DNA of 64,000 bases, taken from Nitrospirota bacterium (GTDB taxonomy: Bacteria; Nitrospirota; Thermodesulfovibrionia; UBA6902). Below are positions 1 to 64,000 of the stretch, piece by piece. The stretch spans positions 1-64,000 of the forward strand of contig JACQZF010000006.1 in assembly GCA_016213945.1 (NCBI GenBank). The letters are read 5' to 3'. Position 1 is the stretch's first letter. Every line of letters starts with the position of its first letter. The translations under genes and the position numbers were made by a program. The notes below the pieces were generated by a model. That model saw only the letters and a program-made list of their open reading frames with translations. It did no database searches and was not told the DNA's origin.

Positions 1-777
1 TCTGAATTCCATTTCTTTTAAGTACAGGGGAAACTTTTCTTTGGAGACACCATGAAATTTGGTGATCCGTTCTTTTGCATAGCTCCAAAAGCCTTCAAGT
101 CCATTGATATAGACTTTGCCGGAAGAAAATCGCTTGCCATGATCTACCCGCAGATGCCTGTATCCACAAAACATAAGAGCGTCATAGCTTCTGAATTTAT
201 CAGTATACACAATAGAACCTCTTCTGACAGTCTTGACAGTCATCGAAAGAAGAGACTCGGCAGTAACATCTTTTACAACTTCTACCATAACAATGCCATT
301 TCTCTCGAGAATACCAAAGACAGGGACCTTATTATATGCTCCCCTGCCGCGCTTCCCTTTGCGTTTTCCACCAAAATAACTTTCATCAAGTTCTATCTCT
401 CCATTCAGAAGATCCTTGCCATCTTTGGCATTGGCCACGATAGCAATCCTGATAAGCGTAACGGCTTTCAGAACAGTTGGATAGCTCAATTGAATTTGCT
501 GAGAAATCTTCCTGGCCGATACCTCCAGTTCAAACAGTTTTATGATCCAAAGCCATTTCTTAAACGATATATTAAGCCTGTTAATCCATCTGCCACTAAA
601 ATCATGGAAACGATAACCACAGCGCTTACAACGATATCTCTTGTCCAGAATTCTATAGATTTTATAGCTGTTACACGTTGTGCAAAAAACATGGCGTTTT
701 TTCCAGCAGTTTTTCTTAAAGAAAAGTCGTGCTTTGTTTTCCGTTTTACATAGGTGTTCAAATGTATTTAAATCCAT
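1..777 (-). CDS. IS1595-family (ISXO2-like) transposase, 3' part outside window
   Basis: Reading the minus strand from the ATG at 777 gives an open frame of 259 codons without a stop to the window edge. Residues 32-35 and 50-53 form two CxxC pairs of an N-terminal zinc ribbon (CTTC, CKRC). The catalytic domain follows: ELDESYFGG with Asp131, VYTDKFRSYD with Asp193, and INGLEGFWSYAK with Asn225/Glu228. These are the hallmarks of ISXO2-like DDE transposases, which cut and paste IS1595-family elements. The gene looks intact as far as it can be seen. It lies only about 50 bases beyond the stop of the neighbouring deacetylase gene, so the element probably inserted at the tail end of the polysaccharide operon. 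Family call is firm; subgroup and the right-hand IS boundary cannot be given. Confidence 0.85.
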   Translation of the reverse strand, partial: MDLNTFEHLCKTENKARLFFKKNCWKKRHVFCTTCNSYKIYRILDKRYRCKRCGYRFHDFSGRWINRLNISFKKWLWIIKLFELEVSARKISQQIQLSYPTVLKAVTLIRIAIVANAKDGKDLLNGEIELDESYFGGKRKGKRGRGAYNKVPVFGILERNGIVMVEVVKDVTAESLLSMTVKTVRRGSIVYTDKFRSYDALMFCGYRHLRVDHGKRFSSGKVYINGLEGFWSYAKERITKFHGVSKEKFPLYLKEMEFR

Positions 778-802
778 TGGCACCAGTATAATTTGGTGCC
801 AA
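777..802. repeat. 9-bp perfect inverted repeat at transposase start, probable IS end
   Basis: TTGGCACCA (777-785) and TGGTGCCAA (794-802) are perfect reverse complements around an 8-base spacer. The dyad overlaps the transposase start codon and sits where the terminal inverted repeat of the element is expected. It could be the IS end, a binding site for the transposase, or an operator. The matching end and the target duplication lie outside the window. Confidence 0.5.
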
Positions 803-830
803 AAGTTTTACAATTACCTAAATATATTGT

Positions 831-1916
831 CTACTGGTTCATAAGATAATTTCTGTATTCTGAGGGATTCCCCGCCTTTCCAGCTTCTGCGGCCTTGATG
901 ATGTTATACATTTCCCAAGCGGATACATAGTGAAGCAAATAATCTTTCCCGTCGTTATATTCCTCTCCAAGATATGTATATAATTTATCGAGACCGCCGT
1001 TCAGGAGAAGATCCCCGTTGCGCTCCTGGGTTCCGTGTGTATATACTTTGACAAATATCCAGTCAGGTCTTCCCTTAACATGGATATGTTGCTTTATCCA
1101 AAGGGCTAACCTCTCATGGTTAGGAGGGCTATTGTAAGCAATGCCACCATTCTCTATTCTTGGGAAAATCCCAGATTTTCTATTTGCCCAGTTAAGAGTT
1201 AACGGCCCCTGAATTATCATCAAATCACCATTAAATTGTTTCCCGACCTCAACATCAATTCCTGCATTATGAGACTTGGGTCTCAAAGGGTCATCTTTTG
1301 CATAATATATGCTATTGATCTTCCTGGTCTGTGTATCACTTGGAGCCGAAGGTAAGGTGAAGTCGGCATAGCAGCCAGTCTCCTTCAGGATAATTATTTC
1401 ATTATTGACCCCGCACCATCTTCCGTCTTTTCTCGAATTATCCAATGCCCAATTGCCATGAATAAATCCGTATAGTATGTCGCTGGTTTTTTTGTCTTTT
1501 CTCAAGAATCCATGCCGTTCATGAAGTATTTTTTTAAAATTAACCAATTTTGTTCGCAGGCCATCCGCTGTGTCATTATCATGATGTAGATGTATCTCTA
1601 CATCACCGTATCCTCGTCTTGAAATATCAGCCAACATTTCAAGACATTCGTAGTTATATTCCTCCTCAGGATAAAAGAAAGTATGCTTGGGAGATAACCC
1701 ATCAGCATCCTTAAATCTCCCCGCAATCTTCGGCAGCTTCTGCATCCATAACTTAATGCGCTGAAATGCTAAAGCATCCGACGCCTTATTCCAATACGGT
1801 TCATAATGGTCAACAATAGCAAAGATAATATGGCGGGGGTGTGGTGCCGGAACACAACCTGTTAGAGCCTGCTTAATATGCGTAGGCAGCCATAGATGAA
1901 GTTTTTTCTTAAGCAA
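831..1916 (-). CDS. NodB-like polysaccharide deacetylase family protein
   Basis: A 361-residue protein with features of the divergent deacetylase barrels found in exopolysaccharide loci. HIIFAIVDHYEPYW near residues 29-42 carries the first-strand Asp, TFFYPEEEYN near 79-88 is family-typical, VEIHLHHDND near 107-116 holds the metal-binding His pair, and GFIHGNWALDN near 151-161 is the third motif. No signal peptide or membrane segment is seen, so it is likely cytoplasmic. The only in-frame start is TTG at 1916, because a TGA lies two codons upstream and the next in-frame Met is about 58 residues in. No clear ribosome site precedes it. It may remove acetyl groups from a lipid-linked sugar. Substrate unknown. 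Confidence 0.65.
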   Translation of the reverse strand: MLKKKLHLWLPTHIKQALTGCVPAPHPRHIIFAIVDHYEPYWNKASDALAFQRIKLWMQKLPKIAGRFKDADGLSPKHTFFYPEEEYNYECLEMLADISRRGYGDVEIHLHHDNDTADGLRTKLVNFKKILHERHGFLRKDKKTSDILYGFIHGNWALDNSRKDGRWCGVNNEIIILKETGCYADFTLPSAPSDTQTRKINSIYYAKDDPLRPKSHNAGIDVEVGKQFNGDLMIIQGPLTLNWANRKSGIFPRIENGGIAYNSPPNHERLALWIKQHIHVKGRPDWIFVKVYTHGTQERNGDLLLNGGLDKLYTYLGEEYNDGKDYLLHYVSAWEMYNIIKAAEAGKAGNPSEYRNYLMNQ

Positions 1917-1960
1917 TTTTCATTTGGACGCAATAATGTATTTGCAAGAACAAGAAACAG

Positions 1961-1996
1961 CCGAGACAGCTGTCCTGCATAGCTGAGTCGTCTCGG
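1961..1996 (-). terminator. hairpin after the beta-helix gene, possible terminator or attenuator
   Basis: On the minus strand CCGAGAC pairs with GTCTCGG, and an inner AGCT pairs with AGCT, leaving a loop of about 9 bases and a bulge. The stem is followed by CTGTTTCTTG, which is only a weak U tract. It lies between the beta-helix gene (stop at 2019) and the deacetylase gene (start 1916), so it may end or dampen transcription between them. Confidence 0.45.
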
Positions 1997-2018
1997 TTAT
2001 CAATTAACGAATCTTTTG

Positions 2019-3539
2019 CTACTGACTAATAATCCTTAAATTTTGTGGGGGGGGGAGCTTAGTATAATTACATATTTCATCCGGACAAGTATTGCCGAGA
2101 TATTCCCAAATATATTGAGTTAAAGTCTTGTTGGTAGTGCACCATTTTGGAGCATCAGCTCCAGTTCTTCCAACTTGCTGTAAAAAACTTGCATCACACA
2201 TGTCTTCTTTTATCCAGTTTTCATATGGCCAAGGCCATAATGCCTTTGTTGTTAAGACGCCGTTTTCATACTTATATATTACGTTCGCTCCAATGTCTGC
2301 CCCGTTTTCACCCGTATTTTTATATACAGAATTAGATTCTATTCTTAGCGGGTAAAGAAGTTGCGGATTGTCCGTTCTGTCATGTTCCCCTTTTGTAAAC
2401 CCGGAAACGGCTGGGTTGTTAGCATTGTATCCGTTGTAATCGAACTTCTGGTAACTGCCGCTATTGTTGACATAACCCCCAGTTGCGTTATTGTAAGACA
2501 AATTATTAGCGATATATGTGTCAGCGCCTTTGGCATTCTGTCTATAGCCTGAGTCACTGTTGTTAATGGAAGTGCAGCTCCGAATTGTAATATTCGTGCC
2601 GGACTGCAAAGCAAACCCCCTTCGTCCTTCAACAGCAACGTTATTTTCAAATAAGTTGTTATCCGGCTGTGTGTCTACTTCCGTTGCATTATAAAATGAA
2701 CCATGAGTGGCATTTTCAAGATTAACTCCAATTGATCCAAGTATTTTATTGTTAATGGCTTCTGCTTCACCTGTATTCCAACTGTTAATCTGGAAGCCGC
2801 GATGCTCCGTCGAAATCGAGCCATGCGTATAATGATCAAAGGTAATTCCATTTTCAATAGTGGTGTTTTGCCCTTTATAAATCGCGAACCCGGCTATTGG
2901 CTCGCTTGCGTAAGCGCCAGCATCCCATCTTGTAACAACTCTTCTCAGTACTACATTGGTAGCGCCTGCGCCTACATGCACCGTATATCTTCCTCTGCCG
3001 AAGGCCCAGACATCTTCAAGCAAAACATTGGAACTCGTACCTACATAAACAGGCTTGGTATGTTTATATGTCCCTCCGCCATGCCAACAGCCCATGACTT
3101 TTAGCGTAATGTTGTTGCTGTCTTCAATCCGGCAAACAGACCCGTTACTGTTGTGAACCTTTAACCCCCTCATTTCTACATATGACTTGCCTACGATTGA
3201 CAGAAGCGCATCATATATATTGGAAGGCAACGTTCCTCCTCCGTCTATGTCAGCTTTATGGTCGTTTACAGCGTAAATTTTGGTGTAATTCCCGGCCGTG
3301 CCGGATGGCATATCCTTTATCTGCTCATTGTATGTTCCGTCCATAACATAAAGCGTATCTCCGCCTGACATATGCGCAAAAGCATAACTGAATGTCGCAA
3401 ATGGATTAGCCTGCGTTCCGAGATTGCTATTGTTGCCAAATGGCGAAATATAATAAGTCGCCGCAATGACAAATTGAGGTACAATGATTCCCGTCAAAAT
3501 AAGCAAGAAAAACATAATGCTTCTAAATCTTTTATTCAT
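2019..3539 (-). CDS. secreted right-handed beta-helix repeat protein
   Basis: A protein of about 506 residues with a signal peptide (basic MNKRFR, then a hydrophobic stretch ending in FVIAAT). The mature start ATYYISPFGNNSNLGTQANP and ATFSYAFAHMSGGDTLYV are typical of DUF1565 / pectate-lyase-like parallel beta-helix proteins, and many short N/G-rich turns (NNSGSYQ, NNSDSGYRQN) follow. I chose the ATG at 3539 because AGGAGG lies 6 bases upstream; a longer frame to 3590 lacks a ribosome site. Such proteins bind or modify polysaccharides. There is no PEP-CTERM tail; the chain ends in PPPQNLRIISQ, which looks like the linker that usually leads into a fibronectin-type domain. The Pro run is encoded by nine C (2047-2055). 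A candidate sigma-54 promoter lies at 3655-3669. Confidence 0.75.
   Translation of the reverse strand: MNKRFRSIMFFLLILTGIIVPQFVIAATYYISPFGNNSNLGTQANPFATFSYAFAHMSGGDTLYVMDGTYNEQIKDMPSGTAGNYTKIYAVNDHKADIDGGGTLPSNIYDALLSIVGKSYVEMRGLKVHNSNGSVCRIEDSNNITLKVMGCWHGGGTYKHTKPVYVGTSSNVLLEDVWAFGRGRYTVHVGAGATNVVLRRVVTRWDAGAYASEPIAGFAIYKGQNTTIENGITFDHYTHGSISTEHRGFQINSWNTGEAEAINNKILGSIGVNLENATHGSFYNATEVDTQPDNNLFENNVAVEGRRGFALQSGTNITIRSCTSINNSDSGYRQNAKGADTYIANNLSYNNATGGYVNNSGSYQKFDYNGYNANNPAVSGFTKGEHDRTDNPQLLYPLRIESNSVYKNTGENGADIGANVIYKYENGVLTTKALWPWPYENWIKEDMCDASFLQQVGRTGADAPKWCTTNKTLTQYIWEYLGNTCPDEICNYTKLPPPQNLRIISQ
2047..2055 (-). repeat. C9 homopolymer inside the beta-helix gene
   Basis: Nine consecutive G on the plus strand (C on the coding strand) encode the three Pro of the C-terminal tail. 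Such runs are prone to slippage. A one-base change would replace the last residues by very short tails (frames read to stops within 8 codons), so the effect on the protein would be small. Confidence 0.8.
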
Positions 3540-3654
3540 AATCTTCCTCCTGAGATAACCATTTATCTTATTGTTAGTATAAAACGACACTTATACTTAT
3601 CCCGTGATAGTAATCACAACTATTCTATTATTTAGAATCCGTGCTTTCGTATTT

Positions 3655-3669
3655 GCAAGCTGCATACCA
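3655..3669 (-). promoter_or_regulatory. candidate sigma-54 promoter for the beta-helix gene
   Basis: The minus strand reads TGGTAT-GCAGC-TTGCA. GG and GC are exactly 12 positions apart, as in the consensus TGGCAC-N5-TTGC; two of the six -24 bases differ. The predicted start is near 3643, leaving a leader of about 100 bases before the ATG at 3539. A TGTAT...ATACA dyad lies upstream at 3756-3773. Confidence 0.55.
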
Positions 3670-3755
3670 ATAAACAATAATACAACCACTTCTCTTTAAT
3701 ATTAATCAGTTCTATTGAAAAACATATGCTTTTATTTTTTTCTAAACTTCAACAT

Positions 3756-3773
3756 TGTATGAAATTCCATACA
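3756..3773. promoter_or_regulatory. dyad TGTATGAAATTCCATACA, candidate activator site
   Basis: TGTATG and CATACA are perfect reverse complements around six bases. The centre is about 120 bases upstream of the start site predicted from the sigma-54 element at 3655-3669, a usual distance for an enhancer-binding protein. It shares TGTAT/ATACA half-sites with the dyad at 45374-45390. Confidence 0.5.
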
Positions 3774-3776
3774 GTA

Positions 3777-3784
3777 CCCCCCCC
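3777..3784. repeat. C8 homopolymer in intergenic region
   Basis: Eight C followed by six A lie just after the dyad at 3756-3773, between the beta-helix gene and the upstream glycosyltransferase gene. Length changes here would alter the spacing between upstream sequences and the promoter region. Confidence 0.7.
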
Positions 3785-3798
3785 AAAAAATAGTCACC

Positions 3799-4980
3799 TT
3801 AATTTCTAAATGTGGAACAGGCCTGATCATAAAACAATTCCAGTTCGCATGCCATTTTATCCCAGGAAAAATTCATTTCGACAAACCTACGTGCTTTACA
3901 AGCTATCTCTTTGCCCTTATTCTTATTTTCAAGAAGCTCAAGAATTGTACCCGCACAAGAGTCTGTAGCATCCGCAATAATAATTTCTTCTTTATCCAAA
4001 GCCTTTATTGCCAAATTCCCCAGAGTAGTAGTTATTACGGGGACGCCGCATGCCATTGCCTCAAGAATCTTATTTTGGATCCCGGAACCGGATTGCATCG
4101 GAGCTACAAAAACCTTTGCCCTGTGATAGTAGCCCTTAACATCCTCTACAAGTCCGGTTACAAAAATATTCTTGTTATCGGAAATAGACCTTATTTTCTT
4201 ATTCGCATTCGGCCCCACTACAAACACCCTGATGTCATGCCTGACGCGTCTCAATGCAGGATAAATCTTTTCCATGAAAAACTCCACAGCCTGAGCATTC
4301 GGGAAGTACCCCATATTGCCGACAAAAAGCAAATCAATGTCTTTCGTCCCGTCATTATTATATTGAAACTTCTCAAGGTCCACTCCGTTTGCAATGACCC
4401 TCCCGGCTTTATAACCTTCAAGGGCATTCATGTCTTTTTCAGAAGTTACTATCGAAGGCACATTCTTATATCTGTGTTCCCACGCACGCATCGCGTCCCA
4501 CTCTTTTTTGAATAAGGCCCGCTTCAGGAAACCCTTTTCTGTTTTGTATCTCCGCTCCATGTTCAGTGACAAGCAGTCTATATGGTCTATCACAATCGGG
4601 ATATTGCTGACATCATTAACATAATCCGCCATCCTGACAAGCGTGGCATGAATCAGGTCAAAATTGTTTTGTTGCAGTATGCGATGCAACATCCTGCTCA
4701 TTGCCTTTGATCTATAATATGCAACCTGAAACGGCTCAGCCGCCGTAACATTTAATAGCATCTTCAAAACTGATTTCCATTGGGGGAGATAAACAACATT
4801 AACTCTTTCGCAATACTTCTTGAGCACCGGCATGTGCTTTTTTTCTTCCTGTGATTCAATAAAAGAAAGAAGGTTGACGGAATGCTTTCTTGAAAGCTCT
4901 TTAATAAAGTTAAAGCTCCGGAGCTTGTCGCCTTTATCAGGAGGGAAAGGGAAACGTGGTGTGATAAAAAGCAGGTTCAA
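3799..4980 (-). CDS. GT4 glycosyltransferase, exosortase-A-associated (stp1 type)
   Basis: A retaining GT-B glycosyltransferase of about 393 residues. The N-terminus LLFITPRFPFPPDKGDKLR carries the GDKLR acceptor-site motif typical of the PEP-CTERM-associated sugar transferase 1 family; HIDCLSLNMERRY is also family-typical. DLLFVGNMGYFPN begins the nucleotide-sugar domain, and SGIQNKILEAMACGVPVI is the donor-binding EX7E region. It probably adds a sugar to the lipid-linked repeat unit on the inner face of the membrane. The open frame extends to a TTG at 4998, but TTG at 4980 gives the usual N-terminus (MNLLFITP) and follows AAGGA; the start is uncertain. Last gene of the long glycan block before a 200-base intergenic gap. 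Confidence 0.85.
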   Translation of the reverse strand: MNLLFITPRFPFPPDKGDKLRSFNFIKELSRKHSVNLLSFIESQEEKKHMPVLKKYCERVNVVYLPQWKSVLKMLLNVTAAEPFQVAYYRSKAMSRMLHRILQQNNFDLIHATLVRMADYVNDVSNIPIVIDHIDCLSLNMERRYKTEKGFLKRALFKKEWDAMRAWEHRYKNVPSIVTSEKDMNALEGYKAGRVIANGVDLEKFQYNNDGTKDIDLLFVGNMGYFPNAQAVEFFMEKIYPALRRVRHDIRVFVVGPNANKKIRSISDNKNIFVTGLVEDVKGYYHRAKVFVAPMQSGSGIQNKILEAMACGVPVITTTLGNLAIKALDKEEIIIADATDSCAGTILELLENKNKGKEIACKARRFVEMNFSWDKMACELELFYDQACSTFRN

Positions 4981-5015
4981 ATCAGAACATCCTTGCAATT
5001 ATTATTGCCGGCCCC

Positions 5016-6530
5016 TTAACTCAGGTAACCCATATCACGCAATCTTTCCTTAACGGATTCTTCTTCGTCCTTTGTCATTTCCTGCCTGCTTGCAACAGGT
5101 GAACCTGCCTCATAGGACTCAATAGATTCTTCCTGCGTGCTCCTCAAAAAACTGTCAGTAAGAATAGATGTCAATGCCTTGCCGTCTATATCTCTTGCGG
5201 CCGGTATTCCCATAAGCCTCAGAATTGTCGGAGCAATATCGAATACGCTTGCCCTTTCCACCTTGAAGCCTCTTTTTATGTGCGGCCCTTTTGCAAGGAA
5301 AATGCCTTTCTCATGATGCTTGCCTGTCTGCTTGGGTTTGAGATCCAGTATATCGGCGGCTTTAAATGTTGCGCCTGCCGCGAGAATCTCAGTATTCTCG
5401 TTTATTATTAATTTGTCATCCGCTATCAGTTTCAGATTAAGCTCGGCCTGGTTAAATGCGAATTCTATCTCGTGTTCCGAAGTTCTCAATAATTTAATCA
5501 GGGGAAAGTCAATCTCCTTAAATCTGATCGCGCCTATTTTGTCCTCGAGTTCTTTCATGAGGCCTCCGTCCGCATTTTTATCTTTGGCACGAAGATAGCA
5601 CTTATACCCTACATTCATGCCGTATATCCTGTCGCTCACGCCCAGCACATCAAGCAGTTTCTCCGTCTTCATCAATAACATCCTGGCGCCTTTATCAATT
5701 CCCTGAAACCCGTGGTCAGAGACTAAAAACACGTTAGCGTTATCAGGGACATTCTGCAATATCAACCCGATTGAGCGGTCCACCTGCTCGTAATATTTAC
5801 AAACATTGCCTTTCCTGTTGCTCCCGTTTGTCTCCCATTCTTCCCAGAAATAATGAGAGATCAGGTCCGCGCCGTTTTCATAAAATACCGAGATGTCAGG
5901 TTTGGTCTTTCTCATCAAATAGCAGAAATGATCTGTGCTGATGTAAAGCTCCATTATCTTTTCTATAGGGTATCTGTCCTTGAAACTGTTATTCCCTGTC
6001 TTAAGGCTGCTCAGTAAACCGGCAATGCGCAACGCCGTGTCAAAACGCAGTCCTTGCTTCAATGCGGATACCCCGAACTGTAACATCGAGGCTGTGCCAA
6101 AGTTAACTCCGCGCTTTCGCTCTTCTCTTATTTTCTTCAAGAAACCGGCATTCTCTGGATAAGTTGCCGCACCAGGCGCTAATACCCCCGGTATGCAAAA
6201 GGCACTGTTCTTATCAGGAGGGTATACATGGAAAAAGTTGTATAACCCGTAACTGAACCCCCTCTGAGCCAGTATTTCCCAAAACCTCAAACTCTTCAGG
6301 TCCGCCTCGCTACTGAAGAAGTCTTTTATCCCGTGCTTCTCAGGCACCTTGCCGGTCGCAATGCTCATCCATATGACAGGGGAAATGAGTTTATTCTCCA
6401 TAGACATAAAATCACCGTAGGCCCCCTGTTTTTTCAGGTCACTGAAATTCGGAAGGGCGCCGCTGTTTATCATCGGGTCTATTACATCCCAGGTAGCGCC
6501 GTCAATGCATATCAATACCAGTTTATTCAT
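5016..6530 (-). CDS. alkaline-phosphatase-fold phosphodiesterase/transferase
   Basis: A 504-residue member of the type I phosphodiesterase / nucleotide pyrophosphatase superfamily. LICIDGATWDVI holds the first metal-binding Asp, SPVIWMSIATGKVPEKHGI is the nucleophile region, VSDHGFQGIDKGA binds the second metal, and KHHEKGIFLAKGP supplies the last His. The end VKERLRDMGYLS is a common tail of this subfamily. No signal peptide is seen. The ATG at 6530 follows GAGG and overlaps the end of the preceding glycosyltransferase gene, indicating translational coupling. A second paralogue lies at 15399-17021. Likely role: cleaving or transferring a phospho-group on a glycan or lipid intermediate. Substrate unknown. 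Confidence 0.7.
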   Translation of the reverse strand: MNKLVLICIDGATWDVIDPMINSGALPNFSDLKKQGAYGDFMSMENKLISPVIWMSIATGKVPEKHGIKDFFSSEADLKSLRFWEILAQRGFSYGLYNFFHVYPPDKNSAFCIPGVLAPGAATYPENAGFLKKIREERKRGVNFGTASMLQFGVSALKQGLRFDTALRIAGLLSSLKTGNNSFKDRYPIEKIMELYISTDHFCYLMRKTKPDISVFYENGADLISHYFWEEWETNGSNRKGNVCKYYEQVDRSIGLILQNVPDNANVFLVSDHGFQGIDKGARMLLMKTEKLLDVLGVSDRIYGMNVGYKCYLRAKDKNADGGLMKELEDKIGAIRFKEIDFPLIKLLRTSEHEIEFAFNQAELNLKLIADDKLIINENTEILAAGATFKAADILDLKPKQTGKHHEKGIFLAKGPHIKRGFKVERASVFDIAPTILRLMGIPAARDIDGKALTSILTDSFLRSTQEESIESYEAGSPVASRQEMTKDEEESVKERLRDMGYLS

Positions 6531-7710
6531 GCCTCACCTCTAACTGTTTTCCTTTTAATTCATTTGCGATAAAACATAAAATCTTATCCGTAACCATTCC
6601 CCAGCTTTTGTATTTAGTAATATAGTCAAATCCCCGCGCGCCCATCTTCTCAGCCCTGTCTCTGTCAGATGCCAGAATGCTTATGCTGTTTATAAGCGCG
6701 TCAAGGTTACCTATGGGCACTGTAATTCCCATCTCTCTTTCTTCCAGAAATCTCAGTGAACTCATCTCCGATCCGACAACAGCCTTTGAGCATGCAAGAT
6801 ATTCATACGCCTTCATCACAGAGCCGTCCCCAACGTCTTTGTTGAAAAGGGCCAGTGCCAGGTCAAAACATGCAATATACTTTGGAACGTCGCTGTATGG
6901 CACCTCATCCGTAATGAGCACTGCATTGCCGTTAAATCGCATTGCCTCTGTCTGAACCTTCTCCATTCGTTCCTGTTGGGCCCAGCCTCCTACCAGTAGC
7001 AGTTTTATGTTCGGATTCTTTTCCCGCAATGCCTTTATTGCTTTTATGGCAAGCTCGGCATCGTTGTAATACTGGAAATATGCGACAAACCCCACTATGA
7101 AATCTTTTTTCTCTAAACCTAATTCTTCCCTTGTCTTCTCGACTGACAATGGCCTGAATAATTCGATGTTAACGCCATTTTCAGCAACAACAATTCCGTG
7201 GTTGCGGTGATATTTTTCGCGAAGCCTCGCAGCTATCTCTCCGGTAACACAAATTATGCCTTTGCTGGCAGTTATGCTCCAGATGATGATCTTTGCAATG
7301 AACGCTCGCATCACGGGTGAGACGTCCCGGACATTTTCAAAATCTCTGAAGGGCCAACTGTTCAGTTCCAAAAAACAAGGAACCTTCAAAAGCTTAGAAA
7401 CTAAAATATGCGCAAACATTGCTGATTCACTGCGGACATATAAAATATCGGGCTTCTCTTTTATCCCCTGATACAGAACCGTCAAGAGCAGCTTGAATTG
7501 ATACCACAGATAAGAAATGATCCCTCCGCGGATTAATCCGATTGCCTGAACACGGACCCCTGGAACAGTTCCAATTAAGTTATCGTCCAATTGTGCAAAC
7601 AGCAGGACGCTGTTTCCGGCTGCAGCGAGTTCCCTGACCGTTTCCTTGACGTGAACAGAGCCGCTGTAATGTTTGTTTAAATTTACCTGACTGAGATAGA
7701 ATATCTTCAT
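6523..7710 (-). CDS. GT4 glycosyltransferase
   Basis: 395 residues. The N-terminal half has IFYLSQVNLNKHYSGSVHV and a glycine-rich acceptor loop; the C-terminal half has FIVGFVAYFQYYND, LLLVGGWAQQERM and DGSVMKAYEYLACSKAVVG, the EX7E donor site of GT4 enzymes. LELNSWPFRDF in the middle is typical for enzymes that act on lipid-linked oligosaccharides. Start at 7710 lies four bases after the stop of the DUF362 gene; no strong ribosome site, so coupling is likely. Donor and acceptor cannot be read from the sequence. Confidence 0.8.
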   Translation of the reverse strand: MKIFYLSQVNLNKHYSGSVHVKETVRELAAAGNSVLLFAQLDDNLIGTVPGVRVQAIGLIRGGIISYLWYQFKLLLTVLYQGIKEKPDILYVRSESAMFAHILVSKLLKVPCFLELNSWPFRDFENVRDVSPVMRAFIAKIIIWSITASKGIICVTGEIAARLREKYHRNHGIVVAENGVNIELFRPLSVEKTREELGLEKKDFIVGFVAYFQYYNDAELAIKAIKALREKNPNIKLLLVGGWAQQERMEKVQTEAMRFNGNAVLITDEVPYSDVPKYIACFDLALALFNKDVGDGSVMKAYEYLACSKAVVGSEMSSLRFLEEREMGITVPIGNLDALINSISILASDRDRAEKMGARGFDYITKYKSWGMVTDKILCFIANELKGKQLEVRHE

Positions 7711-7713
7711 TAG

Positions 7714-8709
7714 TTATGAAGTGACATTTGGAAGGTCTTTCAGAACGCCTACCTTCCTCAAGAATATAACCAGCTTTCTCGTATGCTTGAATATATCCTG
7801 ATTAAACAAAATATACTTCACGAAAAACCTGTACCGCGTCATGTAGTTCATGGACGCTACTGCGAAATCCAGGGGGGCGGGGATAAATTCCACGGTGTGT
7901 TCTTTGAACGGGCCGTCTTTCTCAATATTTGATTCCTCAATATTGCCAAAGCCTTTTTGCGCCGACAGCACAATATGTTTTGATGCAAAAGGGTCCAGCC
8001 CTATCAGGCGCATAGCCGTTGCATCCAGCGCAACAGGGTCTGTGCTGCCGAGGATGATGTCCATTCTGCGTGGGATGCCGTTGCTCGGGCCTCGTCCCTC
8101 CACGCATACAATTCCGTCCATTATATTTATCCGCGGCTTCACAATGCCGATGAGATCCGATAAAAGTTCGTCAAGATACTTATGCATGAGTATGCGGTCG
8201 TATCTCGGGACACAGCCCCACTGGTTTTTGATTGCCCCGGTAAAGACGGTCAGCGCGTGAGTCTTCAGCACAGGCATATCAATGACGGCATCCGCCTCCA
8301 TGAGCTCCTTGGGCATTAATGTTTTGTACTTGCCGAATATCGGATGCCCTATATCAACGAACTCTCCTTTGGAAAAATTGCTCCACTTGATTCCGTATTT
8401 TTTCACTATATCAAAAACACCCGTATTCTGCGCAGCGTCGTCTGCCGAATACCTCGCCCCGTCCGATTCCCCGATGGTGATATTCTTGGTCTTCCTTGAC
8501 AATATTGAACATACCGCGTCCATCAGTTCAGGAGAAGTATTGGATGCCTCGACCTTGTCCTTTTCCTCAGTGCAAAGGTTCGGCTTGATAACTATCCGCG
8601 CATTTCGGGAAACTACTTCCTCCCATCCGCAAGCCGCAATGATTTCCTCTGTCGCGGACAGCAAATTTCCTCCTTTCACGGATCGCAGTAAAACCTTCGA
8701 TTTTTGCAT
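7714..8709 (-). CDS. DUF362 family protein
   Basis: About 331 residues. VVSRNARIVIKPNLCTEEKD, NITIGESDGARYSADDAAQ, VLKTHALTVFTGAIKNQWG and DPVALDATAMRLIGLDP are the ordered landmarks of the DUF362 family. No ferredoxin-type cysteine clusters are present, unlike some family members. Two ATG codons are adjacent; the second (8709) is favoured by its spacing from GGAGG. DUF362 proteins are frequent in PEP-CTERM exopolysaccharide loci but their reaction is not established. A Tat-exported paralogue is at 25490-26785. Confidence 0.8.
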   Translation of the reverse strand: MQKSKVLLRSVKGGNLLSATEEIIAACGWEEVVSRNARIVIKPNLCTEEKDKVEASNTSPELMDAVCSILSRKTKNITIGESDGARYSADDAAQNTGVFDIVKKYGIKWSNFSKGEFVDIGHPIFGKYKTLMPKELMEADAVIDMPVLKTHALTVFTGAIKNQWGCVPRYDRILMHKYLDELLSDLIGIVKPRINIMDGIVCVEGRGPSNGIPRRMDIILGSTDPVALDATAMRLIGLDPFASKHIVLSAQKGFGNIEESNIEKDGPFKEHTVEFIPAPLDFAVASMNYMTRYRFFVKYILFNQDIFKHTRKLVIFLRKVGVLKDLPNVTS

Positions 8710-8729
8710 CATACCTCCGGTAGCTAAGA

Positions 8730-9968
8730 TTAAATTACTTTTCTAAACACATTTACGACAAGGTAAAAAAACAGGACGCCGAATACTTCGATGGCGCCGA
8801 TTTTTATTAAATCTTTTCTGACAATCTTGAACCCGTCTCCATATATCGCCACAACAGCCGCGCACAGTGCGGCAGCTATATACAACAATTCATGCTCGGC
8901 AGAGAGAAACATAGTGGCTGCCACAAGGCCTATTAACACGAGGAGATTTTCTTCATACAACACTTTTGACGCTTTGTCAGCGCTAATTTTAGGTGCGATA
9001 CCTAACAACCCCTTGAAGGAGCAGTAAAAAATTCCGATCCAGAAAAAGGCCCCTATCAACCCTGTCTCCCCAAGCTGCTGCAAAAAAGAATTATGAGCGA
9101 CAATCCTTGAATACTCAGTAAACCGCCCTTTGCCTACGCCGAGCAGGGGGTCGTTGTATCTTACTATATCCAGTGCCTCGGACCAGGCGCTTATACGCCC
9201 TCTTGAAGATTTCTCAGGGTCGTCCACCGCAAACCTTCCCGGTGCAGCGACCGTAAAGATCAAAGCCGCCATGACAGCCCCGATAATCACTCCTTTTTTG
9301 TTTTTTATATGAAATGAGATAAAGAAAAATATCAATATCAGGAGACTCATAAACCCGCCTCTCGATTCCGTTAAATAGATGCCTACTGAAAGGAGAGACA
9401 GCAGAGCTATATAAAGAATCTTGCTGAATATCCCCGGGTTAAAAAAGATGCGGTTTAGTGCAAACGGGAAGGCAAAAAGAAAGGCAAGGCACGTTGTGTT
9501 TGACCCGTCAAATACCCCAACCCACCGCACACGGCTTTCATCCCTGTACAATGACATGCCGGCAATGTTAGTGCCTGTATTTATCTGGACTATCCCCTGA
9601 TAGGCGATGAACGCTGTCAAGACAGCAATAACAAGACCCGTCCATTTGATTTTTTGTTGGGAGTCGAGAGACCCGGCGACAATTAAATATATGAGAAAGA
9701 ACCTGAGATACTCATAGCCGTTTTTTACTGCCGTGCCAATATCTCCGCCAATAGCATTTGATAAAAACACACAAACAAAAAACAGCATGAAAAATATCGT
9801 CTGGGGCAGTTTAATTACCCTGCCAAGCTGAGACTTGAAAAGCATGAGTAATATAAGTGTCGAAAGGATCATTATGTAATCAACGGGAGCGCCCATAAGC
9901 GGGCCCCACCAGTCCTGCGGACGGATAAAGAAGAAAAATAAATATGCAAGTAGAAGAAGAAATGTCAT
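8730..9968 (-). CDS. O-antigen ligase / polymerase-like membrane protein, exosortase-associated
   Basis: 412 residues with about ten hydrophobic segments and a large periplasmic loop in the second half. RPQDWWGPLMGAPVDYIM at the N-terminus and DPLLGVGKGRFTEYS followed by VAHNSFLQQLGETGLIGAF are the motifs of the Wzy_C / O-antigen ligase superfamily; the His in VAHNSFL is characteristic. The family found beside exosortase A is annotated as a probable O-glycosylation ligase. It would polymerise repeat units or transfer the glycan on the periplasmic face. The ATG overlaps the stop codon of the preceding gene (ATGA). Confidence 0.8.
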   Translation of the reverse strand: MTFLLLLAYLFFFFIRPQDWWGPLMGAPVDYIMILSTLILLMLFKSQLGRVIKLPQTIFFMLFFVCVFLSNAIGGDIGTAVKNGYEYLRFFLIYLIVAGSLDSQQKIKWTGLVIAVLTAFIAYQGIVQINTGTNIAGMSLYRDESRVRWVGVFDGSNTTCLAFLFAFPFALNRIFFNPGIFSKILYIALLSLLSVGIYLTESRGGFMSLLILIFFFISFHIKNKKGVIIGAVMAALIFTVAAPGRFAVDDPEKSSRGRISAWSEALDIVRYNDPLLGVGKGRFTEYSRIVAHNSFLQQLGETGLIGAFFWIGIFYCSFKGLLGIAPKISADKASKVLYEENLLVLIGLVAATMFLSAEHELLYIAAALCAAVVAIYGDGFKIVRKDLIKIGAIEVFGVLFFYLVVNVFRKVI

Positions 9969-11239
9969 CAGTTAGCGTAAAACCAGACGAGTGCGCGGCT
10001 GATCAAAAGTTTCCATTGTTCAAGATAACCCGGGGAAATATTATTGATGGAATAAGAATCTGCGCTTTTATAAAGGGTGGACGATTCATTGGCCTTTAAA
10101 GTCCCAATCAGTATTTCGCCTTCATCGTTTACGGTTATTTTTTTATGTTCGTTGTCATACAGCACCGCTCCCTGCGGAGCTGCTAATGTCATTCCCTCAA
10201 CCGGGAATGGATTTGAATTTACGACGATCAAGGCACGGCCTTTATCAATCAGGCTCACATTTTTTATTGCCTGCAGCCTGTCAAGCAGTGTTGATGCTGG
10301 CACAAACCAGCCGTCTTTCTGTTGCGCAATCTTAATCAACTGCTTTTTCACCTGCTCGTCCACGGCATAGGAATTATCGCCGGCCCTTTTTATAAACCCT
10401 GCGGCAAAGTGAGTATAGACTATTGATGCGCCTCTTTCTCTTACAAGTTTCTCAATGTTCTTATCGGAGATCAATTGCAGGAACGCTTCCATATTATGCC
10501 CGTCTGAAAAAGAAAACCAGTAGTTGATCTCCGGCCTGTCTGGATCGTGATATGGCATGCTGGGATTGAATTTCAGTGTATTAATATCCGAAGTCCCCCA
10601 GAGGCGCACGTATTTGGTTTTTTCTTTCAGAATGTCCGCCCAGTAATACCGGCTTTGAGGGTCCTCGCCTCCGAAAGAAAAACTCGCCTTCGGATAAACC
10701 ATGCCAACCACATTTTTAAAAAACCATTGAGCGGCTTTGCTCTTGAAAACCTTTGCCCCCCAGTATACATTGTCAAGATTCATTGAATGCATAATATTCA
10801 TTTTGGGATACTCGCCAAAGATCGAACGGAACTGCTCGTAGCCGTCAATAGTGCCTTTCCTTAAATCATTACAGCCCGAAACAGTATGAAGCGCAATTTC
10901 AAAACCCTTGTTGCGAAGCGAGAGTATGTAGTTTCTGTATTCTTCATTCTGTAAAGTTGCCCCATAATCAAATCTGCCTTCTGTATCCGGCTCTCCGTTA
11001 GCGCGAGAGCATTCTTTGACCCACACTGCAACCGTAGTCTTCAACCCTATTTCATCGAGAAAGCCGTACATCGTTTTCACCTTTTGAATTTTTGAATGGT
11101 CGGGGTCATCCGTGACCGTAAAAGCAAAGTGCTTACCATCCGGATAAGGAGAGATTTTAAAGCCTCCGTCATTACTGAACATGAATGAGGACGTAAAAAT
11201 GAAAATAAATATCAACCAGTATATCTTCAGCTTTTTCAC
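9968..11239 (-). CDS. exported polysaccharide-deacetylase-like protein
   Basis: 423 residues with an N-terminal hydrophobic signal (IYWLIFIFIFTSSFMF). HFAFTVTDDPDHSKIQKV holds the Asp pair of the NodB first motif, GFEIALHTVSGCND holds the His of the second, and ASIVYTHFAAGFI a later metal or catalytic His. The C-terminal 100 residues form a separate beta-rich region. Likely periplasmic, possibly acting on the polymerised glycan. The family is divergent from classical deacetylases, so the reaction is inferred. Overlaps both neighbouring genes by 1-4 bases. Confidence 0.65.
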   Translation of the reverse strand: MKKLKIYWLIFIFIFTSSFMFSNDGGFKISPYPDGKHFAFTVTDDPDHSKIQKVKTMYGFLDEIGLKTTVAVWVKECSRANGEPDTEGRFDYGATLQNEEYRNYILSLRNKGFEIALHTVSGCNDLRKGTIDGYEQFRSIFGEYPKMNIMHSMNLDNVYWGAKVFKSKAAQWFFKNVVGMVYPKASFSFGGEDPQSRYYWADILKEKTKYVRLWGTSDINTLKFNPSMPYHDPDRPEINYWFSFSDGHNMEAFLQLISDKNIEKLVRERGASIVYTHFAAGFIKRAGDNSYAVDEQVKKQLIKIAQQKDGWFVPASTLLDRLQAIKNVSLIDKGRALIVVNSNPFPVEGMTLAAPQGAVLYDNEHKKITVNDEGEILIGTLKANESSTLYKSADSYSINNISPGYLEQWKLLISRALVWFYAN

Positions 11240-13116
11240 GATATACCCCCGTCAATATATTTTCGGTGCCACAACTCAAGGGTCAACAATGAAAGTATCC
11301 TCCTGCTGTAATCAAAATGTCCGGCTTTATGCCTTCTGAGGATTCCGTCTATATAAGCTCTGTTGAAATATCCCCTTGCAAGCGTCCTCTCATCAAGCAT
11401 AATATCCCTTATCTTTCCATAAAGCTCATTGGCAAACCACTGAGCAATCGGCACAGGGAATCCGCGTTTTTTCCTGTAAATAATATCGCTGGGAAGGAGT
11501 CCTTCCATCATTTTCTTAAGGATTATCTTTCCTTCCCGCCCGTTATTTTTGCACTCATCGGGAAGCCCCGCCGCATGCTCGATAAGGACATGATCCAGAA
11601 ACGGCACCCTCAGTTCAATGGAGGCTGCCATAGTGCTCTTGTCCGCCTTTAAAAGCAGGTCGTCTGCCAGCCAGAATTTTGTATCAACATAAAGCATCTT
11701 CTGCAACATCGTGCCGCCGTTCATTCTCTCATACGCCGTAGAAAAAAGGGCGTCGAATTCATCGGCGATCCTGCCGGCGAATTCATTTGTATACATCTCC
11801 TCGCACACGGAACCTATTACATCAGAGGAGACCGTGCGGTATCTCTTTGTGAAAGGTTCTTTCAGCCACTGTAAGTATTTCCGTATTTTCTCCGGCAGGG
11901 GTTTGCAATTGGAAGGGATCAAACCCGTGCAATTGACTGAGGACAAAAGTGAATGCAGTTTTTCGATCCGTTGCATTTTCCCGTAAATAGGGTATCCCGC
12001 AAACAATTCATCAGCGCCCTCTCCCGAAAGCAGGACCGTGGCCTGGCTTTTTGCCAGTTTGGACAGCTCGTACAAGGCAATGGCGGCGCTCTCCACGATC
12101 GGCTCTTCCGTGAATTCTAAAAACGTATCCAGCGCATCAAAAAACGGCGCGGCATGCAGAATGAATTCATGGTGCTCCGTGCCGAAATATTCCGCCACTC
12201 TCCTTGCGTAGCCCAACTCGCTGATATCCTCATTGCCTTCATATCCGACAGAGAAGGTCTTTACCGGGACATTCAAAACTTTTGCCATGACCGCGACTAC
12301 CGAGCTTGAATCAAGCCCTCCGCTCAGAAATACGCCAAGCGGCACATCGCTTATTAAATGACTTCTCACACAGTCTGTGAACAACTCTTTCAGCTCTGAC
12401 TCGTATGGTTGGCTACAGCCGTTTATCTTATCGTCGCTGAATTTCAAATCCCAGTAAGTTTCTTTTTTGACGGAGAAATCTGATTTCAGCAATAAGGCCT
12501 CCCCCGGGCAGACTTTATAGATATTGGAGAACAATGTCTCCGGCGCAGGGACATAACCAAGATTGATGTAGAAATCAATGGCCGCCTTATTGACGCCGGT
12601 CTTTGCAAGGCCGGCAGCGAGCAGCGCCTTTATTTCCGAGGCAAACATAAAACTCGTATCGTCCTGATAAAAATAAAGCGGTTTTATGCCCACCCTGTCT
12701 CTGGCAATAAAAATTTCTTTTTTACGGCGGTTGTATATTGCAAATGCAAACATGCCGCGCAACTCATGCACACTGTTGCATCCCCATTCCTCGTAGCCGT
12801 GAACGATCACCTCTGTGTCGCAATGCGTCTTGAATGTGTGGCCGAGCTTTTCCAGGCGCGTTTTCAATTCGGGGAAGTTATATATCTCTCCATTGAAAAC
12901 AATGACGATATCATTGCTTTCATTAAACATCGGCTGCTGCCCTGAGTCCAGGTCTATTATGCTGAGACGCCGGTGCCCGAATCCGATATTATTTTCAACA
13001 AACACGCCTTCGCCGTTCGGGCCTCTGTGCGTCATTGAAGCAGTAACGCCTTGAAGCCACGCCTTTGATACATGGCGCTGAGAGTCTTTAAATGCTATCC
13101 CGAAAATTCCGCACAT
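11236..13116 (-). CDS. asparagine-synthase-like amidotransferase, exosortase-A-associated
   Basis: 626 residues with the two domains of glutamine-hydrolysing asparagine synthase: MCGIFGIAF gives the N-terminal nucleophile Cys2, MTHRGPNGEG, GFGHRRLSIIDLDSG and VFNGEIYNF form the glutaminase site; GVFLSGGLDSSSVV is the ATP-PPase loop and LLSGEGADELFAGYP the second synthase motif. Ordinary asparagine synthesis is possible, but paralogues of this length in XrtA loci are thought to amidate a sugar acid or aminoacyl group of the exopolysaccharide. A second, distinct paralogue is at 29586-31562. Overlaps the next gene upstream by 22 bases. Confidence 0.85.
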   Translation of the reverse strand: MCGIFGIAFKDSQRHVSKAWLQGVTASMTHRGPNGEGVFVENNIGFGHRRLSIIDLDSGQQPMFNESNDIVIVFNGEIYNFPELKTRLEKLGHTFKTHCDTEVIVHGYEEWGCNSVHELRGMFAFAIYNRRKKEIFIARDRVGIKPLYFYQDDTSFMFASEIKALLAAGLAKTGVNKAAIDFYINLGYVPAPETLFSNIYKVCPGEALLLKSDFSVKKETYWDLKFSDDKINGCSQPYESELKELFTDCVRSHLISDVPLGVFLSGGLDSSSVVAVMAKVLNVPVKTFSVGYEGNEDISELGYARRVAEYFGTEHHEFILHAAPFFDALDTFLEFTEEPIVESAAIALYELSKLAKSQATVLLSGEGADELFAGYPIYGKMQRIEKLHSLLSSVNCTGLIPSNCKPLPEKIRKYLQWLKEPFTKRYRTVSSDVIGSVCEEMYTNEFAGRIADEFDALFSTAYERMNGGTMLQKMLYVDTKFWLADDLLLKADKSTMAASIELRVPFLDHVLIEHAAGLPDECKNNGREGKIILKKMMEGLLPSDIIYRKKRGFPVPIAQWFANELYGKIRDIMLDERTLARGYFNRAYIDGILRRHKAGHFDYSRRILSLLTLELWHRKYIDGGIS

Positions 13117-14285
13117 AAGCGTTTACCTTTTTTTAGTACCTCTGAATATATTTCCATATACTGCAATGCACAGTCCTCCCATGAACCTGTATCACCGGCA
13201 GATATGTCCGCGTCAAAGGCCTGCACTATCGCATCAGCAAGGGCCGCAGGGTCACGGGGCGGCACAAGGCATCCCCGGTCCTCTTCAATTATTTCAGGGA
13301 TCCCGCCGACTCTGGATGCGATAACCGGCAATCCACAGGCCATTGCCTCCAAAATAACATTCGGCGTGCCTTCCCTGATACTCGGCAGACAAAAAACATC
13401 ACAGGCATTCATCCAGTTTGCAACCTCATCATGAGGTTTATAACCGGCGAACATTACCTTCCCGTGCAAACGCAAGCCGGCAATACGGTTTTCCAGCACG
13501 TTTCTTTCCGGCCCGTCCCCGAGCAGAATGGCGGTAAAGTTCAACCTGTTTTCGCTATTAAGAATGTTCAATGCCTCAATAAGGTATCTGAGCCCCTTGA
13601 CTTCATGCAGTTGCCCGGCAAACAAAAGATATCTGCCATTTTTCTCAAGCCCTGTGATTTCCCGTGCATGTGTTTTGTTAATCTTTTTAAACATGCCCCG
13701 GTCCACGCCGTTTCTGATCGTAGTGACGTTTTTCGTAATGTGAAATCGTTCGGCAATAATATGTCTAAGCGAATCACTGACGGTTGTTATGGCATCAGCA
13801 TGCTGCAACGCCCATTTTATCTGCGAACGCCTGAAGCGATATTGCCCGTAAAGATTGATGTCGCAGCCTCTTGCAGACAGTACCAGCGGAAGGCAAAGCT
13901 TTTGAGCAAGCCAGGCCGCTGCAACACCGTCAGGGTATATCCAGTGAGCGTGCATCAGTTCGATATCGTGCTGTTTCGCCAATCTCTTCACGAGCGGGTA
14001 AGTACGTGCCACGATCAGCGCGGCGTGACAGGCCCCTGATACCTTGGGCAGCATAAAGTATTTCGGATAATAAACCTCTCTTCCTTTGTAATGAAAATGA
14101 AAGGGCACGGCGGCGAAAGCCGCCTTTTCTCCATTAATAAAAGGCATTGCCGGAGACCATGGAAGGGGCGAGACGACAATGTTATGAATTTCAGCAGGCA
14201 GCGCCTCTACCATTTGGGCGACAAACTTGCCGCGATCCGGCTGCTCCGGATTCGGGAAAAGGTTTGTGAAAATAAGGATGTTCAA
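13095..14285 (-). CDS. GT4 glycosyltransferase
   Basis: 396 residues. ILIFTNLFPNPEQPDRGKFV is the acceptor-side start of many GT4 enzymes of exopolysaccharide clusters, MHAHWIYPDGVAAAWLA follows, then TIRNGVDRGMFK, LLFAGQLHEVKGLRYLIEA and REGTPNVILEAMACGLPV with the EX7E glutamates. The start codon at 14285 is TTG, directly after the TGA of the preceding gene, which suggests coupled translation. Inverting or retaining chemistry follows from the GT4 family (retaining). Sugar not predictable. Confidence 0.85.
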   Translation of the reverse strand: MNILIFTNLFPNPEQPDRGKFVAQMVEALPAEIHNIVVSPLPWSPAMPFINGEKAAFAAVPFHFHYKGREVYYPKYFMLPKVSGACHAALIVARTYPLVKRLAKQHDIELMHAHWIYPDGVAAAWLAQKLCLPLVLSARGCDINLYGQYRFRRSQIKWALQHADAITTVSDSLRHIIAERFHITKNVTTIRNGVDRGMFKKINKTHAREITGLEKNGRYLLFAGQLHEVKGLRYLIEALNILNSENRLNFTAILLGDGPERNVLENRIAGLRLHGKVMFAGYKPHDEVANWMNACDVFCLPSIREGTPNVILEAMACGLPVIASRVGGIPEIIEEDRGCLVPPRDPAALADAIVQAFDADISAGDTGSWEDCALQYMEIYSEVLKKGKRLCAEFSG

Positions 14286-15395
14286 TCAGAAGCTGTGCGC
14301 AATGTGTTTTGAATATAGAAGTTCGTAATTGCGGATGCAGTCATCTATATTGAAAATCTCAAGCGCTCTTTTTCTCGCATTGAAGGACATGACAGCGCGC
14401 AGTTTTGTGTCAAGCAGGAGTTTTTCAAATGCGTCAGCAAGTGCCGGCGGATCGTTTGACGGCACGAGCAGTCCGGTCTCGCCGTCTTTTACGATCTCCG
14501 GATTGCCGCCTACGTTTGTAGCCACAACAGGAAGCCCTGTGCTCATTGCTTCAATCAGGGTAACGCTCAACCCCTCGCTAAATGAGCAGAGGACAAATAC
14601 ATCTAAAGCGTTGAGTATCTCATTGATGTTGTCCTTCTCTCCGAGGAAGGAAACCGCTTTTTCGATACCAAGGGCTTCTGTCTCTGCCTTCAGTGCGTCT
14701 TTCAGCTCCCCATCGCCGACAAGCAGCAAATGAATGTTGTCGCTGCGTGAGCAAAGCAGTTGAAGCGCCCTCAAAAGGACTTTATGGTTTTTTACCGGGA
14801 CCAGCCTCGCCACTATGCCTATCAGAAAAACATCCTTCCCTACACCATAGTCGCCGCGTATCCTGTTTTTTAATTCGTAATCCGGTTTGAATTTATTGCA
14901 ATCCACTCCGTTATAAATGACACTCACTGCATCGCTACAGTTCCAGCGCTGAAGCATTCCCTTTTTTACGGGATCGGAAACAGCCACAACATCGTCAGTC
15001 AGCCTTACAAGGACATTTTCCAGCGTCCTTTTTTTTATTCCGGAGATATTTGAATGCTCTGTGTGAACATGACGGACCCCGCGAGACAGCTTTGCCGCCA
15101 GCGCGCCGTAAAACCATGAGTCGTAATTGTTCGTATGAATTATTTTCACACCTCTGTCTTTAAATAGTTTTGCCAGTCGCATTACCAGTGAAAAATCCAG
15201 TCCGCTCTTCTTTTTTATGTTATGCACGGGTATCATTTTTTTGCGTAACACTTCAGGCAGAACGCCACCCTCCCGAAAAGTCACGACCTCCGGTTCATAC
15301 ATCTGCCGGTTTATGTGCTGAGTAAAAGTGTATATCAGTTGCTCTATCCCGCCTGTCTCAAGGGAATAATTAACATACATAATCCGCCATGTCAT
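14286..15395 (-). CDS. GT4 glycosyltransferase, exosortase-A-associated (stp2 type)
   Basis: 369 residues. IMYVNYSLETGGIEQLIYTF has the GGIE acceptor loop, IIHTNNYDSWFYGALAAKL and RHVHTEHSN resemble the PEP-CTERM-associated sugar transferase 2 family. IGIVARLVPVKNHKVLLRAL starts the donor domain, SEGLSVTLIEAMSTGLPVVA is the EX7E site. With the three other GT4 genes of the locus this supports a repeat unit of at least four sugars after the first. Start at 15395 lies immediately after the stop of the phosphatase-fold gene. Confidence 0.85.
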   Translation of the reverse strand: MTWRIMYVNYSLETGGIEQLIYTFTQHINRQMYEPEVVTFREGGVLPEVLRKKMIPVHNIKKKSGLDFSLVMRLAKLFKDRGVKIIHTNNYDSWFYGALAAKLSRGVRHVHTEHSNISGIKKRTLENVLVRLTDDVVAVSDPVKKGMLQRWNCSDAVSVIYNGVDCNKFKPDYELKNRIRGDYGVGKDVFLIGIVARLVPVKNHKVLLRALQLLCSRSDNIHLLLVGDGELKDALKAETEALGIEKAVSFLGEKDNINEILNALDVFVLCSFSEGLSVTLIEAMSTGLPVVATNVGGNPEIVKDGETGLLVPSNDPPALADAFEKLLLDTKLRAVMSFNARKRALEIFNIDDCIRNYELLYSKHIAHSF

Positions 15396-15398
15396 TGA

Positions 15399-17021
15399 TT
15401 ACATATATCCCATCTTTTTTAACTGTCCTATGATCTCCTCATTTTCTTCGTCCGAAAGCGCGCCGCTTTGCGAAGAAGGGCTGCCGTAGTCTTTTTTACG
15501 AACTTCCCGGCAGTACACGCCGGTGTCTTTCTTGAAAAGTTCTTTCAGCACAACCCCGTCCACATCATCGGGCACTTCAACATCAAGCATGTGCAGGACA
15601 GTAGGCATAATGTCCATCAACCCTGCTTTAACAGTAAGGTCGCCTGGCTGAACATCAGGGCCGTATGCCATAAGTATTCCTTCTATCGCGCCTTCGTGGT
15701 CGCCCCTGAAATAACGCCCGCCTCCCCGTGCCACATGATCTTTACTGAGCTTGTTTGTAATATTGACTGAAGGCAAAATGCTCATCCCGTAGTCTTCTGT
15801 GGAAATAAAAACGATGTCGGGGATCTGTTCAAGGTATTTCCCCTTGAAAATTGCCTCTTTTCTCCAGACGTCCTTGACTATTTTCCCGCCTTCATCATCA
15901 ATAAGGTTTTTCATTTTCTCAACAATATCGTTTCTGATTGCTTCATATTCCCTGCTGTGAGGGTTTGATTTAACGACGATGCCCCAGTCGTTTACCAGAT
16001 ACGCCTTTGTCTTTTCCCAGTCAATGTTATGGATCTTGCCGTATTCAAGTCTTGCAACCACCTCGGACTCTGTCACAACTGCGCTGGTCATAACCGCCTC
16101 TTTTTGCGAGTTATTATTCCTTCTCAAAAGCCGCAAAATCCTCTGCTTGTTTTCCATTGACAGCAGCGTACTTATTTGCGGAGCCAGCATCTTTCTGGCA
16201 AAACTTGAGATTATGTTGCCTTTATATTTCAGATAGCCGTTTTTCTCAAGCCACGTATTTACATAAAATTTTTTCTTCTGTATCCCCTGCATCCCGTGAT
16301 CGGAAATAATCAAGATGTTCCATCCCTGAAAGGTTTCTAATATGTCTGTGATTATCAAATCTACTTCTTTAAAATACCTTAGGTATGTATCCTCGTCGTC
16401 CCAAAACCAATGCCCCATAAAATCAGTGCCGCCGACCCAGAAAAAAGAAAAATCATATTTCTTTTCAGCATTCAGTTCCTTAAACACCTTATAGCGGTGT
16501 TTTGTAATCTTTATTCGCAGATTCAGTATAGTGTCCCTGTTTTTTTGCGGGTCAATCGTCAGCTCTTCAGAAAGGAGATCGTCCTCAACCTGCCGGAAAC
16601 CGAAGACCCTCGGTTTCAATTCGCGTGGATATACGTAATCGCTCTCCTCCGAAGGGGCCGGGTTGCCGGAAATCATAATGCCCTTGAGCTCCTCAACAGG
16701 ATAAAGCATCCTGACATTTACAATGCAGGACTCCTTGTCGTTTTTGCTGAGGATGTTCCACAGCTTGAAATCTTTCATCGTCCTTAAAGAGACCGGGGTG
16801 CCGTCAGGATAGGTAAACCCGAATACGCCTGTCTCTCCCTGGCTCTTACCAGTAAAAAGAGTTGGCAGTGCGGGACATGTGTATGTTGGTATCGTGCTCT
16901 GAAGGGTCCCGCGCGCTGAGTTGTCGTAAATTTTCTTTATTGCGGGCAGATGCCCCGCTTTCATCCATTTATGCAAAATTGACCATGGAGTTCCATCTAG
17001 ACCAATAAGCAGTGTGTTCAT
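15399..17021 (-). CDS. alkaline-phosphatase-fold phosphodiesterase/transferase
   Basis: About 540 residues from the ATG at 17021, chosen because AAAGGAG lies 5 bases upstream; an earlier ATG at 17036 overlaps the preceding stop codon but lacks a ribosome site. LLIGLDGTPWSIL holds the first metal Asp, YTCPALPTLFTGKSQGETGV the nucleophile region, IISDHGMQGIQKK and GDHEGAIEGILMAYGP the remaining metal ligands, and the chain ends EIIGQLKKMGYM, the same kind of tail as the paralogue at 5016-6530. Neither has a signal peptide. Role in the pathway is probably removal or transfer of a phospho-substituent; unproven. Confidence 0.7.
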   Translation of the reverse strand: MNTLLIGLDGTPWSILHKWMKAGHLPAIKKIYDNSARGTLQSTIPTYTCPALPTLFTGKSQGETGVFGFTYPDGTPVSLRTMKDFKLWNILSKNDKESCIVNVRMLYPVEELKGIMISGNPAPSEESDYVYPRELKPRVFGFRQVEDDLLSEELTIDPQKNRDTILNLRIKITKHRYKVFKELNAEKKYDFSFFWVGGTDFMGHWFWDDEDTYLRYFKEVDLIITDILETFQGWNILIISDHGMQGIQKKKFYVNTWLEKNGYLKYKGNIISSFARKMLAPQISTLLSMENKQRILRLLRRNNNSQKEAVMTSAVVTESEVVARLEYGKIHNIDWEKTKAYLVNDWGIVVKSNPHSREYEAIRNDIVEKMKNLIDDEGGKIVKDVWRKEAIFKGKYLEQIPDIVFISTEDYGMSILPSVNITNKLSKDHVARGGGRYFRGDHEGAIEGILMAYGPDVQPGDLTVKAGLMDIMPTVLHMLDVEVPDDVDGVVLKELFKKDTGVYCREVRKKDYGSPSSQSGALSDEENEEIIGQLKKMGYM

Positions 17022-17032
17022 TGTAGCTCCTT

Positions 17033-17659
17033 TCATAATTCGCTGATCTTTGAAAAGCTCAATCCGCGGCCTCTTGCCTCTCTTATAATCCACTCCAGCA
17101 TATCTTTTATATACATTGAATCGTCATGCAGTAAAAAAATCTCGCCCGGTTCTATGGTGAATTTTTTTTTAAAGCACTCAATCTCGTCTTCTGACTTAAT
17201 AAAAGTATCCTTGCAGTCGTAGGACCACATGATCAATCTTTTTTTATTGGCCAGGCAATACCGCAGCAAATTCACATTGATAGTCCCGTACGGAGGCCTG
17301 ATAAAATCTACTTGCCTCGCGCCGCATTCAAGCAGCGTCTTCTCACAGGAAAGGATTTGTTGTGAGAGTTCTCTGTATGATATCCTGTCAATGCGTTTAT
17401 GATCAAAAAAATGATTCCCTGCATCATGCCCTTCCTGAATAATGCGCTCGACAGTTTTGAAGTCGTTCACGACAGAGCCACCACTCAAGAAGAAGGTCGC
17501 CTTCACATCGTATTTTTTCAGCGTGTCCAATATTATTCCGGTGTTTTCAGGGAATGGACCGTCGTCAAATGTCAAAAAAACCTCCCTGCGTTTACTGCTG
17601 CCGCTGAATAAAATAAACCTGTTGCTTAAATATCTATACAGGACAGAACGTTTTCCCAT
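17033..17659 (-). CDS. NodB-type polysaccharide deacetylase
   Basis: 208 residues, a compact carbohydrate esterase 4 domain. REVFLTFDDGPFPENT is motif 1 with the catalytic and metal Asp, GHDAGNHFFDHKRI is motif 2 with the metal His residues, VDFIRPPYGTIN is motif 3, and FLLHDDSMYIKDML is motif 5 with His. All key residues are present, so it is likely active. No signal peptide, which fits deacetylation of a lipid-linked sugar in the cytoplasm. GGGG lies just before the ATG. Followed closely by the phosphatase-fold gene. Confidence 0.85.
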   Translation of the reverse strand: MGKRSVLYRYLSNRFILFSGSSKRREVFLTFDDGPFPENTGIILDTLKKYDVKATFFLSGGSVVNDFKTVERIIQEGHDAGNHFFDHKRIDRISYRELSQQILSCEKTLLECGARQVDFIRPPYGTINVNLLRYCLANKKRLIMWSYDCKDTFIKSEDEIECFKKKFTIEPGEIFLLHDDSMYIKDMLEWIIREARGRGLSFSKISEL

Positions 17660-17721
17660 TGCCCCTTTAACTTGCCTCTGCTGTACTGCGCAGGCTTAAA
17701 ATCGTATTTTGACATAACGGC

Positions 17722-18912
17722 TTATATCTTCGGCAGGTAGTTCCAGTATTTTTGCGGGGAATAAAGCAGGCAGCATTTTTTACAAAACGGGAACAATCTC
17801 TTTTCTTTCAGCTTTCTCCTGAACGCAACATACTTCTCATTGTTGATTATCTCTTGCACCGTGCTCTCTCTAACATTGCCGAACAGAGTTGACAGGGAGC
17901 ACGGATATACATTGCCATAAGGGTCAATTCTTAGCGAATACCACGGAGCAAAACACTTGTTTACCACGCTGAAATCCTTGTCCTTGAAAAATCTCTCCAG
18001 CTCGTCGTCATTGTCAATAGAAACATAGACAGATTGGCCAAGTTCCTTTGCCAGTCTCCTCACACAATCCAGTTCCTGCTTTAATCTCCCGACATCAACC
18101 CCGGCAATGTCCTCCGGCAGGAGAAAACTTTCCTGCTTGAAAAAATTGCCCGCTGCGACCTGCGATTTTGTGTCGCCGATGGTGTTCTCATCAGTAAATA
18201 TAATAGGGTCTATTGTAAGCGGAACTTCCTTCTCCCTGCTGATCCTGACGACCTCGCAGAGCGAGTCCTGGTTCAGCGCTGAAACAGTGCAGAGAAAGCC
18301 GACGTCCGGCTTTGACTTTTTCAGAGCCGCCTTTTGTTCTTTTATCAGATCAACCGTCTTCATTATGTTGTCAAATACATTGCTGCATCTGATCTTGTTA
18401 TGAACGTCACGCGGCCCGTCCAGAGAAATGGTCAGGTCATCCAGCCCGTATTCAACGATCTTCCGCGCAGCGTCCTCGCTTATCACCCCGCCGTTCGAGG
18501 TAATGGAAAGCTCAAACATATGCTCCTTAGCCATTTTAATCAATTCCAGTATGTCTTTCCTGATAAAGGCCTCGCCGCCGCTGAAACGGACGGACCTTAC
18601 ACCCGCATTCTTTAGCTGTTTGAACAGCGTGGAAAACTCTTCGGTCGTCAGCTCCTTTTCTTTTCTGATGGTCTCAAGAACTCCGCCGCCGCCGTCCGTA
18701 TGAACACCGTAAAGCGGGCACATCTTGCACCTGCAATTGCACTTAAATGTCACCTCTATGCTAACGCTCTTAAGCTTCTCTATCTTTCCGTCGCAGAACA
18801 CGTAATCAGGATAATACGAAGCAGCAGCATCTGACAGCCCTCTGAGATTTTTCAAGATGACAGGCGAAACCACTTTTTTAACAGTATTTTTTGCGGCTCT
18901 TTTGATGCTCAC
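17722..18912 (-). CDS. radical SAM / SPASM protein
   Basis: 396 residues from a GTG start with AGGAGG 5 bases upstream. VTFKCNCRCKMCPLYGVH contains the CX3CX2C motif for the SAM-binding [4Fe-4S] cluster, VRFSGGEAFIRKDI is the GGE motif and LDDLTISLDGPRDVHNKIR a core strand. The C-terminal SPASM domain has CFAPWYSLRIDPYGNVYPCS and FPFCKKCC for auxiliary clusters. Such proteins in polysaccharide loci may modify a sugar or a peptide; no precursor peptide is visible next to it. An N-terminal basic/amphipathic stretch of about 40 residues precedes the domain. Confidence 0.8.
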   Translation of the reverse strand: MSIKRAAKNTVKKVVSPVILKNLRGLSDAAASYYPDYVFCDGKIEKLKSVSIEVTFKCNCRCKMCPLYGVHTDGGGGVLETIRKEKELTTEEFSTLFKQLKNAGVRSVRFSGGEAFIRKDILELIKMAKEHMFELSITSNGGVISEDAARKIVEYGLDDLTISLDGPRDVHNKIRCSNVFDNIMKTVDLIKEQKAALKKSKPDVGFLCTVSALNQDSLCEVVRISREKEVPLTIDPIIFTDENTIGDTKSQVAAGNFFKQESFLLPEDIAGVDVGRLKQELDCVRRLAKELGQSVYVSIDNDDELERFFKDKDFSVVNKCFAPWYSLRIDPYGNVYPCSLSTLFGNVRESTVQEIINNEKYVAFRRKLKEKRLFPFCKKCCLLYSPQKYWNYLPKI

Positions 18913-18914
18913 GG

Positions 18915-20399
18915 CTACCTCCTGATAACCCCAATGGAAGAAAGTGCTTTAATCTTTACCCGTTCTTTCAACGCAAATAATTTCTCGATCTCGTCCTGTT
19001 CATAAAATTTTAAGACCATAAGTATCAGCGGATATGACATCACTATCAGGGCCTTCATAACAATCCTCGCATAAAGCCCTGCCCCGGCAGTCAACATGGT
19101 AAGCAAATAAATGAGGGCCGTCGCCGCTATTATTTTTATAACACGCTGAAATTCAAAACCTACTGGATAACATTTCTGTGACAGCCATAACGTAAGGAAC
19201 ATCTCCAGGCAGCTCGATATAAAAACCGCAAGTGCCGCGCCGTACATGCCATACAAAGGCACCAATATAGCGAGAGCCGCTATATTGAACAGCGCCGATG
19301 AAATGGATATGTACGGCATATAGCCCGTCTTTTTTTCGATAAGCAGGCCTGTCTGAAAATTATAGTTTATTCCGTTTGCGATAACAGAAAGAACCAGTAT
19401 GGGCACAACTTTATAGGCATCTCTGAAGGCTTTTGAAGCCATCATTTCTATAACCTCGCGGGAAAGCGATGATATAAATAACCCGATAAACATCACAGCA
19501 AACAGGAAATATGTAAAGGTTCGCGCATAAACTTCTTTCGCGTTTTCCTGCTTCATGATGGAAAACCTGAACGGGCCGTAATTCATCTGAAAGGGTTCCA
19601 GCACAAAACTTCTCAACGCCATCCCGAAGCGGATGGCAAGGGCGTAAAGTCCCACTGTTTCAAGCGATGCGTACCAGCCGAGGAATACGCGGTCTATGTT
19701 CCGCCACACAAGTCCCGGAATTGAAGCAAGAATCAACGGATAACTGTATTTAAATATGTCCTTCATCCTTGAGAGCTCGAGGGCAAAGCCGGTTGATTTG
19801 TAGACAAAAAAATTAAGAAACAACCAGATTGCGACAGCGCCGAAAAGATTGCCTGTCAGTATGCCTTCCACGCCTTTATGAAGATAAACAACGATGTATA
19901 TATTCAGAGCAACTCTTATCAACAACTGCGCAAGCGAGCTCACTACATAAAGGACCGAGTATTCTTTGGCCCTGAAATAGGCATATGGAATCTCACTTAT
20001 CACTTCAAAGAACATGACCAGAAAACCAAGCCTCAACAGTGAGGCATAATTAACGGAATTGTAAATAAATCCGGAAATAGGGCTCGCAAGAAGCATGAGC
20101 AAACCGGTAATGACAAGACACCAGAATGTAATTGAGGCGAGAGCAGTGCTTACAAGTTTATTCCTTTCCGCCTCTTCTTTGTATTCAAAATAGAATCTCA
20201 GTATGGCATGGCCCAGCCGCACCCCAAGCATTATCCTGATAAAAGCAACCGTAACAAAAACGAGCTCAAGGGTGCCGTATTCGTCAGGGGTGAGATGGTT
20301 AGTATAAATAGGCAACAGCAGGAAAATACCCAGTCTGTTAAGGACATTGCCCGTAAAATATATAGCCGAATGTTTTATTAAGCGTTTAAGCTCAAGCAT
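18915..20399 (-). CDS. polysaccharide flippase (Wzx / MATE-like)
   Basis: 494 residues with 12-14 predicted membrane segments. LIKHSAIYFTGNVLNRLGIF at the start and LPIYTNHLTPDEYGTLELVF are typical of the polysaccharide biosynthesis protein family that flips undecaprenyl-linked repeat units to the periplasm. The gene overlaps its upstream neighbour by 8 bases. It is the only flippase seen, so it is presumably dedicated to the product of this locus. Confidence 0.85.
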   Translation of the reverse strand: MLELKRLIKHSAIYFTGNVLNRLGIFLLLPIYTNHLTPDEYGTLELVFVTVAFIRIMLGVRLGHAILRFYFEYKEEAERNKLVSTALASITFWCLVITGLLMLLASPISGFIYNSVNYASLLRLGFLVMFFEVISEIPYAYFRAKEYSVLYVVSSLAQLLIRVALNIYIVVYLHKGVEGILTGNLFGAVAIWLFLNFFVYKSTGFALELSRMKDIFKYSYPLILASIPGLVWRNIDRVFLGWYASLETVGLYALAIRFGMALRSFVLEPFQMNYGPFRFSIMKQENAKEVYARTFTYFLFAVMFIGLFISSLSREVIEMMASKAFRDAYKVVPILVLSVIANGINYNFQTGLLIEKKTGYMPYISISSALFNIAALAILVPLYGMYGAALAVFISSCLEMFLTLWLSQKCYPVGFEFQRVIKIIAATALIYLLTMLTAGAGLYARIVMKALIVMSYPLILMVLKFYEQDEIEKLFALKERVKIKALSSIGVIRR

Positions 20400-22179
20400 G
20401 AGTAAATAGATGTTTCAGATAAAGAGAGCTGGTTGCTTCCAATGGTTTTATAATATGCGCATCAAGCCACTCTCTGTTGCTTTTAAACGGCTCCAGCTTT
20501 ACCCTTTTTATTACGTGATGAAGCCAGTAAATAATTGCCATGGCTGGCAGGGCTTCGGCAGATATGCCGAGCGCGTTCATGTATCTTTCAAGGATATTTT
20601 TTTCCATATGATCAAATTTCAGAGGAATAATAATATCGCAGATAACGTCCATTAGTTCTTCCCCGTAAAGCACCTTCCTCCTTGAGGCAAGCAAATGCAA
20701 AAGATCCAGAAGCGGCAATCCCTCTCTTGCCGACAGGTCCCAGTCAATTATGCCTGTCACTGTAATGCTGTCAAGATCGAACAGCAAATTCTCAAGTTTA
20801 TAATCGCCGTGCTGCCAGGCCAACAGCATCTCTTTGTTCACTGCCTCTTTCCTTAAATACATCACGACGCCTTCCGCAAGTTCACTGTATCCGGCGTCAA
20901 ATGCAAGGGTTTGCATCAACTCTTCAGCATAGCAGGAGAATAGCCGGACAAATCTCTCCTCGTTCAAATGAACACGCTGCAATGTTTTAATGTGAAATTC
21001 CGTGAGCACCTTTACTACAACAGGGAATGCCTTGTGAAAGGCATTCCCCGGCGTACTGATAACCGCCCCGCCAAGTTTGCTCTCCACAAAATATGCCTGC
21101 CCGTTGTAAACGCCTTCCTTGACCGGCAGAGGCGCTTCAAATGGCAGCTGCCCCTGCATTGATTTCAGTCCTCTGAGGCTCTCCATATTTTGCCTGCATA
21201 ATGCATAATACTTCTCATTCAACGGCATCCTTATAACAACACCTTTGGGGTCCCCTGTTTTGTCTTTCGGCCTCGCTATAACTATAACATCGGCAATGAA
21301 CCTCTCAACTTCCATCTCCCCTTTATCAGGGACCGCGTGTTCCAGTAAGTTTTCCATAAAACTCTTATACGGTTTGTTGGATGCTATAGCCATAAAGGCT
21401 GGAGCAAGTGCGCCGCCTTTTACAAACCTGTCTTTTATGATATTCCGCAGAGATTTTCTGCTGCCTGCCGTTGCCGCGGGATCAGTGATCTCTTTAATGT
21501 TCATCAGAGACGGATATGCATACAATAACTTGATATGTTTAAAGCCTGCATCTTTCAGCTTACTGCTTACAAATCCCGGGGAGAATCTTGTTTCTCCGTT
21601 TTCAGCCTTTGTTCCGCCGCGGACCCTGTTAAAGAGCGAGCGAAAGCCCATGGCATTTTGCACGGAAATAAAAAGCGAGCCTGAAGTCCCGGTCACTCTT
21701 GCGGCTTCCTTCAGCATTCGGGACAGATATTTCCTGTTACTGCCTGAAGGCGCTTCCATATACGGGATAATGTTGTCAAAATCGTGCGAGGCCACCAGGT
21801 CGAAATAGCCGTCTTGAAAAGGAAGCTGTTCTGTGTTTGAAAGCCAAGCCAGTTTGACGTTCTGAATTTTTTTTGCTTTCAGTTTTGCTTCCATGCATTC
21901 AAGCATAAGACGGTTCGGATGCACACAGAACACTTCTTTACACTGAAACGAAAGAGATTCCGAGACTGTTCCGAATGTCGCGTCAAACACTAACGCTTTT
22001 TCAGTGCCGTTAAACCCTAAAAGGAACTTCCAGCAGGCCTGTCTCTCCCGCATTATATTTGAGACATATTGCATCTTCTTTTGAGGCAACACTGCCAGAA
22101 ATCTGCCTAAACCGGCTTCCCAGCCGTGTTCTTTTACATATCCATGCAGGGCGATTATTTCTTCAGAGGAAAGAAACAT
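20392..22179 (-). CDS. SAM-methyltransferase / APH-type kinase fusion
   Basis: 595 residues in two parts. Residues about 60-230 are a class I methyltransferase: ALVFDATFGTVSESLSF is the SAM-binding region, QLPFQDGYFDLVASHDF the post-I region. Residues about 290-590 are a phosphotransferase of the aminoglycoside/choline kinase fold: WQHGDYKLENLLFDL is the catalytic HGD...N loop and GIIDWDLSAREGLPLLDLL the metal-binding DWD. The first glycine motif of the methyltransferase is unusual (DATFGT), so SAM binding should be tested. The kinase looks complete. A second kinase of the same fold is the C-terminal half of the next gene downstream in coordinate (22189-24435). Confidence 0.7.
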   Translation of the reverse strand: MFLSSEEIIALHGYVKEHGWEAGLGRFLAVLPQKKMQYVSNIMRERQACWKFLLGFNGTEKALVFDATFGTVSESLSFQCKEVFCVHPNRLMLECMEAKLKAKKIQNVKLAWLSNTEQLPFQDGYFDLVASHDFDNIIPYMEAPSGSNRKYLSRMLKEAARVTGTSGSLFISVQNAMGFRSLFNRVRGGTKAENGETRFSPGFVSSKLKDAGFKHIKLLYAYPSLMNIKEITDPAATAGSRKSLRNIIKDRFVKGGALAPAFMAIASNKPYKSFMENLLEHAVPDKGEMEVERFIADVIVIARPKDKTGDPKGVVIRMPLNEKYYALCRQNMESLRGLKSMQGQLPFEAPLPVKEGVYNGQAYFVESKLGGAVISTPGNAFHKAFPVVVKVLTEFHIKTLQRVHLNEERFVRLFSCYAEELMQTLAFDAGYSELAEGVVMYLRKEAVNKEMLLAWQHGDYKLENLLFDLDSITVTGIIDWDLSAREGLPLLDLLHLLASRRKVLYGEELMDVICDIIIPLKFDHMEKNILERYMNALGISAEALPAMAIIYWLHHVIKRVKLEPFKSNREWLDAHIIKPLEATSSLYLKHLFTHA

Positions 22180-22188
22180 AACTATTTA

Positions 22189-24435
22189 TTACCGTAAGAT
22201 CGGAATTAATTCTTCTCTGTGATTGGTGTAAAATTTCAGGCGCTCAGTCCAGTTCTGCCTGCGTATTCCCTGTTTTGCGAATAAACCATACTCCTCCATA
22301 ACAGCCTTTTCCAGAAGATACAGCAGGAAAAGCAATTTCAGCATGTCCTTGTCAAAACCCATTTCCAAAGAGTACCAGTTCAGATATTTTTGGGTCAGCA
22401 CGGAGAAACGCCTGCCGTCAAAAAAAACGTTTTCAAAACTGTTCAAAAACACGTTAGCTTTTCCGCCCTTGCCGGGCAATATCCTGAAACTCAGGAAAAA
22501 TGTAAAAAGGTCATTAGTTGGCAAGGCCCCTTTTTGCATGTCTGCCCAGTCAATCACTGTCATCTTACCGTTTTCAATAAGTATGTTGCTCGGAAACCAG
22601 TCGCCGTGGCTGCAAACAAGCGGGACTTCGACATTATTCAGTTTTTTTATTTTACTGAACAAATCCGCCGGGGCGGCATCCTCTCTGGCGCCGGGCAAAG
22701 ATACATATTCATGAAGCAACGATTCGATACTTGGCTCAAGCGAAGAGATGCTTGCCCTGTTTGTCTCAGTCTGTCTCTGAAATTCAACCAGCCATCTCAT
22801 GGCTTGCCTTATATTATTATCTGCCCTGACAAGATCCCTTTCGGAATTATTGGTTAGTATCTCCGACATTTTACTCCCTGATATATGATTCAAAATCATT
22901 ACAGGATACATGCCTCCAACTCTTTCAAAGCAACATATTTGCGGTATGCTCTTTTTCAATGCACCGCTCAAGCGCTTTTGCAGATAGGCTATATTTTCAT
23001 ACTCCTCCTCAATCAAGTGTTCCATCTTTTTATTCTTGATGTATTTAACAAACAAAATATCTTTATCGCCGGATGAGAAATAAAAATATATATTTCTCAC
23101 CCTTTCACGCATTAAGCAGGAAAGATCGGCCGGTGTCTTTCTGGCATCAGGCAATATCGTTTCCCAATTTTCCAGCAAATGTTTCTTTACTGCCGGATAC
23201 ATAGAAAGCGCGAAATTGTTTATATAGGGATTGCTTTTTTCCATGAAGTTGAATACAGGCTTTACAGGCAAAGATATACCCGGTATTTTCAAAAGCATGT
23301 AAATCAATCTGGCCTTTCTGGAATGCTCTTTGGAGTGGCGCAAATAAATTTCCATAAGTTTTTTTGAGCCTCCCATCAAAAACCAATTGTAGTGCTTCTT
23401 GCTGCGCGCCTTTTTTTTCCCGACTCCCACCAATATAGGACAGATAACCAATGACTTAAAGGCAATAAAATCGTCATCATAGCTTACAGCGATTCTTTTA
23501 AGGGCGTACACATCGCTTTCAACAGCATTTAAACCATACTGATATGAACAGGCGCACCGGAATCCGGCATTCTTGACGATGTCTTTGCATGTATCGTTAT
23601 AATCACCGTTTGGGTAGGCAAATGTCTCAACAGGTCTGGCTAAAATATCCTCGATCTTCTTTTTGGATGAAACAACTTCAGCTTCGATTCCTTCCCGCGA
23701 AAGATGCGTAAGGATAGGATGCGTGCATGAGTGGGCTCCAAACTCTACCCCGGTTCCGCTCATCTCTTTTACCTCTTCCCATGAGAGCATCGAGGACTGA
23801 TTTGCAAAATCAGCAAAGTCCACATCATCACAAAAATCCGTCAATTCAGCAATGGCTTCATCTTTTGCGGGATCCTCCAGCGTTTTCAACAGCTCTATAA
23901 CGCCTTTGCATGCTTTGCGCCTGCCGGCAGCCTCCGATATACTGAATGTGTGAAAGCCGGTGTCGGTGCTTATCTTAATCTCACTCCTGGAAGTATGTTT
24001 TATAAGGTAAGCGATCTTGTCCCACCAGAGAAGTTTTTTTGTGCTGATATAATCAGATGTCAAAAAAATCGTCGCTGGCAGTCTATGTTTTTTCAGAATC
24101 GGATATGCCTTCGCGTAATTGTCTTTGTACCCGTCGTCAAAAGTGACGACAACTGTATTCTTCGGCAGTTTGCCTGTTTCATAGTGTTCTGCCAATTTGG
24201 AAAGGTTCATCACGTTAAAATGCCGGGACAGGAATTTCATCTGCCTGTCAAAGCTTGTGACAGAGGCATCAACCACGCCGTGCATAAGAGGGAATTTGTC
24301 CATGTCATCCATATCCATGACGCGGTGGTAGCACAAAATTATTGCTTCTCTCTTGCCGATAAGTTTCTTTAGAAATAAAAAGAAATACAACAGCCCGGAG
24401 TAGTGCAACATTTTAATTAAAAATTGCCTCTTCAT
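22189..24435 (-). CDS. polysaccharide deacetylase / APH-type kinase fusion
   Basis: 748 residues. The N-terminal third is a NodB-type deacetylase: AIILCYHRVMD, TVVVTFDDGYKDNYAKAYP (motif 1) and VEFGAHSCTHPILTHLS (motif 2), ETFAYPNGDYND (motif 3). About residues 440-740 form an APH/ChoK-like kinase with VCSHGDWFPSNILIE (catalytic Asp and Asn) and VIDWADMQKGALP (metal Asp). A hydrophobic N-terminal stretch, YSGLLYFFLFLKKLIG, may anchor it to the membrane. Deacetylase and kinase in one chain suggests two successive steps on one substrate. Fusion is certain from the frame; substrate is unknown. Confidence 0.75.
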   Translation of the reverse strand: MKRQFLIKMLHYSGLLYFFLFLKKLIGKREAIILCYHRVMDMDDMDKFPLMHGVVDASVTSFDRQMKFLSRHFNVMNLSKLAEHYETGKLPKNTVVVTFDDGYKDNYAKAYPILKKHRLPATIFLTSDYISTKKLLWWDKIAYLIKHTSRSEIKISTDTGFHTFSISEAAGRRKACKGVIELLKTLEDPAKDEAIAELTDFCDDVDFADFANQSSMLSWEEVKEMSGTGVEFGAHSCTHPILTHLSREGIEAEVVSSKKKIEDILARPVETFAYPNGDYNDTCKDIVKNAGFRCACSYQYGLNAVESDVYALKRIAVSYDDDFIAFKSLVICPILVGVGKKKARSKKHYNWFLMGGSKKLMEIYLRHSKEHSRKARLIYMLLKIPGISLPVKPVFNFMEKSNPYINNFALSMYPAVKKHLLENWETILPDARKTPADLSCLMRERVRNIYFYFSSGDKDILFVKYIKNKKMEHLIEEEYENIAYLQKRLSGALKKSIPQICCFERVGGMYPVMILNHISGSKMSEILTNNSERDLVRADNNIRQAMRWLVEFQRQTETNRASISSLEPSIESLLHEYVSLPGAREDAAPADLFSKIKKLNNVEVPLVCSHGDWFPSNILIENGKMTVIDWADMQKGALPTNDLFTFFLSFRILPGKGGKANVFLNSFENVFFDGRRFSVLTQKYLNWYSLEMGFDKDMLKLLFLLYLLEKAVMEEYGLFAKQGIRRQNWTERLKFYTNHREELIPILR

Positions 24436-24441
24436 AACTGC

Positions 24442-25488
24442 TTAGATGTCATCCCCTTCGAGAAGGTGCCAATTTTCTTTATCTGAAACAAGTTGAGCAT
24501 ATTCAAATTCTTTATCCGCGAAGATCATTATGCTCCGCTCCGACTCTCTCCTGACAAAACCCCAGGCTTCAAGTTTTTCAACCAATACGCTGCTGCCGAG
24601 ACAGGAAACAGAAACGGCAAAGACCTTCTCGCGTCTCATGGCAGCGATAAACTCAGCAAGCAGGGCGTCAATGTCTTGCGTTGCATTTAAAAATAAAATG
24701 TCATCCATATAACAGAGGTTGTCTTTGATGTGATAGACGATATATCCCAGGAGATCCTGTTTTAAATTGTCAGTCATGCAGAATATCCTGCGATTATCCT
24801 TCAGGAATCTTCCGAACCTCCAGGTTAAGAAATCCGCGGTCCTTTCTCCGATTACATTGAACTGCCCGCGTGCCTTTTCCCATAAAACGTCAAACCTTTT
24901 ATCAAAAGCACTGATGCTTTCTGCCTGAATGACTTTTGATTTCTTGTATGCTCTCTCATGAAAGGTTTTTGCAACGACTAAATCCACAAGAGGGGACACC
25001 GCTGCTGAAAGCAGGTCGGATCTGAGGATCTCTTTAAGTTTATAATGCGACCTCAACACCTTTACCCAGCGGCTCATCTTTCCAATGGATTTGTAACGGA
25101 CCCTTTGAAAAACGCTTTCAGCCTGCTTGTTCGGGAAGGCATAGATGAAATCAAGGCCTCTTTCATTATTGCCTGTTGTGACCTGCCGCTGCAGTTTCAG
25201 TGCCGGGCCGAACCCCCTGTGCTCTTTCAGGATAGCGAAGTCAATCGCAACACCTGCGGAAACTGCTTTGCCGTTAATAAAAACCTTCCTCTGGCAAAGC
25301 CCTGTCGTGCCGATAATTTCTGCCTCATTGTCAGTATAAGCCAGCCAGGCCCACGACGAACCATATGTATTGTCCCTGTAAATCGCCCTGTACCTTTCAG
25401 CGCTGCAATCAGGAAGATTTCCCTTCCACAGATACAGGACTGTTGCTTCATCTTTTTGCAGGTCCGCCTGCCGTACCAAATAGTTCAT
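24442..25488 (-). CDS. GNAT-type acyltransferase
   Basis: 348 residues. AGVAIDFAILKEHRGFGPAL is the beta-4/loop region that binds the CoA pyrophosphate, FIYAFPNKQAESVFQRVRY is typical of GNAT enzymes in exopolysaccharide clusters (often called FemAB-like or GNAT acyltransferases). A second half with LTWRFGRFLKDNRR and DILFLNATQDIDALLAEF suggests a duplicated fold. It probably acylates an amino sugar made available by the deacetylases of the locus. AGGA precedes the ATG at 25488. Confidence 0.65.
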   Translation of the reverse strand: MNYLVRQADLQKDEATVLYLWKGNLPDCSAERYRAIYRDNTYGSSWAWLAYTDNEAEIIGTTGLCQRKVFINGKAVSAGVAIDFAILKEHRGFGPALKLQRQVTTGNNERGLDFIYAFPNKQAESVFQRVRYKSIGKMSRWVKVLRSHYKLKEILRSDLLSAAVSPLVDLVVAKTFHERAYKKSKVIQAESISAFDKRFDVLWEKARGQFNVIGERTADFLTWRFGRFLKDNRRIFCMTDNLKQDLLGYIVYHIKDNLCYMDDILFLNATQDIDALLAEFIAAMRREKVFAVSVSCLGSSVLVEKLEAWGFVRRESERSIMIFADKEFEYAQLVSDKENWHLLEGDDI

Positions 25489-25489
25489 T

Positions 25490-26785
25490 TCAAATATCCT
25501 TTACCCTGACTATGTTGTCTGCACTCAAATTCCCGATTCCCATATCGTGACAATTCCGCAAGAACTCTTTAAACGGTGAATCATCCGAATCAGGATCGTT
25601 CTCAACTGCCAATGATGATTTTTTTGCATTTTTGACAGTGGCAGGCATCAGCACATCCTTTGCAGCTACATAATCCAGCGCCACCGGATCAGTGGATGCA
25701 AGCACAGTGCGTGTATGTTCTCTCAGGCTCAAATCCGTCCTCGAGCCGTATCCTGCCCATTCGGCAGTAATTATGTTTAGGTCAGCCATCCGCACATGTT
25801 TCATGAAATATCCAACACATCCGCCAATGGCCGGCAGATATTCCTTCCAGCCGAATTTCTCAAGAATGTCTTTTAACCTCCAGTGCACTTTGCTGCCGCC
25901 GATAAAATGAAAATTGTGATACCCCTCAGGTTTCTTCCCGCGATAACCGCATGTCATATCGCAAATACCGAGATAGTTTTTAATGCTTGCTGTCACGCCG
26001 GTGCTGCCGTGATGATTCAACGCAGAAAAATTAATGAACTTCAGTTTTCTGTCCAGATATTGCCCGTTCTTCCACGGCCCCTTGCAGAAATCAATTGTTA
26101 TCCCGCTGTACTTGGATGTGAAAACAGGATATGACATCCGTGCCTTTTTCCCGTTAGTGGCAGTATAAACCAAATCCTCGCGCCACACATACCCGTCTCC
26201 CTGAGCCGGGCTTTTTACAATCCCGCCTTTTTCAGCTCCACCCCATAATCCCTGGATTGTCTCGCCGCCGTCATGCCAGTGATACTTTGTAACATTTGCA
26301 TGTCCCTTTTTCTGAAAATACTCGATGAGCTCATTAAGATTGTAATCGCCGTTTCTGTGCTCTGTGGTCCAGCCTCGCGAATTGTTTTCAGGGAAATGAT
26401 GATTGTCAGCGATGATAATTTCGCCCGTGAAATCTGGAATCGCAAGGGTCAGCTCAATAAAGGCCTTAATGGCATTGGTATTCGTCGTGCCCTGATTCCA
26501 CCATTGCGCATTGGGTTTTAATAAGACAATATCATCTTTCTGAATAAATTTACTCATCCCTCCAGCCATATCAATTGCCCTGAGGGTGTTCTCTTCCGGT
26601 GTGCCGCCCTTGGTAATATACACATAAGATTTGCCGTCAGGAGAGGTTCCGGGGGTATGTGTTTTACTGTCTGTCTTCACCTGCTCTGCCGCATATATGT
26701 GCTTTGGCGATTTTTTTAAAAAAAATGCCAGCGCTGCCATCCCTGACAATGCCAGGAACATCCTTCTTGTCAAACTATTCCACAT
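25490..26785 (-). CDS. Tat-exported DUF362 family protein
   Basis: 431 residues. The N-terminus SLTRRMFLALSGMAALAFFL is a twin-arginine signal. IQKDDIVLLKPNAQWWNQGT, EIIIADNHHFPENN, SIKNYLGICDMTCGYRG and VLASTDPVALDYVAAKDVL follow the DUF362 order. Export through Tat suggests the protein folds, perhaps with a cofactor, in the cytoplasm. It overlaps the ATP-PPase gene by 11 bases. Paired with a cytoplasmic DUF362 protein at 7714-8709. Function unknown. Confidence 0.8.
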   Translation of the reverse strand: MWNSLTRRMFLALSGMAALAFFLKKSPKHIYAAEQVKTDSKTHTPGTSPDGKSYVYITKGGTPEENTLRAIDMAGGMSKFIQKDDIVLLKPNAQWWNQGTTNTNAIKAFIELTLAIPDFTGEIIIADNHHFPENNSRGWTTEHRNGDYNLNELIEYFQKKGHANVTKYHWHDGGETIQGLWGGAEKGGIVKSPAQGDGYVWREDLVYTATNGKKARMSYPVFTSKYSGITIDFCKGPWKNGQYLDRKLKFINFSALNHHGSTGVTASIKNYLGICDMTCGYRGKKPEGYHNFHFIGGSKVHWRLKDILEKFGWKEYLPAIGGCVGYFMKHVRMADLNIITAEWAGYGSRTDLSLREHTRTVLASTDPVALDYVAAKDVLMPATVKNAKKSSLAVENDPDSDDSPFKEFLRNCHDMGIGNLSADNIVRVKDI

Positions 26786-27779
26786 CCAGCTTCCGCCGCG
26801 CTATCTCAATGAGCTGTTCCGGTTGTTTCTGGTAGATCTTCTGAAAGCCCTCATCACGCGGCATAACGCCTTCCCTCACCATATTTGCAATCTCCCAGAC
26901 ATAAGGGTGGAATCCGTATTTTTTTATGTGCAGGTCATTTGCATAAGCATTGAGAAGGCAGTTTGAAGAATTTGTATCCGTGTCTTTAGGCTCTTCCCAT
27001 CCGAGTTTTTCTATCTCCTCGAGTATCATCTTTTCATTGTAAAACTCCCACGCCATCGGGTGCACATTGTACGGGAATCTCTCCGGCTGCGCATAATGCC
27101 ACTCGTTTAAAAAATAAGATGCTATATCATCACCTGCCACGCCTTTCAGGGGTTCAAGGATGGCGTCCTGGGCCATCTTTATGAATGAGGGATTATTCTT
27201 CATGATGGAGGATTGCACCGGCGCCTGCCCCGGCGACCAGCCAAAGGCCACCATTGGGATATTTTGCTCTATGGCTGTTTTCAGACAGAGAGACTTCACA
27301 AGCCCTATGCATGAAGTGCAGATCGTACTGGCACGCTCCAGCGTCTTTTTTGAATAAAGCTCTTTCTCCGCCGCATAAGTGAATATCTTTTTCAAGATAT
27401 CCCATCTCGGTTTAAAAAATACATGATCAATTCCCAGGTTGTCAGTAACTTTCTTAATGTTCCGGTGAGATGTGTTTGAGATAAATCCATTATCGAAGCT
27501 CAAGGCAAGCACTCTCAGCTTGTACTTGGCCCGCAGCAGATACATTGTGTATGTGGAGTCTTTCCCACCGCTGTATGCCATAAGCACATCGTAAGAGCGC
27601 TGAGGAGAACTCTGCAACTGTGAAAGCAACTCAAAAAATTTTCCCTCATATTTGTTCTTGTCTTCTGAAAGTCTCGTCTCTTTGCCCTCAAAGCGCTGGC
27701 AATAGACACAAACGCCTTCAGCATTAAAACTTATGCCGGGGAATGTTTCAGGAAGTATGCAGTTAGAACAAATTTTCAA
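26775..27779 (-). CDS. ATP-PPase N-acetyl sugar amidotransferase (WbpG/PseA-like)
   Basis: 334 residues. MKICSNCILPETFPGISF and VCVYCQRFEG give two CxxC pairs of a zinc site, VLMAYSGGKDSTYTMYLL is the PP-loop, ALSFDNGFISNTSHRNI and ICTSCIGLV follow, as in WbpG-type enzymes that put an amidino or amide group on a UDP-N-acetyl sugar. Known relatives take ammonia from a HisH/HisF-like glutaminase pair; no such genes are present in this window. It could use ammonia from one of the asparagine-synthase-like proteins or from elsewhere. Overlaps the ligase gene by 4 bases. Confidence 0.75.
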   Translation of the reverse strand: MKICSNCILPETFPGISFNAEGVCVYCQRFEGKETRLSEDKNKYEGKFFELLSQLQSSPQRSYDVLMAYSGGKDSTYTMYLLRAKYKLRVLALSFDNGFISNTSHRNIKKVTDNLGIDHVFFKPRWDILKKIFTYAAEKELYSKKTLERASTICTSCIGLVKSLCLKTAIEQNIPMVAFGWSPGQAPVQSSIMKNNPSFIKMAQDAILEPLKGVAGDDIASYFLNEWHYAQPERFPYNVHPMAWEFYNEKMILEEIEKLGWEEPKDTDTNSSNCLLNAYANDLHIKKYGFHPYVWEIANMVREGVMPRDEGFQKIYQKQPEQLIEIARRKLDVE

Positions 27780-29326
27780 ATTTCAGCCCGCCTCTCTTTT
27801 AATAAATATTTGCGCACCTTCCCTGAAGCCGTCTTCGGAAGCTCGCTGACAAAGGCCACTTCCCTGGGAATCTTGTACGGAGCCAGTTTCTGATGACAGT
27901 GCTTCTGCACCTTTTTCGGATCCAGCTTAGCCCCGTCCTTTGTCACAATGACCGCCTTTATCGCCATTCCAAGTATTTCGTCCTCAATGCCGATGACCGC
28001 TACTTCATGGACTTCCGGCAATTCCAGGATAACTTCCTCGATCTCTTTCGGGCTGATCCTGTGCGCCCCGCTTTTCAGCATGTCGCTTCTGCGGCTGATT
28101 ATTCTGAGATAACCTCCGCTGTCTTTCACGGCCAGATCGCCGGTATGAAGCTTACCGTCTCTCAAAACCTTTTTTGTCTCTTCAGGGTTATTCCAGTATC
28201 CAGCCATAATGTTTTCGCCGCAAGCAACGATCTCACCTTCTTCTCCCTCGGCAGCCGGGGTCCCGTCTTCCTTCAGCACTTCGATGCTGACTCCGGGAAT
28301 AGCCTTTCCTATGGAGCCGGGCTTGCTTAAGAAATCCTTCGGTGCCAGATACGTCAATCTCGCGGTAGCCTCTGTCTGCCCGTACATAATATAGACAGCG
28401 GCATCAGGCAATATTTCAGCGATCTCTCTTGCGTGAGCAGGGGACATGGCACCCCCTGCCTGAGTAATGTATCTTAATTTCGGGAAGCGGTATTTCCTGA
28501 TATTGGAGCGATTCAGCAGGATGGCATATGTGGACGGGACCCCTGCAAAGCCGGTGACGCCTTCCACTATCATCTTGTCCAAAATCACATTCGGGTACAT
28601 AAAACTGTTATCAAGCACCATGGAGCCACCAGCAATTATATGGGTTGTCAAAAGAGACGTGCCGTACGAATAACAGAACGGCAGCACAACCATTATTCTG
28701 TCATCATGGGTCAGGTTGAGATACTGGATTATGGATTTTGCGTTCGCAGTAAAGTTATTGTGTGAAAGCATCGCGCCTTTCGGTTCTCCGGTAGTGCCTG
28801 AGGTATAGATTATAGAGGCAATATCATTTCCGGAAATTGCAGGATAATTACCGTTATTACACCCATCTGTGAGAATGTCGTGCAGTGAATGGAATTTGAT
28901 ATTTGAAGCATTTCCGGTCCCGTTAAATGCGCCAGCGTCCGCATCAATGACAATAATATTTTTTAAAGATTTGTTGCCCGCAACAGCCTCTTGCGCTGCC
29001 TTCAATGTTTTCTTTTCCACAATAAGGCATTCAGGGAGACAATTGGTGATTATCTTTCCCAATTCATATGCCGAACACTGGGAATTGACCGGGACAGAGA
29101 TCCCGCCTGCTTTTTGTATCCCGAAATATAACATGATGTATTCAGGAGAATTTTCTGCCACAATACAAACCCTGTCTCCTTTTTGAACTCCATGCTCTAC
29201 GAAGAATGATGCTGCCCGCAGCATGCCTGAATGCAGTTCAGCATAAGTCACCCTATTTTGTTTCTGGATGACCGCTGTCCTGCCGGGATATTCCACAGCC
29301 GTACTTGTCAGGAATTCGTGTATCAC
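27776..29326 (-). CDS. AMP-forming acyl-CoA/ACP ligase
   Basis: 516 residues, ANL superfamily. IASIIYTSGTTGEPKGAML is the P-loop (A3), YIMYGQTEATARLTYL the A5 region, LHTGDLAVKDSGGYLRIISR the A7/A8 core, and PKTASGKVRKYLL holds the A10 lysine. Start is GTG at 29326 after AGGCTGAGAG. The carrier protein gene lies three bases upstream, so this enzyme probably loads that carrier with a carboxylic or amino acid. Ligases with an associated carrier protein are part of the exosortase-A gene set. A paralogue is at 31550-33100. Confidence 0.85.
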   Translation of the reverse strand: MIHEFLTSTAVEYPGRTAVIQKQNRVTYAELHSGMLRAASFFVEHGVQKGDRVCIVAENSPEYIMLYFGIQKAGGISVPVNSQCSAYELGKIITNCLPECLIVEKKTLKAAQEAVAGNKSLKNIIVIDADAGAFNGTGNASNIKFHSLHDILTDGCNNGNYPAISGNDIASIIYTSGTTGEPKGAMLSHNNFTANAKSIIQYLNLTHDDRIMVVLPFCYSYGTSLLTTHIIAGGSMVLDNSFMYPNVILDKMIVEGVTGFAGVPSTYAILLNRSNIRKYRFPKLRYITQAGGAMSPAHAREIAEILPDAAVYIMYGQTEATARLTYLAPKDFLSKPGSIGKAIPGVSIEVLKEDGTPAAEGEEGEIVACGENIMAGYWNNPEETKKVLRDGKLHTGDLAVKDSGGYLRIISRRSDMLKSGAHRISPKEIEEVILELPEVHEVAVIGIEDEILGMAIKAVIVTKDGAKLDPKKVQKHCHQKLAPYKIPREVAFVSELPKTASGKVRKYLLKERRAEI

Positions 29327-29329
29327 CTC

Positions 29330-29584
29330 TCAGCCTGTTTTCCCTTTAATGAATTTCGCGAGATTGTCAACTGAATCAAGATTCTCCGGTATCAATTCTT
29401 CATCATCCACGGAAATTTTATATTCCTCTTCGATGAACCTTACAAGCTCAAGCACGCCTGTGGAGTCCATAATGCCCTTTTGAAGAAAGGAGTCGTCATT
29501 TTTGATTACGTCCTCATTGTCCTCAAAGAGGATATTTTCCAGAATGAATTTCTTTACTGTCTGCTGAATCTGTCCTGTAGTCAA
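29330..29584 (-). CDS. acyl carrier protein
   Basis: 84 residues, acidic, four-helix carrier protein. GIMDSTGVLELVRFIEEEY contains Ser41, the expected 4'-phosphopantetheine site. It lies between a ligase gene and an amidotransferase gene with gaps of one to three bases, so all three are made together. It likely presents an activated acyl or aminoacyl group for transfer to a sugar of the exopolysaccharide. Confidence 0.85.
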   Translation of the reverse strand: MTTGQIQQTVKKFILENILFEDNEDVIKNDDSFLQKGIMDSTGVLELVRFIEEEYKISVDDEELIPENLDSVDNLAKFIKGKTG

Positions 29585-29585
29585 C

Positions 29586-31562
29586 TCAGATAACCTCCGT
29601 CACTTGTTCTTTAACATTATCAATCTCATGTGATATATGTGATTGGAAATGCTCAATGAAATAATAATTCATCAGTTGTGTTGAGAGCAGGCCCACAAAA
29701 GCCATATTGTCTTTAAATCCCAAAGCAAGCCCCCTCCTGCATTTTTCAAAAAGCCTCCGCGTCTTGTTCACGTCAAAATACCCGAATCTTTTCAGCGCGC
29801 TTTCCGACAACAGTTCCTCAACATAATCCTCTGCTTTTCCGTCATGAAAAAAACTCTTGCTGTCCGGCGCCCTGTACGGCTGCTTGGTCCTTTTTATTAT
29901 TGAATCAGGCAACAGGCCTTTCATGCTCTCCTTTAAAATATATTTCTCCGTCAAAGTCTTCATCCTCAGGGTTGCGGGTATCTTTGCGCAGAACTCCATT
30001 ACCCTGTGGTCAAGGAAAGGGAATCTACCTTCCACTGAATTGCCCATTGCCATCCTGTCTCCCTGAGAAGAAAGCAGGTAGTTTGACAACAGGGTTTTTA
30101 TTTCCAGATACTGCGCCTGCGACAAATGATCAAACCCATCGTAATCGCTGCGCAGCAGCGATGAAAGTTCATCAATGTTCTGGTAGCCTTTCAATTCAGC
30201 TTTAATATTGTCGGAGTAAAATAGTTTGATCTTCGCGGTAGTGCTCCAGCGCGGCACATGGGAATAATATTTTTCGGGATAAGCAGTTGTGTCGGCATTG
30301 AAAAACGCTTCTGAATACTGAAGCGCTTTTGTCGGTGAATTATCGAGATACGGATAAAGCCTTTTGAGGATAAGGGGCCTTATCTTTGACGCCGGGAACT
30401 TTTGCATGAATCGCCGCACCTTTGCCTCTTTGAAAATATCATATCCGGCCAGTATCTCATCCGAGCCTTCGCCTGTCAGAACAACCTTGTACCCGCTTTC
30501 CCTGACGAGTTTTGAAAGAAGGTAAAGGGGCGCTGGCGCGGTCCTGAGTATCGGCGTTTCCGTGTGCCAGATAACGTCCGGAAAGACCCTGCCGATGTCC
30601 GAATATGTGCATTTGATGTAACTGTGATCCGTGCCGAGATATTCAACCATTTCCCTCTGATAAACGCTTTCATCGTATTCTTTGTCGTGAAAGGCGACCG
30701 AGAAGGTCCTCAGTGGATTGTCAGTAAAATTTTTTATAAGGGTGGTTATCACGGATGAGTCAATGCCGCCACTTAAATAAGCTCCCACGCTCACGTCCGC
30801 GCGAAGCTGTAATCTTGTGGCATCGATCAAAAGCTCTCTCAGTTGCCCGGCGTATTCTTCCTCTGTCTTTATATGCGTCTCCGGCGTAAAATCCGGATCC
30901 CAGTATCTTTCTTTCTTTACCTGCCCCTTTGCAACAGTCATGAAGTGGCCGGCAGGCAATTCATGAATATTCTTGAATACGGTTCGCGGCGGCAACGGCA
31001 TCCAGAACGTGAATATCTGGTCCAGCGCATGAGGGTCCAGTTCCCTGCGGACGCGGCTGTCCAGAAAAAGCGATTTTATCTCAGAGGCAAAGATAAGCGC
31101 CCCGTCTGTCAGCGTATAAAACAAAGGGCGGATACCGGCCCGGTCCCTTGCAATAAAAAACGTGTCTTTATTCTTATCCCAGATTGCAAAGGCAAACTGG
31201 CCGTTAAGATGCTTCAGGCAGTCAATACCGTATTCTTCATATAGATGCACGATGGTTTCCGTGTCGGATTTTGTGTAAAATCTGTGCCCCTTTTTAATGA
31301 GGTCTTCTGTAAGTTCTATATAATTGAATATCTCGCCGTTAAAAATTATCCAGACTTTTTTATCTTCGTTGTGGATCGGCTGCCAGCCCCCTGAAAGGTC
31401 AATAATGCTCAATCTCGCATGCGCAAGCCCGGCCCTTTTATCCGCATAAAATCCGAACCCGTCAGGCCCCCGGTGCCGTATAACAGCAGCCATGCCCCTT
31501 AATGTATCGAGGGGGATTTTCCTGTCTTCGTAAATATTAAAAATTCCTGTTATGCCACACAT
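29586..31562 (-). CDS. asparagine-synthase-like amidotransferase
   Basis: 658 residues. MCGITGIFN with Cys2, VIRHRGPDGFG, GLAHARLSIIDLSGG and IFNGEIFNY form the glutaminase domain; GAYLSGGIDSSVITTLI is the PP-loop; VVLTGEGSDEILAGYDIF the second motif. The C-terminal region is longer than in classical asparagine synthase. Context with a carrier protein and ligases on both sides suggests an amide-forming step on a carrier-bound or sugar-bound carboxyl group. Overlaps the second ligase gene by 13 bases. Confidence 0.85.
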   Translation of the reverse strand: MCGITGIFNIYEDRKIPLDTLRGMAAVIRHRGPDGFGFYADKRAGLAHARLSIIDLSGGWQPIHNEDKKVWIIFNGEIFNYIELTEDLIKKGHRFYTKSDTETIVHLYEEYGIDCLKHLNGQFAFAIWDKNKDTFFIARDRAGIRPLFYTLTDGALIFASEIKSLFLDSRVRRELDPHALDQIFTFWMPLPPRTVFKNIHELPAGHFMTVAKGQVKKERYWDPDFTPETHIKTEEEYAGQLRELLIDATRLQLRADVSVGAYLSGGIDSSVITTLIKNFTDNPLRTFSVAFHDKEYDESVYQREMVEYLGTDHSYIKCTYSDIGRVFPDVIWHTETPILRTAPAPLYLLSKLVRESGYKVVLTGEGSDEILAGYDIFKEAKVRRFMQKFPASKIRPLILKRLYPYLDNSPTKALQYSEAFFNADTTAYPEKYYSHVPRWSTTAKIKLFYSDNIKAELKGYQNIDELSSLLRSDYDGFDHLSQAQYLEIKTLLSNYLLSSQGDRMAMGNSVEGRFPFLDHRVMEFCAKIPATLRMKTLTEKYILKESMKGLLPDSIIKRTKQPYRAPDSKSFFHDGKAEDYVEELLSESALKRFGYFDVNKTRRLFEKCRRGLALGFKDNMAFVGLLSTQLMNYYFIEHFQSHISHEIDNVKEQVTEVI

Positions 31563-33100
31563 TGTTTCAGATCCGTCTTTTTTATTTTCCCGCTGTCAGT
31601 CTTCGGCAGCTCACTTCTGAATTCAACGTACTTGGGAACCATGAAGTCTTCGAGATGTTCCGAACAAAACTTACGTATGTATCTCTCTGTCAGATTGTGC
31701 CCGTTATTTGTGACTACAATCGCTTTTATTGCCTCCCCAAGCACCGGATCAGGAACACCAACAACTGCAGCCTCGACAATTCCTCTTATTTCATACAACA
31801 CATTCTCGATCTCTTTGGGGCTGACCTTTTCTCCCCTGCTTTTTATGATGTCGTCCTTTCTCCCTATAAAATATAGGTATCCATCTTCATCCATTCTAAA
31901 CAGGTCTCCGGTATATAGGACTGTCTCCCCTGAGGAGGGTTCGGGCCTCAGTCTCTCCGCGGTTTCATCAGGCAGTCCCCAATAACCTTTCATGACATTC
32001 CGCCCTTTAACCACCAACTCTCCGGCGACTCCCGCTCCAAGCTTGTTGCCGTCTTCATCAACTATATACGCCTCTGTATCCGGCATTGCCTTACCTACAG
32101 ATGCCGGCCTGACATTAATCTGTTCAGGCGGCAGGTATGAGACTCGTTTGCACTCAGTAAGGCCGTACATTAAGAATATTTTCGTGTTCGTGAAAATCTC
32201 TTGCAGCTTTTTTATATGCGCTTCGGGAAGGGCCGCCGCAGTGTTACTGATATAACGGAGATGCTCAAATTTGAATTTTTTAATGTCTTTCATCTGAAGC
32301 AAAATAGCTGCTATAGTCGGGACAATGGGCAGGCCTGTGACCTTTTCGGCAATAAGTGTTTGGATAATTTCATACGGGTAAGTAAATGTTTTTTCAAGTA
32401 TGACTGTTGCGCCTGTTTTAAACGCCATGAGCACCTGGTATAGCCCGTAATCAAAAGACATGGGAAGCGTGTTGAGTATCACGTCCTCAGATGTGTTCTC
32501 CAAATATTGAGTGATGGAGTTGACTGCTGACACCATGTTCAAATGTGTCATCATCACTCCCTTTGGATTCCCGGTAGAACCTGATGTATATACAATGTTT
32601 GCAAGGTCGGTGTCTGCAGTTGCGACAATAGGGATTGTATTGTCGCCACTGCGCATTATCTCATTCAGCGGAAACATTTTCTTGCTGTCTTCATTTGAAA
32701 CCAGGATTTTGTCCCCTTGCAGATAAATCCATTTCAGATGCGCGGCATCCGCACAAGCCTTCTTGGTAATTGAAATCTTCTGGCCGGAAGCGATAAGCGC
32801 GGCACAACGGCAGTTGTTAAGGATATATGACAGTTTTTCTGCCTTTGCGGTTGGATTTACCATTGTGAAAACACCGCCTGCCTTTAGCACGCCGAAAAGG
32901 CCGACTGCCGCTTCGAGAGAGTTATCAAGAAAAATCGCAACACGCTCACCTTTATTAAAACCCTCCGACAACAATGCATTGGCGACCCTGTTGGAGAGCG
33001 CCTCTATTTCCGCGTACGTGCAGCGTCCCTCTTTCGTTATCAGGGCGGTTTTATCAGGGGACTTCTTCGCGCTTTCTTCTATGAAATTATTTATCAGCAT
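31550..33100 (-). CDS. AMP-forming acyl-CoA/ACP ligase
   Basis: 516 residues, paralogue of the ligase at 27776. LANIVYTSGSTGNPKGVMM is the P-loop, IFLMYGLTECKRVSYL the A5 region, LYTGDLFRMDEDGYLYFIGR the A7/A8 core, and PKTDSGKIKKTDL has the A10 lysine. Different residues around the A5 region (LTECKRVS against QTEATARL) suggest a different acid substrate from the first ligase. It is the first gene downstream of xrtA, ten bases after its stop. Confidence 0.85.
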   Translation of the reverse strand: MLINNFIEESAKKSPDKTALITKEGRCTYAEIEALSNRVANALLSEGFNKGERVAIFLDNSLEAAVGLFGVLKAGGVFTMVNPTAKAEKLSYILNNCRCAALIASGQKISITKKACADAAHLKWIYLQGDKILVSNEDSKKMFPLNEIMRSGDNTIPIVATADTDLANIVYTSGSTGNPKGVMMTHLNMVSAVNSITQYLENTSEDVILNTLPMSFDYGLYQVLMAFKTGATVILEKTFTYPYEIIQTLIAEKVTGLPIVPTIAAILLQMKDIKKFKFEHLRYISNTAAALPEAHIKKLQEIFTNTKIFLMYGLTECKRVSYLPPEQINVRPASVGKAMPDTEAYIVDEDGNKLGAGVAGELVVKGRNVMKGYWGLPDETAERLRPEPSSGETVLYTGDLFRMDEDGYLYFIGRKDDIIKSRGEKVSPKEIENVLYEIRGIVEAAVVGVPDPVLGEAIKAIVVTNNGHNLTERYIRKFCSEHLEDFMVPKYVEFRSELPKTDSGKIKKTDLKQCVA

Positions 33101-33110
33101 AATATACGGA

Positions 33111-34658
33111 TTAGTTATAAAAACGCCTATCTAGTTCAGGGGATATGTCATAGATAAATCTCTGCTGTTTTTTAACGATATTGGCAAAATCGTCCGACGG
33201 ATTAACTTCAGACGTCACCATGACAAAAGCGCCGTTTGTGCGCCGTTTTATAATCGCATCAGAGAGTGTTGCAAATTTTGCCTTGTGCAAGTCAGCCATT
33301 TTCCTGCCGCTCATTTCATACCAGAACAAAACAGAATATGTTTTTTTACCGTCATTCAATAAAGTCTTATTAACCATAACCGAGCCGCTTGCTGTTAAGA
33401 CTTCAACTTCTTCAGCCTCCTTGTGAAGTTGTTTTGTGAGATAGTTAACAAGTTCTTTGCCCTGACGTTGTGATTCATAATATCCGGCATATAACGTTAT
33501 TCTTTCACCGGCGGCATTTTGATACACCCTTAAAAGTTCTTCATCCGCCCCTTCAATCTTAAACAGTAATGGAAGAGATGAATTTAACCCGTCCCATTTC
33601 CACTCACCGATGCTGGCAGTGAGATCATTTAATTTTGTTTTCAACGGAACAGGCTCGGTTCTTAATAAAGATGAAGACGCGCTCATTAAAAGAAGAAGCC
33701 CCACCGCAACCACCCATGAAATATTGAATCGAAAACCGCTTGTTTGCGATATCCGTTTGTCTTCAACAGGAGAATCCGGAGAATCCGCTTTATCCATTTT
33801 TTGATGAAAGAACAGTGCTCCGATAAAAAGCGCAATAAATCCTATCACAGAAACGAAGAACCCCTGTAATATATGAAAGGGCCCGTGAATGATCTCTGCG
33901 TTGAAATGATGAGCCCAAAAACCAATAAAAGCGATGCGCGCAGAGTTTGCAAAAAGAGCTATAAGGACTGCAACGCTCACGAGCATCGCCCTTCTTAACA
34001 ACGTCCTCTGCGAAAAATAAGCCAACGGGATGCCAACAGCGATAACTGAAATTAAATATCTAACTCCGCTGCATTCCACTGCAACCTTCAGTGTTGTATT
34101 CGGAAGCACTATATATTGAGACTCCAATAAAACAGGGACGCCCGTCAGTTCCATCAGCTTTGTGCCTAATTTCGCGGAAAAAAGCTGAAATGGCCAGTGT
34201 ATCCTGTCTGAAAACGCGCCGAGGACAGGTATCATAAATAAAAGATACGCAATGGGCAAAGCAAGCGCCCTCAAATATTTCACCCCCAAAAGCAGCAAGA
34301 CCATTCCAGCAATGCTTGCAACAAGCGATAAATCCCGGAGTAATTCTAAACCACCCTGTTCTCCGATGATGTAAATAATGCCTGCAAATGTCGTGAGCAG
34401 GATTCCAAGGACATAGTCCGGAATTATAGGTATCCCTTTCAGCTGTGCCCTCATGATCCATACAAGATATATGCTGAACAATGGCACCAGAAAACCGTGT
34501 GAGTGCTCGCTGCTTCCCCACCAAACACTGATCAAACCGGAAAGGACAGGAGCGTAACTGTAAATAAAAATGCCAAACAGTACGGCAAACTGGATCCATC
34601 TCTTCTTAGAAATACTCTTCCTTTCGGATAAGGGTTTTGTAATTGTCATTTCTTTCAT
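33111..34658 (-). CDS. xrtA: exosortase A fused to EpsI
   Basis: 515 residues. Residues 20-285 form the eight-helix exosortase with EHSHGFLVPLFSIYLVW near 51-67 and the catalytic triad: Cys196 in VECSGVRYL, Arg241 in ANSARIAFIG and His262 in GPFHILQGFF. Residues about 318-505 are an EpsI domain (IGEWKWDG, ERITLYAGYYESQRQGKEL, FWYEMSGRKMADLHKAKF). The enzyme cuts PEP-CTERM proteins in the inner membrane after the PEP motif and is thought to pass them to a surface polysaccharide. The fusion of XrtA with EpsI is known in this family. The ORF upstream contains an in-frame TGA, so the start at 34658 is the earliest possible; the ribosome site is weak. Confidence 0.93.
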   Translation of the reverse strand: MKEMTITKPLSERKSISKKRWIQFAVLFGIFIYSYAPVLSGLISVWWGSSEHSHGFLVPLFSIYLVWIMRAQLKGIPIIPDYVLGILLTTFAGIIYIIGEQGGLELLRDLSLVASIAGMVLLLLGVKYLRALALPIAYLLFMIPVLGAFSDRIHWPFQLFSAKLGTKLMELTGVPVLLESQYIVLPNTTLKVAVECSGVRYLISVIAVGIPLAYFSQRTLLRRAMLVSVAVLIALFANSARIAFIGFWAHHFNAEIIHGPFHILQGFFVSVIGFIALFIGALFFHQKMDKADSPDSPVEDKRISQTSGFRFNISWVVAVGLLLLMSASSSLLRTEPVPLKTKLNDLTASIGEWKWDGLNSSLPLLFKIEGADEELLRVYQNAAGERITLYAGYYESQRQGKELVNYLTKQLHKEAEEVEVLTASGSVMVNKTLLNDGKKTYSVLFWYEMSGRKMADLHKAKFATLSDAIIKRRTNGAFVMVTSEVNPSDDFANIVKKQQRFIYDISPELDRRFYN

Positions 34659-34730
34659 TTGCTCAGCAGTCCAGGCGCGGCTCCGCCCTCTCAGTCACAG
34701 CTCGACTTTCAAATGGCCTCACAACGCATT

Positions 34731-34764
34731 AAAAAAAATCGAGCAAACTCAAAACCGCTGCTCG
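34731..34764 (-). terminator. Rho-independent terminator after the export operon
   Basis: On the minus strand CGAGCA and TGCTCG pair around a 13-base loop, followed by ATTTTTTTT. It lies 53 bases after the stop of the ATPase gene (34817) and before xrtA (34658). It divides the export operon from the xrtA/glycan block, implying a separate promoter or regulated read-through for xrtA. Confidence 0.7.
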
Positions 34765-34816
34765 TAACTTACTTGTTTAAGTGACGAATAACGAAACTTC
34801 ATCTGCTCGATACATC

Positions 34817-36004
34817 TCAATCTGCTATTGTTTTTCTTATCTTCCTGTTCAATCCGCTGACGGTGTCAGTCAGGCTGCCTATCTGTTTTGCAAATATATG
34901 CAGTTCTTCCCGGATATGGGCTTCATCATCCTCTGCTTTTGAATCATTCTTCCTTGCGTCAGACAACTGCTCAAGCATTTTCACACGCTCTGATAACGCA
35001 ATCATATTATTGTTCGCACCTGCGTCAGGAAGTTTTGATACCTCCTCTTCAAGCCCCGCAACCCTCTCGGATAATGTGGTAAGGCTGCTTTTGACAACCT
35101 CTTCAAACGCCGCAAATTTCTTCGCAATCTCATCCGTATTTATTATTTTATCTTCTTTAATTTTTTCAGAAACGCAATTGCTGCGCTCGCTCCAGTAATC
35201 ATACGCGTCCAGGTCTTTTGCAACCGCCTTGAGGATTTCTCCAGAGACTTCCTTTGCCCCCTCCACATATGCTGTAAGCAGTGAAAAATCACAGAGTATA
35301 TTGATCAGGCGCGGGATGCCCCTGCTGAATTGATATATCATTTGAAGCATGTCGTCCTGGATTTTCATAGCGCCTGGATTCCCTGCAACAGTAAGGCGGT
35401 GTATTATATATTTTCCGGTTTCTTCCATATTGAGCGGCGCAATGTGATAACTGATGTTAATGCGCTGGCGCAGTTGCATCAGCTCCGCAAGCATAAGTGT
35501 CTTTTTCAGTTCCGGCTGGCCCACAAGTATTATCTGAAGAAGTTTTGCCCTGTCGGTCTCAAGATTGGAAAGCATCCTTATCTCTTCCAATAAATCAGCG
35601 GAAAGATTCTGCGCCTCGTCAATCAGTAAAACCGGCTGGATTTTCTTTGCATACTGGTCAATGAGAAATGCGTTCAATTCGCTCAACAGCCTGGTCTTGC
35701 TTTTGCCTTCTATGTCCAAACCGAAATCCTCATTGATCATTGATATAAGCTGTTCGGAGGAAACCTTTGTATTGCTTATTCTTGAAATCCTGACCGAACC
35801 GTTAAGGCTTTTTATGAGATTGCGGAGAATAGTTGTCTTGCCAGAACCTATTTCTCCTGTCAGGAGTATGAATCCGATCTTTTCCTTGATCCCGTAATCA
35901 AGGTAGGTGATTGCCTTTTGATGGGTGCTGCTAAGGAAAAGGAAATCCGGGTTGGGGACTAAATCAAAGGGTTTATGTTTAAAAGAAAAATGCTTTTCAT
36001 ACAT
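34817..36004 (-). CDS. exosortase-A-associated AAA ATPase (ExeA-like)
   Basis: 395 residues. FKHKPFDLVPNPDFLFLSST is the family N-terminus, LLTGEIGSGKTT (48-58) the Walker A, PVLLIDEAQNLSADLLEEI (124-142) the Walker B, and FSRGIPRLINILCDFSL the sensor/AAA lid. Residues about 280-395 are a long acidic coiled-coil tail (LSERVAGLEEEVSKL). ExeA-like ATPases work at the inner membrane with peptidoglycan or secretion systems; the PEP-CTERM version is always linked to export genes, as here. Ten bases separate it from the beta-barrel gene. A strong terminator follows. Confidence 0.88.
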   Translation of the reverse strand: MYEKHFSFKHKPFDLVPNPDFLFLSSTHQKAITYLDYGIKEKIGFILLTGEIGSGKTTILRNLIKSLNGSVRISRISNTKVSSEQLISMINEDFGLDIEGKSKTRLLSELNAFLIDQYAKKIQPVLLIDEAQNLSADLLEEIRMLSNLETDRAKLLQIILVGQPELKKTLMLAELMQLRQRINISYHIAPLNMEETGKYIIHRLTVAGNPGAMKIQDDMLQMIYQFSRGIPRLINILCDFSLLTAYVEGAKEVSGEILKAVAKDLDAYDYWSERSNCVSEKIKEDKIINTDEIAKKFAAFEEVVKSSLTTLSERVAGLEEEVSKLPDAGANNNMIALSERVKMLEQLSDARKNDSKAEDDEAHIREELHIFAKQIGSLTDTVSGLNRKIRKTIAD

Positions 36005-36013
36005 TGCAACAAC

Positions 36014-37273
36014 CTAAAAAGTCACCTTGAAAGTAGCCCATGCTATATTATTGGTAAAATCTTCAGTATCAATATTGGAATTATTGACAGCGTACCTGTA
36101 GCCAATCGTCGTCGTCATTTTCTTGCTCAGCTCATATATCAAATCGCTCCTTAAGCTGTAGTTAGTGACTTTCTTGGTTTCAGGCAGGAACTTTTCCTTT
36201 TCCCACTTACCGTAAAGAGCCATATCCAGCCTTTGACTCAGCGGGAATAATGTTTCAGCAGCCACCCCGGTTAACCTGTCTTCTCTATCACGATCTATAT
36301 ACTTATCTACAACATAATACGGTTTTATTAAAAGCATAAACGGTATTTCTACTTTATATACCAAACCCATATCGCGGTGTTTGTATGTGCCTGATGTTGT
36401 TGCATCATGGAAAGTTCCTACATAATACAACCGTGTTACTATATTGTCGGAGGGCCCAGATGTGTATTCGGCAGCTACATTAAAGAAAGTATCCCTTGAG
36501 TCCTGTGCAGCCTTGAAATTAAACTTTGATTCACCAACCTCTCCGTTAAGTCCGATTTTCGGGGTCATCTGATAAAAAAGCCCCACTGAGCCGTCATGCC
36601 TGTCATAATCGTCAACCGGCACAATGACCTGAACAAAGTCCACACGATATGCGTAGTAATTGTATTTCAGCATTCCTCTCATCAGAGAAGATATTTTCTT
36701 GTCCAGCGTTACATAAGCAGAATGGCTCTCATAGTCCAAGGCCTCGGCAGCGTCATACCAGGTGTTTTCGTACTTGTACCCGACAGTTGTTGATAAAGTG
36801 GGGGTCAGCGGCAATGTTATATGAGGCGAAATACCAAACACATTGCTGATGGTCTTATTAATAAGCGGGTTCTCATCGGTTACACGCCTTCTCACGTCTA
36901 TCGGGACTTTCTTGTAGATATCGGCAATATCAATGAAAACATTATTGTACGGATTGACACGAACTTCTGATATAAGCGCCTGGATATCTTTCAGGTTTTT
37001 ATCGCTATATTCATTATAGCGGCTGTAATACATGAAATTCAGAGAGTAATCAATATTAACGCTCAACATTTTTCCTGGAGAATAAGCAAGCGCAATCGCA
37101 GGAATAATTGTTGTTATAAAATCGCTGTTTTGATCTTCTTGCTCAAGAAATATATTGTCATCATACTCGCCCCTCAAACTGACGCTCGGTGTCACGGTAA
37201 ACGCTGCAAAAGAAGAAACCTGCAAAAGCAAGAAATTTATAATGCAAGTCCAAAAAAATATTGTCTTCTTCAT
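36014..37273 (-). CDS. exosortase-A-associated outer-membrane beta-barrel protein
   Basis: 419 residues with signal peptide (TIFFWTCIINFLLLQVSSFA). The mature chain FTVTPSVSLRGEYDDNIFLE and the many amphipathic strands with aromatic girdles (YYSRYNEYSD, GYKYENTWYD), ending in NIAWATFKVTF, fit an outer-membrane barrel whose last residue is aromatic. It matches by position and length the uncharacterised barrel protein of PEP-CTERM loci. It may be the outer-membrane channel or a scaffold for the polymer. Overlaps the BY-kinase gene by 4 bases. Confidence 0.8.
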   Translation of the reverse strand: MKKTIFFWTCIINFLLLQVSSFAAFTVTPSVSLRGEYDDNIFLEQEDQNSDFITTIIPAIALAYSPGKMLSVNIDYSLNFMYYSRYNEYSDKNLKDIQALISEVRVNPYNNVFIDIADIYKKVPIDVRRRVTDENPLINKTISNVFGISPHITLPLTPTLSTTVGYKYENTWYDAAEALDYESHSAYVTLDKKISSLMRGMLKYNYYAYRVDFVQVIVPVDDYDRHDGSVGLFYQMTPKIGLNGEVGESKFNFKAAQDSRDTFFNVAAEYTSGPSDNIVTRLYYVGTFHDATTSGTYKHRDMGLVYKVEIPFMLLIKPYYVVDKYIDRDREDRLTGVAAETLFPLSQRLDMALYGKWEKEKFLPETKKVTNYSLRSDLIYELSKKMTTTIGYRYAVNNSNIDTEDFTNNIAWATFKVTF

Positions 37274-38085
37274 TTCTCTACTTTCTTTTTATATTTTTTG
37301 TATTTGTAATAGTTTGAATAATGCCCGTCAAGGTCTTCGACGCTTGCCTGATTAAACACCGTACCGAGTATTCTTAAATCCTTCATCATGTTCATTGCAT
37401 CTTCAAGCAGTTTCTTTGTTACCCTGCCCTCTTTGACAACAAATATCACGCCGTCCACAAGCGAGCCTACTGCGATTGTATCGGCAAAAGGCAAAACAGG
37501 CGGCGTGTCAATGATAACATATCTGTCCATGTACCTGTGCTTGACCTCTCTAATAAGTGCCTTCATCTTATCGGAGGCAAGCAGTTCCGCGGGGTTTTCA
37601 ACAGAATGCCCTGCGGGGAGAAATAGTAAATTGCCTATGTCCGTTTTGATCAACACCTCCGACAAGTCCAAGTCCTGCGTGAGAAATTCGGAAAGACCGT
37701 ATTTATAGTCTATTCCAAGATATTCATGCGCCCTCGGTTTACGGATGTCAGCGTCAATCAGCAGGATTGTATGGTCAATCTCCTGCGCCAGGGATATTGC
37801 AAGATTGACGGCGGTAAGGCTCTTGCCTTCGCCCTCAACAGCGCTTGTCACCATAATAGTATTCAAAAAATCTGTTTTTGTCTCTCTTATTACTATTGAC
37901 TTAAGCCGTCTGTATTCTTCTGAAACCGGCGAGTCCGGCTGTGTAACAGTTACCATATATGGACTAGTAATTTTAGTCTTGCGAAGTTCTATGTTACTTG
38001 TGTCATAAACTATCTTCCCGCCGTTATTATCATCGGGTTCTCGCAGCTTGCTCGCTTTCTCCAAGGCCTCTTCTATTTTACTCAT
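37270..38085 (-). CDS. BY-kinase (tyrosine autokinase) of the exosortase-A system
   Basis: 271 residues. VTSAVEGEGKSLTAVNLAIS is Walker A, ILLIDADIRKPRAHEYLGI Walker A', and RYVIIDTPPVLPFADTIAV Walker B of bacterial tyrosine kinases. The tail has five Tyr (256, 259, 260, 262, 265) among Lys, the usual autophosphorylation cluster. The matching transmembrane chain-length protein is the next gene upstream (38122-39675), as in split Wzc systems. Phosphorylation cycles control polymer length and export. The N-terminal SKIEEALEKASKLRE is typical of the PEP-CTERM subfamily. Confidence 0.92.
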   Translation of the reverse strand: MSKIEEALEKASKLREPDDNNGGKIVYDTSNIELRKTKITSPYMVTVTQPDSPVSEEYRRLKSIVIRETKTDFLNTIMVTSAVEGEGKSLTAVNLAISLAQEIDHTILLIDADIRKPRAHEYLGIDYKYGLSEFLTQDLDLSEVLIKTDIGNLLFLPAGHSVENPAELLASDKMKALIREVKHRYMDRYVIIDTPPVLPFADTIAVGSLVDGVIFVVKEGRVTKKLLEDAMNMMKDLRILGTVFNQASVEDLDGHYSNYYKYKKYKKKVEK

Positions 38086-38121
38086 ATATTTTTCCTCTCA
38101 ATTATTCAAAATATTTTAGCG

Positions 38122-39675
38122 TTACAATCCTATCGCCTCTTTTACGAAGAGGACACCTATTGCTAAAAGATACGCGATCGAAACTGCATAAACGGTCTTA
38201 TCTACTTTTTTCTCTCTGTTCAGCTCCTCTTCGGTAATAATTCTCGGGATTACGGCAAGCACTGGGGCGTTAAATGCCTTCTTAATATCTTCTACCGCTC
38301 TTATACTATGATCCAAGTTATCGCGCAGCAAGACAGCGCCAACGCCGGCTCCGACCCCGGCAGCAATGCCCGCAAGTATAAGCAGCATTCTATTAGGACT
38401 AACGGGCTTTGTTGGGAGAATGGCGGAGTCAACAATCCTGAAGGTCTCTGACTTATCCTGAATCTCCATCTGTTTGGAGACCTCACTCTGACCGAGTTTC
38501 ATGACGAGTTCCTCGTCAATCTTCTTATAAGTGTCCCTTTCTCTTTCAAGGTCTGTAAGATTCTTCTTTTCAACAGGGATGTTCCTCAGATATTCTTTTT
38601 TGGATTCAACGAGCACAGCCAGATGTCTTTCCTTAGCCGAAAGCGCTGCAAGCTCCACATCTATTTTTGACAGATCCTCCTTCAGCTTCTGGTGAAGCGG
38701 GTTCAGCGTTGACAACTCTTCTGTTGTCACACCCTCCTGCTTTTTCGCATCCTGAGAGCTGTCCTGCAATTGTTTTTTCAGCATCTCGATTTCCGCTTTG
38801 GTCCTGATCACATCAGGATATTTCTCAGTAAACTTCGTCATCAAATCATTTAATTTATTTTGAAGCAAGATCAATTTATCATTTAAAGAGCCTTCTTTTT
38901 TCCCAAGCATTGCCACGGTGTATGGCCTTTCCTCTTTTAATTGTTTCTCTGTTAAATTTCTTTTTGCATCTAATTCCATCTTCTGAAGCTTTATCGCTTC
39001 AATATTTTCTTGGGCGGTCTTTATTTCGCTGACAACGGTCTTTTCATCAATGGCAATAAAAATGCCCTTGTCCCTCCTGAAGTTCATTACGTCTTCTTCT
39101 ATCTTATCCAACTTTTCCTTGAAGAATTTTCTCTGATCGCCAAGGAATCTGTTCGCTTCGTATGACTCGTCCCTCTTTGCGGAAACATTATCCTCAATAT
39201 ACCGCCTCACCAGTGTGTTGACATAGTCTCTTGCAAGTTTAGGATCCTTATTCCTGTAAGTGACTGAAAACCAGTCCGTCTCTTTGCCTGACTTCTTACT
39301 GACCATAGTGACAACTGTTTTATCCTGAAACTTTTTTACAAGCCTCTCGAGATCCCCGGGGTTCTCCTTGTCAACATTGATATCCAGTTCATTTATTACT
39401 TTCAAGATGAGGTTTCTGCTTGTCATTGTATAAGAAAGTACTCTGATTCTTTCCTCAAGAGAAGGGGATATGGCAATATCCTTAATAAGTGTGTTAATAA
39501 CGTTTCTTTCAATTAATACAGTTGAGTTAGCTTCATATATCTTCGGCATGGTATAGCTGCCCCAAACCACTATTGAAGTGACAGCAAGGGAAACAGCAAT
39601 GCACAAATATCTCCCCTTAACTATCAAACGCCAGTATTTTTTAAGGTCCATTTCATTCATCGTTGATTTCTCCAT
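38122..39675 (-). CDS. chain-length determinant protein (Wzz-like)
   Basis: 517 residues. An N-terminal membrane segment (YLCIAVSLAVTSIVVWGSYT) and a C-terminal one (LLILAGIAAGVGAGVGAVLL) flank a long coiled-coil periplasmic domain with EEDVMNFRRDKGIFI and PVSPNRMLLILAG. A last hydrophobic segment (AVSIAYLLAIGVLFV) may be a third. Forms the inner-membrane ring that sets polymer length and contacts the outer-membrane export protein, and is the receptor for the kinase encoded just downstream. Confidence 0.9.
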   Translation of the reverse strand: MEKSTMNEMDLKKYWRLIVKGRYLCIAVSLAVTSIVVWGSYTMPKIYEANSTVLIERNVINTLIKDIAISPSLEERIRVLSYTMTSRNLILKVINELDINVDKENPGDLERLVKKFQDKTVVTMVSKKSGKETDWFSVTYRNKDPKLARDYVNTLVRRYIEDNVSAKRDESYEANRFLGDQRKFFKEKLDKIEEDVMNFRRDKGIFIAIDEKTVVSEIKTAQENIEAIKLQKMELDAKRNLTEKQLKEERPYTVAMLGKKEGSLNDKLILLQNKLNDLMTKFTEKYPDVIRTKAEIEMLKKQLQDSSQDAKKQEGVTTEELSTLNPLHQKLKEDLSKIDVELAALSAKERHLAVLVESKKEYLRNIPVEKKNLTDLERERDTYKKIDEELVMKLGQSEVSKQMEIQDKSETFRIVDSAILPTKPVSPNRMLLILAGIAAGVGAGVGAVLLRDNLDHSIRAVEDIKKAFNAPVLAVIPRIITEEELNREKKVDKTVYAVSIAYLLAIGVLFVKEAIGL

Positions 39676-39698
39676 AAATTGTTTTCTAACTCTTCATA

Positions 39699-40499
39699 TC
39701 AAAACAGGCTCTCTTTAACTACGACGACATCGCCCCGCATGAGCAGAACATTTTTGCCCAAGTCGCCTTTCATCAGGTCTTTTGCCTTCACGGATATTTT
39801 GGACCTCTCTCCGTTGTCCTGTTTTCTTAGAACCTCAACATCATTTTCTTTTGCGAATTCCGTGAACCCGCCGACAGACAGAATAGCGTCCATGATAGTG
39901 GCGCCCTCTCTGTAAGGAATCGTGGACGGCCTGGCGACAGCGCCTACAACGCTGATCCTGTTTGCAAAGTTATCGGGTATGAATAGAATATCATTCGGCT
40001 CAAGGGCAATATTCTGCGAAAGGTCGCCCTTTTCAATCAAGTTATAAAAACCCGTCTTTATCGTTTTCCCATCTCTTACCAAATAAGCATTATCCAGGTC
40101 CGCATTATCCAGTGCACCAAGTTGCGAAAGAAACTCCAGGAGGCTCGTTTCCCGTGATAAGGTACGGACCCCGGCTGTCACGCCTCTTCCAATAACATTT
40201 ATCCGATAGTTGGTCATGGTTGTTACAATGACAGTTACTATCGGAGTTTTTACGACCTTTGTCATTTCCTTCTCAAGAATGCGCGTCAAGTCAGCAGGGG
40301 TCAAACCGGATGCCTTTATTTCACCTACTGCCGGCAATGATATTTTCCCATCAGGCCTGACAGTTATTGTAACGCTTAACTCCGGGTTCCCCCACACGGA
40401 TACTTGCAGGGAATCACCGTCTCCGATAACATAGTCTTTTGCAAATGCGCTAACAGAAAGCAGCACAATAGCAAACATAAAAAATACGATTTTTCTCAC
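39699..40499 (-). CDS. polysaccharide export protein (Wza-like, SLBB domains)
   Basis: About 267 residues. I place the start at the GTG at 40499 because GGAGG lies 5 bases upstream; the longer frame to 40529 puts the ribosome site inside the gene. A signal peptide (KIVFFMFAIVLLSVSAFA) precedes VIGDGDSLQVSVWGNPELS, the Poly_export domain. SLBB domains follow (RINVIGRGVTAGVRTLS, RISVVGAVARPSTIPY). No lipobox is seen. It forms the periplasmic/outer-membrane conduit for the polymer. Followed after 23 bases by the Wzz-like gene. Confidence 0.9.
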   Translation of the reverse strand: MRKIVFFMFAIVLLSVSAFAKDYVIGDGDSLQVSVWGNPELSVTITVRPDGKISLPAVGEIKASGLTPADLTRILEKEMTKVVKTPIVTVIVTTMTNYRINVIGRGVTAGVRTLSRETSLLEFLSQLGALDNADLDNAYLVRDGKTIKTGFYNLIEKGDLSQNIALEPNDILFIPDNFANRISVVGAVARPSTIPYREGATIMDAILSVGGFTEFAKENDVEVLRKQDNGERSKISVKAKDLMKGDLGKNVLLMRGDVVVVKESLF

Positions 40500-40580
40500 A
40501 CTTTCCTCCAATGTCATTAATTTCGGCAATAAATGTAAAATCCTTTAATTCCCTTACGTATGTGGCTCCGGGCCGTTTAC

Positions 40581-41966
40581 CTATCTCCCGCCTCTACCAA
40601 ATAGTATAACCTTAATTGTATCAAGCACTATTAACATGTCAAGGGTAAGAGACTGATATTTTATGTAGTAAAGATCGTATCTGAGCTTCTCGATGGCGTC
40701 TTCAATGGAGTCGCCGTATTCATACCTCACCTGCGCCCACCCTGTAAGCCCCGGTTTTATACAGTGCCTTTCAGAATAATAGGGGATTTGTTTATTCAAT
40801 GATTCGACAAAAAAAGGCCTTTCAGGCCTAGGTCCTATAAAACTCATATCACCGCGAATTACATTAAACAACTGCGGAAGCTCATCAAGACGCGTTTTTC
40901 TTAAGAATCTGCCCAACTGTGTAATCCTGCTATCACCGGCTTTGGACCATATCGGCCCGGTTCCCTTTTCAGCACCGTCAATCATTGTCCTGAATTTATA
41001 TAACGTGAAGGGCTTCTCGCCTTCGCCAAGCCGCTGCTGTTTGAAAAATACAGGGCCTTTGGAATCCAATTTGATCAACGCAGGGATAATTAAAAGAAAT
41101 GGCATCGAAAACAAAAGCCCAATCGCAGCCAATACAACATCGAATAAACGTTTGATGTGACGCCGAACCAAAGTAATCCTGAATCCGTCAGAGAAAATAA
41201 GATGGCTTGGATTCATGTTCTCGATAAGCAATTTCCCTGTCATCTGTTCATAAAACGACGGGCCATCAACTACATCAACCCCTTGAAGTTTGCAGTTCAG
41301 CACTTCCCTGACCGGGAAGGTTCCTCTTCGTTCGCTCAGAGAGACAACTATCTTTTGAACCTTCTCTTTCCTCACAATGTCAGACAACCCCTCCCCGTTT
41401 CCAATCACATAATCCGGTGGTACATGAACCGGCTCGCCGAGACAATTAAAATAACCGGCAAGCGCATGGCCGTTGTTGCTGCTGAGGAGAAGATTGCCCA
41501 TCCTCTCCGCTAAAGGCCCCGTTCCGATTATCAGGACTTTCTTTACCACCGAAGGCAGTTTCAAAAACTGGACATAGCTTATATGCCATGCAGACTGAAG
41601 GACTATAGAAAAACAAATGGATAAGAACAATATGCCTCTGCCGAGCTGGACATAAGGGATGAAATAGTAAAATGTGCCGAGCGCAATCGCAACCAGAAAA
41701 TCAGCAACAAGAATCCTGAGGAATATATCCTTTTTATCATTTTTCTTGTTGCTGTCGTAAAGGTCCACAAAAAAACACATCAGCACAACAAAGACGGAAA
41801 ACGTAACCGCACGCAGCATCAAAGGGTTTAGCGTTTTTATGCCTGAGTCATACTCGCTGAAAAACCTTAAAAACACGCCGGCATAAACAGCTAAAATGGC
41901 AAGGATTATATCTCCAAGTATCAAGAAAACATTCTTCTTTGCAAATGCATTCTGAAGAAAACTCAT
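40581..41966 (-). CDS. initiating undecaprenyl-phosphate sugar-phosphate transferase
   Basis: 461 residues. Four or five N-terminal membrane segments, a central nucleotide-binding-like region (KVLIIGTGPLAERMGNLLL), then the C-terminal catalytic domain: IKRLFDVVLAAIGLLFSMP, PVFFKQQRLGEGEKPFTLYK, FRKTRLDELPQLFNVIRGDM-like core (the DELPQ motif is clear) and FIGPRPERPFF. This is the polyprenyl-phosphate hexose-1-phosphate transferase that starts assembly. Of the type found in exosortase-A loci. Overlaps the TPR gene by 4 bases. Confidence 0.92.
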   Translation of the reverse strand: MSFLQNAFAKKNVFLILGDIILAILAVYAGVFLRFFSEYDSGIKTLNPLMLRAVTFSVFVVLMCFFVDLYDSNKKNDKKDIFLRILVADFLVAIALGTFYYFIPYVQLGRGILFLSICFSIVLQSAWHISYVQFLKLPSVVKKVLIIGTGPLAERMGNLLLSSNNGHALAGYFNCLGEPVHVPPDYVIGNGEGLSDIVRKEKVQKIVVSLSERRGTFPVREVLNCKLQGVDVVDGPSFYEQMTGKLLIENMNPSHLIFSDGFRITLVRRHIKRLFDVVLAAIGLLFSMPFLLIIPALIKLDSKGPVFFKQQRLGEGEKPFTLYKFRTMIDGAEKGTGPIWSKAGDSRITQLGRFLRKTRLDELPQLFNVIRGDMSFIGPRPERPFFVESLNKQIPYYSERHCIKPGLTGWAQVRYEYGDSIEDAIEKLRYDLYYIKYQSLTLDMLIVLDTIKVILFGRGGR

Positions 41967-44728
41967 TTCTTCCTCACTGCCTGCAAAACCTTTTGCGCAT
42001 CTTCATTTTCTTTGAATGGGATCCGCTGCCCAAGACGAATAGAATTTTTCAGCTGATCTTCTGCCTTATCATTAAGGCCTTTTTTTAAATATGCAAGCGC
42101 CAGATGATAACGGATGGTCGGATCCCCGGGCAGGTAATTCGAGGCTTCCGTAAAGAACTTCAGCGCTTCATCATATTGGCCTTTGTTATACAAGGCCCAT
42201 CCCAACGTATCAGTAATACTCCCGTCCTTGGGCATCAAGTTCTTTGCCTTTTGAGCAAGTTCCACAGCTATATCAATTGTGCCGTAACCTTCTAAATAAA
42301 GATACGCAAGATTATTCATGGCAGGGGCGCTGTTTGGCAAAAGCTCAAGAAGTTTTTTGTATTTTTCCACCGCGTCTTTTTTGTTGCCAGTTTGTTCAAG
42401 AATAGTCGCCTGAAGAAAGTAAACCGGGAAATATTTCGGGGCTGCCATCTCTACGCCGTTGAAGATCTCCAGCGCCTTCTGAAACTCTTTGTTGTCCATA
42501 TATGTCCTGCCAATTGCCATCTTTATTTCAATACTACCAGGATTCAATTTTTGTGCCTTTTGCAATGCGCCGACCGCATCTTGAAACCGCTTGCTTTCCG
42601 AATATACTAAAGCAAGCGTCATATACCCGGTCTCACTTTCCGGTTTCATGGCAATAATATCTTTTGCGGTCTTTTCTGCGGAAACAAAATCTTTCTTCCT
42701 GATATACAGCACAACAATCTCTCCGCGTATGTTAATATCGCTATGTTCTTTGGCTGACAAGGCCTTGAGTTCATTAATGGCCTTGTCGTAATCCCCCATA
42801 GCCGCATATATGCCAGCAGACATTTCCATACTGGCTTTGGGCGATAAGTATTTTAAATTTTTTGATACTGAAAGGGCCTCTTTATAATTCTTTTCCGACG
42901 AATACAAAAGCCCCATCATCTGTCGGGCTCTAACATTATGAGGCTCAATGGTTAATGCTTCTTCAATGGCTTTCATCGCCTGCTTACTGTCTTTCTTTCT
43001 CTGGTAATATCCCGCAAGTTCCAGGTACGCCACTGCCTTGCCCTGTTCTTTTACCTTCATATAGTAAGAAAGGGCTTCCTTGTCTTTCTTGTCGGACTCC
43101 ATCAACCTTCCAAACATCAGTAAAGCTGAAGGATTGTCCTTATCAATATCAAGGACTTTTTTGTATTCCTTTGCCGCATTTTCATTCTCGCCTTTATTCA
43201 GATAAATAACAGCCAGGTTGAAATGCGGCATTAGAAATTTCGGGTTGGAAGACAATGCTTTTTCAAAGTTCAGCTTTGCGCTGTCCGTATCTTTTGCCCC
43301 AAGATATGCCGCACCGATAATGTTATAAAGCATTGCGTCATTCTTGTTGCCCTTTAATCCTTCATTCAGTGTTTTAACGGCTTCGTTAAATCTCCTGCTC
43401 TTAATATAGTATTTGGCAAGCATAATCCTGCTGTCCAATAAATCAGGTGCTATTTTTACGGCATGCAAAAACTCCTTTTCCGCCTGCACGGTATCGCCTG
43501 ACAATAAATTGAAGGCACCTTTCTTTATATGGGCGTCAATAAGTCCCGGGTTCAGTTCGAGGGCTCTGTCGAATTCCTCCATTGCCGCATCGCCTTTGCC
43601 CAAAGCAAGATAAGCGCTGCCAAGCAGGTTGTACGCAAAGGCATTTTCGTCATCCATCTGCAGAGCGTTCTTCGTTTCTCTTTCAGCGTCTTCAGCCCTT
43701 CCTCTTCTCAGGTGTGTTAAGGCAAGCATCAGCCGCGGCTGAATCAGTGCCGGTTTCATGTCTATTAATTTCTGGAATTCACTTGTCGCCTGTTCCAGGC
43801 TGCCTTTTTCGAGATAGCAAAGCCCGATATAATAATAAGCGCCAGGAATAGACTCATCCTTTAATGCTTTCTGAAGCTCAACAATAGCTTCGTCAATTTT
43901 GCGTTCATGAAAATAAACCAAGCCTGTCAAATATGACACTTCAGAGCTTCCCTTGTAAACTTTTTTCATTTCTTCTGCCAACACCCTTGCCTTCTCAATC
44001 TGCTTACCCTGAAGATATGCCAACCCTAACTCCAATTTTGCAGAAATATCTTTGTGGTCAATATCGACTATTTTCTGATATGCGCTTATTATCTCTTCAA
44101 CTCTTCCCTGCCTCTGCTTTATCTTTGCAAGGAGATATAATGCTTTTTTGTATTTGCCGTCCGTGGCCAGGACTTCTTTTATCAACTCCTCTGATTGTGC
44201 GGCCTTCCCGCCTGATAAATAAATATCGGCAAGCACTACCTTTGAGGACAACCTACCCGGAGAAATCTTGAGCGCTTTTGATATATATTCCTCAGCTGTT
44301 GCATAGTCTTTATTTATTGCATATATTGATGCGGCAACTTCATAAGCCTCCGGGTTGTCCGTTTTTTTGTTTAAATAACTCTTTATTTCATTGGCAGCGA
44401 TATCCGTTTTTAAGGAATAAGCGTAAATCTTTGCAAGCCCTATATGGGCCGCGTCAAAAGACGGGTTCAGTTTCAGAACCTTCTGCAATTCCCTCTCCGC
44501 CGCTTCATATTTCCCCTGCTCAATATAAGCCAGAGACAAATGATACCTGGCTTCAAAATAATTCTGGTCCATCTCAATGGCTTTTTTGAGGGCTACCATT
44601 GCACCAACGGCGTTCCCGCTCTCAAGAAACTTTACGCCTTTTTCAAAGTATTGCTGTTTGCTAATGTCTTTGCTGCATCCGACCAGCAATAACGAAAGCA
44701 AAAATATCCAGACCGAGGTCTTAAGCAA
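41963..44728 (-). CDS. prsT: large TPR lipoprotein of the PEP-CTERM system (PrsT)
   Basis: 921 residues. The signal ends in the lipobox LVGC with Cys18, so the mature protein is a lipoprotein. The rest is a run of more than twenty tetratricopeptide repeats (for example YEAAERELQKVLKLNPS, GDAAMEEFDRALELNPG), matching the very long PEP-CTERM TPR family. It likely scaffolds the assembly or export complex in the periplasm. The start codon is TTG at 44728, eight bases inside the end of the pseudo-receiver gene, with GGGGGG upstream; translation is coupled. It is the second gene after the sigma-54 promoter at 45147-45161. Confidence 0.92.
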   Translation of the reverse strand: MLKTSVWIFLLSLLLVGCSKDISKQQYFEKGVKFLESGNAVGAMVALKKAIEMDQNYFEARYHLSLAYIEQGKYEAAERELQKVLKLNPSFDAAHIGLAKIYAYSLKTDIAANEIKSYLNKKTDNPEAYEVAASIYAINKDYATAEEYISKALKISPGRLSSKVVLADIYLSGGKAAQSEELIKEVLATDGKYKKALYLLAKIKQRQGRVEEIISAYQKIVDIDHKDISAKLELGLAYLQGKQIEKARVLAEEMKKVYKGSSEVSYLTGLVYFHERKIDEAIVELQKALKDESIPGAYYYIGLCYLEKGSLEQATSEFQKLIDMKPALIQPRLMLALTHLRRGRAEDAERETKNALQMDDENAFAYNLLGSAYLALGKGDAAMEEFDRALELNPGLIDAHIKKGAFNLLSGDTVQAEKEFLHAVKIAPDLLDSRIMLAKYYIKSRRFNEAVKTLNEGLKGNKNDAMLYNIIGAAYLGAKDTDSAKLNFEKALSSNPKFLMPHFNLAVIYLNKGENENAAKEYKKVLDIDKDNPSALLMFGRLMESDKKDKEALSYYMKVKEQGKAVAYLELAGYYQRKKDSKQAMKAIEEALTIEPHNVRARQMMGLLYSSEKNYKEALSVSKNLKYLSPKASMEMSAGIYAAMGDYDKAINELKALSAKEHSDINIRGEIVVLYIRKKDFVSAEKTAKDIIAMKPESETGYMTLALVYSESKRFQDAVGALQKAQKLNPGSIEIKMAIGRTYMDNKEFQKALEIFNGVEMAAPKYFPVYFLQATILEQTGNKKDAVEKYKKLLELLPNSAPAMNNLAYLYLEGYGTIDIAVELAQKAKNLMPKDGSITDTLGWALYNKGQYDEALKFFTEASNYLPGDPTIRYHLALAYLKKGLNDKAEDQLKNSIRLGQRIPFKENEDAQKVLQAVRKK

Positions 44729-45101
44729 TTATGTTCCCCCCTGACAAATTCAAATACCCGTTTATAATTCCATGGACAATATATTTAAACCTCTCAAAAT
44801 CAAGAGGCTTTACAAAACATACCGAATTCCTGATCCTCTTCATCGTCTCTATTAACTCACTGCTCAATTCATCGGACAAGACTATTGTCGGTATGTCCTT
44901 AATGGCTTTTGATCTCAACAAGGGAAGGGCGTATGGATAGCTCGAAACAATTAAAGAAATGCCGTTAGCAGAGACAAACTTCGCGGCTTCTTCCGAAGAG
45001 ATGGCAAGTGTTGTTTGATATCCTTTATCATTCAATATGGCGGAGCATACCTTTGAGAAGCCGCTTTCATCTAAAATCAATATCTTTTTCGTGTTAGACA
45101 T
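44721..45101 (-). CDS. degenerate response-regulator receiver domain protein
   Basis: 126 residues, one receiver-like domain. KILILDESGFSKVC keeps one acidic residue pair (Asp11, Glu12) and CFVKPLDFERF keeps the conserved Lys98-Pro99, but the strand that should end in the phospho-accepting Asp reads GISLIVSSYPYA, with Ser at the expected site. It is thus probably not phosphorylated by the usual chemistry. It is the first gene of the export operon, AGGA lies just before the ATG, and the sigma-54 promoter starts about 35 bases upstream. A role as a protein-interaction module for the kinase or the activator is an inference. Confidence 0.75.
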   Translation of the reverse strand: MSNTKKILILDESGFSKVCSAILNDKGYQTTLAISSEEAAKFVSANGISLIVSSYPYALPLLRSKAIKDIPTIVLSDELSSELIETMKRIRNSVCFVKPLDFERFKYIVHGIINGYLNLSGGNIIA

Positions 45102-45146
45102 TTAATCCTGTTTAATAGTTGAAACTTAACCCGCATTAATAAGTTT

Positions 45147-45161
45147 GCAATTATAGTGCCA
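45147..45161 (-). promoter_or_regulatory. sigma-54 promoter of the export operon
   Basis: The minus strand reads TGGCAC-TATAA-TTGC, a perfect match to the -24/-12 consensus TGGCAC-N5-TTGC. The predicted start is near 45135, about 35 bases before the ATG at 45101. The neighbouring gene upstream encodes a sigma-54 activator, which supports the call. Confidence 0.88.
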
Positions 45162-45293
45162 CTATATGCATTTCAATTTTGCTAAAAATGGAAATGCGTT
45201 GTAACTATTCAGATTATCGTATTTTATTTATCAGGGAATGAGCTGAATTGAGCTTCAGCAAGAGAATGTTTTTTTGAAGTGAAAGTCAGATAA

Positions 45294-45312
45294 TTGTATC
45301 CAAAGGGAACAA
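45294..45312. promoter_or_regulatory. imperfect dyad TTGTATCC-AAA-GGGAACAA
   Basis: TTGTATCC and GGGAACAA are reverse complements apart from two positions. Centred about 168 bases upstream of the predicted sigma-54 start site. Same half-site as the perfect dyad at 45374-45390, so a likely second binding site for the same activator. Confidence 0.55.
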
Positions 45313-45373
45313 TAATTGATAGGTCAGCTTAAAAAATCCTTAAAAATTATTAGGTCAAAATATTTTTCAAAAC

Positions 45374-45390
45374 TGTATCCTTTGGATACA
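45374..45390. promoter_or_regulatory. perfect dyad TGTATCC-TTT-GGATACA
   Basis: A perfect 7-bp inverted repeat with a 3-base centre, about 247 bases upstream of the predicted sigma-54 start site. A half-site GGATACA follows at 45401-45407. The arrangement (two or three sites at enhancer distance) is what is expected for a sigma-54 activator such as the PrsR-type protein encoded next door. Confidence 0.65.
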
Positions 45391-45466
45391 ATAGTTGAGT
45401 GGATACACAAACAGGATGTAATATTAAGCAGTTATTTTGACTTCAGCTAAAAGTGATGACGAAGGA

Positions 45467-46852
45467 CTACTCTGCCTTTGATGACACGAGCTTGCCGCCT
45501 GCCTGTTTCAGCTTGCTGTAGAGCGCCTTTCTGGTTATACCGAGCGCCTTTGCGGCCTTTGATTTATTACCGTTGAAGGCGTTAACAGCCTCGATCACTG
45601 TCTCAAGCTGAAGCTCTTTAAGAGGCTTTAATGCAGCTATATGCGAGCCGTCATGTCTTGCTTCTTTTCTGATCTCAGCCGAAATATCTCTTGTGCCTAT
45701 TGTCTCTCTTTTGGTCAGCACAACGGCCCTCTCTATGGCATTCTCAAGCTCCCTCAGGTTTCCGGGCCATCTGTAATTAAGAAAGATCTTCATCACTTCA
45801 GGCGATACGGAAGTAACGTGCTTGTTCTCGCGCTGGGCGAACTTATCTATGAAATGCGTTACGAGAAGGGGGATATCGCTTTTTCTGTCACGTAAGGGCG
45901 GCAGCTTGATCTGCACCACATTTAAACGGTAATAAAGGTCGGCCCTGAAATTTTTAAGCTTCACCTCTTTTGCCAGGTCGCGGTTTGTCGAGGCAACCAG
46001 GCGTATGTCGATCTTTATCCTTTTGCTTCCGCCGATGCGCTCTATTTCCTTCTCCTGGATGGCCCGCAATATCTTCGCCTGCAATGAAAGCTCCAGCTCT
46101 CCGATTTCGTCAAGGAACAATGTGCCGGTGCTTGCCTCTTCAAACTTTCCAACCCTCTTTGAGACAGCCCCGGTAAAGGCCCCTCTCTCATAGCCGAAAA
46201 ACTCCGCCTCAAGAAGTTCACGCGGCACGGCAGCGCAGTTGACCGCTATGAAAGGTCTGTAGTGCCTGTGGCTGGTGTAATGTATCGCCCTTGCAAGCAG
46301 CTCCTTTCCCGTCCCTGTCTCGCCTAATATAAGCACATTGCTTGATGAGTCTTTAATATTCTCGACCATCCTGAACACATTATCCATGCCCGGGCTTTTG
46401 CCGATAATGCTTGAAAATCTGTACGTGGATTCAAGCTGGCTGCGGAGATTGGCGATCTCATTTTTGAGCTTCCTCTGTTCAACGGCCTTCGACAGTATTG
46501 CCTTAAGCTTGACGTAGTCAGGCGGTTTTATAAAATAGAAAAAAGCGCCCTCTGTCATCGCGGTCACAGCGGAATCAACCGACCCGAAGGCCGTTAAAAA
46601 AATCACCGGAACATCGGGATGATTTGCTTTCAAATGGCTAAAAAGAAATAAACCGTCCTTGCCCGGCATCTTGAGGTCTGTAATGACTGCATCAATATTT
46701 TCAGCGGAGATGATCTCTATAGCCTTGTCTACCCCGTCTGCCTGAAAAACATTATATGAAGCCTCCCCGAGAATGGCGGACAGGACCCTCAGTGCGTTCG
46801 GTTCGTCATCAACCAGGAGGATGTTTGAGTTATGTTCTTTTTCCACAGGCAT
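45467..46852 (-). CDS. prsR: sigma-54-dependent response regulator of the PEP-CTERM system (PrsR)
   Basis: 461 residues. Receiver domain with Asp15/Asp16, phospho-accepting Asp59 in DAVITDLKMPGKDG, Thr87 and Lys109. The AAA+ domain has ILGETGTGKELLARAIHYT (Walker A, 177-184), YERGAFTGAVSKR with the sigma-54-contacting GAFTGA (224-229), and TLFLDEIGELELSLQAKIL (Walker B). A Fis-type helix-turn-helix ends the chain (NKSAAKALGITRKALYSKL). Matches the PEP-CTERM regulator family. The partner histidine kinase gene is two bases upstream. Four candidate sigma-54 promoters in this window are its probable targets. Confidence 0.93.
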   Translation of the reverse strand: MPVEKEHNSNILLVDDEPNALRVLSAILGEASYNVFQADGVDKAIEIISAENIDAVITDLKMPGKDGLFLFSHLKANHPDVPVIFLTAFGSVDSAVTAMTEGAFFYFIKPPDYVKLKAILSKAVEQRKLKNEIANLRSQLESTYRFSSIIGKSPGMDNVFRMVENIKDSSSNVLILGETGTGKELLARAIHYTSHRHYRPFIAVNCAAVPRELLEAEFFGYERGAFTGAVSKRVGKFEEASTGTLFLDEIGELELSLQAKILRAIQEKEIERIGGSKRIKIDIRLVASTNRDLAKEVKLKNFRADLYYRLNVVQIKLPPLRDRKSDIPLLVTHFIDKFAQRENKHVTSVSPEVMKIFLNYRWPGNLRELENAIERAVVLTKRETIGTRDISAEIRKEARHDGSHIAALKPLKELQLETVIEAVNAFNGNKSKAAKALGITRKALYSKLKQAGGKLVSSKAE

Positions 46853-46854
46853 CC

Positions 46855-47898
46855 CTATATATTTTCACTCTCTTTGTGGGCCGCAGCATCGAGAGGATTT
46901 ACCGGAAGAAATATTTTAAATATGGTCCCCTTCCCCCTGACACTCTCCCACAGAAGCTTTCCGTGATGGGCTTTTATGATCTCCCGCGAAAGGAAAATGC
47001 CGAACCCCCTCTCATTTCTTTCAGGGTTACTGGAAAGCTCTCCAAGCTTATTAAGTTTTCTTTCCGGAATGCCTTTGCCCGTATCGGAGATCTCTATTAC
47101 GGCGTAATCAATGTCTTTTTCCCATACCGAAGAAGTCTTTATGTCAATTGAACCGCCTTTGGGCATCGCCTCAATAGCGTTATTTATAATATTAAACAAA
47201 GCCTGTTCTATCTGAAATGCGTCCGCGGACACAAGCGGCAGATCTGAAAGGTCGTGCGAGATTGCAATGTTCTGAATTTCAGCGCGTGGCTTGATCATGG
47301 CGATAATCGTTTTAAGAATCTCGTTGGGATTTGTAGGGACAAATCTCAATTCGCCTCTTGCGGCGCTGAGAAAATTTGAGACAAAATTATCAAGCCTGTT
47401 GATCTCATCGTTGATTATGGTGCTGAATTCAAGGAGTGTCTTCTCATGCCCGTATTTTTCTCTCAGGTAGACAACTGCGCCTTTTATCGCATTTAACGGG
47501 TTCCTTACGCCGTGCGCAAGAGACGATGCCATTTTCCCTATTGCGATCATCTGCTCGTCGGAATTCGACAGGTGCCTGCTCAGCGGACATCTACCCGAAA
47601 TATTGTCAACCTCAACCGAAACTTCTTTGACCTTCCCGTTTCCATCTTTTACAGGACATAACCTGACATCATATACAATATTTGAGCCCATCAGGCAGAT
47701 ATGCTTATAGTTTTTCAAGTGTTTCTTTTTCCCGTCGCCAAAAACAAGCTTTATCTTGTCATGCAATTGTGGAAATACATCGTCAACTTTTCCTCCAATA
47801 ACGTTTTCAGCCTGCTTCGGGCTTAGCTGCTCAGTCCTGGCGTCCCACGACTTTATTGTAAAGGCTCTATCGACACTGAAATTACATTTGTCTCTCAT
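46855..47898 (-). CDS. soluble PAS-domain histidine kinase, partner of PrsR
   Basis: 347 residues. The first 100 residues look like a PAS domain; SSLAHGVRNPLNAIKGAVVY holds the phospho-accepting His129. The ATPase domain is complete: QALFNIINNAIEAMPKGGSI (N box), VIEISDTGKGIPERKL (G1) and ERGFGIFLSREIIKAHHGKL (G2). No membrane segment is present, whereas the common PrsK kinases of this system are large membrane proteins. It therefore probably senses a cytoplasmic signal. Only two bases separate it from prsR. The upstream gap of about 180 bases holds its promoter, which I could not identify. Confidence 0.85.
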   Translation of the reverse strand: MRDKCNFSVDRAFTIKSWDARTEQLSPKQAENVIGGKVDDVFPQLHDKIKLVFGDGKKKHLKNYKHICLMGSNIVYDVRLCPVKDGNGKVKEVSVEVDNISGRCPLSRHLSNSDEQMIAIGKMASSLAHGVRNPLNAIKGAVVYLREKYGHEKTLLEFSTIINDEINRLDNFVSNFLSAARGELRFVPTNPNEILKTIIAMIKPRAEIQNIAISHDLSDLPLVSADAFQIEQALFNIINNAIEAMPKGGSIDIKTSSVWEKDIDYAVIEISDTGKGIPERKLNKLGELSSNPERNERGFGIFLSREIIKAHHGKLLWESVRGKGTIFKIFLPVNPLDAAAHKESENI

Positions 47899-48079
47899 AA
47901 CCTAATCCGTTAGTACTTTACTTAAGAAAGTTCCCCTGTAATTTATTCAGAAAATTCAAGCGGTAAAGGATTTATAGCGCATTGCCTTCTGCGTTTGACA
48001 GGAAAGCAATAACTGCCGGCCTTGAATCTTTCTATAAGAAATTATATCGTATCCGGCAATGAACTCAAGTAAAAAAAAC

Positions 48080-48844
48080 TTATATGCCTTTTATAAACTC
48101 TTCCAGTAACTCAGGATACTCTTCCGACATCCCCATCTCTATCTTCTTTATGTCTGCCAGATAAGGCGTCCTGATGCCGTGATAATCAACCGGGTCTCCG
48201 ATTGCCTCAAACTTTAATCCGAATTTATTCAGCAGCAGCACAATTCCCTTTGTCATTACCGCGTACCAATAATTAATATTCCTTCGTTTGCTCTCCTGGT
48301 ATATGGCCTTGTACAAATTGATAATAAGCTCATGCCTGACACGTCTTTCGTTATTTGATGTACTTGCACGTTGTGCCGGTTGTCTTTTATGTCTGTCCTC
48401 GAATCTTCTGGAATAAGACTTATTAATGGGCGCATACTGATAAGTCGGATAAGTAAAACTACCGATGCTCCGTCTTTCCTCATCAGGGCCGTATATGAAT
48501 TTGTCCTCGGCCCTCCTCCTGTAATCTCTATGTATTACCAGCCTTGAAATTTCAGCAATCGCGTCCCTCGGAAGTTCATCTTTGTTGATGTCCAGTTCAC
48601 AGTATCTTTCAATCGGGAAGCCTTCCCCTGAATCAATTATCAATCTTACACCCCCGACGATTTTTTGCGCCGGGTCTCTTGCAGCAAAATGTATGGCTTT
48701 ATCATCATAGCTGTCTGTCAGGATGCCGCTTAAATGGTCTTCCGGTTTTTCAAAACCCCATTCCAGGCAGTATACCTTATACCTCAGCCTGTAGATATCC
48801 GTTAATTCTTTTTCCGCTGATACAATTTTAACTGCAAATGACAT
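48080..48844 (-). CDS. exosortase-associated N-acyltransferase (autoinducer-synthase-like GNAT)
   Basis: 254 residues from the ATG at 48844, preceded by GAGGAAA; a TTG at 48859 extends the frame by five codons. TDIYRLRYKVYCLEWGFEKP near the N-terminus is the signature shared with acyl-homoserine-lactone synthases, and AIHFAARDPAQKIVGGVRLI a GNAT core strand. The family is linked to PEP-CTERM/exosortase loci. It probably acylates a small molecule or a sugar using acyl-ACP. No LuxR-type receptor with an autoinducer-binding domain is seen in the window. It is read away from the PEP-CTERM gene, sharing a 600-base control region. Confidence 0.85.
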   Translation of the reverse strand: MSFAVKIVSAEKELTDIYRLRYKVYCLEWGFEKPEDHLSGILTDSYDDKAIHFAARDPAQKIVGGVRLIIDSGEGFPIERYCELDINKDELPRDAIAEISRLVIHRDYRRRAEDKFIYGPDEERRSIGSFTYPTYQYAPINKSYSRRFEDRHKRQPAQRASTSNNERRVRHELIINLYKAIYQESKRRNINYWYAVMTKGIVLLLNKFGLKFEAIGDPVDYHGIRTPYLADIKKIEMGMSEEYPELLEEFIKGI

Positions 48845-48945
48845 GAAAAATTTCCTCAAACAAGTTGGGATAAGGCATCAGGCAAAACTTTTATAGCTTT
48901 CAATAAGTTGTTTCTTGTGATTTGCTTCGCCAACCCCCGGGATAA

Positions 48946-48964
48946 TGTTCTTCCAAGGATAACA
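48946..48964. promoter_or_regulatory. dyad TGTTCTTCC-AA-GGATAACA
   Basis: Outer TGTT/AACA and inner TCC/GGA are symmetric. It resembles the TGTATCC-N3-GGATACA sites before the export operon and is centred about 212 bases upstream of the start site predicted from 49141-49156. Candidate activator site. Confidence 0.45.
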
Positions 48965-48971
48965 TATTATA

Positions 48972-48983
48972 TGTGCCAGCACA
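48972..48983. promoter_or_regulatory. short palindrome TGTGC-CA-GCACA
   Basis: A perfect 5-bp inverted repeat with a 2-base centre, about 190 bases upstream of the predicted sigma-54 start site. A second palindrome of similar composition lies at 48999-49009. Confidence 0.4.
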
Positions 48984-48998
48984 AAATTTGCACACTTA

Positions 48999-49009
48999 GG
49001 CACAGTGCC
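48999..49009. promoter_or_regulatory. short palindrome GGCAC-A-GTGCC
   Basis: A perfect 5-bp inverted repeat with a single central base, about 163 bases upstream of the predicted sigma-54 start site. Together with the site at 48972-48983 it may bind a second regulator. Confidence 0.4.
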
Positions 49010-49140
49010 AACTTCATATTATTTAATTCGGATTGCTAATCTTTGCACTTTAGTACAGCGAATATGGGAAATTATTTTACCTTGAAAATCAAGTGGTTCC
49101 TATATGAAACTCATGGCTTCGTCAGGAACTTGATCTGACA

Positions 49141-49156
49141 TGGCACATGAATTGCT
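49141..49156 (+). promoter_or_regulatory. sigma-54 promoter of the PEP-CTERM gene
   Basis: TGGCAC-ATGAA-TTGCT matches the -24/-12 consensus fully, with GG and GC 12 positions apart. Predicted start near 49167. It points toward the PEP-CTERM gene 300 bases downstream. PEP-CTERM genes under control of RpoN with a PrsK/PrsR pair are known from floc-forming bacteria. Confidence 0.85.
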
Positions 49157-49251
49157 TTAAGAAAATATATAATTTTGAGGGGCCAATGTCGCTTGACAAA
49201 TTTTTAGCCGATAGCTTTTAATAAAACACTTAATAACTTAGGGGACATAAT

Positions 49252-49275
49252 ATGATGACAAGGGCTTGCTGTTAA
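49252..49275 (+). CDS. tiny upstream reading frame 1 (MMTRACC)
   Basis: Seven codons and a TAA, preceded by AGGGG at 7 bases. It would lie in the leader of the PEP-CTERM mRNA. Two Cys codons end the peptide. May be a leader peptide or chance. Confidence 0.25.
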   Translation: MMTRACC

Positions 49276-49360
49276 TCCATTATCAATTTCACTAACATTT
49301 TTACCAATACAGTTGCGCTGTCAGATTATTAAAATTTTGACAGAGTAAATAAGGGGGGAC

Positions 49361-49387
49361 ATGGAAATGAAAAACATATTTTATTAG
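49361..49387 (+). CDS. tiny upstream reading frame 2 (MEMKNIFY)
   Basis: Eight codons and a TAG, preceded by six G at 2-3 bases from the ATG. MKNIFY looks like the start of a signal peptide, so it may be a relic of a truncated gene or a regulatory leader peptide. It lies 73 bases before the PEP-CTERM start codon. Confidence 0.3.
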   Translation: MEMKNIFY

Positions 49388-49460
49388 CTCAGCATCAATC
49401 CTACACTAACATCTATTATTAACACTACTACTCTATAACCTAAGGAAAGGCAGGGACAGT

Positions 49461-50102
49461 ATGAAAAAACTTTTTACTTTTTTTGTGGTAACAATATTGG
49501 CTTCCTCGTTTGCAATTCATGCAGATGCGAATGTGGCAATCAACTTCGACGATGTTTCAAACCTTACCGTAATTGATAATCAGTATTCAACTTTTGGCGT
49601 GATATTTTCAACTTACGGAGCTGCGGGATACAGTGACGGTCATGCCTATGCAAGAAACAGTTCTTTGAGTGCATCAAGCCCTAATGTTATCGGCGGGAAC
49701 AAATCCGGATACACGTATTTAAATGACACCTATATTGCTGGCAGAGCGGATTTTTCAACCCCGGCAAATAATGTTGAAATATGGGCCAGGCCTTTCAGTA
49801 CCGATAACCTTTTTGCCTGGATGAAGGCTTATGATACAAATGGCAATCTGCTTGACACTATTAATATTAGTGGTTCGGTGCAGGGAGAAGCCTCCCTTCT
49901 CAGCATAATGCGTCCTGATCATGACATTTCAAGAGTTGAATTCAGCGGGGCAAACAAGAGAGTCACCTTTGACAATTTCTCGGTCAACGTTGCGCCTGAA
50001 CCAGTAAGCTCCATTCTTTTTATTACCGGAGGAGCGGTATTAGGCGTCAGACGCTATTTTAAAAAGAAGAAATCGGGGAAGTTTTTTTCATCCCGCAATT
50101 GA
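49461..50102 (+). CDS. PEP-CTERM sorting-domain surface protein
   Basis: 213 residues. Signal peptide KKLFTFFVVTILASSFA, then a beta-rich domain of about 150 residues (VAINFDDVSNLTVIDNQYST start). The C-terminal sorting tail is clear: VAPEP with Pro179-Glu180-Pro181, hydrophobic SSILFITGGAVLGV, then RRYFKKKK. Ten further residues follow the basic cluster, more than usual. It should be cut by XrtA after the PEP motif and attached to the surface glycan. It is the only PEP-CTERM protein in the window and is transcribed against its neighbours, from its own sigma-54 promoter. AAGG precedes the ATG. Partner function unknown, probably floc or biofilm matrix. Confidence 0.92.
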   Translation: MKKLFTFFVVTILASSFAIHADANVAINFDDVSNLTVIDNQYSTFGVIFSTYGAAGYSDGHAYARNSSLSASSPNVIGGNKSGYTYLNDTYIAGRADFSTPANNVEIWARPFSTDNLFAWMKAYDTNGNLLDTINISGSVQGEASLLSIMRPDHDISRVEFSGANKRVTFDNFSVNVAPEPVSSILFITGGAVLGVRRYFKKKKSGKFFSSRN

Positions 50103-50114
50103 TATAAAATGTGT

Positions 50115-50149
50115 GCAGCAGGGGCGTTTCTTTGAAACACCCCTGCTGC
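50115..50149. terminator. strong hairpin between convergent genes
   Basis: GCAGCAGGGG pairs perfectly with CCCCTGCTGC, and inside it TTTC pairs with GAAA around a TTT loop. It sits between the PEP-CTERM gene (plus) and the dTDP-rhamnose operon (minus, ending at 50149). There is no good U tract on the plus side and TTTTAT on the minus side, so it probably ends both transcripts with moderate efficiency. Confidence 0.65.
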
Positions 50150-50976
50150 TATTGACTCAGATAATCTTTCAGCGCCTCTTTCCAGTGCCTCAATTCTTTT
50201 ATGCCCTCAAGTTTGAGCATGGTATTTCCAAGTACCGAAAAGGAAGGCCTTCTTGCTGGTCTTTTAAATTTATCGGAAGTGGCTGGATTGATTTTCTTGT
50301 TGATGCCTTTTATATTTGCTATCTCGACTGCAAATTCATGCCACGAGCAATGTGATGAATTTGTTATATGATATATGCCGTAACCTCGTCCAATAATTTC
50401 TCTGAGTTTCATCGCAAGGTCATATGTATAAGTAGGAGAGCCGAACTGATCATTAACTACATCTATCTCATCTCTTCCCGCTAAAAGCTTTATTATCGTA
50501 TCAACAAAATTCTTGCCGTTCCTGCCGAAAAGCCACGAGGTCCTTGCAATATAAAATCTGTTTGTCAACATAGTTACAAACTGCTCACCTAAAAGTTTTG
50601 AGAGTCCGTATGTGTTTATAGGGTTTGGCTTGTCCCACTCGTTATAAGACCCCTCTTTTGTGCCGTCAAAAACATAATCCGAGCTGATGTAAATGATGGG
50701 GCATTTAATCTCTTCACACGCTATGGTTATGTTCCTGGCGCCGATGCCATTTACAAGGTAAGCTTTATCAGGGTCGAGTTCGCTTCCATCCACATCCGTG
50801 TGAGCGGCCGCATGTATCAAATAATCAGGTTTTGCCTCACGGATCGCAGTCACGGATTTATCGAGACTGGTGATGTCCAAATCTCTGCGCGTCAATGGGA
50901 CCAATTCAACGTCTGTAAAAATATTCTTAATATCGTAGCCCAGCATCCCGCTTGCGCCGGTGAAAGCGACCTTCAC
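50149..50976 (-). CDS. rfbD: dTDP-4-dehydrorhamnose reductase
   Basis: 275 residues, extended SDR fold. VAFTGASGMLGYDIKNIF is the NADPH-binding glycine motif, YISSDYVFDGTKEG and NTYGLSKLLGEQFV hold the catalytic Tyr and Lys. Last step of dTDP-L-rhamnose synthesis. Fourth gene of a compact rhamnose operon (rmlA-rmlC-rmlB-rmlD in transcription order) with overlaps of about 4-11 bases between genes. Confidence 0.93.
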   Translation of the reverse strand: MKVAFTGASGMLGYDIKNIFTDVELVPLTRRDLDITSLDKSVTAIREAKPDYLIHAAAHTDVDGSELDPDKAYLVNGIGARNITIACEEIKCPIIYISSDYVFDGTKEGSYNEWDKPNPINTYGLSKLLGEQFVTMLTNRFYIARTSWLFGRNGKNFVDTIIKLLAGRDEIDVVNDQFGSPTYTYDLAMKLREIIGRGYGIYHITNSSHCSWHEFAVEIANIKGINKKINPATSDKFKRPARRPSFSVLGNTMLKLEGIKELRHWKEALKDYLSQ

Positions 50977-51998
50977 TTTTTCAGCCTCTCGCCGTATTGA
51001 GCGTCATAGTACTGCATGTATTCTTTTGAATTGATCCTCTGCCACCATTGCTTATTTGAAATATACCACTCAATTGTTTTTGATACCCCATCCTCAAAAC
51101 TCATCTGAGGCTTCCAGCCTAACTGCCGCTCGATCCTTGAAGGATCGATCGCGTATCTCCTGTCATGCCCTTGCCTGTCTTTGACAAATGTTATCAGCCT
51201 TAAAAGTTCATCTTCATTTTGGTCCAGACGCCAGGCAAGTTTCTTGAGTAATAATTTAATTATCTCTATGTTCGGCATTTCATTCCGTGCGCCTATGTTA
51301 AAAACTTCGCCGTGTCTGCCGCTGTGAAGCACAGCATCCACTGCCCTGCAATGGTCTGCAACATAAATCCAGTCCCTGACGTTCATGCCGTCTCCGTAAA
51401 CCGGGATAGGTTTTCTGTTAAGCGCATTGATGATCACAAGGGGGATAAGTTTCTCAGGAAATTGATAGGCGCCATAATTATTTGAACACCTTGTTATCAT
51501 CGCCCTGATCTTAAATGTTTCAACATGTGCCCGCACAAGCATGTCGGAAGAAGCCTTGCTGGCGGCATAGGGGCTGTTGGGCTGAAGGGGCGAGTCTTCA
51601 CTGAAAAATCCTTTTTCCGTAGAACCATAAACCTCGTCAGTTGAGACATGCAGGAAGATGCAGTCCCTCTGCCTCGCTATCTCAAGAAGATTATGGGTCC
51701 CCATGATATTTGTCTGCAGAAAAGGAGAGGCGTCAAGTATGCTTCTGTCAACATGACTCTCTGCGGCAAAATTTACGATAGCGTCGAATTTCAGACTTTC
51801 AATGATTTTTCTGTCACAGATGTCTCCCTTGACAAAAGAGTAGTTGGGAGAGGATTTCACATCATTCAGGTTTTCAAGATTACCCGCATAGGTCAGGTTG
51901 TCAATATTGATTACCTGACAGTCGGGATGGGCAGACAAAACATGCCTGATATAATTTGATCCTATAAATCCCGCGCCCCCTGTGACGAGTAGTTTCAT
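50973..51998 (-). CDS. rfbB: dTDP-glucose 4,6-dehydratase
   Basis: 341 residues. LVTGGAGFIGSNYIRHVL binds NAD, FLHVSTDEVYGSTEKGFFSE holds the catalytic Asp-Glu pair, and NSPYAASKASSDMLVRA the YxxxK. FNYGAYQFPEKLIPL-type region (SNNYGAYQFPEKLIPLVI) is family-typical. Second step of dTDP-rhamnose synthesis. Confidence 0.95.
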   Translation of the reverse strand: MKLLVTGGAGFIGSNYIRHVLSAHPDCQVINIDNLTYAGNLENLNDVKSSPNYSFVKGDICDRKIIESLKFDAIVNFAAESHVDRSILDASPFLQTNIMGTHNLLEIARQRDCIFLHVSTDEVYGSTEKGFFSEDSPLQPNSPYAASKASSDMLVRAHVETFKIRAMITRCSNNYGAYQFPEKLIPLVIINALNRKPIPVYGDGMNVRDWIYVADHCRAVDAVLHSGRHGEVFNIGARNEMPNIEIIKLLLKKLAWRLDQNEDELLRLITFVKDRQGHDRRYAIDPSRIERQLGWKPQMSFEDGVSKTIEWYISNKQWWQRINSKEYMQYYDAQYGERLKK

Positions 51999-52447
51999 TC
52001 GTCCATCCTGAAAGGGGATGAAGGATCTTCTTCGTATCTTACTTCATCTACCGGTTCCTTCTTCCCACGCCCTCTATACAGTCTGTCTGGAAGATTTATG
52101 ACCACCCCTTCTCTCCTGTCGATATTTTTATAAGCGTGAACAATTCCGGGAGGTACAATTACTACTGTGGGAACATCTGTATCTATCGTCTTGCTTTCCT
52201 GATAAGTGGCGGATGTTTTTCTGTTGTCCCACAGATATACCCGGAACCTGCCGATGAAGCAAAAGACATCTGTCTGTTCTTTATGCTCATGGGGCCCTCT
52301 GACAAGTCCGGGATATGTCATAGATAAATATGACATCACCGGCTTGATCTCGGACTCATCTTCCCTGATTATCTCACCAAGCCAGCCGCGGTTATCTTTA
52401 AAAAGTGATAGTTCCTTAATTAGAAGACCTTCCACCTTATACCTCAA
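51995..52447 (-). CDS. rfbC: dTDP-4-dehydrorhamnose 3,5-epimerase family protein, short
   Basis: 150 residues, a cupin. LFKDNRGWLGEIIRED, VRGPHEHKEQTDVFCFIG (His residues of the active site) and VVIVPPGIVHAYKNI fit the RmlC family. It is about 30 residues shorter than the classical enzyme, and some family members are isomerases. Its place between rmlA and rmlB supports the rhamnose role. Confidence 0.8.
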   Translation of the reverse strand: MRYKVEGLLIKELSLFKDNRGWLGEIIREDESEIKPVMSYLSMTYPGLVRGPHEHKEQTDVFCFIGRFRVYLWDNRKTSATYQESKTIDTDVPTVVIVPPGIVHAYKNIDRREGVVINLPDRLYRGRGKKEPVDEVRYEEDPSSPFRMDE

Positions 52448-53504
52448 CTACCGAATCATCGCCCAACATCAGTCTCAACGCTTTATATGTTGCCCTGTTC
52501 TCAACGATTTTCACCCTGCGGCCGATAAGGCTTTCTTCCAGTCTTTCTATATTTCTCAGTTCGCTTTCATTCATTATTACTGAATGTTCAACGGAAGACT
52601 TAATAATGCGCACATTGTCCCCGATGCTTGTATGAGGGCCTATGAAAGAACTTTCAATCATGGTATTTTCGCCTATCACAACAGGACCTCTTATCGTGCT
52701 GTCCCTTATAATTGAACCCTTGCCGATTGCAACCCTGCCGAGAAGCCTGCTCGTGTTGTCCACGTTACCATTAATATTTCCCTTCAGCCATTCATCCAGG
52801 ACGGTTGCGTTTGCCGTAAGCATGTCGTCTTTCTTACCTGTATCGAGCCACCACATATCAAGCACGAAACTCTCGACATTGCAGCCCATATTAATCAGCT
52901 CCTGAATGGCGTCCGTTATCTCGAGCTCCCCCCTTTTTGAAGGTTTAATTATATCTATAGCATCATGTATTCTGGGAGAGAAAATATATATCCCCACAAG
53001 GGCGAGATTTGACGGCGGTGTTTCCGGCTTTTCTATTAATTGCAGGACCTTCCCCTCTTTTGAAATATCTGCAACACCAAACTGGCTGGGATTGTCCACT
53101 TCTTTAAGCAGAATAAGCGCTTCCGGTTTATTCTTATTAAATTCATTAACGAACTTATCAATACCGCTGCCTATAAGATTGTCACCAAGATACATTACAA
53201 AAGATAAATCGGCAAGAAAAGCTCTCGCCGTTTTAATGGCGTGTGCGAGACCGCCAGGCACATCCTGCATGATATATTGAATGCTTACGCCCCATCGGCT
53301 TCCGTCACCTACCGTATCTTTTATCTCCTGTCCTGTCTCAGGTGATATAATAATTCCGATATCTTTTATCCCTACACGGGCTATATTTTCTATGCAATAA
53401 AAAAGAATTGGCTTGTTGGCTACAGGCACGAGCTGTTTAGCGCCTGAATAAGTCAGCGGTCTTAATCGTGTACCTTTCCCTCCGCTCAGTATGATTGCTT
53501 TCAT
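52437..53504 (-). CDS. rfbA: glucose-1-phosphate thymidylyltransferase, long form
   Basis: 355 residues. IILSGGKGTRLRPLTYSGAK is the nucleotide-binding loop, GDGSRWGVSIQYIMQ and FVMYLGDNLIGSGI follow; the C-terminal 100 residues are a left-handed beta-helix (VAIGKGSIIRDSTIRGPVVI) typical of the long RmlA form. First step of dTDP-rhamnose synthesis and first gene of the operon. A -10-like TATAAT ends three bases before the ATG, and no ribosome site is visible, so the transcript may be leaderless. Confidence 0.92.
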   Translation of the reverse strand: MKAIILSGGKGTRLRPLTYSGAKQLVPVANKPILFYCIENIARVGIKDIGIIISPETGQEIKDTVGDGSRWGVSIQYIMQDVPGGLAHAIKTARAFLADLSFVMYLGDNLIGSGIDKFVNEFNKNKPEALILLKEVDNPSQFGVADISKEGKVLQLIEKPETPPSNLALVGIYIFSPRIHDAIDIIKPSKRGELEITDAIQELINMGCNVESFVLDMWWLDTGKKDDMLTANATVLDEWLKGNINGNVDNTSRLLGRVAIGKGSIIRDSTIRGPVVIGENTMIESSFIGPHTSIGDNVRIIKSSVEHSVIMNESELRNIERLEESLIGRRVKIVENRATYKALRLMLGDDSVVEV

Positions 53505-53719
53505 GAGATTATATATTAACTAAACTGTGCTATAACTTCAATTAGATGCTAAACAACTTTTATCTATTGACAACGATTCAATGACTGTATGAAATATGCT
53601 GTCTTATAATGTAAGTCTGTCCGACACAATTATTTAAATACCATCTTAAATGTAAGGAAATCCGACTTTTGATAAACAATCTCAAAATTCATTCTTAGAT
53701 TTTTCAAGAAGTTACAAGG

Positions 53720-53735
53720 TGGTAAGAAACTTGCA
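53720..53735 (+). promoter_or_regulatory. candidate sigma-54 promoter of the sensor gene
   Basis: TGGTAA-GAAAC-TTGCA has GG and GC 12 positions apart with a full -12 TTGC element; two of six -24 bases differ from TGGCAC. Predicted start near 53746, about 55 bases before the ATG at 53801. Confidence 0.55.
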
Positions 53736-53753
53736 ATCTATCTTTATAGATTG
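53734..53753. repeat. 8-bp perfect inverted repeat at predicted start site
   Basis: CAATCTAT and ATAGATTG are perfect reverse complements around CTTT. It overlaps the -12 element and the predicted transcription start of the sensor gene, so it could be an operator for a repressor or a 5' hairpin. Confidence 0.55.
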
Positions 53754-53800
53754 GACTATTCATTCTTTAATAACTTGTAACTATCAATAAAGATGAATAC

Positions 53801-56056
53801 ATGGCAAAAAAAAACAATCACGAATCAAGGCTTGCAATCATAAAAGAAATTATCGGCGTAGTAACCTCAACTGAAAGTGTAGATTCCATAACAAATCTCA
53901 TTCTTGACCTTGCCCTCAGCTATACGAAAGCCCATAATGGCTCTATTTTGTTGTCAAACGGAAACGGCACGTTAGTCGTTAAGGCCGCTAAGGGTATAGA
54001 CCATGAAGTCATTCCTACTATAAAAATAAAGTTGGGTGAAGATATCTGCGGCAGGATTGTAAAAGAAAAAACTCCCGTATTGGTAAAAGACTTAAAAACC
54101 GATGAGAGATTCAGGGGAATAAGAAACGGCAAATATAAAACAGGGTCATTCATCTCATGCCCTATTTTAATTCATGACAAGCCGTTTGGTGTTATTAATA
54201 TAACCGATAAAATAGACGGCACCCCTTTTACAGAAGACGAATTTGATTTAATCAATGTCCTTGCTTCTCAAACAGCCGTATCGCTGCAATATGCCGGCCT
54301 GGTTAATGAGCTGCGTTTAAAAGTATCCGAAGTGGATGAACGGAACAAGGCGCTAATTGATTCCGACAGGTTAAAGAACGAATTTGTTGCGACGATGTCT
54401 CACGAATTCAGGACCCCGCTGAATTCAATCACAGGTGCCATATATTATCTCAAGGAAAAAAGGGCTACGGGAGCAGAGCGGAACGAATTCATCAATATAA
54501 TATCCGACGAGACAAACAGGTTGATTAACCTCTTAACCTCGCTTCTCAACTTTTCCATACTTGAAAAAGAAAGGCCCTTCCTGAGTCAGAAGGTTTTGAG
54601 TTTCAAAGTTCTTATTGAAGAGGTCGTTGCATCAAGGATCGTTAAAGACATCCTGGCACAAAATAATATCACAATTAAAATATCATGCCCTGATTCCCTT
54701 CCCGATATCATCGGAGATAAGATACGCCTGATTCAGTCGCTTATACATCTTATTGACGGCGTTACAAGATATACGGCTGCGGGAGACACGATAAGTCTGA
54801 AGGTAACAGGCAAGGACTCTACTGTAGATATAGGATTATTTATTAAGGGGAGGAAAATCCCTGAGACTGAGCTGCCGTTTCTTTTTGATGAACGTTCCAT
54901 CTGGACAGAGGTTGACGAAATTAAAAACAAACTCAAGTTTTATCTTTCAAAAAAAATTATAGAGCTTCATAAGGGCGCCCTTTCAATATTCAATGCACCT
55001 GCGGGAATTACCGTACACATCACATTCCCAAGAAGCGTGCAGGAATACAGTTCTGCAGAGATTAATGAACTGGCGGGGTTGTTCCTTTCGTTTACTGCCG
55101 AAACAATGAATCTTAACAAGTGTTCTCTTATGCTTTCCGACGAAGCAACCGGAGAACTTACGATCAGGAGCGCTATCGGCTTTGATGAGGACATCGTAAG
55201 GGGAACCAGGATCAGGGCGGGAGATAATATTGCAGGATGGGTAGCTGCTGAAAATAAACCATTACTGATAGAGGACATTGAAAATTTCCCCAGGCTCGGG
55301 AAAAAGAGCGCGGCGCAATACAACACAAAATCTCTACTCTGCCTTCCTATCACAATTAACGGCAAGGTGCTCGGAGTTTTAAATCTCAACAATAAAGTAA
55401 ACAGCAAACCTTTTAACAAGAAAGACCTTTATTACGCATCAACTTTAACAGATCGTTTTGCGCAAATTTTGAAAAAAGTAAAAAGCGGCAAAGTAAGTGC
55501 CGCAGGATTTAAACGAATAACCAGAAGTATGGAGAACCTCCATAACGCGGCAAGACAATACAGGAAGAAAAATTGGGAAACGGCAGACCTCATTTTAAAA
55601 TTAATGCAAAACATGCAATGCAGCGAGGATGAAATAAAATTGGCAATCTATGCTTCATCACTATATGATTTGGGATTGACGCAATTGGATGAGAATATCC
55701 TTATGAAATCAGGAGAGCTTTCTCACATTGAACAAAGGCTCATAAAGACCCATCCCTTCCCGGTCGTCGGATTGCTTGAGCCTATTGAGACAGACGAAAC
55801 AGTTACAGAGACCATCCTCCATCATCACGAAAGATATGACGGCTCCGGCTATCCTGACGGATTAAAGGGTGACATCATCCCTTTCATGGCAAGGGTTCTT
55901 GCCGTGGTGGATACATACACGGCGATGACATCCGACAGGCCTTACAGAAAAGCTATCAATAAAAAAGACGCCCTGAAACAAATTAAGTCAGGCGCCGGCA
56001 CACAGTTTGACCCTCAGGTTGTAGATTCATTCACCCGGATAATGCACACAATATAG
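53801..56056 (+). CDS. GAF - histidine-kinase-like - GAF - HD-GYP multi-domain sensor
   Basis: 751 residues. GAF domain about 20-165; HisKA-like helix with His201 in MSHEFRTPLNSITGAIYYL; an ATPase-like region about 295-412; second GAF about 425-560; HD-GYP domain about 600-750. The ATPase region lacks the conserved Asn of the N box (SLIHLIDGVTRYTAAGD instead of NLLxNAxKYT) and has no recognisable DTGxG motif. In the HD-GYP domain the HD dyad and GK read YDLGL at 622-626, while HHHERYDGSGYPDG (674-687) and VVDTYTAMTSDRPYR (702-716) are intact. It may therefore bind rather than turn over ATP and cyclic di-GMP. Preceded by a candidate sigma-54 promoter. Confidence 0.85.
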   Translation: MAKKNNHESRLAIIKEIIGVVTSTESVDSITNLILDLALSYTKAHNGSILLSNGNGTLVVKAAKGIDHEVIPTIKIKLGEDICGRIVKEKTPVLVKDLKTDERFRGIRNGKYKTGSFISCPILIHDKPFGVINITDKIDGTPFTEDEFDLINVLASQTAVSLQYAGLVNELRLKVSEVDERNKALIDSDRLKNEFVATMSHEFRTPLNSITGAIYYLKEKRATGAERNEFINIISDETNRLINLLTSLLNFSILEKERPFLSQKVLSFKVLIEEVVASRIVKDILAQNNITIKISCPDSLPDIIGDKIRLIQSLIHLIDGVTRYTAAGDTISLKVTGKDSTVDIGLFIKGRKIPETELPFLFDERSIWTEVDEIKNKLKFYLSKKIIELHKGALSIFNAPAGITVHITFPRSVQEYSSAEINELAGLFLSFTAETMNLNKCSLMLSDEATGELTIRSAIGFDEDIVRGTRIRAGDNIAGWVAAENKPLLIEDIENFPRLGKKSAAQYNTKSLLCLPITINGKVLGVLNLNNKVNSKPFNKKDLYYASTLTDRFAQILKKVKSGKVSAAGFKRITRSMENLHNAARQYRKKNWETADLILKLMQNMQCSEDEIKLAIYASSLYDLGLTQLDENILMKSGELSHIEQRLIKTHPFPVVGLLEPIETDETVTETILHHHERYDGSGYPDGLKGDIIPFMARVLAVVDTYTAMTSDRPYRKAINKKDALKQIKSGAGTQFDPQVVDSFTRIMHTI

Positions 56057-56173
56057 CTTACCTTCAGTAATGGTTCTTTTTCATACCTGTAATCCCAAAA
56101 GCAGTCAATATTTTGTATACTATGATAAATTTAAAACGCTCTTATATTCAGGTATGCAAATTTTATTTTCAAT

Positions 56174-57061
56174 ATGAATCTTGATCTCTATTTAAAAGAA
56201 AAGAAACGGCTCGTAGATAGTTTCCTCAAAAAATATGCTGCTTCCCAAAAAAAGCAGAAGGATTGCCCGGAACAGCTCAGTGAGGCAATCAACTATTCAT
56301 TAATGGCCGGCGGGAAAAGGATAAGGCCCATCCTTGCCATATCAAGCTATGAAGCAGTTGGAGGGAGATCAAATAATATCCTGCCTGTAGCTTCTTCCAT
56401 CGAATTTATCCATACCTATTCATTAATACATGACGACCTGCCTGCAATGGACAATGATGATTTCAGAAGAAATAAACCGACAGCGCACAAAGCCTTCGGC
56501 GAAGCTACCGCCATACTTGCAGGCGATGCGCTGCTTACAGACGCCTTTAACATTATTTCCAATACTGACGCGGACCCGGTGAAGCTTATAAGCGTAATCC
56601 GGGAACTCGCACACGCCAGCGGACCGGAAGGCATGGTGGGAGGGCAGACTGTAGACATCCTCCTTGAAGGCAAAAAGGTAAAAGAGGATGACATCGTATA
56701 CATCCACACACATAAGACAGGGGCGCTCATCAGAGGTTCTGTCCGTATTGGCGCTATAATGGCTGGGTCCTCTCCGGAAAAACTCGCTGCCCTGACGGAA
56801 TACGGGGAGAAGACAGGGCTTGCATTTCAGGTTGTGGATGATATTCTTGATATTACAGGCACGAAAGAGGAACTGGGCAAGACAGCCGGTTCTGATAAGG
56901 CAAAGGGCAAGAACACGTATCCTTCAACCTTCGGAATGAAAAAATCACGGGAGATTGCAAGACGACTTGTAAATGACTCCGTCAAGGCGTTAAAATGCTT
57001 TGACAGTAAGGCAGACCCCTTGCGGGAGATTGCACTATACATTTTATCAAGAAGGAATTGA
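56174..57061 (+). CDS. ispA: polyprenyl (farnesyl/geranylgeranyl) diphosphate synthase
   Basis: 295 residues. SLIHDDLPAMDNDDFRR is the first aspartate-rich motif, FQVVDDILDITGTKEELG the second, and MAGGKRIRPILAI the substrate-binding start. Length and the residues before the first motif fit IspA. It makes the C15 precursor for undecaprenyl phosphate among others. Four bases separate its stop from dxs, so they form an operon. No clear ribosome site before the ATG at 56174. Confidence 0.92.
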   Translation: MNLDLYLKEKKRLVDSFLKKYAASQKKQKDCPEQLSEAINYSLMAGGKRIRPILAISSYEAVGGRSNNILPVASSIEFIHTYSLIHDDLPAMDNDDFRRNKPTAHKAFGEATAILAGDALLTDAFNIISNTDADPVKLISVIRELAHASGPEGMVGGQTVDILLEGKKVKEDDIVYIHTHKTGALIRGSVRIGAIMAGSSPEKLAALTEYGEKTGLAFQVVDDILDITGTKEELGKTAGSDKAKGKNTYPSTFGMKKSREIARRLVNDSVKALKCFDSKADPLREIALYILSRRN

Positions 57062-57064
57062 TGC

Positions 57065-58957
57065 ATGTTAATAGAAAAAATAAAATCTCCTGAAGACGTC
57101 AAAAAGCTCTCAGCAGTTGAATTGACTGAGCTTGCGGACGAGCTGAGAGAAATAATCATCGGGACGGTAGCGACCAACGGCGGCCATCTTGCGTCAAACC
57201 TCGGCGCAATTGATCTCACCATAGCCCTTCATTATGTTTTCACTTCTCCGTCAGACAAGATAATCTGGGATGTCGGGCACCAGTCTTACGCGCATAAACT
57301 ACTGACCGGCAGATATAACTCTTTCTCAAGCATCAGGCAATACGGGGGCATTTCCGGGTTTCCAAAAATGAAGGAAAGCCAGCATGACGCCTTTGGCACA
57401 GGCCACAGCTCAACGTCAATATCCGCGGCTCTCGGCATAGCCGTGGCAAGAGACCAGAAAAAGGAAAAGTTCAAAGTTGCGGCGGTTATCGGCGACGGAG
57501 CCATGACTGCGGGCCTCGCGTTTGAAGGGTTGAACCACGCGGGGCATTTAAAGAAAGACCTTATCGTCATTCTGAATGACAACGAGATGTCCATCTCTCC
57601 CAATGTCGGCGCACTTTCCGCGTATCTCCGCAGGATAATGATGGGGGACTTATATACAAAATTCAAGAAGGAAACCAAACAATTTCTGGAGCGCATCCCC
57701 ACGTTCGGGGAGCCTGTTTTAAAGATAGCCCAAAAGGCTGAAGATACGGTCAAAGGACTTTTTGTCCCCGGCCTGCTTTTTGAAGAATTGGGATTTGAAT
57801 ACGTCGGCCCGGTTGACGGCCATAAGATAGATTCACTTATTGAGACCCTGGAAAGGTTCAAGGATTTTCCGGGGCCTGTTCTGATACACGCGATCACGAA
57901 AAAAGGGAAAGGCTATGAGCCCGCGGAGAAGAACCCCGGAATTTTCCATGGGGTCGGCCCGTTTGATATAGAAACAGGCGAACTGCGTTCTTCAGGCAAA
58001 AAATCATACAGTAATATCTTCGGTGACTGCCTCGTAAAACTCGCAAAAGATGACAGCCGCATTGTAGCGATAACCGCCGCGATGACGGAAGGCACAGGCC
58101 TCTCGGAATTCGTGAATAATTTTCCGAAGAGATTTTATGACGTAGGCATTGCCGAGCCTCATGCCGCAACCTTTGCCGCTGGTCTCGCGACCCAGGGACT
58201 GAAACCGGTGGTGGCAATCTATTCGACCTTCCTGCAAAGGGCCTATGATGAGATCATCCATGATGTGTGCCTGCAAAACCTGCCGGTAGTTTTTGCTATC
58301 GACAGGGGCGGTATCGTTGGAGACGACGGCCCTACGCACAACGGATCGTTTGATATCTCATACCTTAGGCATATCCCAAACCTGATCGTCATGGCGCCGA
58401 AAGACGGTCATGAACTGCAATGCATGTTAAAGACCGCGTTGTCCTTCGATGGACCCAGCGCGATAAGATATCCGAGAGGCGCTGCTACTGAAAATCCTGA
58501 GCGTGAAGAATTAACGAATATCTCTATCGGCAAGGCAGAAGTTCTCACAGAAGGTGAGGATATATTGATCCTTGCTATAGGTAATACAGTTATGCCGTCA
58601 GTAAACGCCTCGCAACTTCTCAAGGATGCGGGGATTAATGCCTGTGTAGTAAATACGAGATTCGTAAAACCTCTGGATACCGGCCTGATTTCCAGCCTTG
58701 CGAAAAATATAAAGTATGTCCTGACCGTCGAGGAGAATGCTGTCTCAGGCGGCTTTGGAAGCGCAGTGCTTGAAGAGCTTTCTCAATCCGGGATTGAAGG
58801 TTTGAAGATCAAACTTTTAGGCCTGCCGGATAAATTCATCGAACAGGGCGCGCAAACTCTGTTGAGGAAAAAACTCGGCATAGATGCTGAAGGTATCGCG
58901 AGAGAAGCTTTGGCGCTGGTGAAGAAGTCCACAGATTACGCAGATTTTCGCAGATAG
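57065..58957 (+). CDS. dxs: 1-deoxy-D-xylulose-5-phosphate synthase
   Basis: 630 residues, full length. KIIWDVGHQSYAHKLLTGR, AAVIGDGAMTAGLAFEGLNH (thiamin diphosphate motif), DNEMSISPNVGALSAYLRR and FDVGIAEPHAATFAAGLA-type region (FYDVGIAEPHAATFAAGL) identify the enzyme. It condenses pyruvate and glyceraldehyde 3-phosphate, the first step of the MEP isoprenoid pathway, and is commonly next to ispA and tlyA, as here. Confidence 0.96.
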   Translation: MLIEKIKSPEDVKKLSAVELTELADELREIIIGTVATNGGHLASNLGAIDLTIALHYVFTSPSDKIIWDVGHQSYAHKLLTGRYNSFSSIRQYGGISGFPKMKESQHDAFGTGHSSTSISAALGIAVARDQKKEKFKVAAVIGDGAMTAGLAFEGLNHAGHLKKDLIVILNDNEMSISPNVGALSAYLRRIMMGDLYTKFKKETKQFLERIPTFGEPVLKIAQKAEDTVKGLFVPGLLFEELGFEYVGPVDGHKIDSLIETLERFKDFPGPVLIHAITKKGKGYEPAEKNPGIFHGVGPFDIETGELRSSGKKSYSNIFGDCLVKLAKDDSRIVAITAAMTEGTGLSEFVNNFPKRFYDVGIAEPHAATFAAGLATQGLKPVVAIYSTFLQRAYDEIIHDVCLQNLPVVFAIDRGGIVGDDGPTHNGSFDISYLRHIPNLIVMAPKDGHELQCMLKTALSFDGPSAIRYPRGAATENPEREELTNISIGKAEVLTEGEDILILAIGNTVMPSVNASQLLKDAGINACVVNTRFVKPLDTGLISSLAKNIKYVLTVEENAVSGGFGSAVLEELSQSGIEGLKIKLLGLPDKFIEQGAQTLLRKKLGIDAEGIAREALALVKKSTDYADFRR

Positions 58958-59028
58958 TTTGTGCTGTAAATTATTTTCAATTGCGTAGAAAGTTTCTTAT
59001 TCCAAGTTGCAATCAAGATGACACCTTC

Positions 59029-59053
59029 GTCATTCCGGCTTGTCCGGAATGAC
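59029..59053. repeat. dispersed-type inverted repeat GTCATTCCGG-CTTGT-CCGGAATGAC
   Basis: A perfect 10-bp inverted repeat with a 5-base loop between dxs and tlyA. Short repeats of this sort are scattered in many environmental genomes. A degraded relative lies at 60588-60662. It may also act as a terminator hairpin for the dxs mRNA, though no U tract follows. Confidence 0.7.
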
Positions 59054-59089
59054 AGACGCACCCATAACTGAATGGTTACTTTTTTGAAG

Positions 59090-59127
59090 CTACGGACAAA
59101 ACATTGTCCCTCTTTAATAATCCGTAG
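59090..59127. repeat. 7-bp inverted repeat upstream of tlyA
   Basis: CTACGGA (59090-59096) and TCCGTAG (59121-59127) are perfect reverse complements 24 bases apart. They immediately precede TATAAT at 59130-59135, which ends 6 bases before the tlyA start codon. Could be an operator. Confidence 0.4.
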
Positions 59128-59141
59128 ATTATAATATCTTC

Positions 59142-59906
59142 ATGTCCGCCACAAAAAAGATCCGGCTCGATCAATTACTGTTCGACAAAGGCCTTGTTGA
59201 AAGCAGGGAGAAGGCAAAGGCCCTTATCCTTGAAGGCAATATCCGTGTAAACGGCATTGTCGTTGATAAGGCAGGCGCGCTGATAAACCCTGACGATGCT
59301 TTGGCGTTAGAAAATAAAATGCCCTACGTAAGCCGTGGGGGGTTAAAGCTCAAACACGCAATAGACACCTTCGGCATAGATGTGAAAGACAAAGCAGCGA
59401 TGGACGCCGGCGCATCAACAGGGGGATTCACTGATTGCCTGCTTCAACACGGGGCCCAAAAAGTTTACTCAATCGATGTCGGGTACGGGCAGTTGGACTG
59501 GCGTCTGAGAAACGATCCGCGTGTTATTTTATTAGAGAAAACGAATATACGTTATCTCGAAGAGATAGTCAGAAGTCAGCGAATGGAAGATCTTATGGGA
59601 AACAAGATTGACATAGCAACGATTGATGTTTCGTTTATCTCTTTGCTGAAAGTAATACCGGCAGTTTTAAAATTTCTAAAACCATCCGGCGAAATAGTCG
59701 CCCTGATAAAACCGCAGTTCGAGGTAGGCAGAAAGGACGTCGGCAAAGGGGTTGTTAAAGACGAGAGCAAACGGCTTGAGGCTGTCGAAAATATAAAAAG
59801 CGAGTCAGAGAAAATGGGGCTTGAAGTAAAAGGTGTGACTGCCTCCCCGATCAAGGGGCCCAAAGGGAATGTGGAGTATTTGATATATCTAAAGAAAAAA
59901 ACATAA
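59142..59906 (+). CDS. tlyA: TlyA family rRNA methyltransferase / hemolysin
   Basis: 254 residues. An S4 RNA-binding domain (KIRLDQLLFDKGLVESREKA) is followed by an FtsJ-type methyltransferase: YVSRGGLKLKHAIDTFGI, AMDAGASTGGFTDCLLQHGA (SAM site) and VALIKPQFEVGRKDVGKG with the catalytic Lys. It methylates the 2'-OH of rRNA nucleotides in known relatives. A TATAAT box ends only six bases before the ATG and there is no ribosome site, so it may be translated from a leaderless mRNA. Confidence 0.92.
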   Translation: MSATKKIRLDQLLFDKGLVESREKAKALILEGNIRVNGIVVDKAGALINPDDALALENKMPYVSRGGLKLKHAIDTFGIDVKDKAAMDAGASTGGFTDCLLQHGAQKVYSIDVGYGQLDWRLRNDPRVILLEKTNIRYLEEIVRSQRMEDLMGNKIDIATIDVSFISLLKVIPAVLKFLKPSGEIVALIKPQFEVGRKDVGKGVVKDESKRLEAVENIKSESEKMGLEVKGVTASPIKGPKGNVEYLIYLKKKT

Positions 59907-59920
59907 CAGGCAGTGCATAT

Positions 59921-60520
59921 CTACCAGCCGCGAAAAAGCCATCTCTTCCAGTCCCAGAAGTGTATGACCCTTTGCGTAAAATCAACATCTGCGACCCTTG
60001 TTGCGAGGTCCCTCAGCTCGGCCCTGTTTTCCTCTATTTTCAGATCCTGCACTTTTTCGAGGCCGCCGTCGGCAATGAAATGCCTTATCTTCTCAAGCTC
60101 GCCGCCGTCAAGCCACACGCCGTGTTTCCTGCACTCGTCAATTATTACGCCTGATATCTGACCGAAGTTCTTCCTGTTCATCAATTTCCCGCACCTGACG
60201 CATGGCACATATTCAACCGTATCTATTGCGGGGCCTTTTTGATATTCATCTTTAAAATTCTCCTTGCGGTAAACATCAGACTCGCTGGTTGAGCGGTGAA
60301 ATTCCCCCTTATCAAGCCACAGCCCACCGCATTGCGTACAAAGGTCATATTCCTCGCCGTCTTTTGCGATCAGCCTTAGATCAACTCTGCAGCGCGGGCA
60401 CACCGGAGGAGCAGGCTTTATATCTTCACCATTCTGCCCGCCGCAAAGGGGGCAGGTTGAGTATTTCACGTTTATATTTTTCCCGCAGTGGGCGCAGCAC
60501 TTTGTCTTATTTTCCGTCAT
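59921..60520 (-). CDS. TFIIB-type zinc-ribbon protein
   Basis: 199 residues. The N-terminus has two zinc ribbons (CAHCGKNI...CPLCGG and CPRCRVDL), then DLCTQCGGLWLDKGEFHR, the core of the zf-TFIIB family, repeated as CRKHGVWLDGGELEKI; a further pair CVRCGKLM lies between. At least eight Cys pairs suggest several zinc sites. Function unknown. Its 3' end converges on tlyA with only 14 bases between them. Confidence 0.75.
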   Translation of the reverse strand: MTENKTKCCAHCGKNINVKYSTCPLCGGQNGEDIKPAPPVCPRCRVDLRLIAKDGEEYDLCTQCGGLWLDKGEFHRSTSESDVYRKENFKDEYQKGPAIDTVEYVPCVRCGKLMNRKNFGQISGVIIDECRKHGVWLDGGELEKIRHFIADGGLEKVQDLKIEENRAELRDLATRVADVDFTQRVIHFWDWKRWLFRGW

Positions 60521-60587
60521 GGACCTTCACCTGTATTTAATTCGAATTTTGCCGGTTATTTCTTTAGTCCGGGGAAGGGGGATTCTG

Positions 60588-60662
60588 CCATTCTGGCTTG
60601 TCCAGAATCTTTTTTTCAATTGGCAGAGATAAACAAGAAAGATTCCCGACAAGTGGAATGAC
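60588..60662. repeat. degraded copies of the ATTCCGG inverted repeat
   Basis: ATTCTGG-CTTGT-CCAGAAT (60590-60608) keeps the loop and arms of the repeat at 59029-59053 with compensating changes. CCCGACAAGTGGAATGAC (about 60645-60662) is a further half copy. They fill most of the gap between the zinc-ribbon gene and the response regulator gene. Confidence 0.5.
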
Positions 60663-60712
60663 AATAGATAGTATTGATGATAACAACACAACAAACTCCG
60701 GGGGAACATCGA

Positions 60713-61378
60713 TCAAACCATATTCTCGCTCATGGCCTGGCGAATTGCGTACATCAGCAGCTCATGATAGCTTCTGAAATTCATTTTCCGTTTGATATGG
60801 TCAATGTATGTCTCTATGGTTTTTACGCTTAGATTCAATTTTGCCGAGATCTGCTGTGTCTTCAGTCCAAAGCCGATTAACTGAAACACCTCAAGCTCAC
60901 GGTTGCTGAGGCATGCAAGAGGAGAGTTTTGCACTTCAAACTGGTTGGAAGTTAATTTGTTTAAAATATTTTTTTGTATTTTTTCACTTACATATATTTC
61001 TCCGTTCAGAATGGCCCTCATTGCCGATATAACTTTTTCAGGAGGCTCGGTCTTCATAATATATCCTTTCGCCCCGGCCTTGAGACAGCGCTCTGCATAT
61101 ACGGATTCATCGTGCATGGAAAGGACCAAAATCAATATCGCCGGATGAAGATTTCGTAAATCTTCCATCAGCCGGAGCCCGCTGCCCTGTCCAAGAGAAA
61201 TATCAAGTATTGCGATATCAGGCCGGCGCTCTCCAATCCCCTGTAATGCATCTTTAATGTCACCGGCTTCGCCGCAAACAAATAATTCCGTCTCTTCATT
61301 AATAAACTGCGCAAGCCCCCGGCGCAGTAAAGGATGGTCGTCAACTATAAATATTGCATGTTTTGATTCCTTTTTCAT
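60713..61378 (-). CDS. NarL/FixJ-type response regulator
   Basis: 221 residues. Receiver: AIFIVDDHPLLRRGLAQFI, PDIAILDISLGQGSGLRLM with the phospho-accepting Asp, and conserved Lys in GYIMKTEPP. LuxR helix-turn-helix: LSNRELEVFQLIGFGLKTQQ and LNLSVKTIETYIDHIKRKM. No partner kinase gene is adjacent in the window. Its start codon directly follows the stop of the small Cys-rich protein gene, suggesting coupled translation. Confidence 0.9.
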   Translation of the reverse strand: MKKESKHAIFIVDDHPLLRRGLAQFINEETELFVCGEAGDIKDALQGIGERRPDIAILDISLGQGSGLRLMEDLRNLHPAILILVLSMHDESVYAERCLKAGAKGYIMKTEPPEKVISAMRAILNGEIYVSEKIQKNILNKLTSNQFEVQNSPLACLSNRELEVFQLIGFGLKTQQISAKLNLSVKTIETYIDHIKRKMNFRSYHELLMYAIRQAMSENMV

Positions 61379-61654
61379 TTACACCCTGTAAATTCTATAA
61401 ATCTCTTTTCTGACAGGACAATTGCAGGTACAGGAATAACCAAAGGACATCCTGTAATTACAAAGGTTGCTAACGGATGGCTTTATAAAAATAATCTTAT
61501 TATTAATGCCTTCCTCGACTTCGCAAAAGCATTCTTTTACACCCTGCAGACAGGAGAAGTTCATCTGGCATTTGTCTGTTTCATTTAAAGTATCTGCGCT
61601 AACTTTAAATTCCGCCCTGTTACGGCTGCTATGTGTCCCTGCATGCTCTTCCAT
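61379..61654 (-). CDS. small Cys-rich protein of unknown function
   Basis: 91 residues from the ATG at 61654 (GGGGG lies 5 bases upstream); an earlier start at 61714 is open but unlikely. Eight Cys occur as CQMNFSC, CFC, NLC and CTCNC, ending in CPVRKEIYRIYRV. The pattern suggests a metal or iron-sulphur site. It has no signal peptide. Its stop abuts the start of the response regulator gene, so the two are probably co-expressed. It may be a small redox or metal sensor working with the regulator; inference only. Confidence 0.6.
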   Translation of the reverse strand: MEEHAGTHSSRNRAEFKVSADTLNETDKCQMNFSCLQGVKECFCEVEEGINNKIIFIKPSVSNLCNYRMSFGYSCTCNCPVRKEIYRIYRV

Positions 61655-61744
61655 AGAGGCCCCCTTTTTTAGTAGCCCGGCTTGTATACTTAACAAACAT
61701 ACAAGGGCAGGCAAACAAGCTATATGATATTAAGCGGAACAGCC

Positions 61745-61774
61745 TGATAAAATCACCTGTCCGAAAGGACAGGT
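61745..61774 (-). terminator. hairpin terminator after the second response regulator
   Basis: ACCTGTCC pairs perfectly with GGACAGGT around a 4-base loop; the minus strand then reads GATTTTATC. It lies 25 bases after the stop of the gene at 61799-62377. A short stem with a modest U tract. Confidence 0.6.
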
Positions 61775-61798
61775 ATGGTTTTGATGGGGAGAGGAGAC

Positions 61799-62377
61799 TT
61801 ACCGGGGGGCGATTATGCCTTTTTCGATTGCAATCGCTACTGCCTGCGTCCTGCTGACCGCGTTAAGTTTTTGCATAATGCCGCTTATATGGAATTTTAC
61901 AGTCCTTGCGCTTATATTGAGAATCAGCGAGATGTCTTCTGAACTCTTTCCCTCTATCAGCCATTTAAGCACTTCTTGCTCCCGTACTGAAATACCGTGA
62001 GTATTATTGCTGTTCTGGCGGATCAGGACAGCTTCTTTTATAATTGTTGTTATATCATTATTCCTGATGGGCTTGGTAATATAATCAAACGCGCCCAGCT
62101 TTATCGCCTGCACCGCGTCTTTTATTTCCCCGTATCCCGTCAGCATGATCACTACCGCGTTCTTATTTGACTTCTTAATTTCTTTCAGCACTTCCATCCC
62201 GTCAATCCCCGGAAGCCTGATGTCCAACAAAATTATCCCCGGCGAATGCGCCCTGAATTCTTTTAGCGCCTGGATGCCGTCACTTGCGGCAATGGCTTCA
62301 CATCCCTGCAGGGCCACAATATCCGAAAGAAGCATTCGCATCTCCCGGTCATCGTCAATGATCAGTATTTTTTCCAT
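61799..62377 (-). CDS. LuxR-type response regulator
   Basis: 192 residues. Receiver: ILIIDDDREMRMLLSDIVAL, GIILLDIRLPGIDGMEVLKE with the phospho-accepting Asp, MLTGYGEIKDAVQAIKLGA, and DYITKPIRNNDI with Lys. The helix-turn-helix is VREQEVLKWLIEGKSSEDIS and NISARTVKFHISGIMQKL. The receiver resembles those of NtrC-type regulators but the output is a LuxR domain. No histidine kinase is adjacent. It lies between the RiPP maturase gene and the Cys-rich protein gene. Confidence 0.9.
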   Translation of the reverse strand: MEKILIIDDDREMRMLLSDIVALQGCEAIAASDGIQALKEFRAHSPGIILLDIRLPGIDGMEVLKEIKKSNKNAVVIMLTGYGEIKDAVQAIKLGAFDYITKPIRNNDITTIIKEAVLIRQNSNNTHGISVREQEVLKWLIEGKSSEDISLILNISARTVKFHISGIMQKLNAVSRTQAVAIAIEKGIIAPR

Positions 62378-62458
62378 ATCCTGACATATCCCGATATCTA
62401 TAGGAATCTAATAGATTATTATTAAGAAACTGCAGGATTAAATCAACCCGAAATAATT

Positions 62459-62479
62459 CCCCTCTTTGAAAAAAAGGGG
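62459..62479 (-). terminator. hairpin after the radical-SAM gene
   Basis: CCCCTCTTT and AAAAAGGGG can pair with one mismatch around a short loop. It lies 20 bases after the stop of the radical-SAM maturase (62499). Sequences of the type AATCCCCCCTAACCCC flank it and are common dispersed repeats. The U tract is weak. Confidence 0.45.
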
Positions 62480-62498
62480 TTAGGGGGGATTTTATAAG

Positions 62499-63800
62499 TC
62501 AATGATTCAATACCTTATATTTTATGTCCTGTTTGATGAATGTCTCAAGGACGGAGTCAAGGTGAGGTTTTTTGCAATCAACTTTGCTGATATTCCCGTC
62601 TCTCACGTAAGTCATGTAGCGGCATCCTCCGAAACACAGCGGCAGGTATTCGCAATCTTTGCATTCACCGTTCTTCCATATGCCGAGTTTGAGGGAAGCC
62701 TTGTAATCCGCAACTCCGTCCCGGAGATTACCGATCTCGAAATTCTTTCTTCCGATAAATGACTGGCACTTATAAATGCCGCCGTCATTATTCACGACGT
62801 AAAAATCCGTGATATCCATCTGGCACGGCGACGGTGTGACCTTTAACGAATTATAACCCCTCCTCAATATTTCCTCTCTTAACAGTGCCCCGGCCTGTAT
62901 CACCCAGGGCTCATTTAAGGACATGAACCCATCATTAAAGTCAACGTGTGAATTAATGTCAGAGGGATTTTTCATCACCGGATAAAAATTCACTTCCGAT
63001 ATTTTGTCCGGGGTGAGACCTGCCTTTTCGAGATGCCCGAAAAGCAGGGGGAATTTCCGGTGATTGTCTTGCGTGTAATTCCCTCCGATCTGGATATTTA
63101 CGATGTCGCAGGTCTGCCTGATGTTTTCAATGATGCCTTCAAAACTGCCCGCGCCCGATCTGAAGGGCCTGAAGGCATTGTGCACTTCGGGAGGGCCGTC
63201 AAGGGTTATCTTAACGCCAGTCAGTCCGAGTCCAGCCAGTTCCTGTGCGATGCGCATTTTAAAGAGCGAGCCGTTTGAAACGAGGTGGCAGGAATATACC
63301 GCGCCCCTGCCTTCCGCAAAAGACTTCATCTCGCCGGAAATTTCTTTAATGAGTTCAAGGCTCAACAGCGGCTCCCCCCCGTAGAAGTCTATATTGATTT
63401 TTTTCTTATTCGGGGTGAAGTTGCTTTTTATAAAGTCGACCAGAAGCCCTGCAGTCTCATCAGTCATATAATGCTTTCCCTTCATGTCTCCTTCATAACA
63501 ATAAACACAGTTGAAGTTGCAGTCGAGGTTGATTATGACGGAAACATTCAATGTCCTGTTCTTCTCATTGATCGAATCGAGCATCCCGTGCACTTCCCGC
63601 TTTTCAGCTTCAGTGTCAGGGACGATCATGCCGAGCTTTAACAACACCGCTTCATTTTCAGGAGAGAAGTTGCCTTTCAAAATGGAATTGAATGTCTCTT
63701 CTTTCAGGAGTATCTTTGATGATTTTTTCGTGGAAAAAAGGAGGAGATAGCCGGTCTTTTCGCTATAAGTATAGACTTTTAAATAACGGGAGAGTTCCAT
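62499..63800 (-). CDS. radical SAM / SPASM peptide maturase
   Basis: 433 residues. An N-terminal region of about 85 residues (ELSRYLKVYTYSEKTGYLLL) resembles the peptide-binding start of RiPP maturases. INLDCNFNCVYCYEGDMKGK holds CX3CX2C for the SAM cluster, INIDFYGGEPLLSLELI the GGE motif, VKITLDGPPEVHNAFRPFR a core strand. The SPASM domain has CQMDITDFYVVNN, GIYKCQSF, CKDCEYLPLCFGGCRYM and VDCKKP, enough for two auxiliary clusters. The ATG at 63800 has a weak ribosome site; a hairpin separates it from the 33-residue precursor gene just upstream. It very likely installs a crosslink in that peptide. Related maturase families occur with short Cys-containing peptides in Geobacter (geopeptide type), named from memory. 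Confidence 0.88.
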   Translation of the reverse strand: MELSRYLKVYTYSEKTGYLLLFSTKKSSKILLKEETFNSILKGNFSPENEAVLLKLGMIVPDTEAEKREVHGMLDSINEKNRTLNVSVIINLDCNFNCVYCYEGDMKGKHYMTDETAGLLVDFIKSNFTPNKKKINIDFYGGEPLLSLELIKEISGEMKSFAEGRGAVYSCHLVSNGSLFKMRIAQELAGLGLTGVKITLDGPPEVHNAFRPFRSGAGSFEGIIENIRQTCDIVNIQIGGNYTQDNHRKFPLLFGHLEKAGLTPDKISEVNFYPVMKNPSDINSHVDFNDGFMSLNEPWVIQAGALLREEILRRGYNSLKVTPSPCQMDITDFYVVNNDGGIYKCQSFIGRKNFEIGNLRDGVADYKASLKLGIWKNGECKDCEYLPLCFGGCRYMTYVRDGNISKVDCKKPHLDSVLETFIKQDIKYKVLNH

Positions 63801-63821
63801 TGTTTTTTTCAGGAATGCATG

Positions 63822-63854
63822 AAAAAGAAAGGGGAGGGTCTATGCCTCCCCTTT
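63822..63854 (-). terminator. hairpin between precursor peptide and maturase gene
   Basis: AAAGGGGAGG pairs perfectly with CCTCCCCTTT around 7 bases, followed on the minus strand by CTTTTTC. It lies 12 bases after the precursor stop and 22 bases before the maturase start. As in many RiPP operons it would let most transcripts end after the precursor, so that the peptide is made in excess. Confidence 0.75.
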
Positions 63855-63865
63855 CAAATTAATTA

Positions 63866-63967
63866 TCACTTGGAAGCTACTGGCATTGGCTTGCAGCAAA
63901 CCGCATTACTTGCCAGCTCTTCAACGCTGACGCCTTCATCCAGTACAATGATTTCTTCTTTTTCCAT
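63866..63967 (-). CDS. probable RiPP precursor peptide, 33 residues
   Basis: Minus-strand frame of 33 codons and a TGA, too short for routine gene finding. GGGAGGG lies 4 bases before the ATG, the strongest ribosome site nearby. The peptide begins MEKEEIIVLDEGV, an acidic leader-like part, continues with SVEELASNA and ends AVCCKPMPVASK. The only two Cys are adjacent, followed by a Pro- and Lys-containing tail of nine residues. It is followed by a hairpin and then the SPASM maturase gene. The size, acidic leader, Cys core and position fit a precursor. No other precursor copy is visible in the window; more could lie beyond the edge. Confidence 0.78.
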   Translation of the reverse strand: MEKEEIIVLDEGVSVEELASNAVCCKPMPVASK

Positions 63968-64000
63968 ATTCCCTCCCATGAGAAGATTTATCCCACAAAA

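Follow-up and report, generated by a model that had tools for sequence, protein, structure and literature searches.

Geopeptides are covered by curated models, TIGR04229 for the precursor and TIGR04280 for the radical SAM maturase, but in the literature searched, which was without most subscription papers, we found no paper on their name, product, function or partners, nor any linking a TonB receptor, a radical SAM RiPP and a kinase. Among the described systems, the SCIFF maturase CteB combines an RRE, a radical SAM core and a SPASM domain, as does the enzyme reported here, and forms a thioether in a peptide with six cysteines. PapB makes Cys-Asp/Glu thioethers (PMC9413430), and the sactisynthases RumMC1/2 have a SPASM domain with the layout CX13GX4CX36CX2CX5CX2CX18C (PMC8188230). 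In addition, methanobactin operons (MbnA/MbnT/MbnIR) bring together a short Cys-bearing RiPP, a TonB-dependent receptor, regulators and, in some loci, an exporter, and some of their precursors contain cysteine doublets (PMC3621798).

The window analysed here is a stretch of 64,000 nucleotides, corresponding to positions 1–64000 of contig C73 in a draft genome of 3.5 Mb. Close to its end, the original prediction had placed an undescribed RiPP cassette in which a short frame would encode the precursor of a SPASM radical SAM maturase, and the frame, its coordinates and the sequences of precursor, maturase and ribosome site were as it had given them. The features of the locus, including those of the contig beyond the window, are the following:

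63866..63967, minus strand: geopeptide-type RiPP precursor, 33 aa (homologous CC peptides, genome co-occurrence, dN/dS 0.10–0.24)
63970..63977, minus strand: ribosome-binding site GGGAGGGA of the precursor (sequence)
63827..63855, minus strand: terminator-like hairpin of 11 pairs followed by TTTTTC, in the spacer between precursor and maturase (folding against shuffles)
62499..63800, minus strand: geopeptide radical SAM/SPASM maturase, 433 aa (TIGR04280, invariant cluster cysteines, AlphaFold, Foldseek)
61799..62377, minus strand: FixJ-like response regulator, receiver plus LuxR-type HTH, 192 aa (Pfam Response_reg and GerE)
61379..61654, minus strand: small Cys-rich protein downstream of the regulator (no Pfam or NCBIfam match)
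contig 64042–65997, minus strand, past the window end: TonB-dependent receptor, 651 aa (directly upstream of the precursor, same strand)
contig 66142–67107, plus strand: PF04392 substrate-binding protein (divergent from the TonB receptor)
contig 67109–68710, plus strand: histidine kinase with Cache, HAMP, HisKA and HATPase domains (divergent from the TonB receptor)

The maturase reached 544.6 bits with the NCBIfam model TIGR04280, whose cut-off is 400; its residues 1–429 aligned to positions 1–428 of the 428 in the model, and by this score it is a member of the geopeptide maturase family. The label "undescribed" did not survive this result, since the enzyme passes a curated model by a wide margin, and the geopeptide systems, named at the outset as the nearest ones, proved to be so. 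All remaining NCBIfam families scored far under their cut-offs, the next best being PapB, CefB and TIGR04463, and the precursor has neither a Cys-X3-Asp motif nor a repeated Cys pattern. SCIFF membership was not supported either, as TIGR03974 reached 107 bits against 425 and the precursor, a 33-mer with one CC pair, has two cysteines.

The enzyme is organised as an N-terminal RRE-like region (residues ~1–75), a radical SAM core with the motif CX3CX2C (C94, C98 and C101), and a SPASM domain with seven cysteines in the motif CX13GX4CX34CX2CX5CX3CX15C (C326, C345, C380, C383, C389, C393 and C409). The full set of cluster cysteines had been noticed from the start, and all of them, three from radical SAM and seven from SPASM, were invariant in an alignment of 67 relatives. 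In the AlphaFold model (pLDDT 94), region 7–71 showed three strands followed by helices, and the top Foldseek match was CteB (5why/5wgg) over the full length, RRE included, the two sequences being about 19% identical in the matched region; CteB was also the closest solved structure by sequence. The RRE was called from this secondary structure and from the fold match to CteB, in agreement with the RiPP-maturase-like N-terminus of the original prediction, and together with the CX3CX2C motif and the SPASM cysteines it identifies the protein as an RRE-dependent radical SAM/SPASM RiPP maturase.

Comparison of the alignments gave the AuxI cluster of the maturase one ligand fewer than in the eight-Cys anSME, and because of this missing ligand the open AuxI site could be the place where a substrate cysteine binds. 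In addition, the SPASM layout is nearly identical to that of RumMC1/2 (PMC8188230). Because CteB is the closest enzyme by both sequence and fold, and given the AuxI ligand count and the RumMC1/2-like layout, the product most likely carries a thioether-type crosslink at the CC core, made by a CteB-like enzyme, and the CC pair is a plausible predicted crosslink site. By enzyme similarity and AuxI ligand count, the product would be a candidate sactipeptide or ranthipeptide.

The precursor, MEKEEIIVLDEGVSVEELASNAVCCKPMPVASK, is preceded by the ribosome-binding site GGGAGGGA and can be divided, at a predicted border, into the leader MEKEEIIVLDEGVSVEELASNAV and the core ...CCKPMPVASK. An in-frame ATG lies 12 nt upstream of its start, and the homologues favour the 33-aa start. 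Of the best 80 of 187 maturase loci, 72 have a homologous short CC frame immediately ahead of the maturase gene and in the same orientation, so that the search for the same pair in related genomes proposed at the outset gave a clear answer; by maturase, these relatives are mainly draft genomes of Nitrospirota (Thermodesulfovibrionia) and Desulfobacterota, many of them from the subsurface. Among the other eight loci, L055, L064, L123 and L126 start at a contig end or close to one, the precursor region of L098 contains masked bases with an ACC core still visible, the precursor of L121 is located downstream of the maturase, the peptide of L128 has a single Cys, and no precursor was seen at the maturase locus of L118.

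The same association was found at the level of genomes. Within the order, 15 of 47 genomes encode a maturase above the cut-off, and a profile of 35 precursors matched 14 of these 15 (E<1e-5) and none of the 32 genomes without maturase, the maturase of the 15th being at a contig end. Two of the matched peptides were absent from model building (G038:C100 and G045:C61), the first of which (MERDEIIMLDNGIDTDEMVYGGCCTTASAAVR) lies at a contig end and adjoins its receptor. Moreover, the precursor showed dN/dS values of 0.24, 0.14 and 0.10 against its counterparts in G036, L058 and L054, respectively, in pairs of at least 60% identity, and the raw proportions over 29 precursor pairs were 0.61 for pS and 0.18 for pN. 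Since it is conserved in relatives, co-occurs with the maturase and is under purifying selection, the 33-residue frame is, as judged from comparative sequence data, a real gene, and the assignment of precursor and maturase to a RiPP system is near certain. A lack of conservation at this place and a lack of selection had been named beforehand as what would speak against the prediction, and the opposite of both was found. That the frame could be a chance ORF beside an orphan maturase, as its short length and its score under the cut-off of the curated precursor model might suggest, was rejected on the grounds of conservation, co-occurrence and dN/dS, and its probability is practically negligible.

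In an alignment of 35 precursors (A4), C25 was invariant and C24 was present in 34, so that no part of the peptide is better conserved than the vicinal Cys pair, to which the original prediction had drawn attention, with the proviso that the seeds were picked with CC and its invariance is thus partly built in. The family shows an N-terminal motif of about IIVLDxG and a CC with 7–14 residues after it, the tendency being towards CC-x-G-A-[FL]-x-P-x-R; the core in the window, CCKPMPVASK, has no Gly, and the same is true of its nearest relatives (CCRPMPQALK and CCKPMPSATK). Apart from the CC and a C-terminal Pro/Arg pattern, the cores vary strongly, and there is usually one precursor per locus. 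Two precursors with differing cores were observed in L117 (9594–9761 and 9790–9924) and L103 (4018 and 5522), placed either in tandem or so as to flank the maturase. The precursors of L108 and L113 present a long Lys/Ala-rich repeat leader (MAKRIAVKKKAMKKKATKKKAAKKK...) ahead of TTCCAGALIRI, whereas elsewhere the leaders are acidic. Finally, the precursor of L128 (Geobacteraceae), located upstream of 3052, has the sequence MQQDVHVAKAEEMAEVMVVSEGTSGSGPQIGICFGSYFIVRG, in which the first Cys of the pair is missing and the second is retained; this naturally occurring variant could reveal which Cys is needed.

The precursor had not been recognised as belonging to any named family. It did fall below the cut-off of TIGR04229 (10.8 vs. 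30 bits), which no peptide from the 198 genomes of the phylum passed, but it turned out to be homologous to the geopeptides. The peptide of the Geobacter locus L119, METTEQEMELEVLDEGRSDQEEVNACCSSGGANRT, passes TIGR04229 (37.9 vs. 30 bits) and has in common with the window precursor the leader motif VLDEG and the CC, although the host of the latter is a member of the Nitrospirota and not a Geobacter; the L119 locus also contains a receptor, a binding protein and a kinase. Of the 35 precursors, 18 gave a sub-threshold or better match to TIGR04229, and both the alignments and the profile search placed the homologous leader motif and the CC beside a TIGR04280 maturase. As it fails the model but shares motifs with a peptide that passes it, the window precursor is, by motif and profile, a divergent geopeptide homologue beyond the reach of TIGR04229.

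Precursor and maturase are separated by 65 nt, within which 11 pairs form a hairpin with a T run behind it. The original prediction had not mentioned this hairpin, and one at the same position is conserved across loci. Compared with shuffles, the spacer in the window gave a folding z of −5.0, and 71 such spacers had a median z of −3.0, with 54 of them below −2. This hairpin is probably a partial terminator yielding more peptide than enzyme. A separate sigma-70-like promoter ahead of the precursor (TTGACA-16-TAGAAT, contig 64014–64041) was also considered, but the mean best score over all loci was 8.35 vs. 7.94 in shuffled sequences, and it is not claimed.

Extension beyond position 64000, recommended in the original prediction to look for transporters, proteases or more precursors, revealed a TonB receptor, a binding protein and a kinase, but no conserved exporter or leader peptidase among the neighbours in the best 80 of 187 loci. 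Thirty loci have 6.5 kb or more of sequence on each side, and among these the TonB receptor was present in all 30, the PF04392 binding protein in 27 and the Cache-HAMP histidine kinase in 26, these families being BLAST clusters with Pfam run on the members from the window genome. In 54 of 60 loci the precursor is the next gene after the receptor, in the same orientation; the median distance from the receptor stop to the precursor ORF is about 80 nt, and the genes for binding protein and kinase adjoin or overlap in 46 loci. A close orthologue of the binding protein was found in 13 of the 15 maturase genomes and in none of the 32 genomes without maturase. The receptor is related to FepA/BtuB/Cir types, with no STN domain found by Pfam, and the sensor domain of the kinase is similar to periplasmic Cache/PAS sensors, CitA and WalK among them (model pLDDT 79).

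On the other side of the cassette, the gene next after the maturase encodes the FixJ-like regulator, which most of the order's 15 loci have at this position, and its product is the likely partner of the histidine kinase, a predicted pairing. The family of the Cys-rich protein (61379..61654) was present in 7 of these 15 loci, and because two further copies exist in the same genome (C35 and C29) its membership of the cassette is doubtful. Proteins of this family have ~77–90 aa, end in ...MSFGYSxxCxCPxRxEIYxRY and were seen beside response regulators (L043, L048, L050, L051, L052 and L041).

The best explanation of the whole, to which we assign a probability of about 0.55, is that a CC-modified geopeptide is exported, re-imported by the TonB receptor and sensed through the binding protein and the kinase. 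The RRE of the maturase would bind the leader motif IIVLDxG, and a 5'-deoxyadenosyl radical together with the open auxiliary Fe-S cluster would modify the Cys-Cys core, with thioether formation most likely, while the partial terminator between the genes would keep the peptide in excess over the enzyme. The modified peptide would then exit the cell and re-enter through the dedicated receptor encoded immediately upstream, the PF04392 protein would capture it in the periplasm, and the Cache-HAMP kinase would report its capture, probably via the FixJ-like regulator. What the cell senses in this way would be either the modified peptide that it has made or a metal or nutrient bound to that peptide, which would act as a self-made signal or as a metallophore-like ligand. 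The precursor–enzyme pair, its conservation, the hairpin and the gene linkage are read directly from the sequence; we infer the crosslink type, leader removal, export, the receptor ligand and the direction of signalling.

The peptide could alternatively be a metallophore (chalkophore or siderophore), with the receptor importing the metal-loaded geopeptide for nutrition and the kinase regulating supply. A vicinal Cys pair is a good ligand for soft metals, and the kinship of the receptor with FepA/BtuB/Cir types points in the same direction. So does the layout, since methanobactin operons, too, place a short RiPP containing Cys next to a TonB-dependent receptor, with cysteine doublets in some precursors (PMC3621798). 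However, the maturase here is a radical SAM/SPASM enzyme, sensing involves a binding protein and a histidine kinase instead of FecIR-type sigma/anti-sigma factors, and Pfam showed, among the maturase and cassette proteins, none of the MbnB, and usually MbnC, that accompany MbnA. Furthermore, the neighbours of the binding protein in the best 80 of 187 loci include no recurrent ABC permease, ATPase or metal enzyme, so that no inner-membrane import is visible, and crosslinking may use up both cysteines. Nutrition by a metallophore is thus possible but rather doubtful, and sensing is favoured because a binding protein and a kinase are present but no permease.

The ten downstream genes scanned were unrelated or housekeeping, and in the best 80 of 187 loci no other neighbouring family was as recurrent as the receptor, the binding protein and the kinase. 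A half-size MFS protein, a candidate exporter or partner, was found beside the maturase in 14 of the best 80 of 187 loci; as a dedicated exporter it was rejected, given this low frequency and the lack of a close copy in the window genome. With its ~188 aa it covers the MFS profile in the first half alone (L010/L040, L011/L041, L014/L044 and 11 others). Many SPASM-made peptides are antibacterial, and the high variability of the cores outside the CC and the C-terminal Pro/Arg pattern would suit an antimicrobial peptide whose receptor and sensor genes provide immunity or detect rivals; nevertheless, no recurrent immunity gene, peptidase or ABC exporter was found, and the system looks chromosomal, is conserved across phyla and usually has one precursor per locus, which makes this function very improbable.

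The same genomes also contain receptor, binding protein and kinase as trios that have no maturase, apparently a wider sensing module in these bacteria. They include L163 (G000:C69), L164, L165, L166, L168 and L169, some with two or three tandem receptors. In the receptor tree, 68 of 69 receptors from geopeptide loci fell in one group, together with only 2 of 12 others, and the labels changed 4 times vs. 11.4 when shuffled, in what is a quick FastTree with long-branch warnings. Along with the distribution of the binding-protein orthologue, this indicates that geopeptide loci use a distinct branch of the wider module.

These data also bear on whether the peptide leaves the cell at all. It could be retained inside the cell or in the periplasm and serve as a redox or cofactor-like compound, PQQ being a precedent for a peptide cofactor made by a radical SAM enzyme; receptor, binding protein and kinase would then respond to some unrelated external compound and simply control production. 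The trios without maturase and the lack of a conserved exporter fit such an arrangement, but the position of the receptor directly ahead of the precursor on the same strand (54 of 60 loci) and the clustering of geopeptide-locus receptors on the tree do not, and we regard it as unlikely. A loop that senses the exported peptide is suggested by the receptor in 30 of 30 loci, the receptor-tree clustering and the co-occurrence of binding protein and maturase. Against it stand the absence of a conserved exporter or peptidase and the trios without maturase, which show that the trio needs no geopeptide; in addition, 3 of the 30 full loci have no binding protein, and the L128 precursor has a single Cys.

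In conclusion, the maturase family was already known in kind, and what is new is the linkage of a geopeptide cassette to a receptor and sensor, as well as the precursor branch found in the window. As TIGR04229 spans only a narrow branch, most precursors escape annotation. A first testable function for geopeptides is offered by the conserved receptor, binding protein and kinase, with a ligand that could be found by binding assays. If the loop is true, it would represent a Gram-negative RiPP sensing system in which a dedicated TonB receptor provides the passage across the outer membrane. More tentatively, and at somewhat less than even odds, Gram-negative anaerobes may run a closed loop in which a RiPP pheromone or metal-reporting peptide is taken up across the outer membrane, and the trios without maturase may listen for other ligands.
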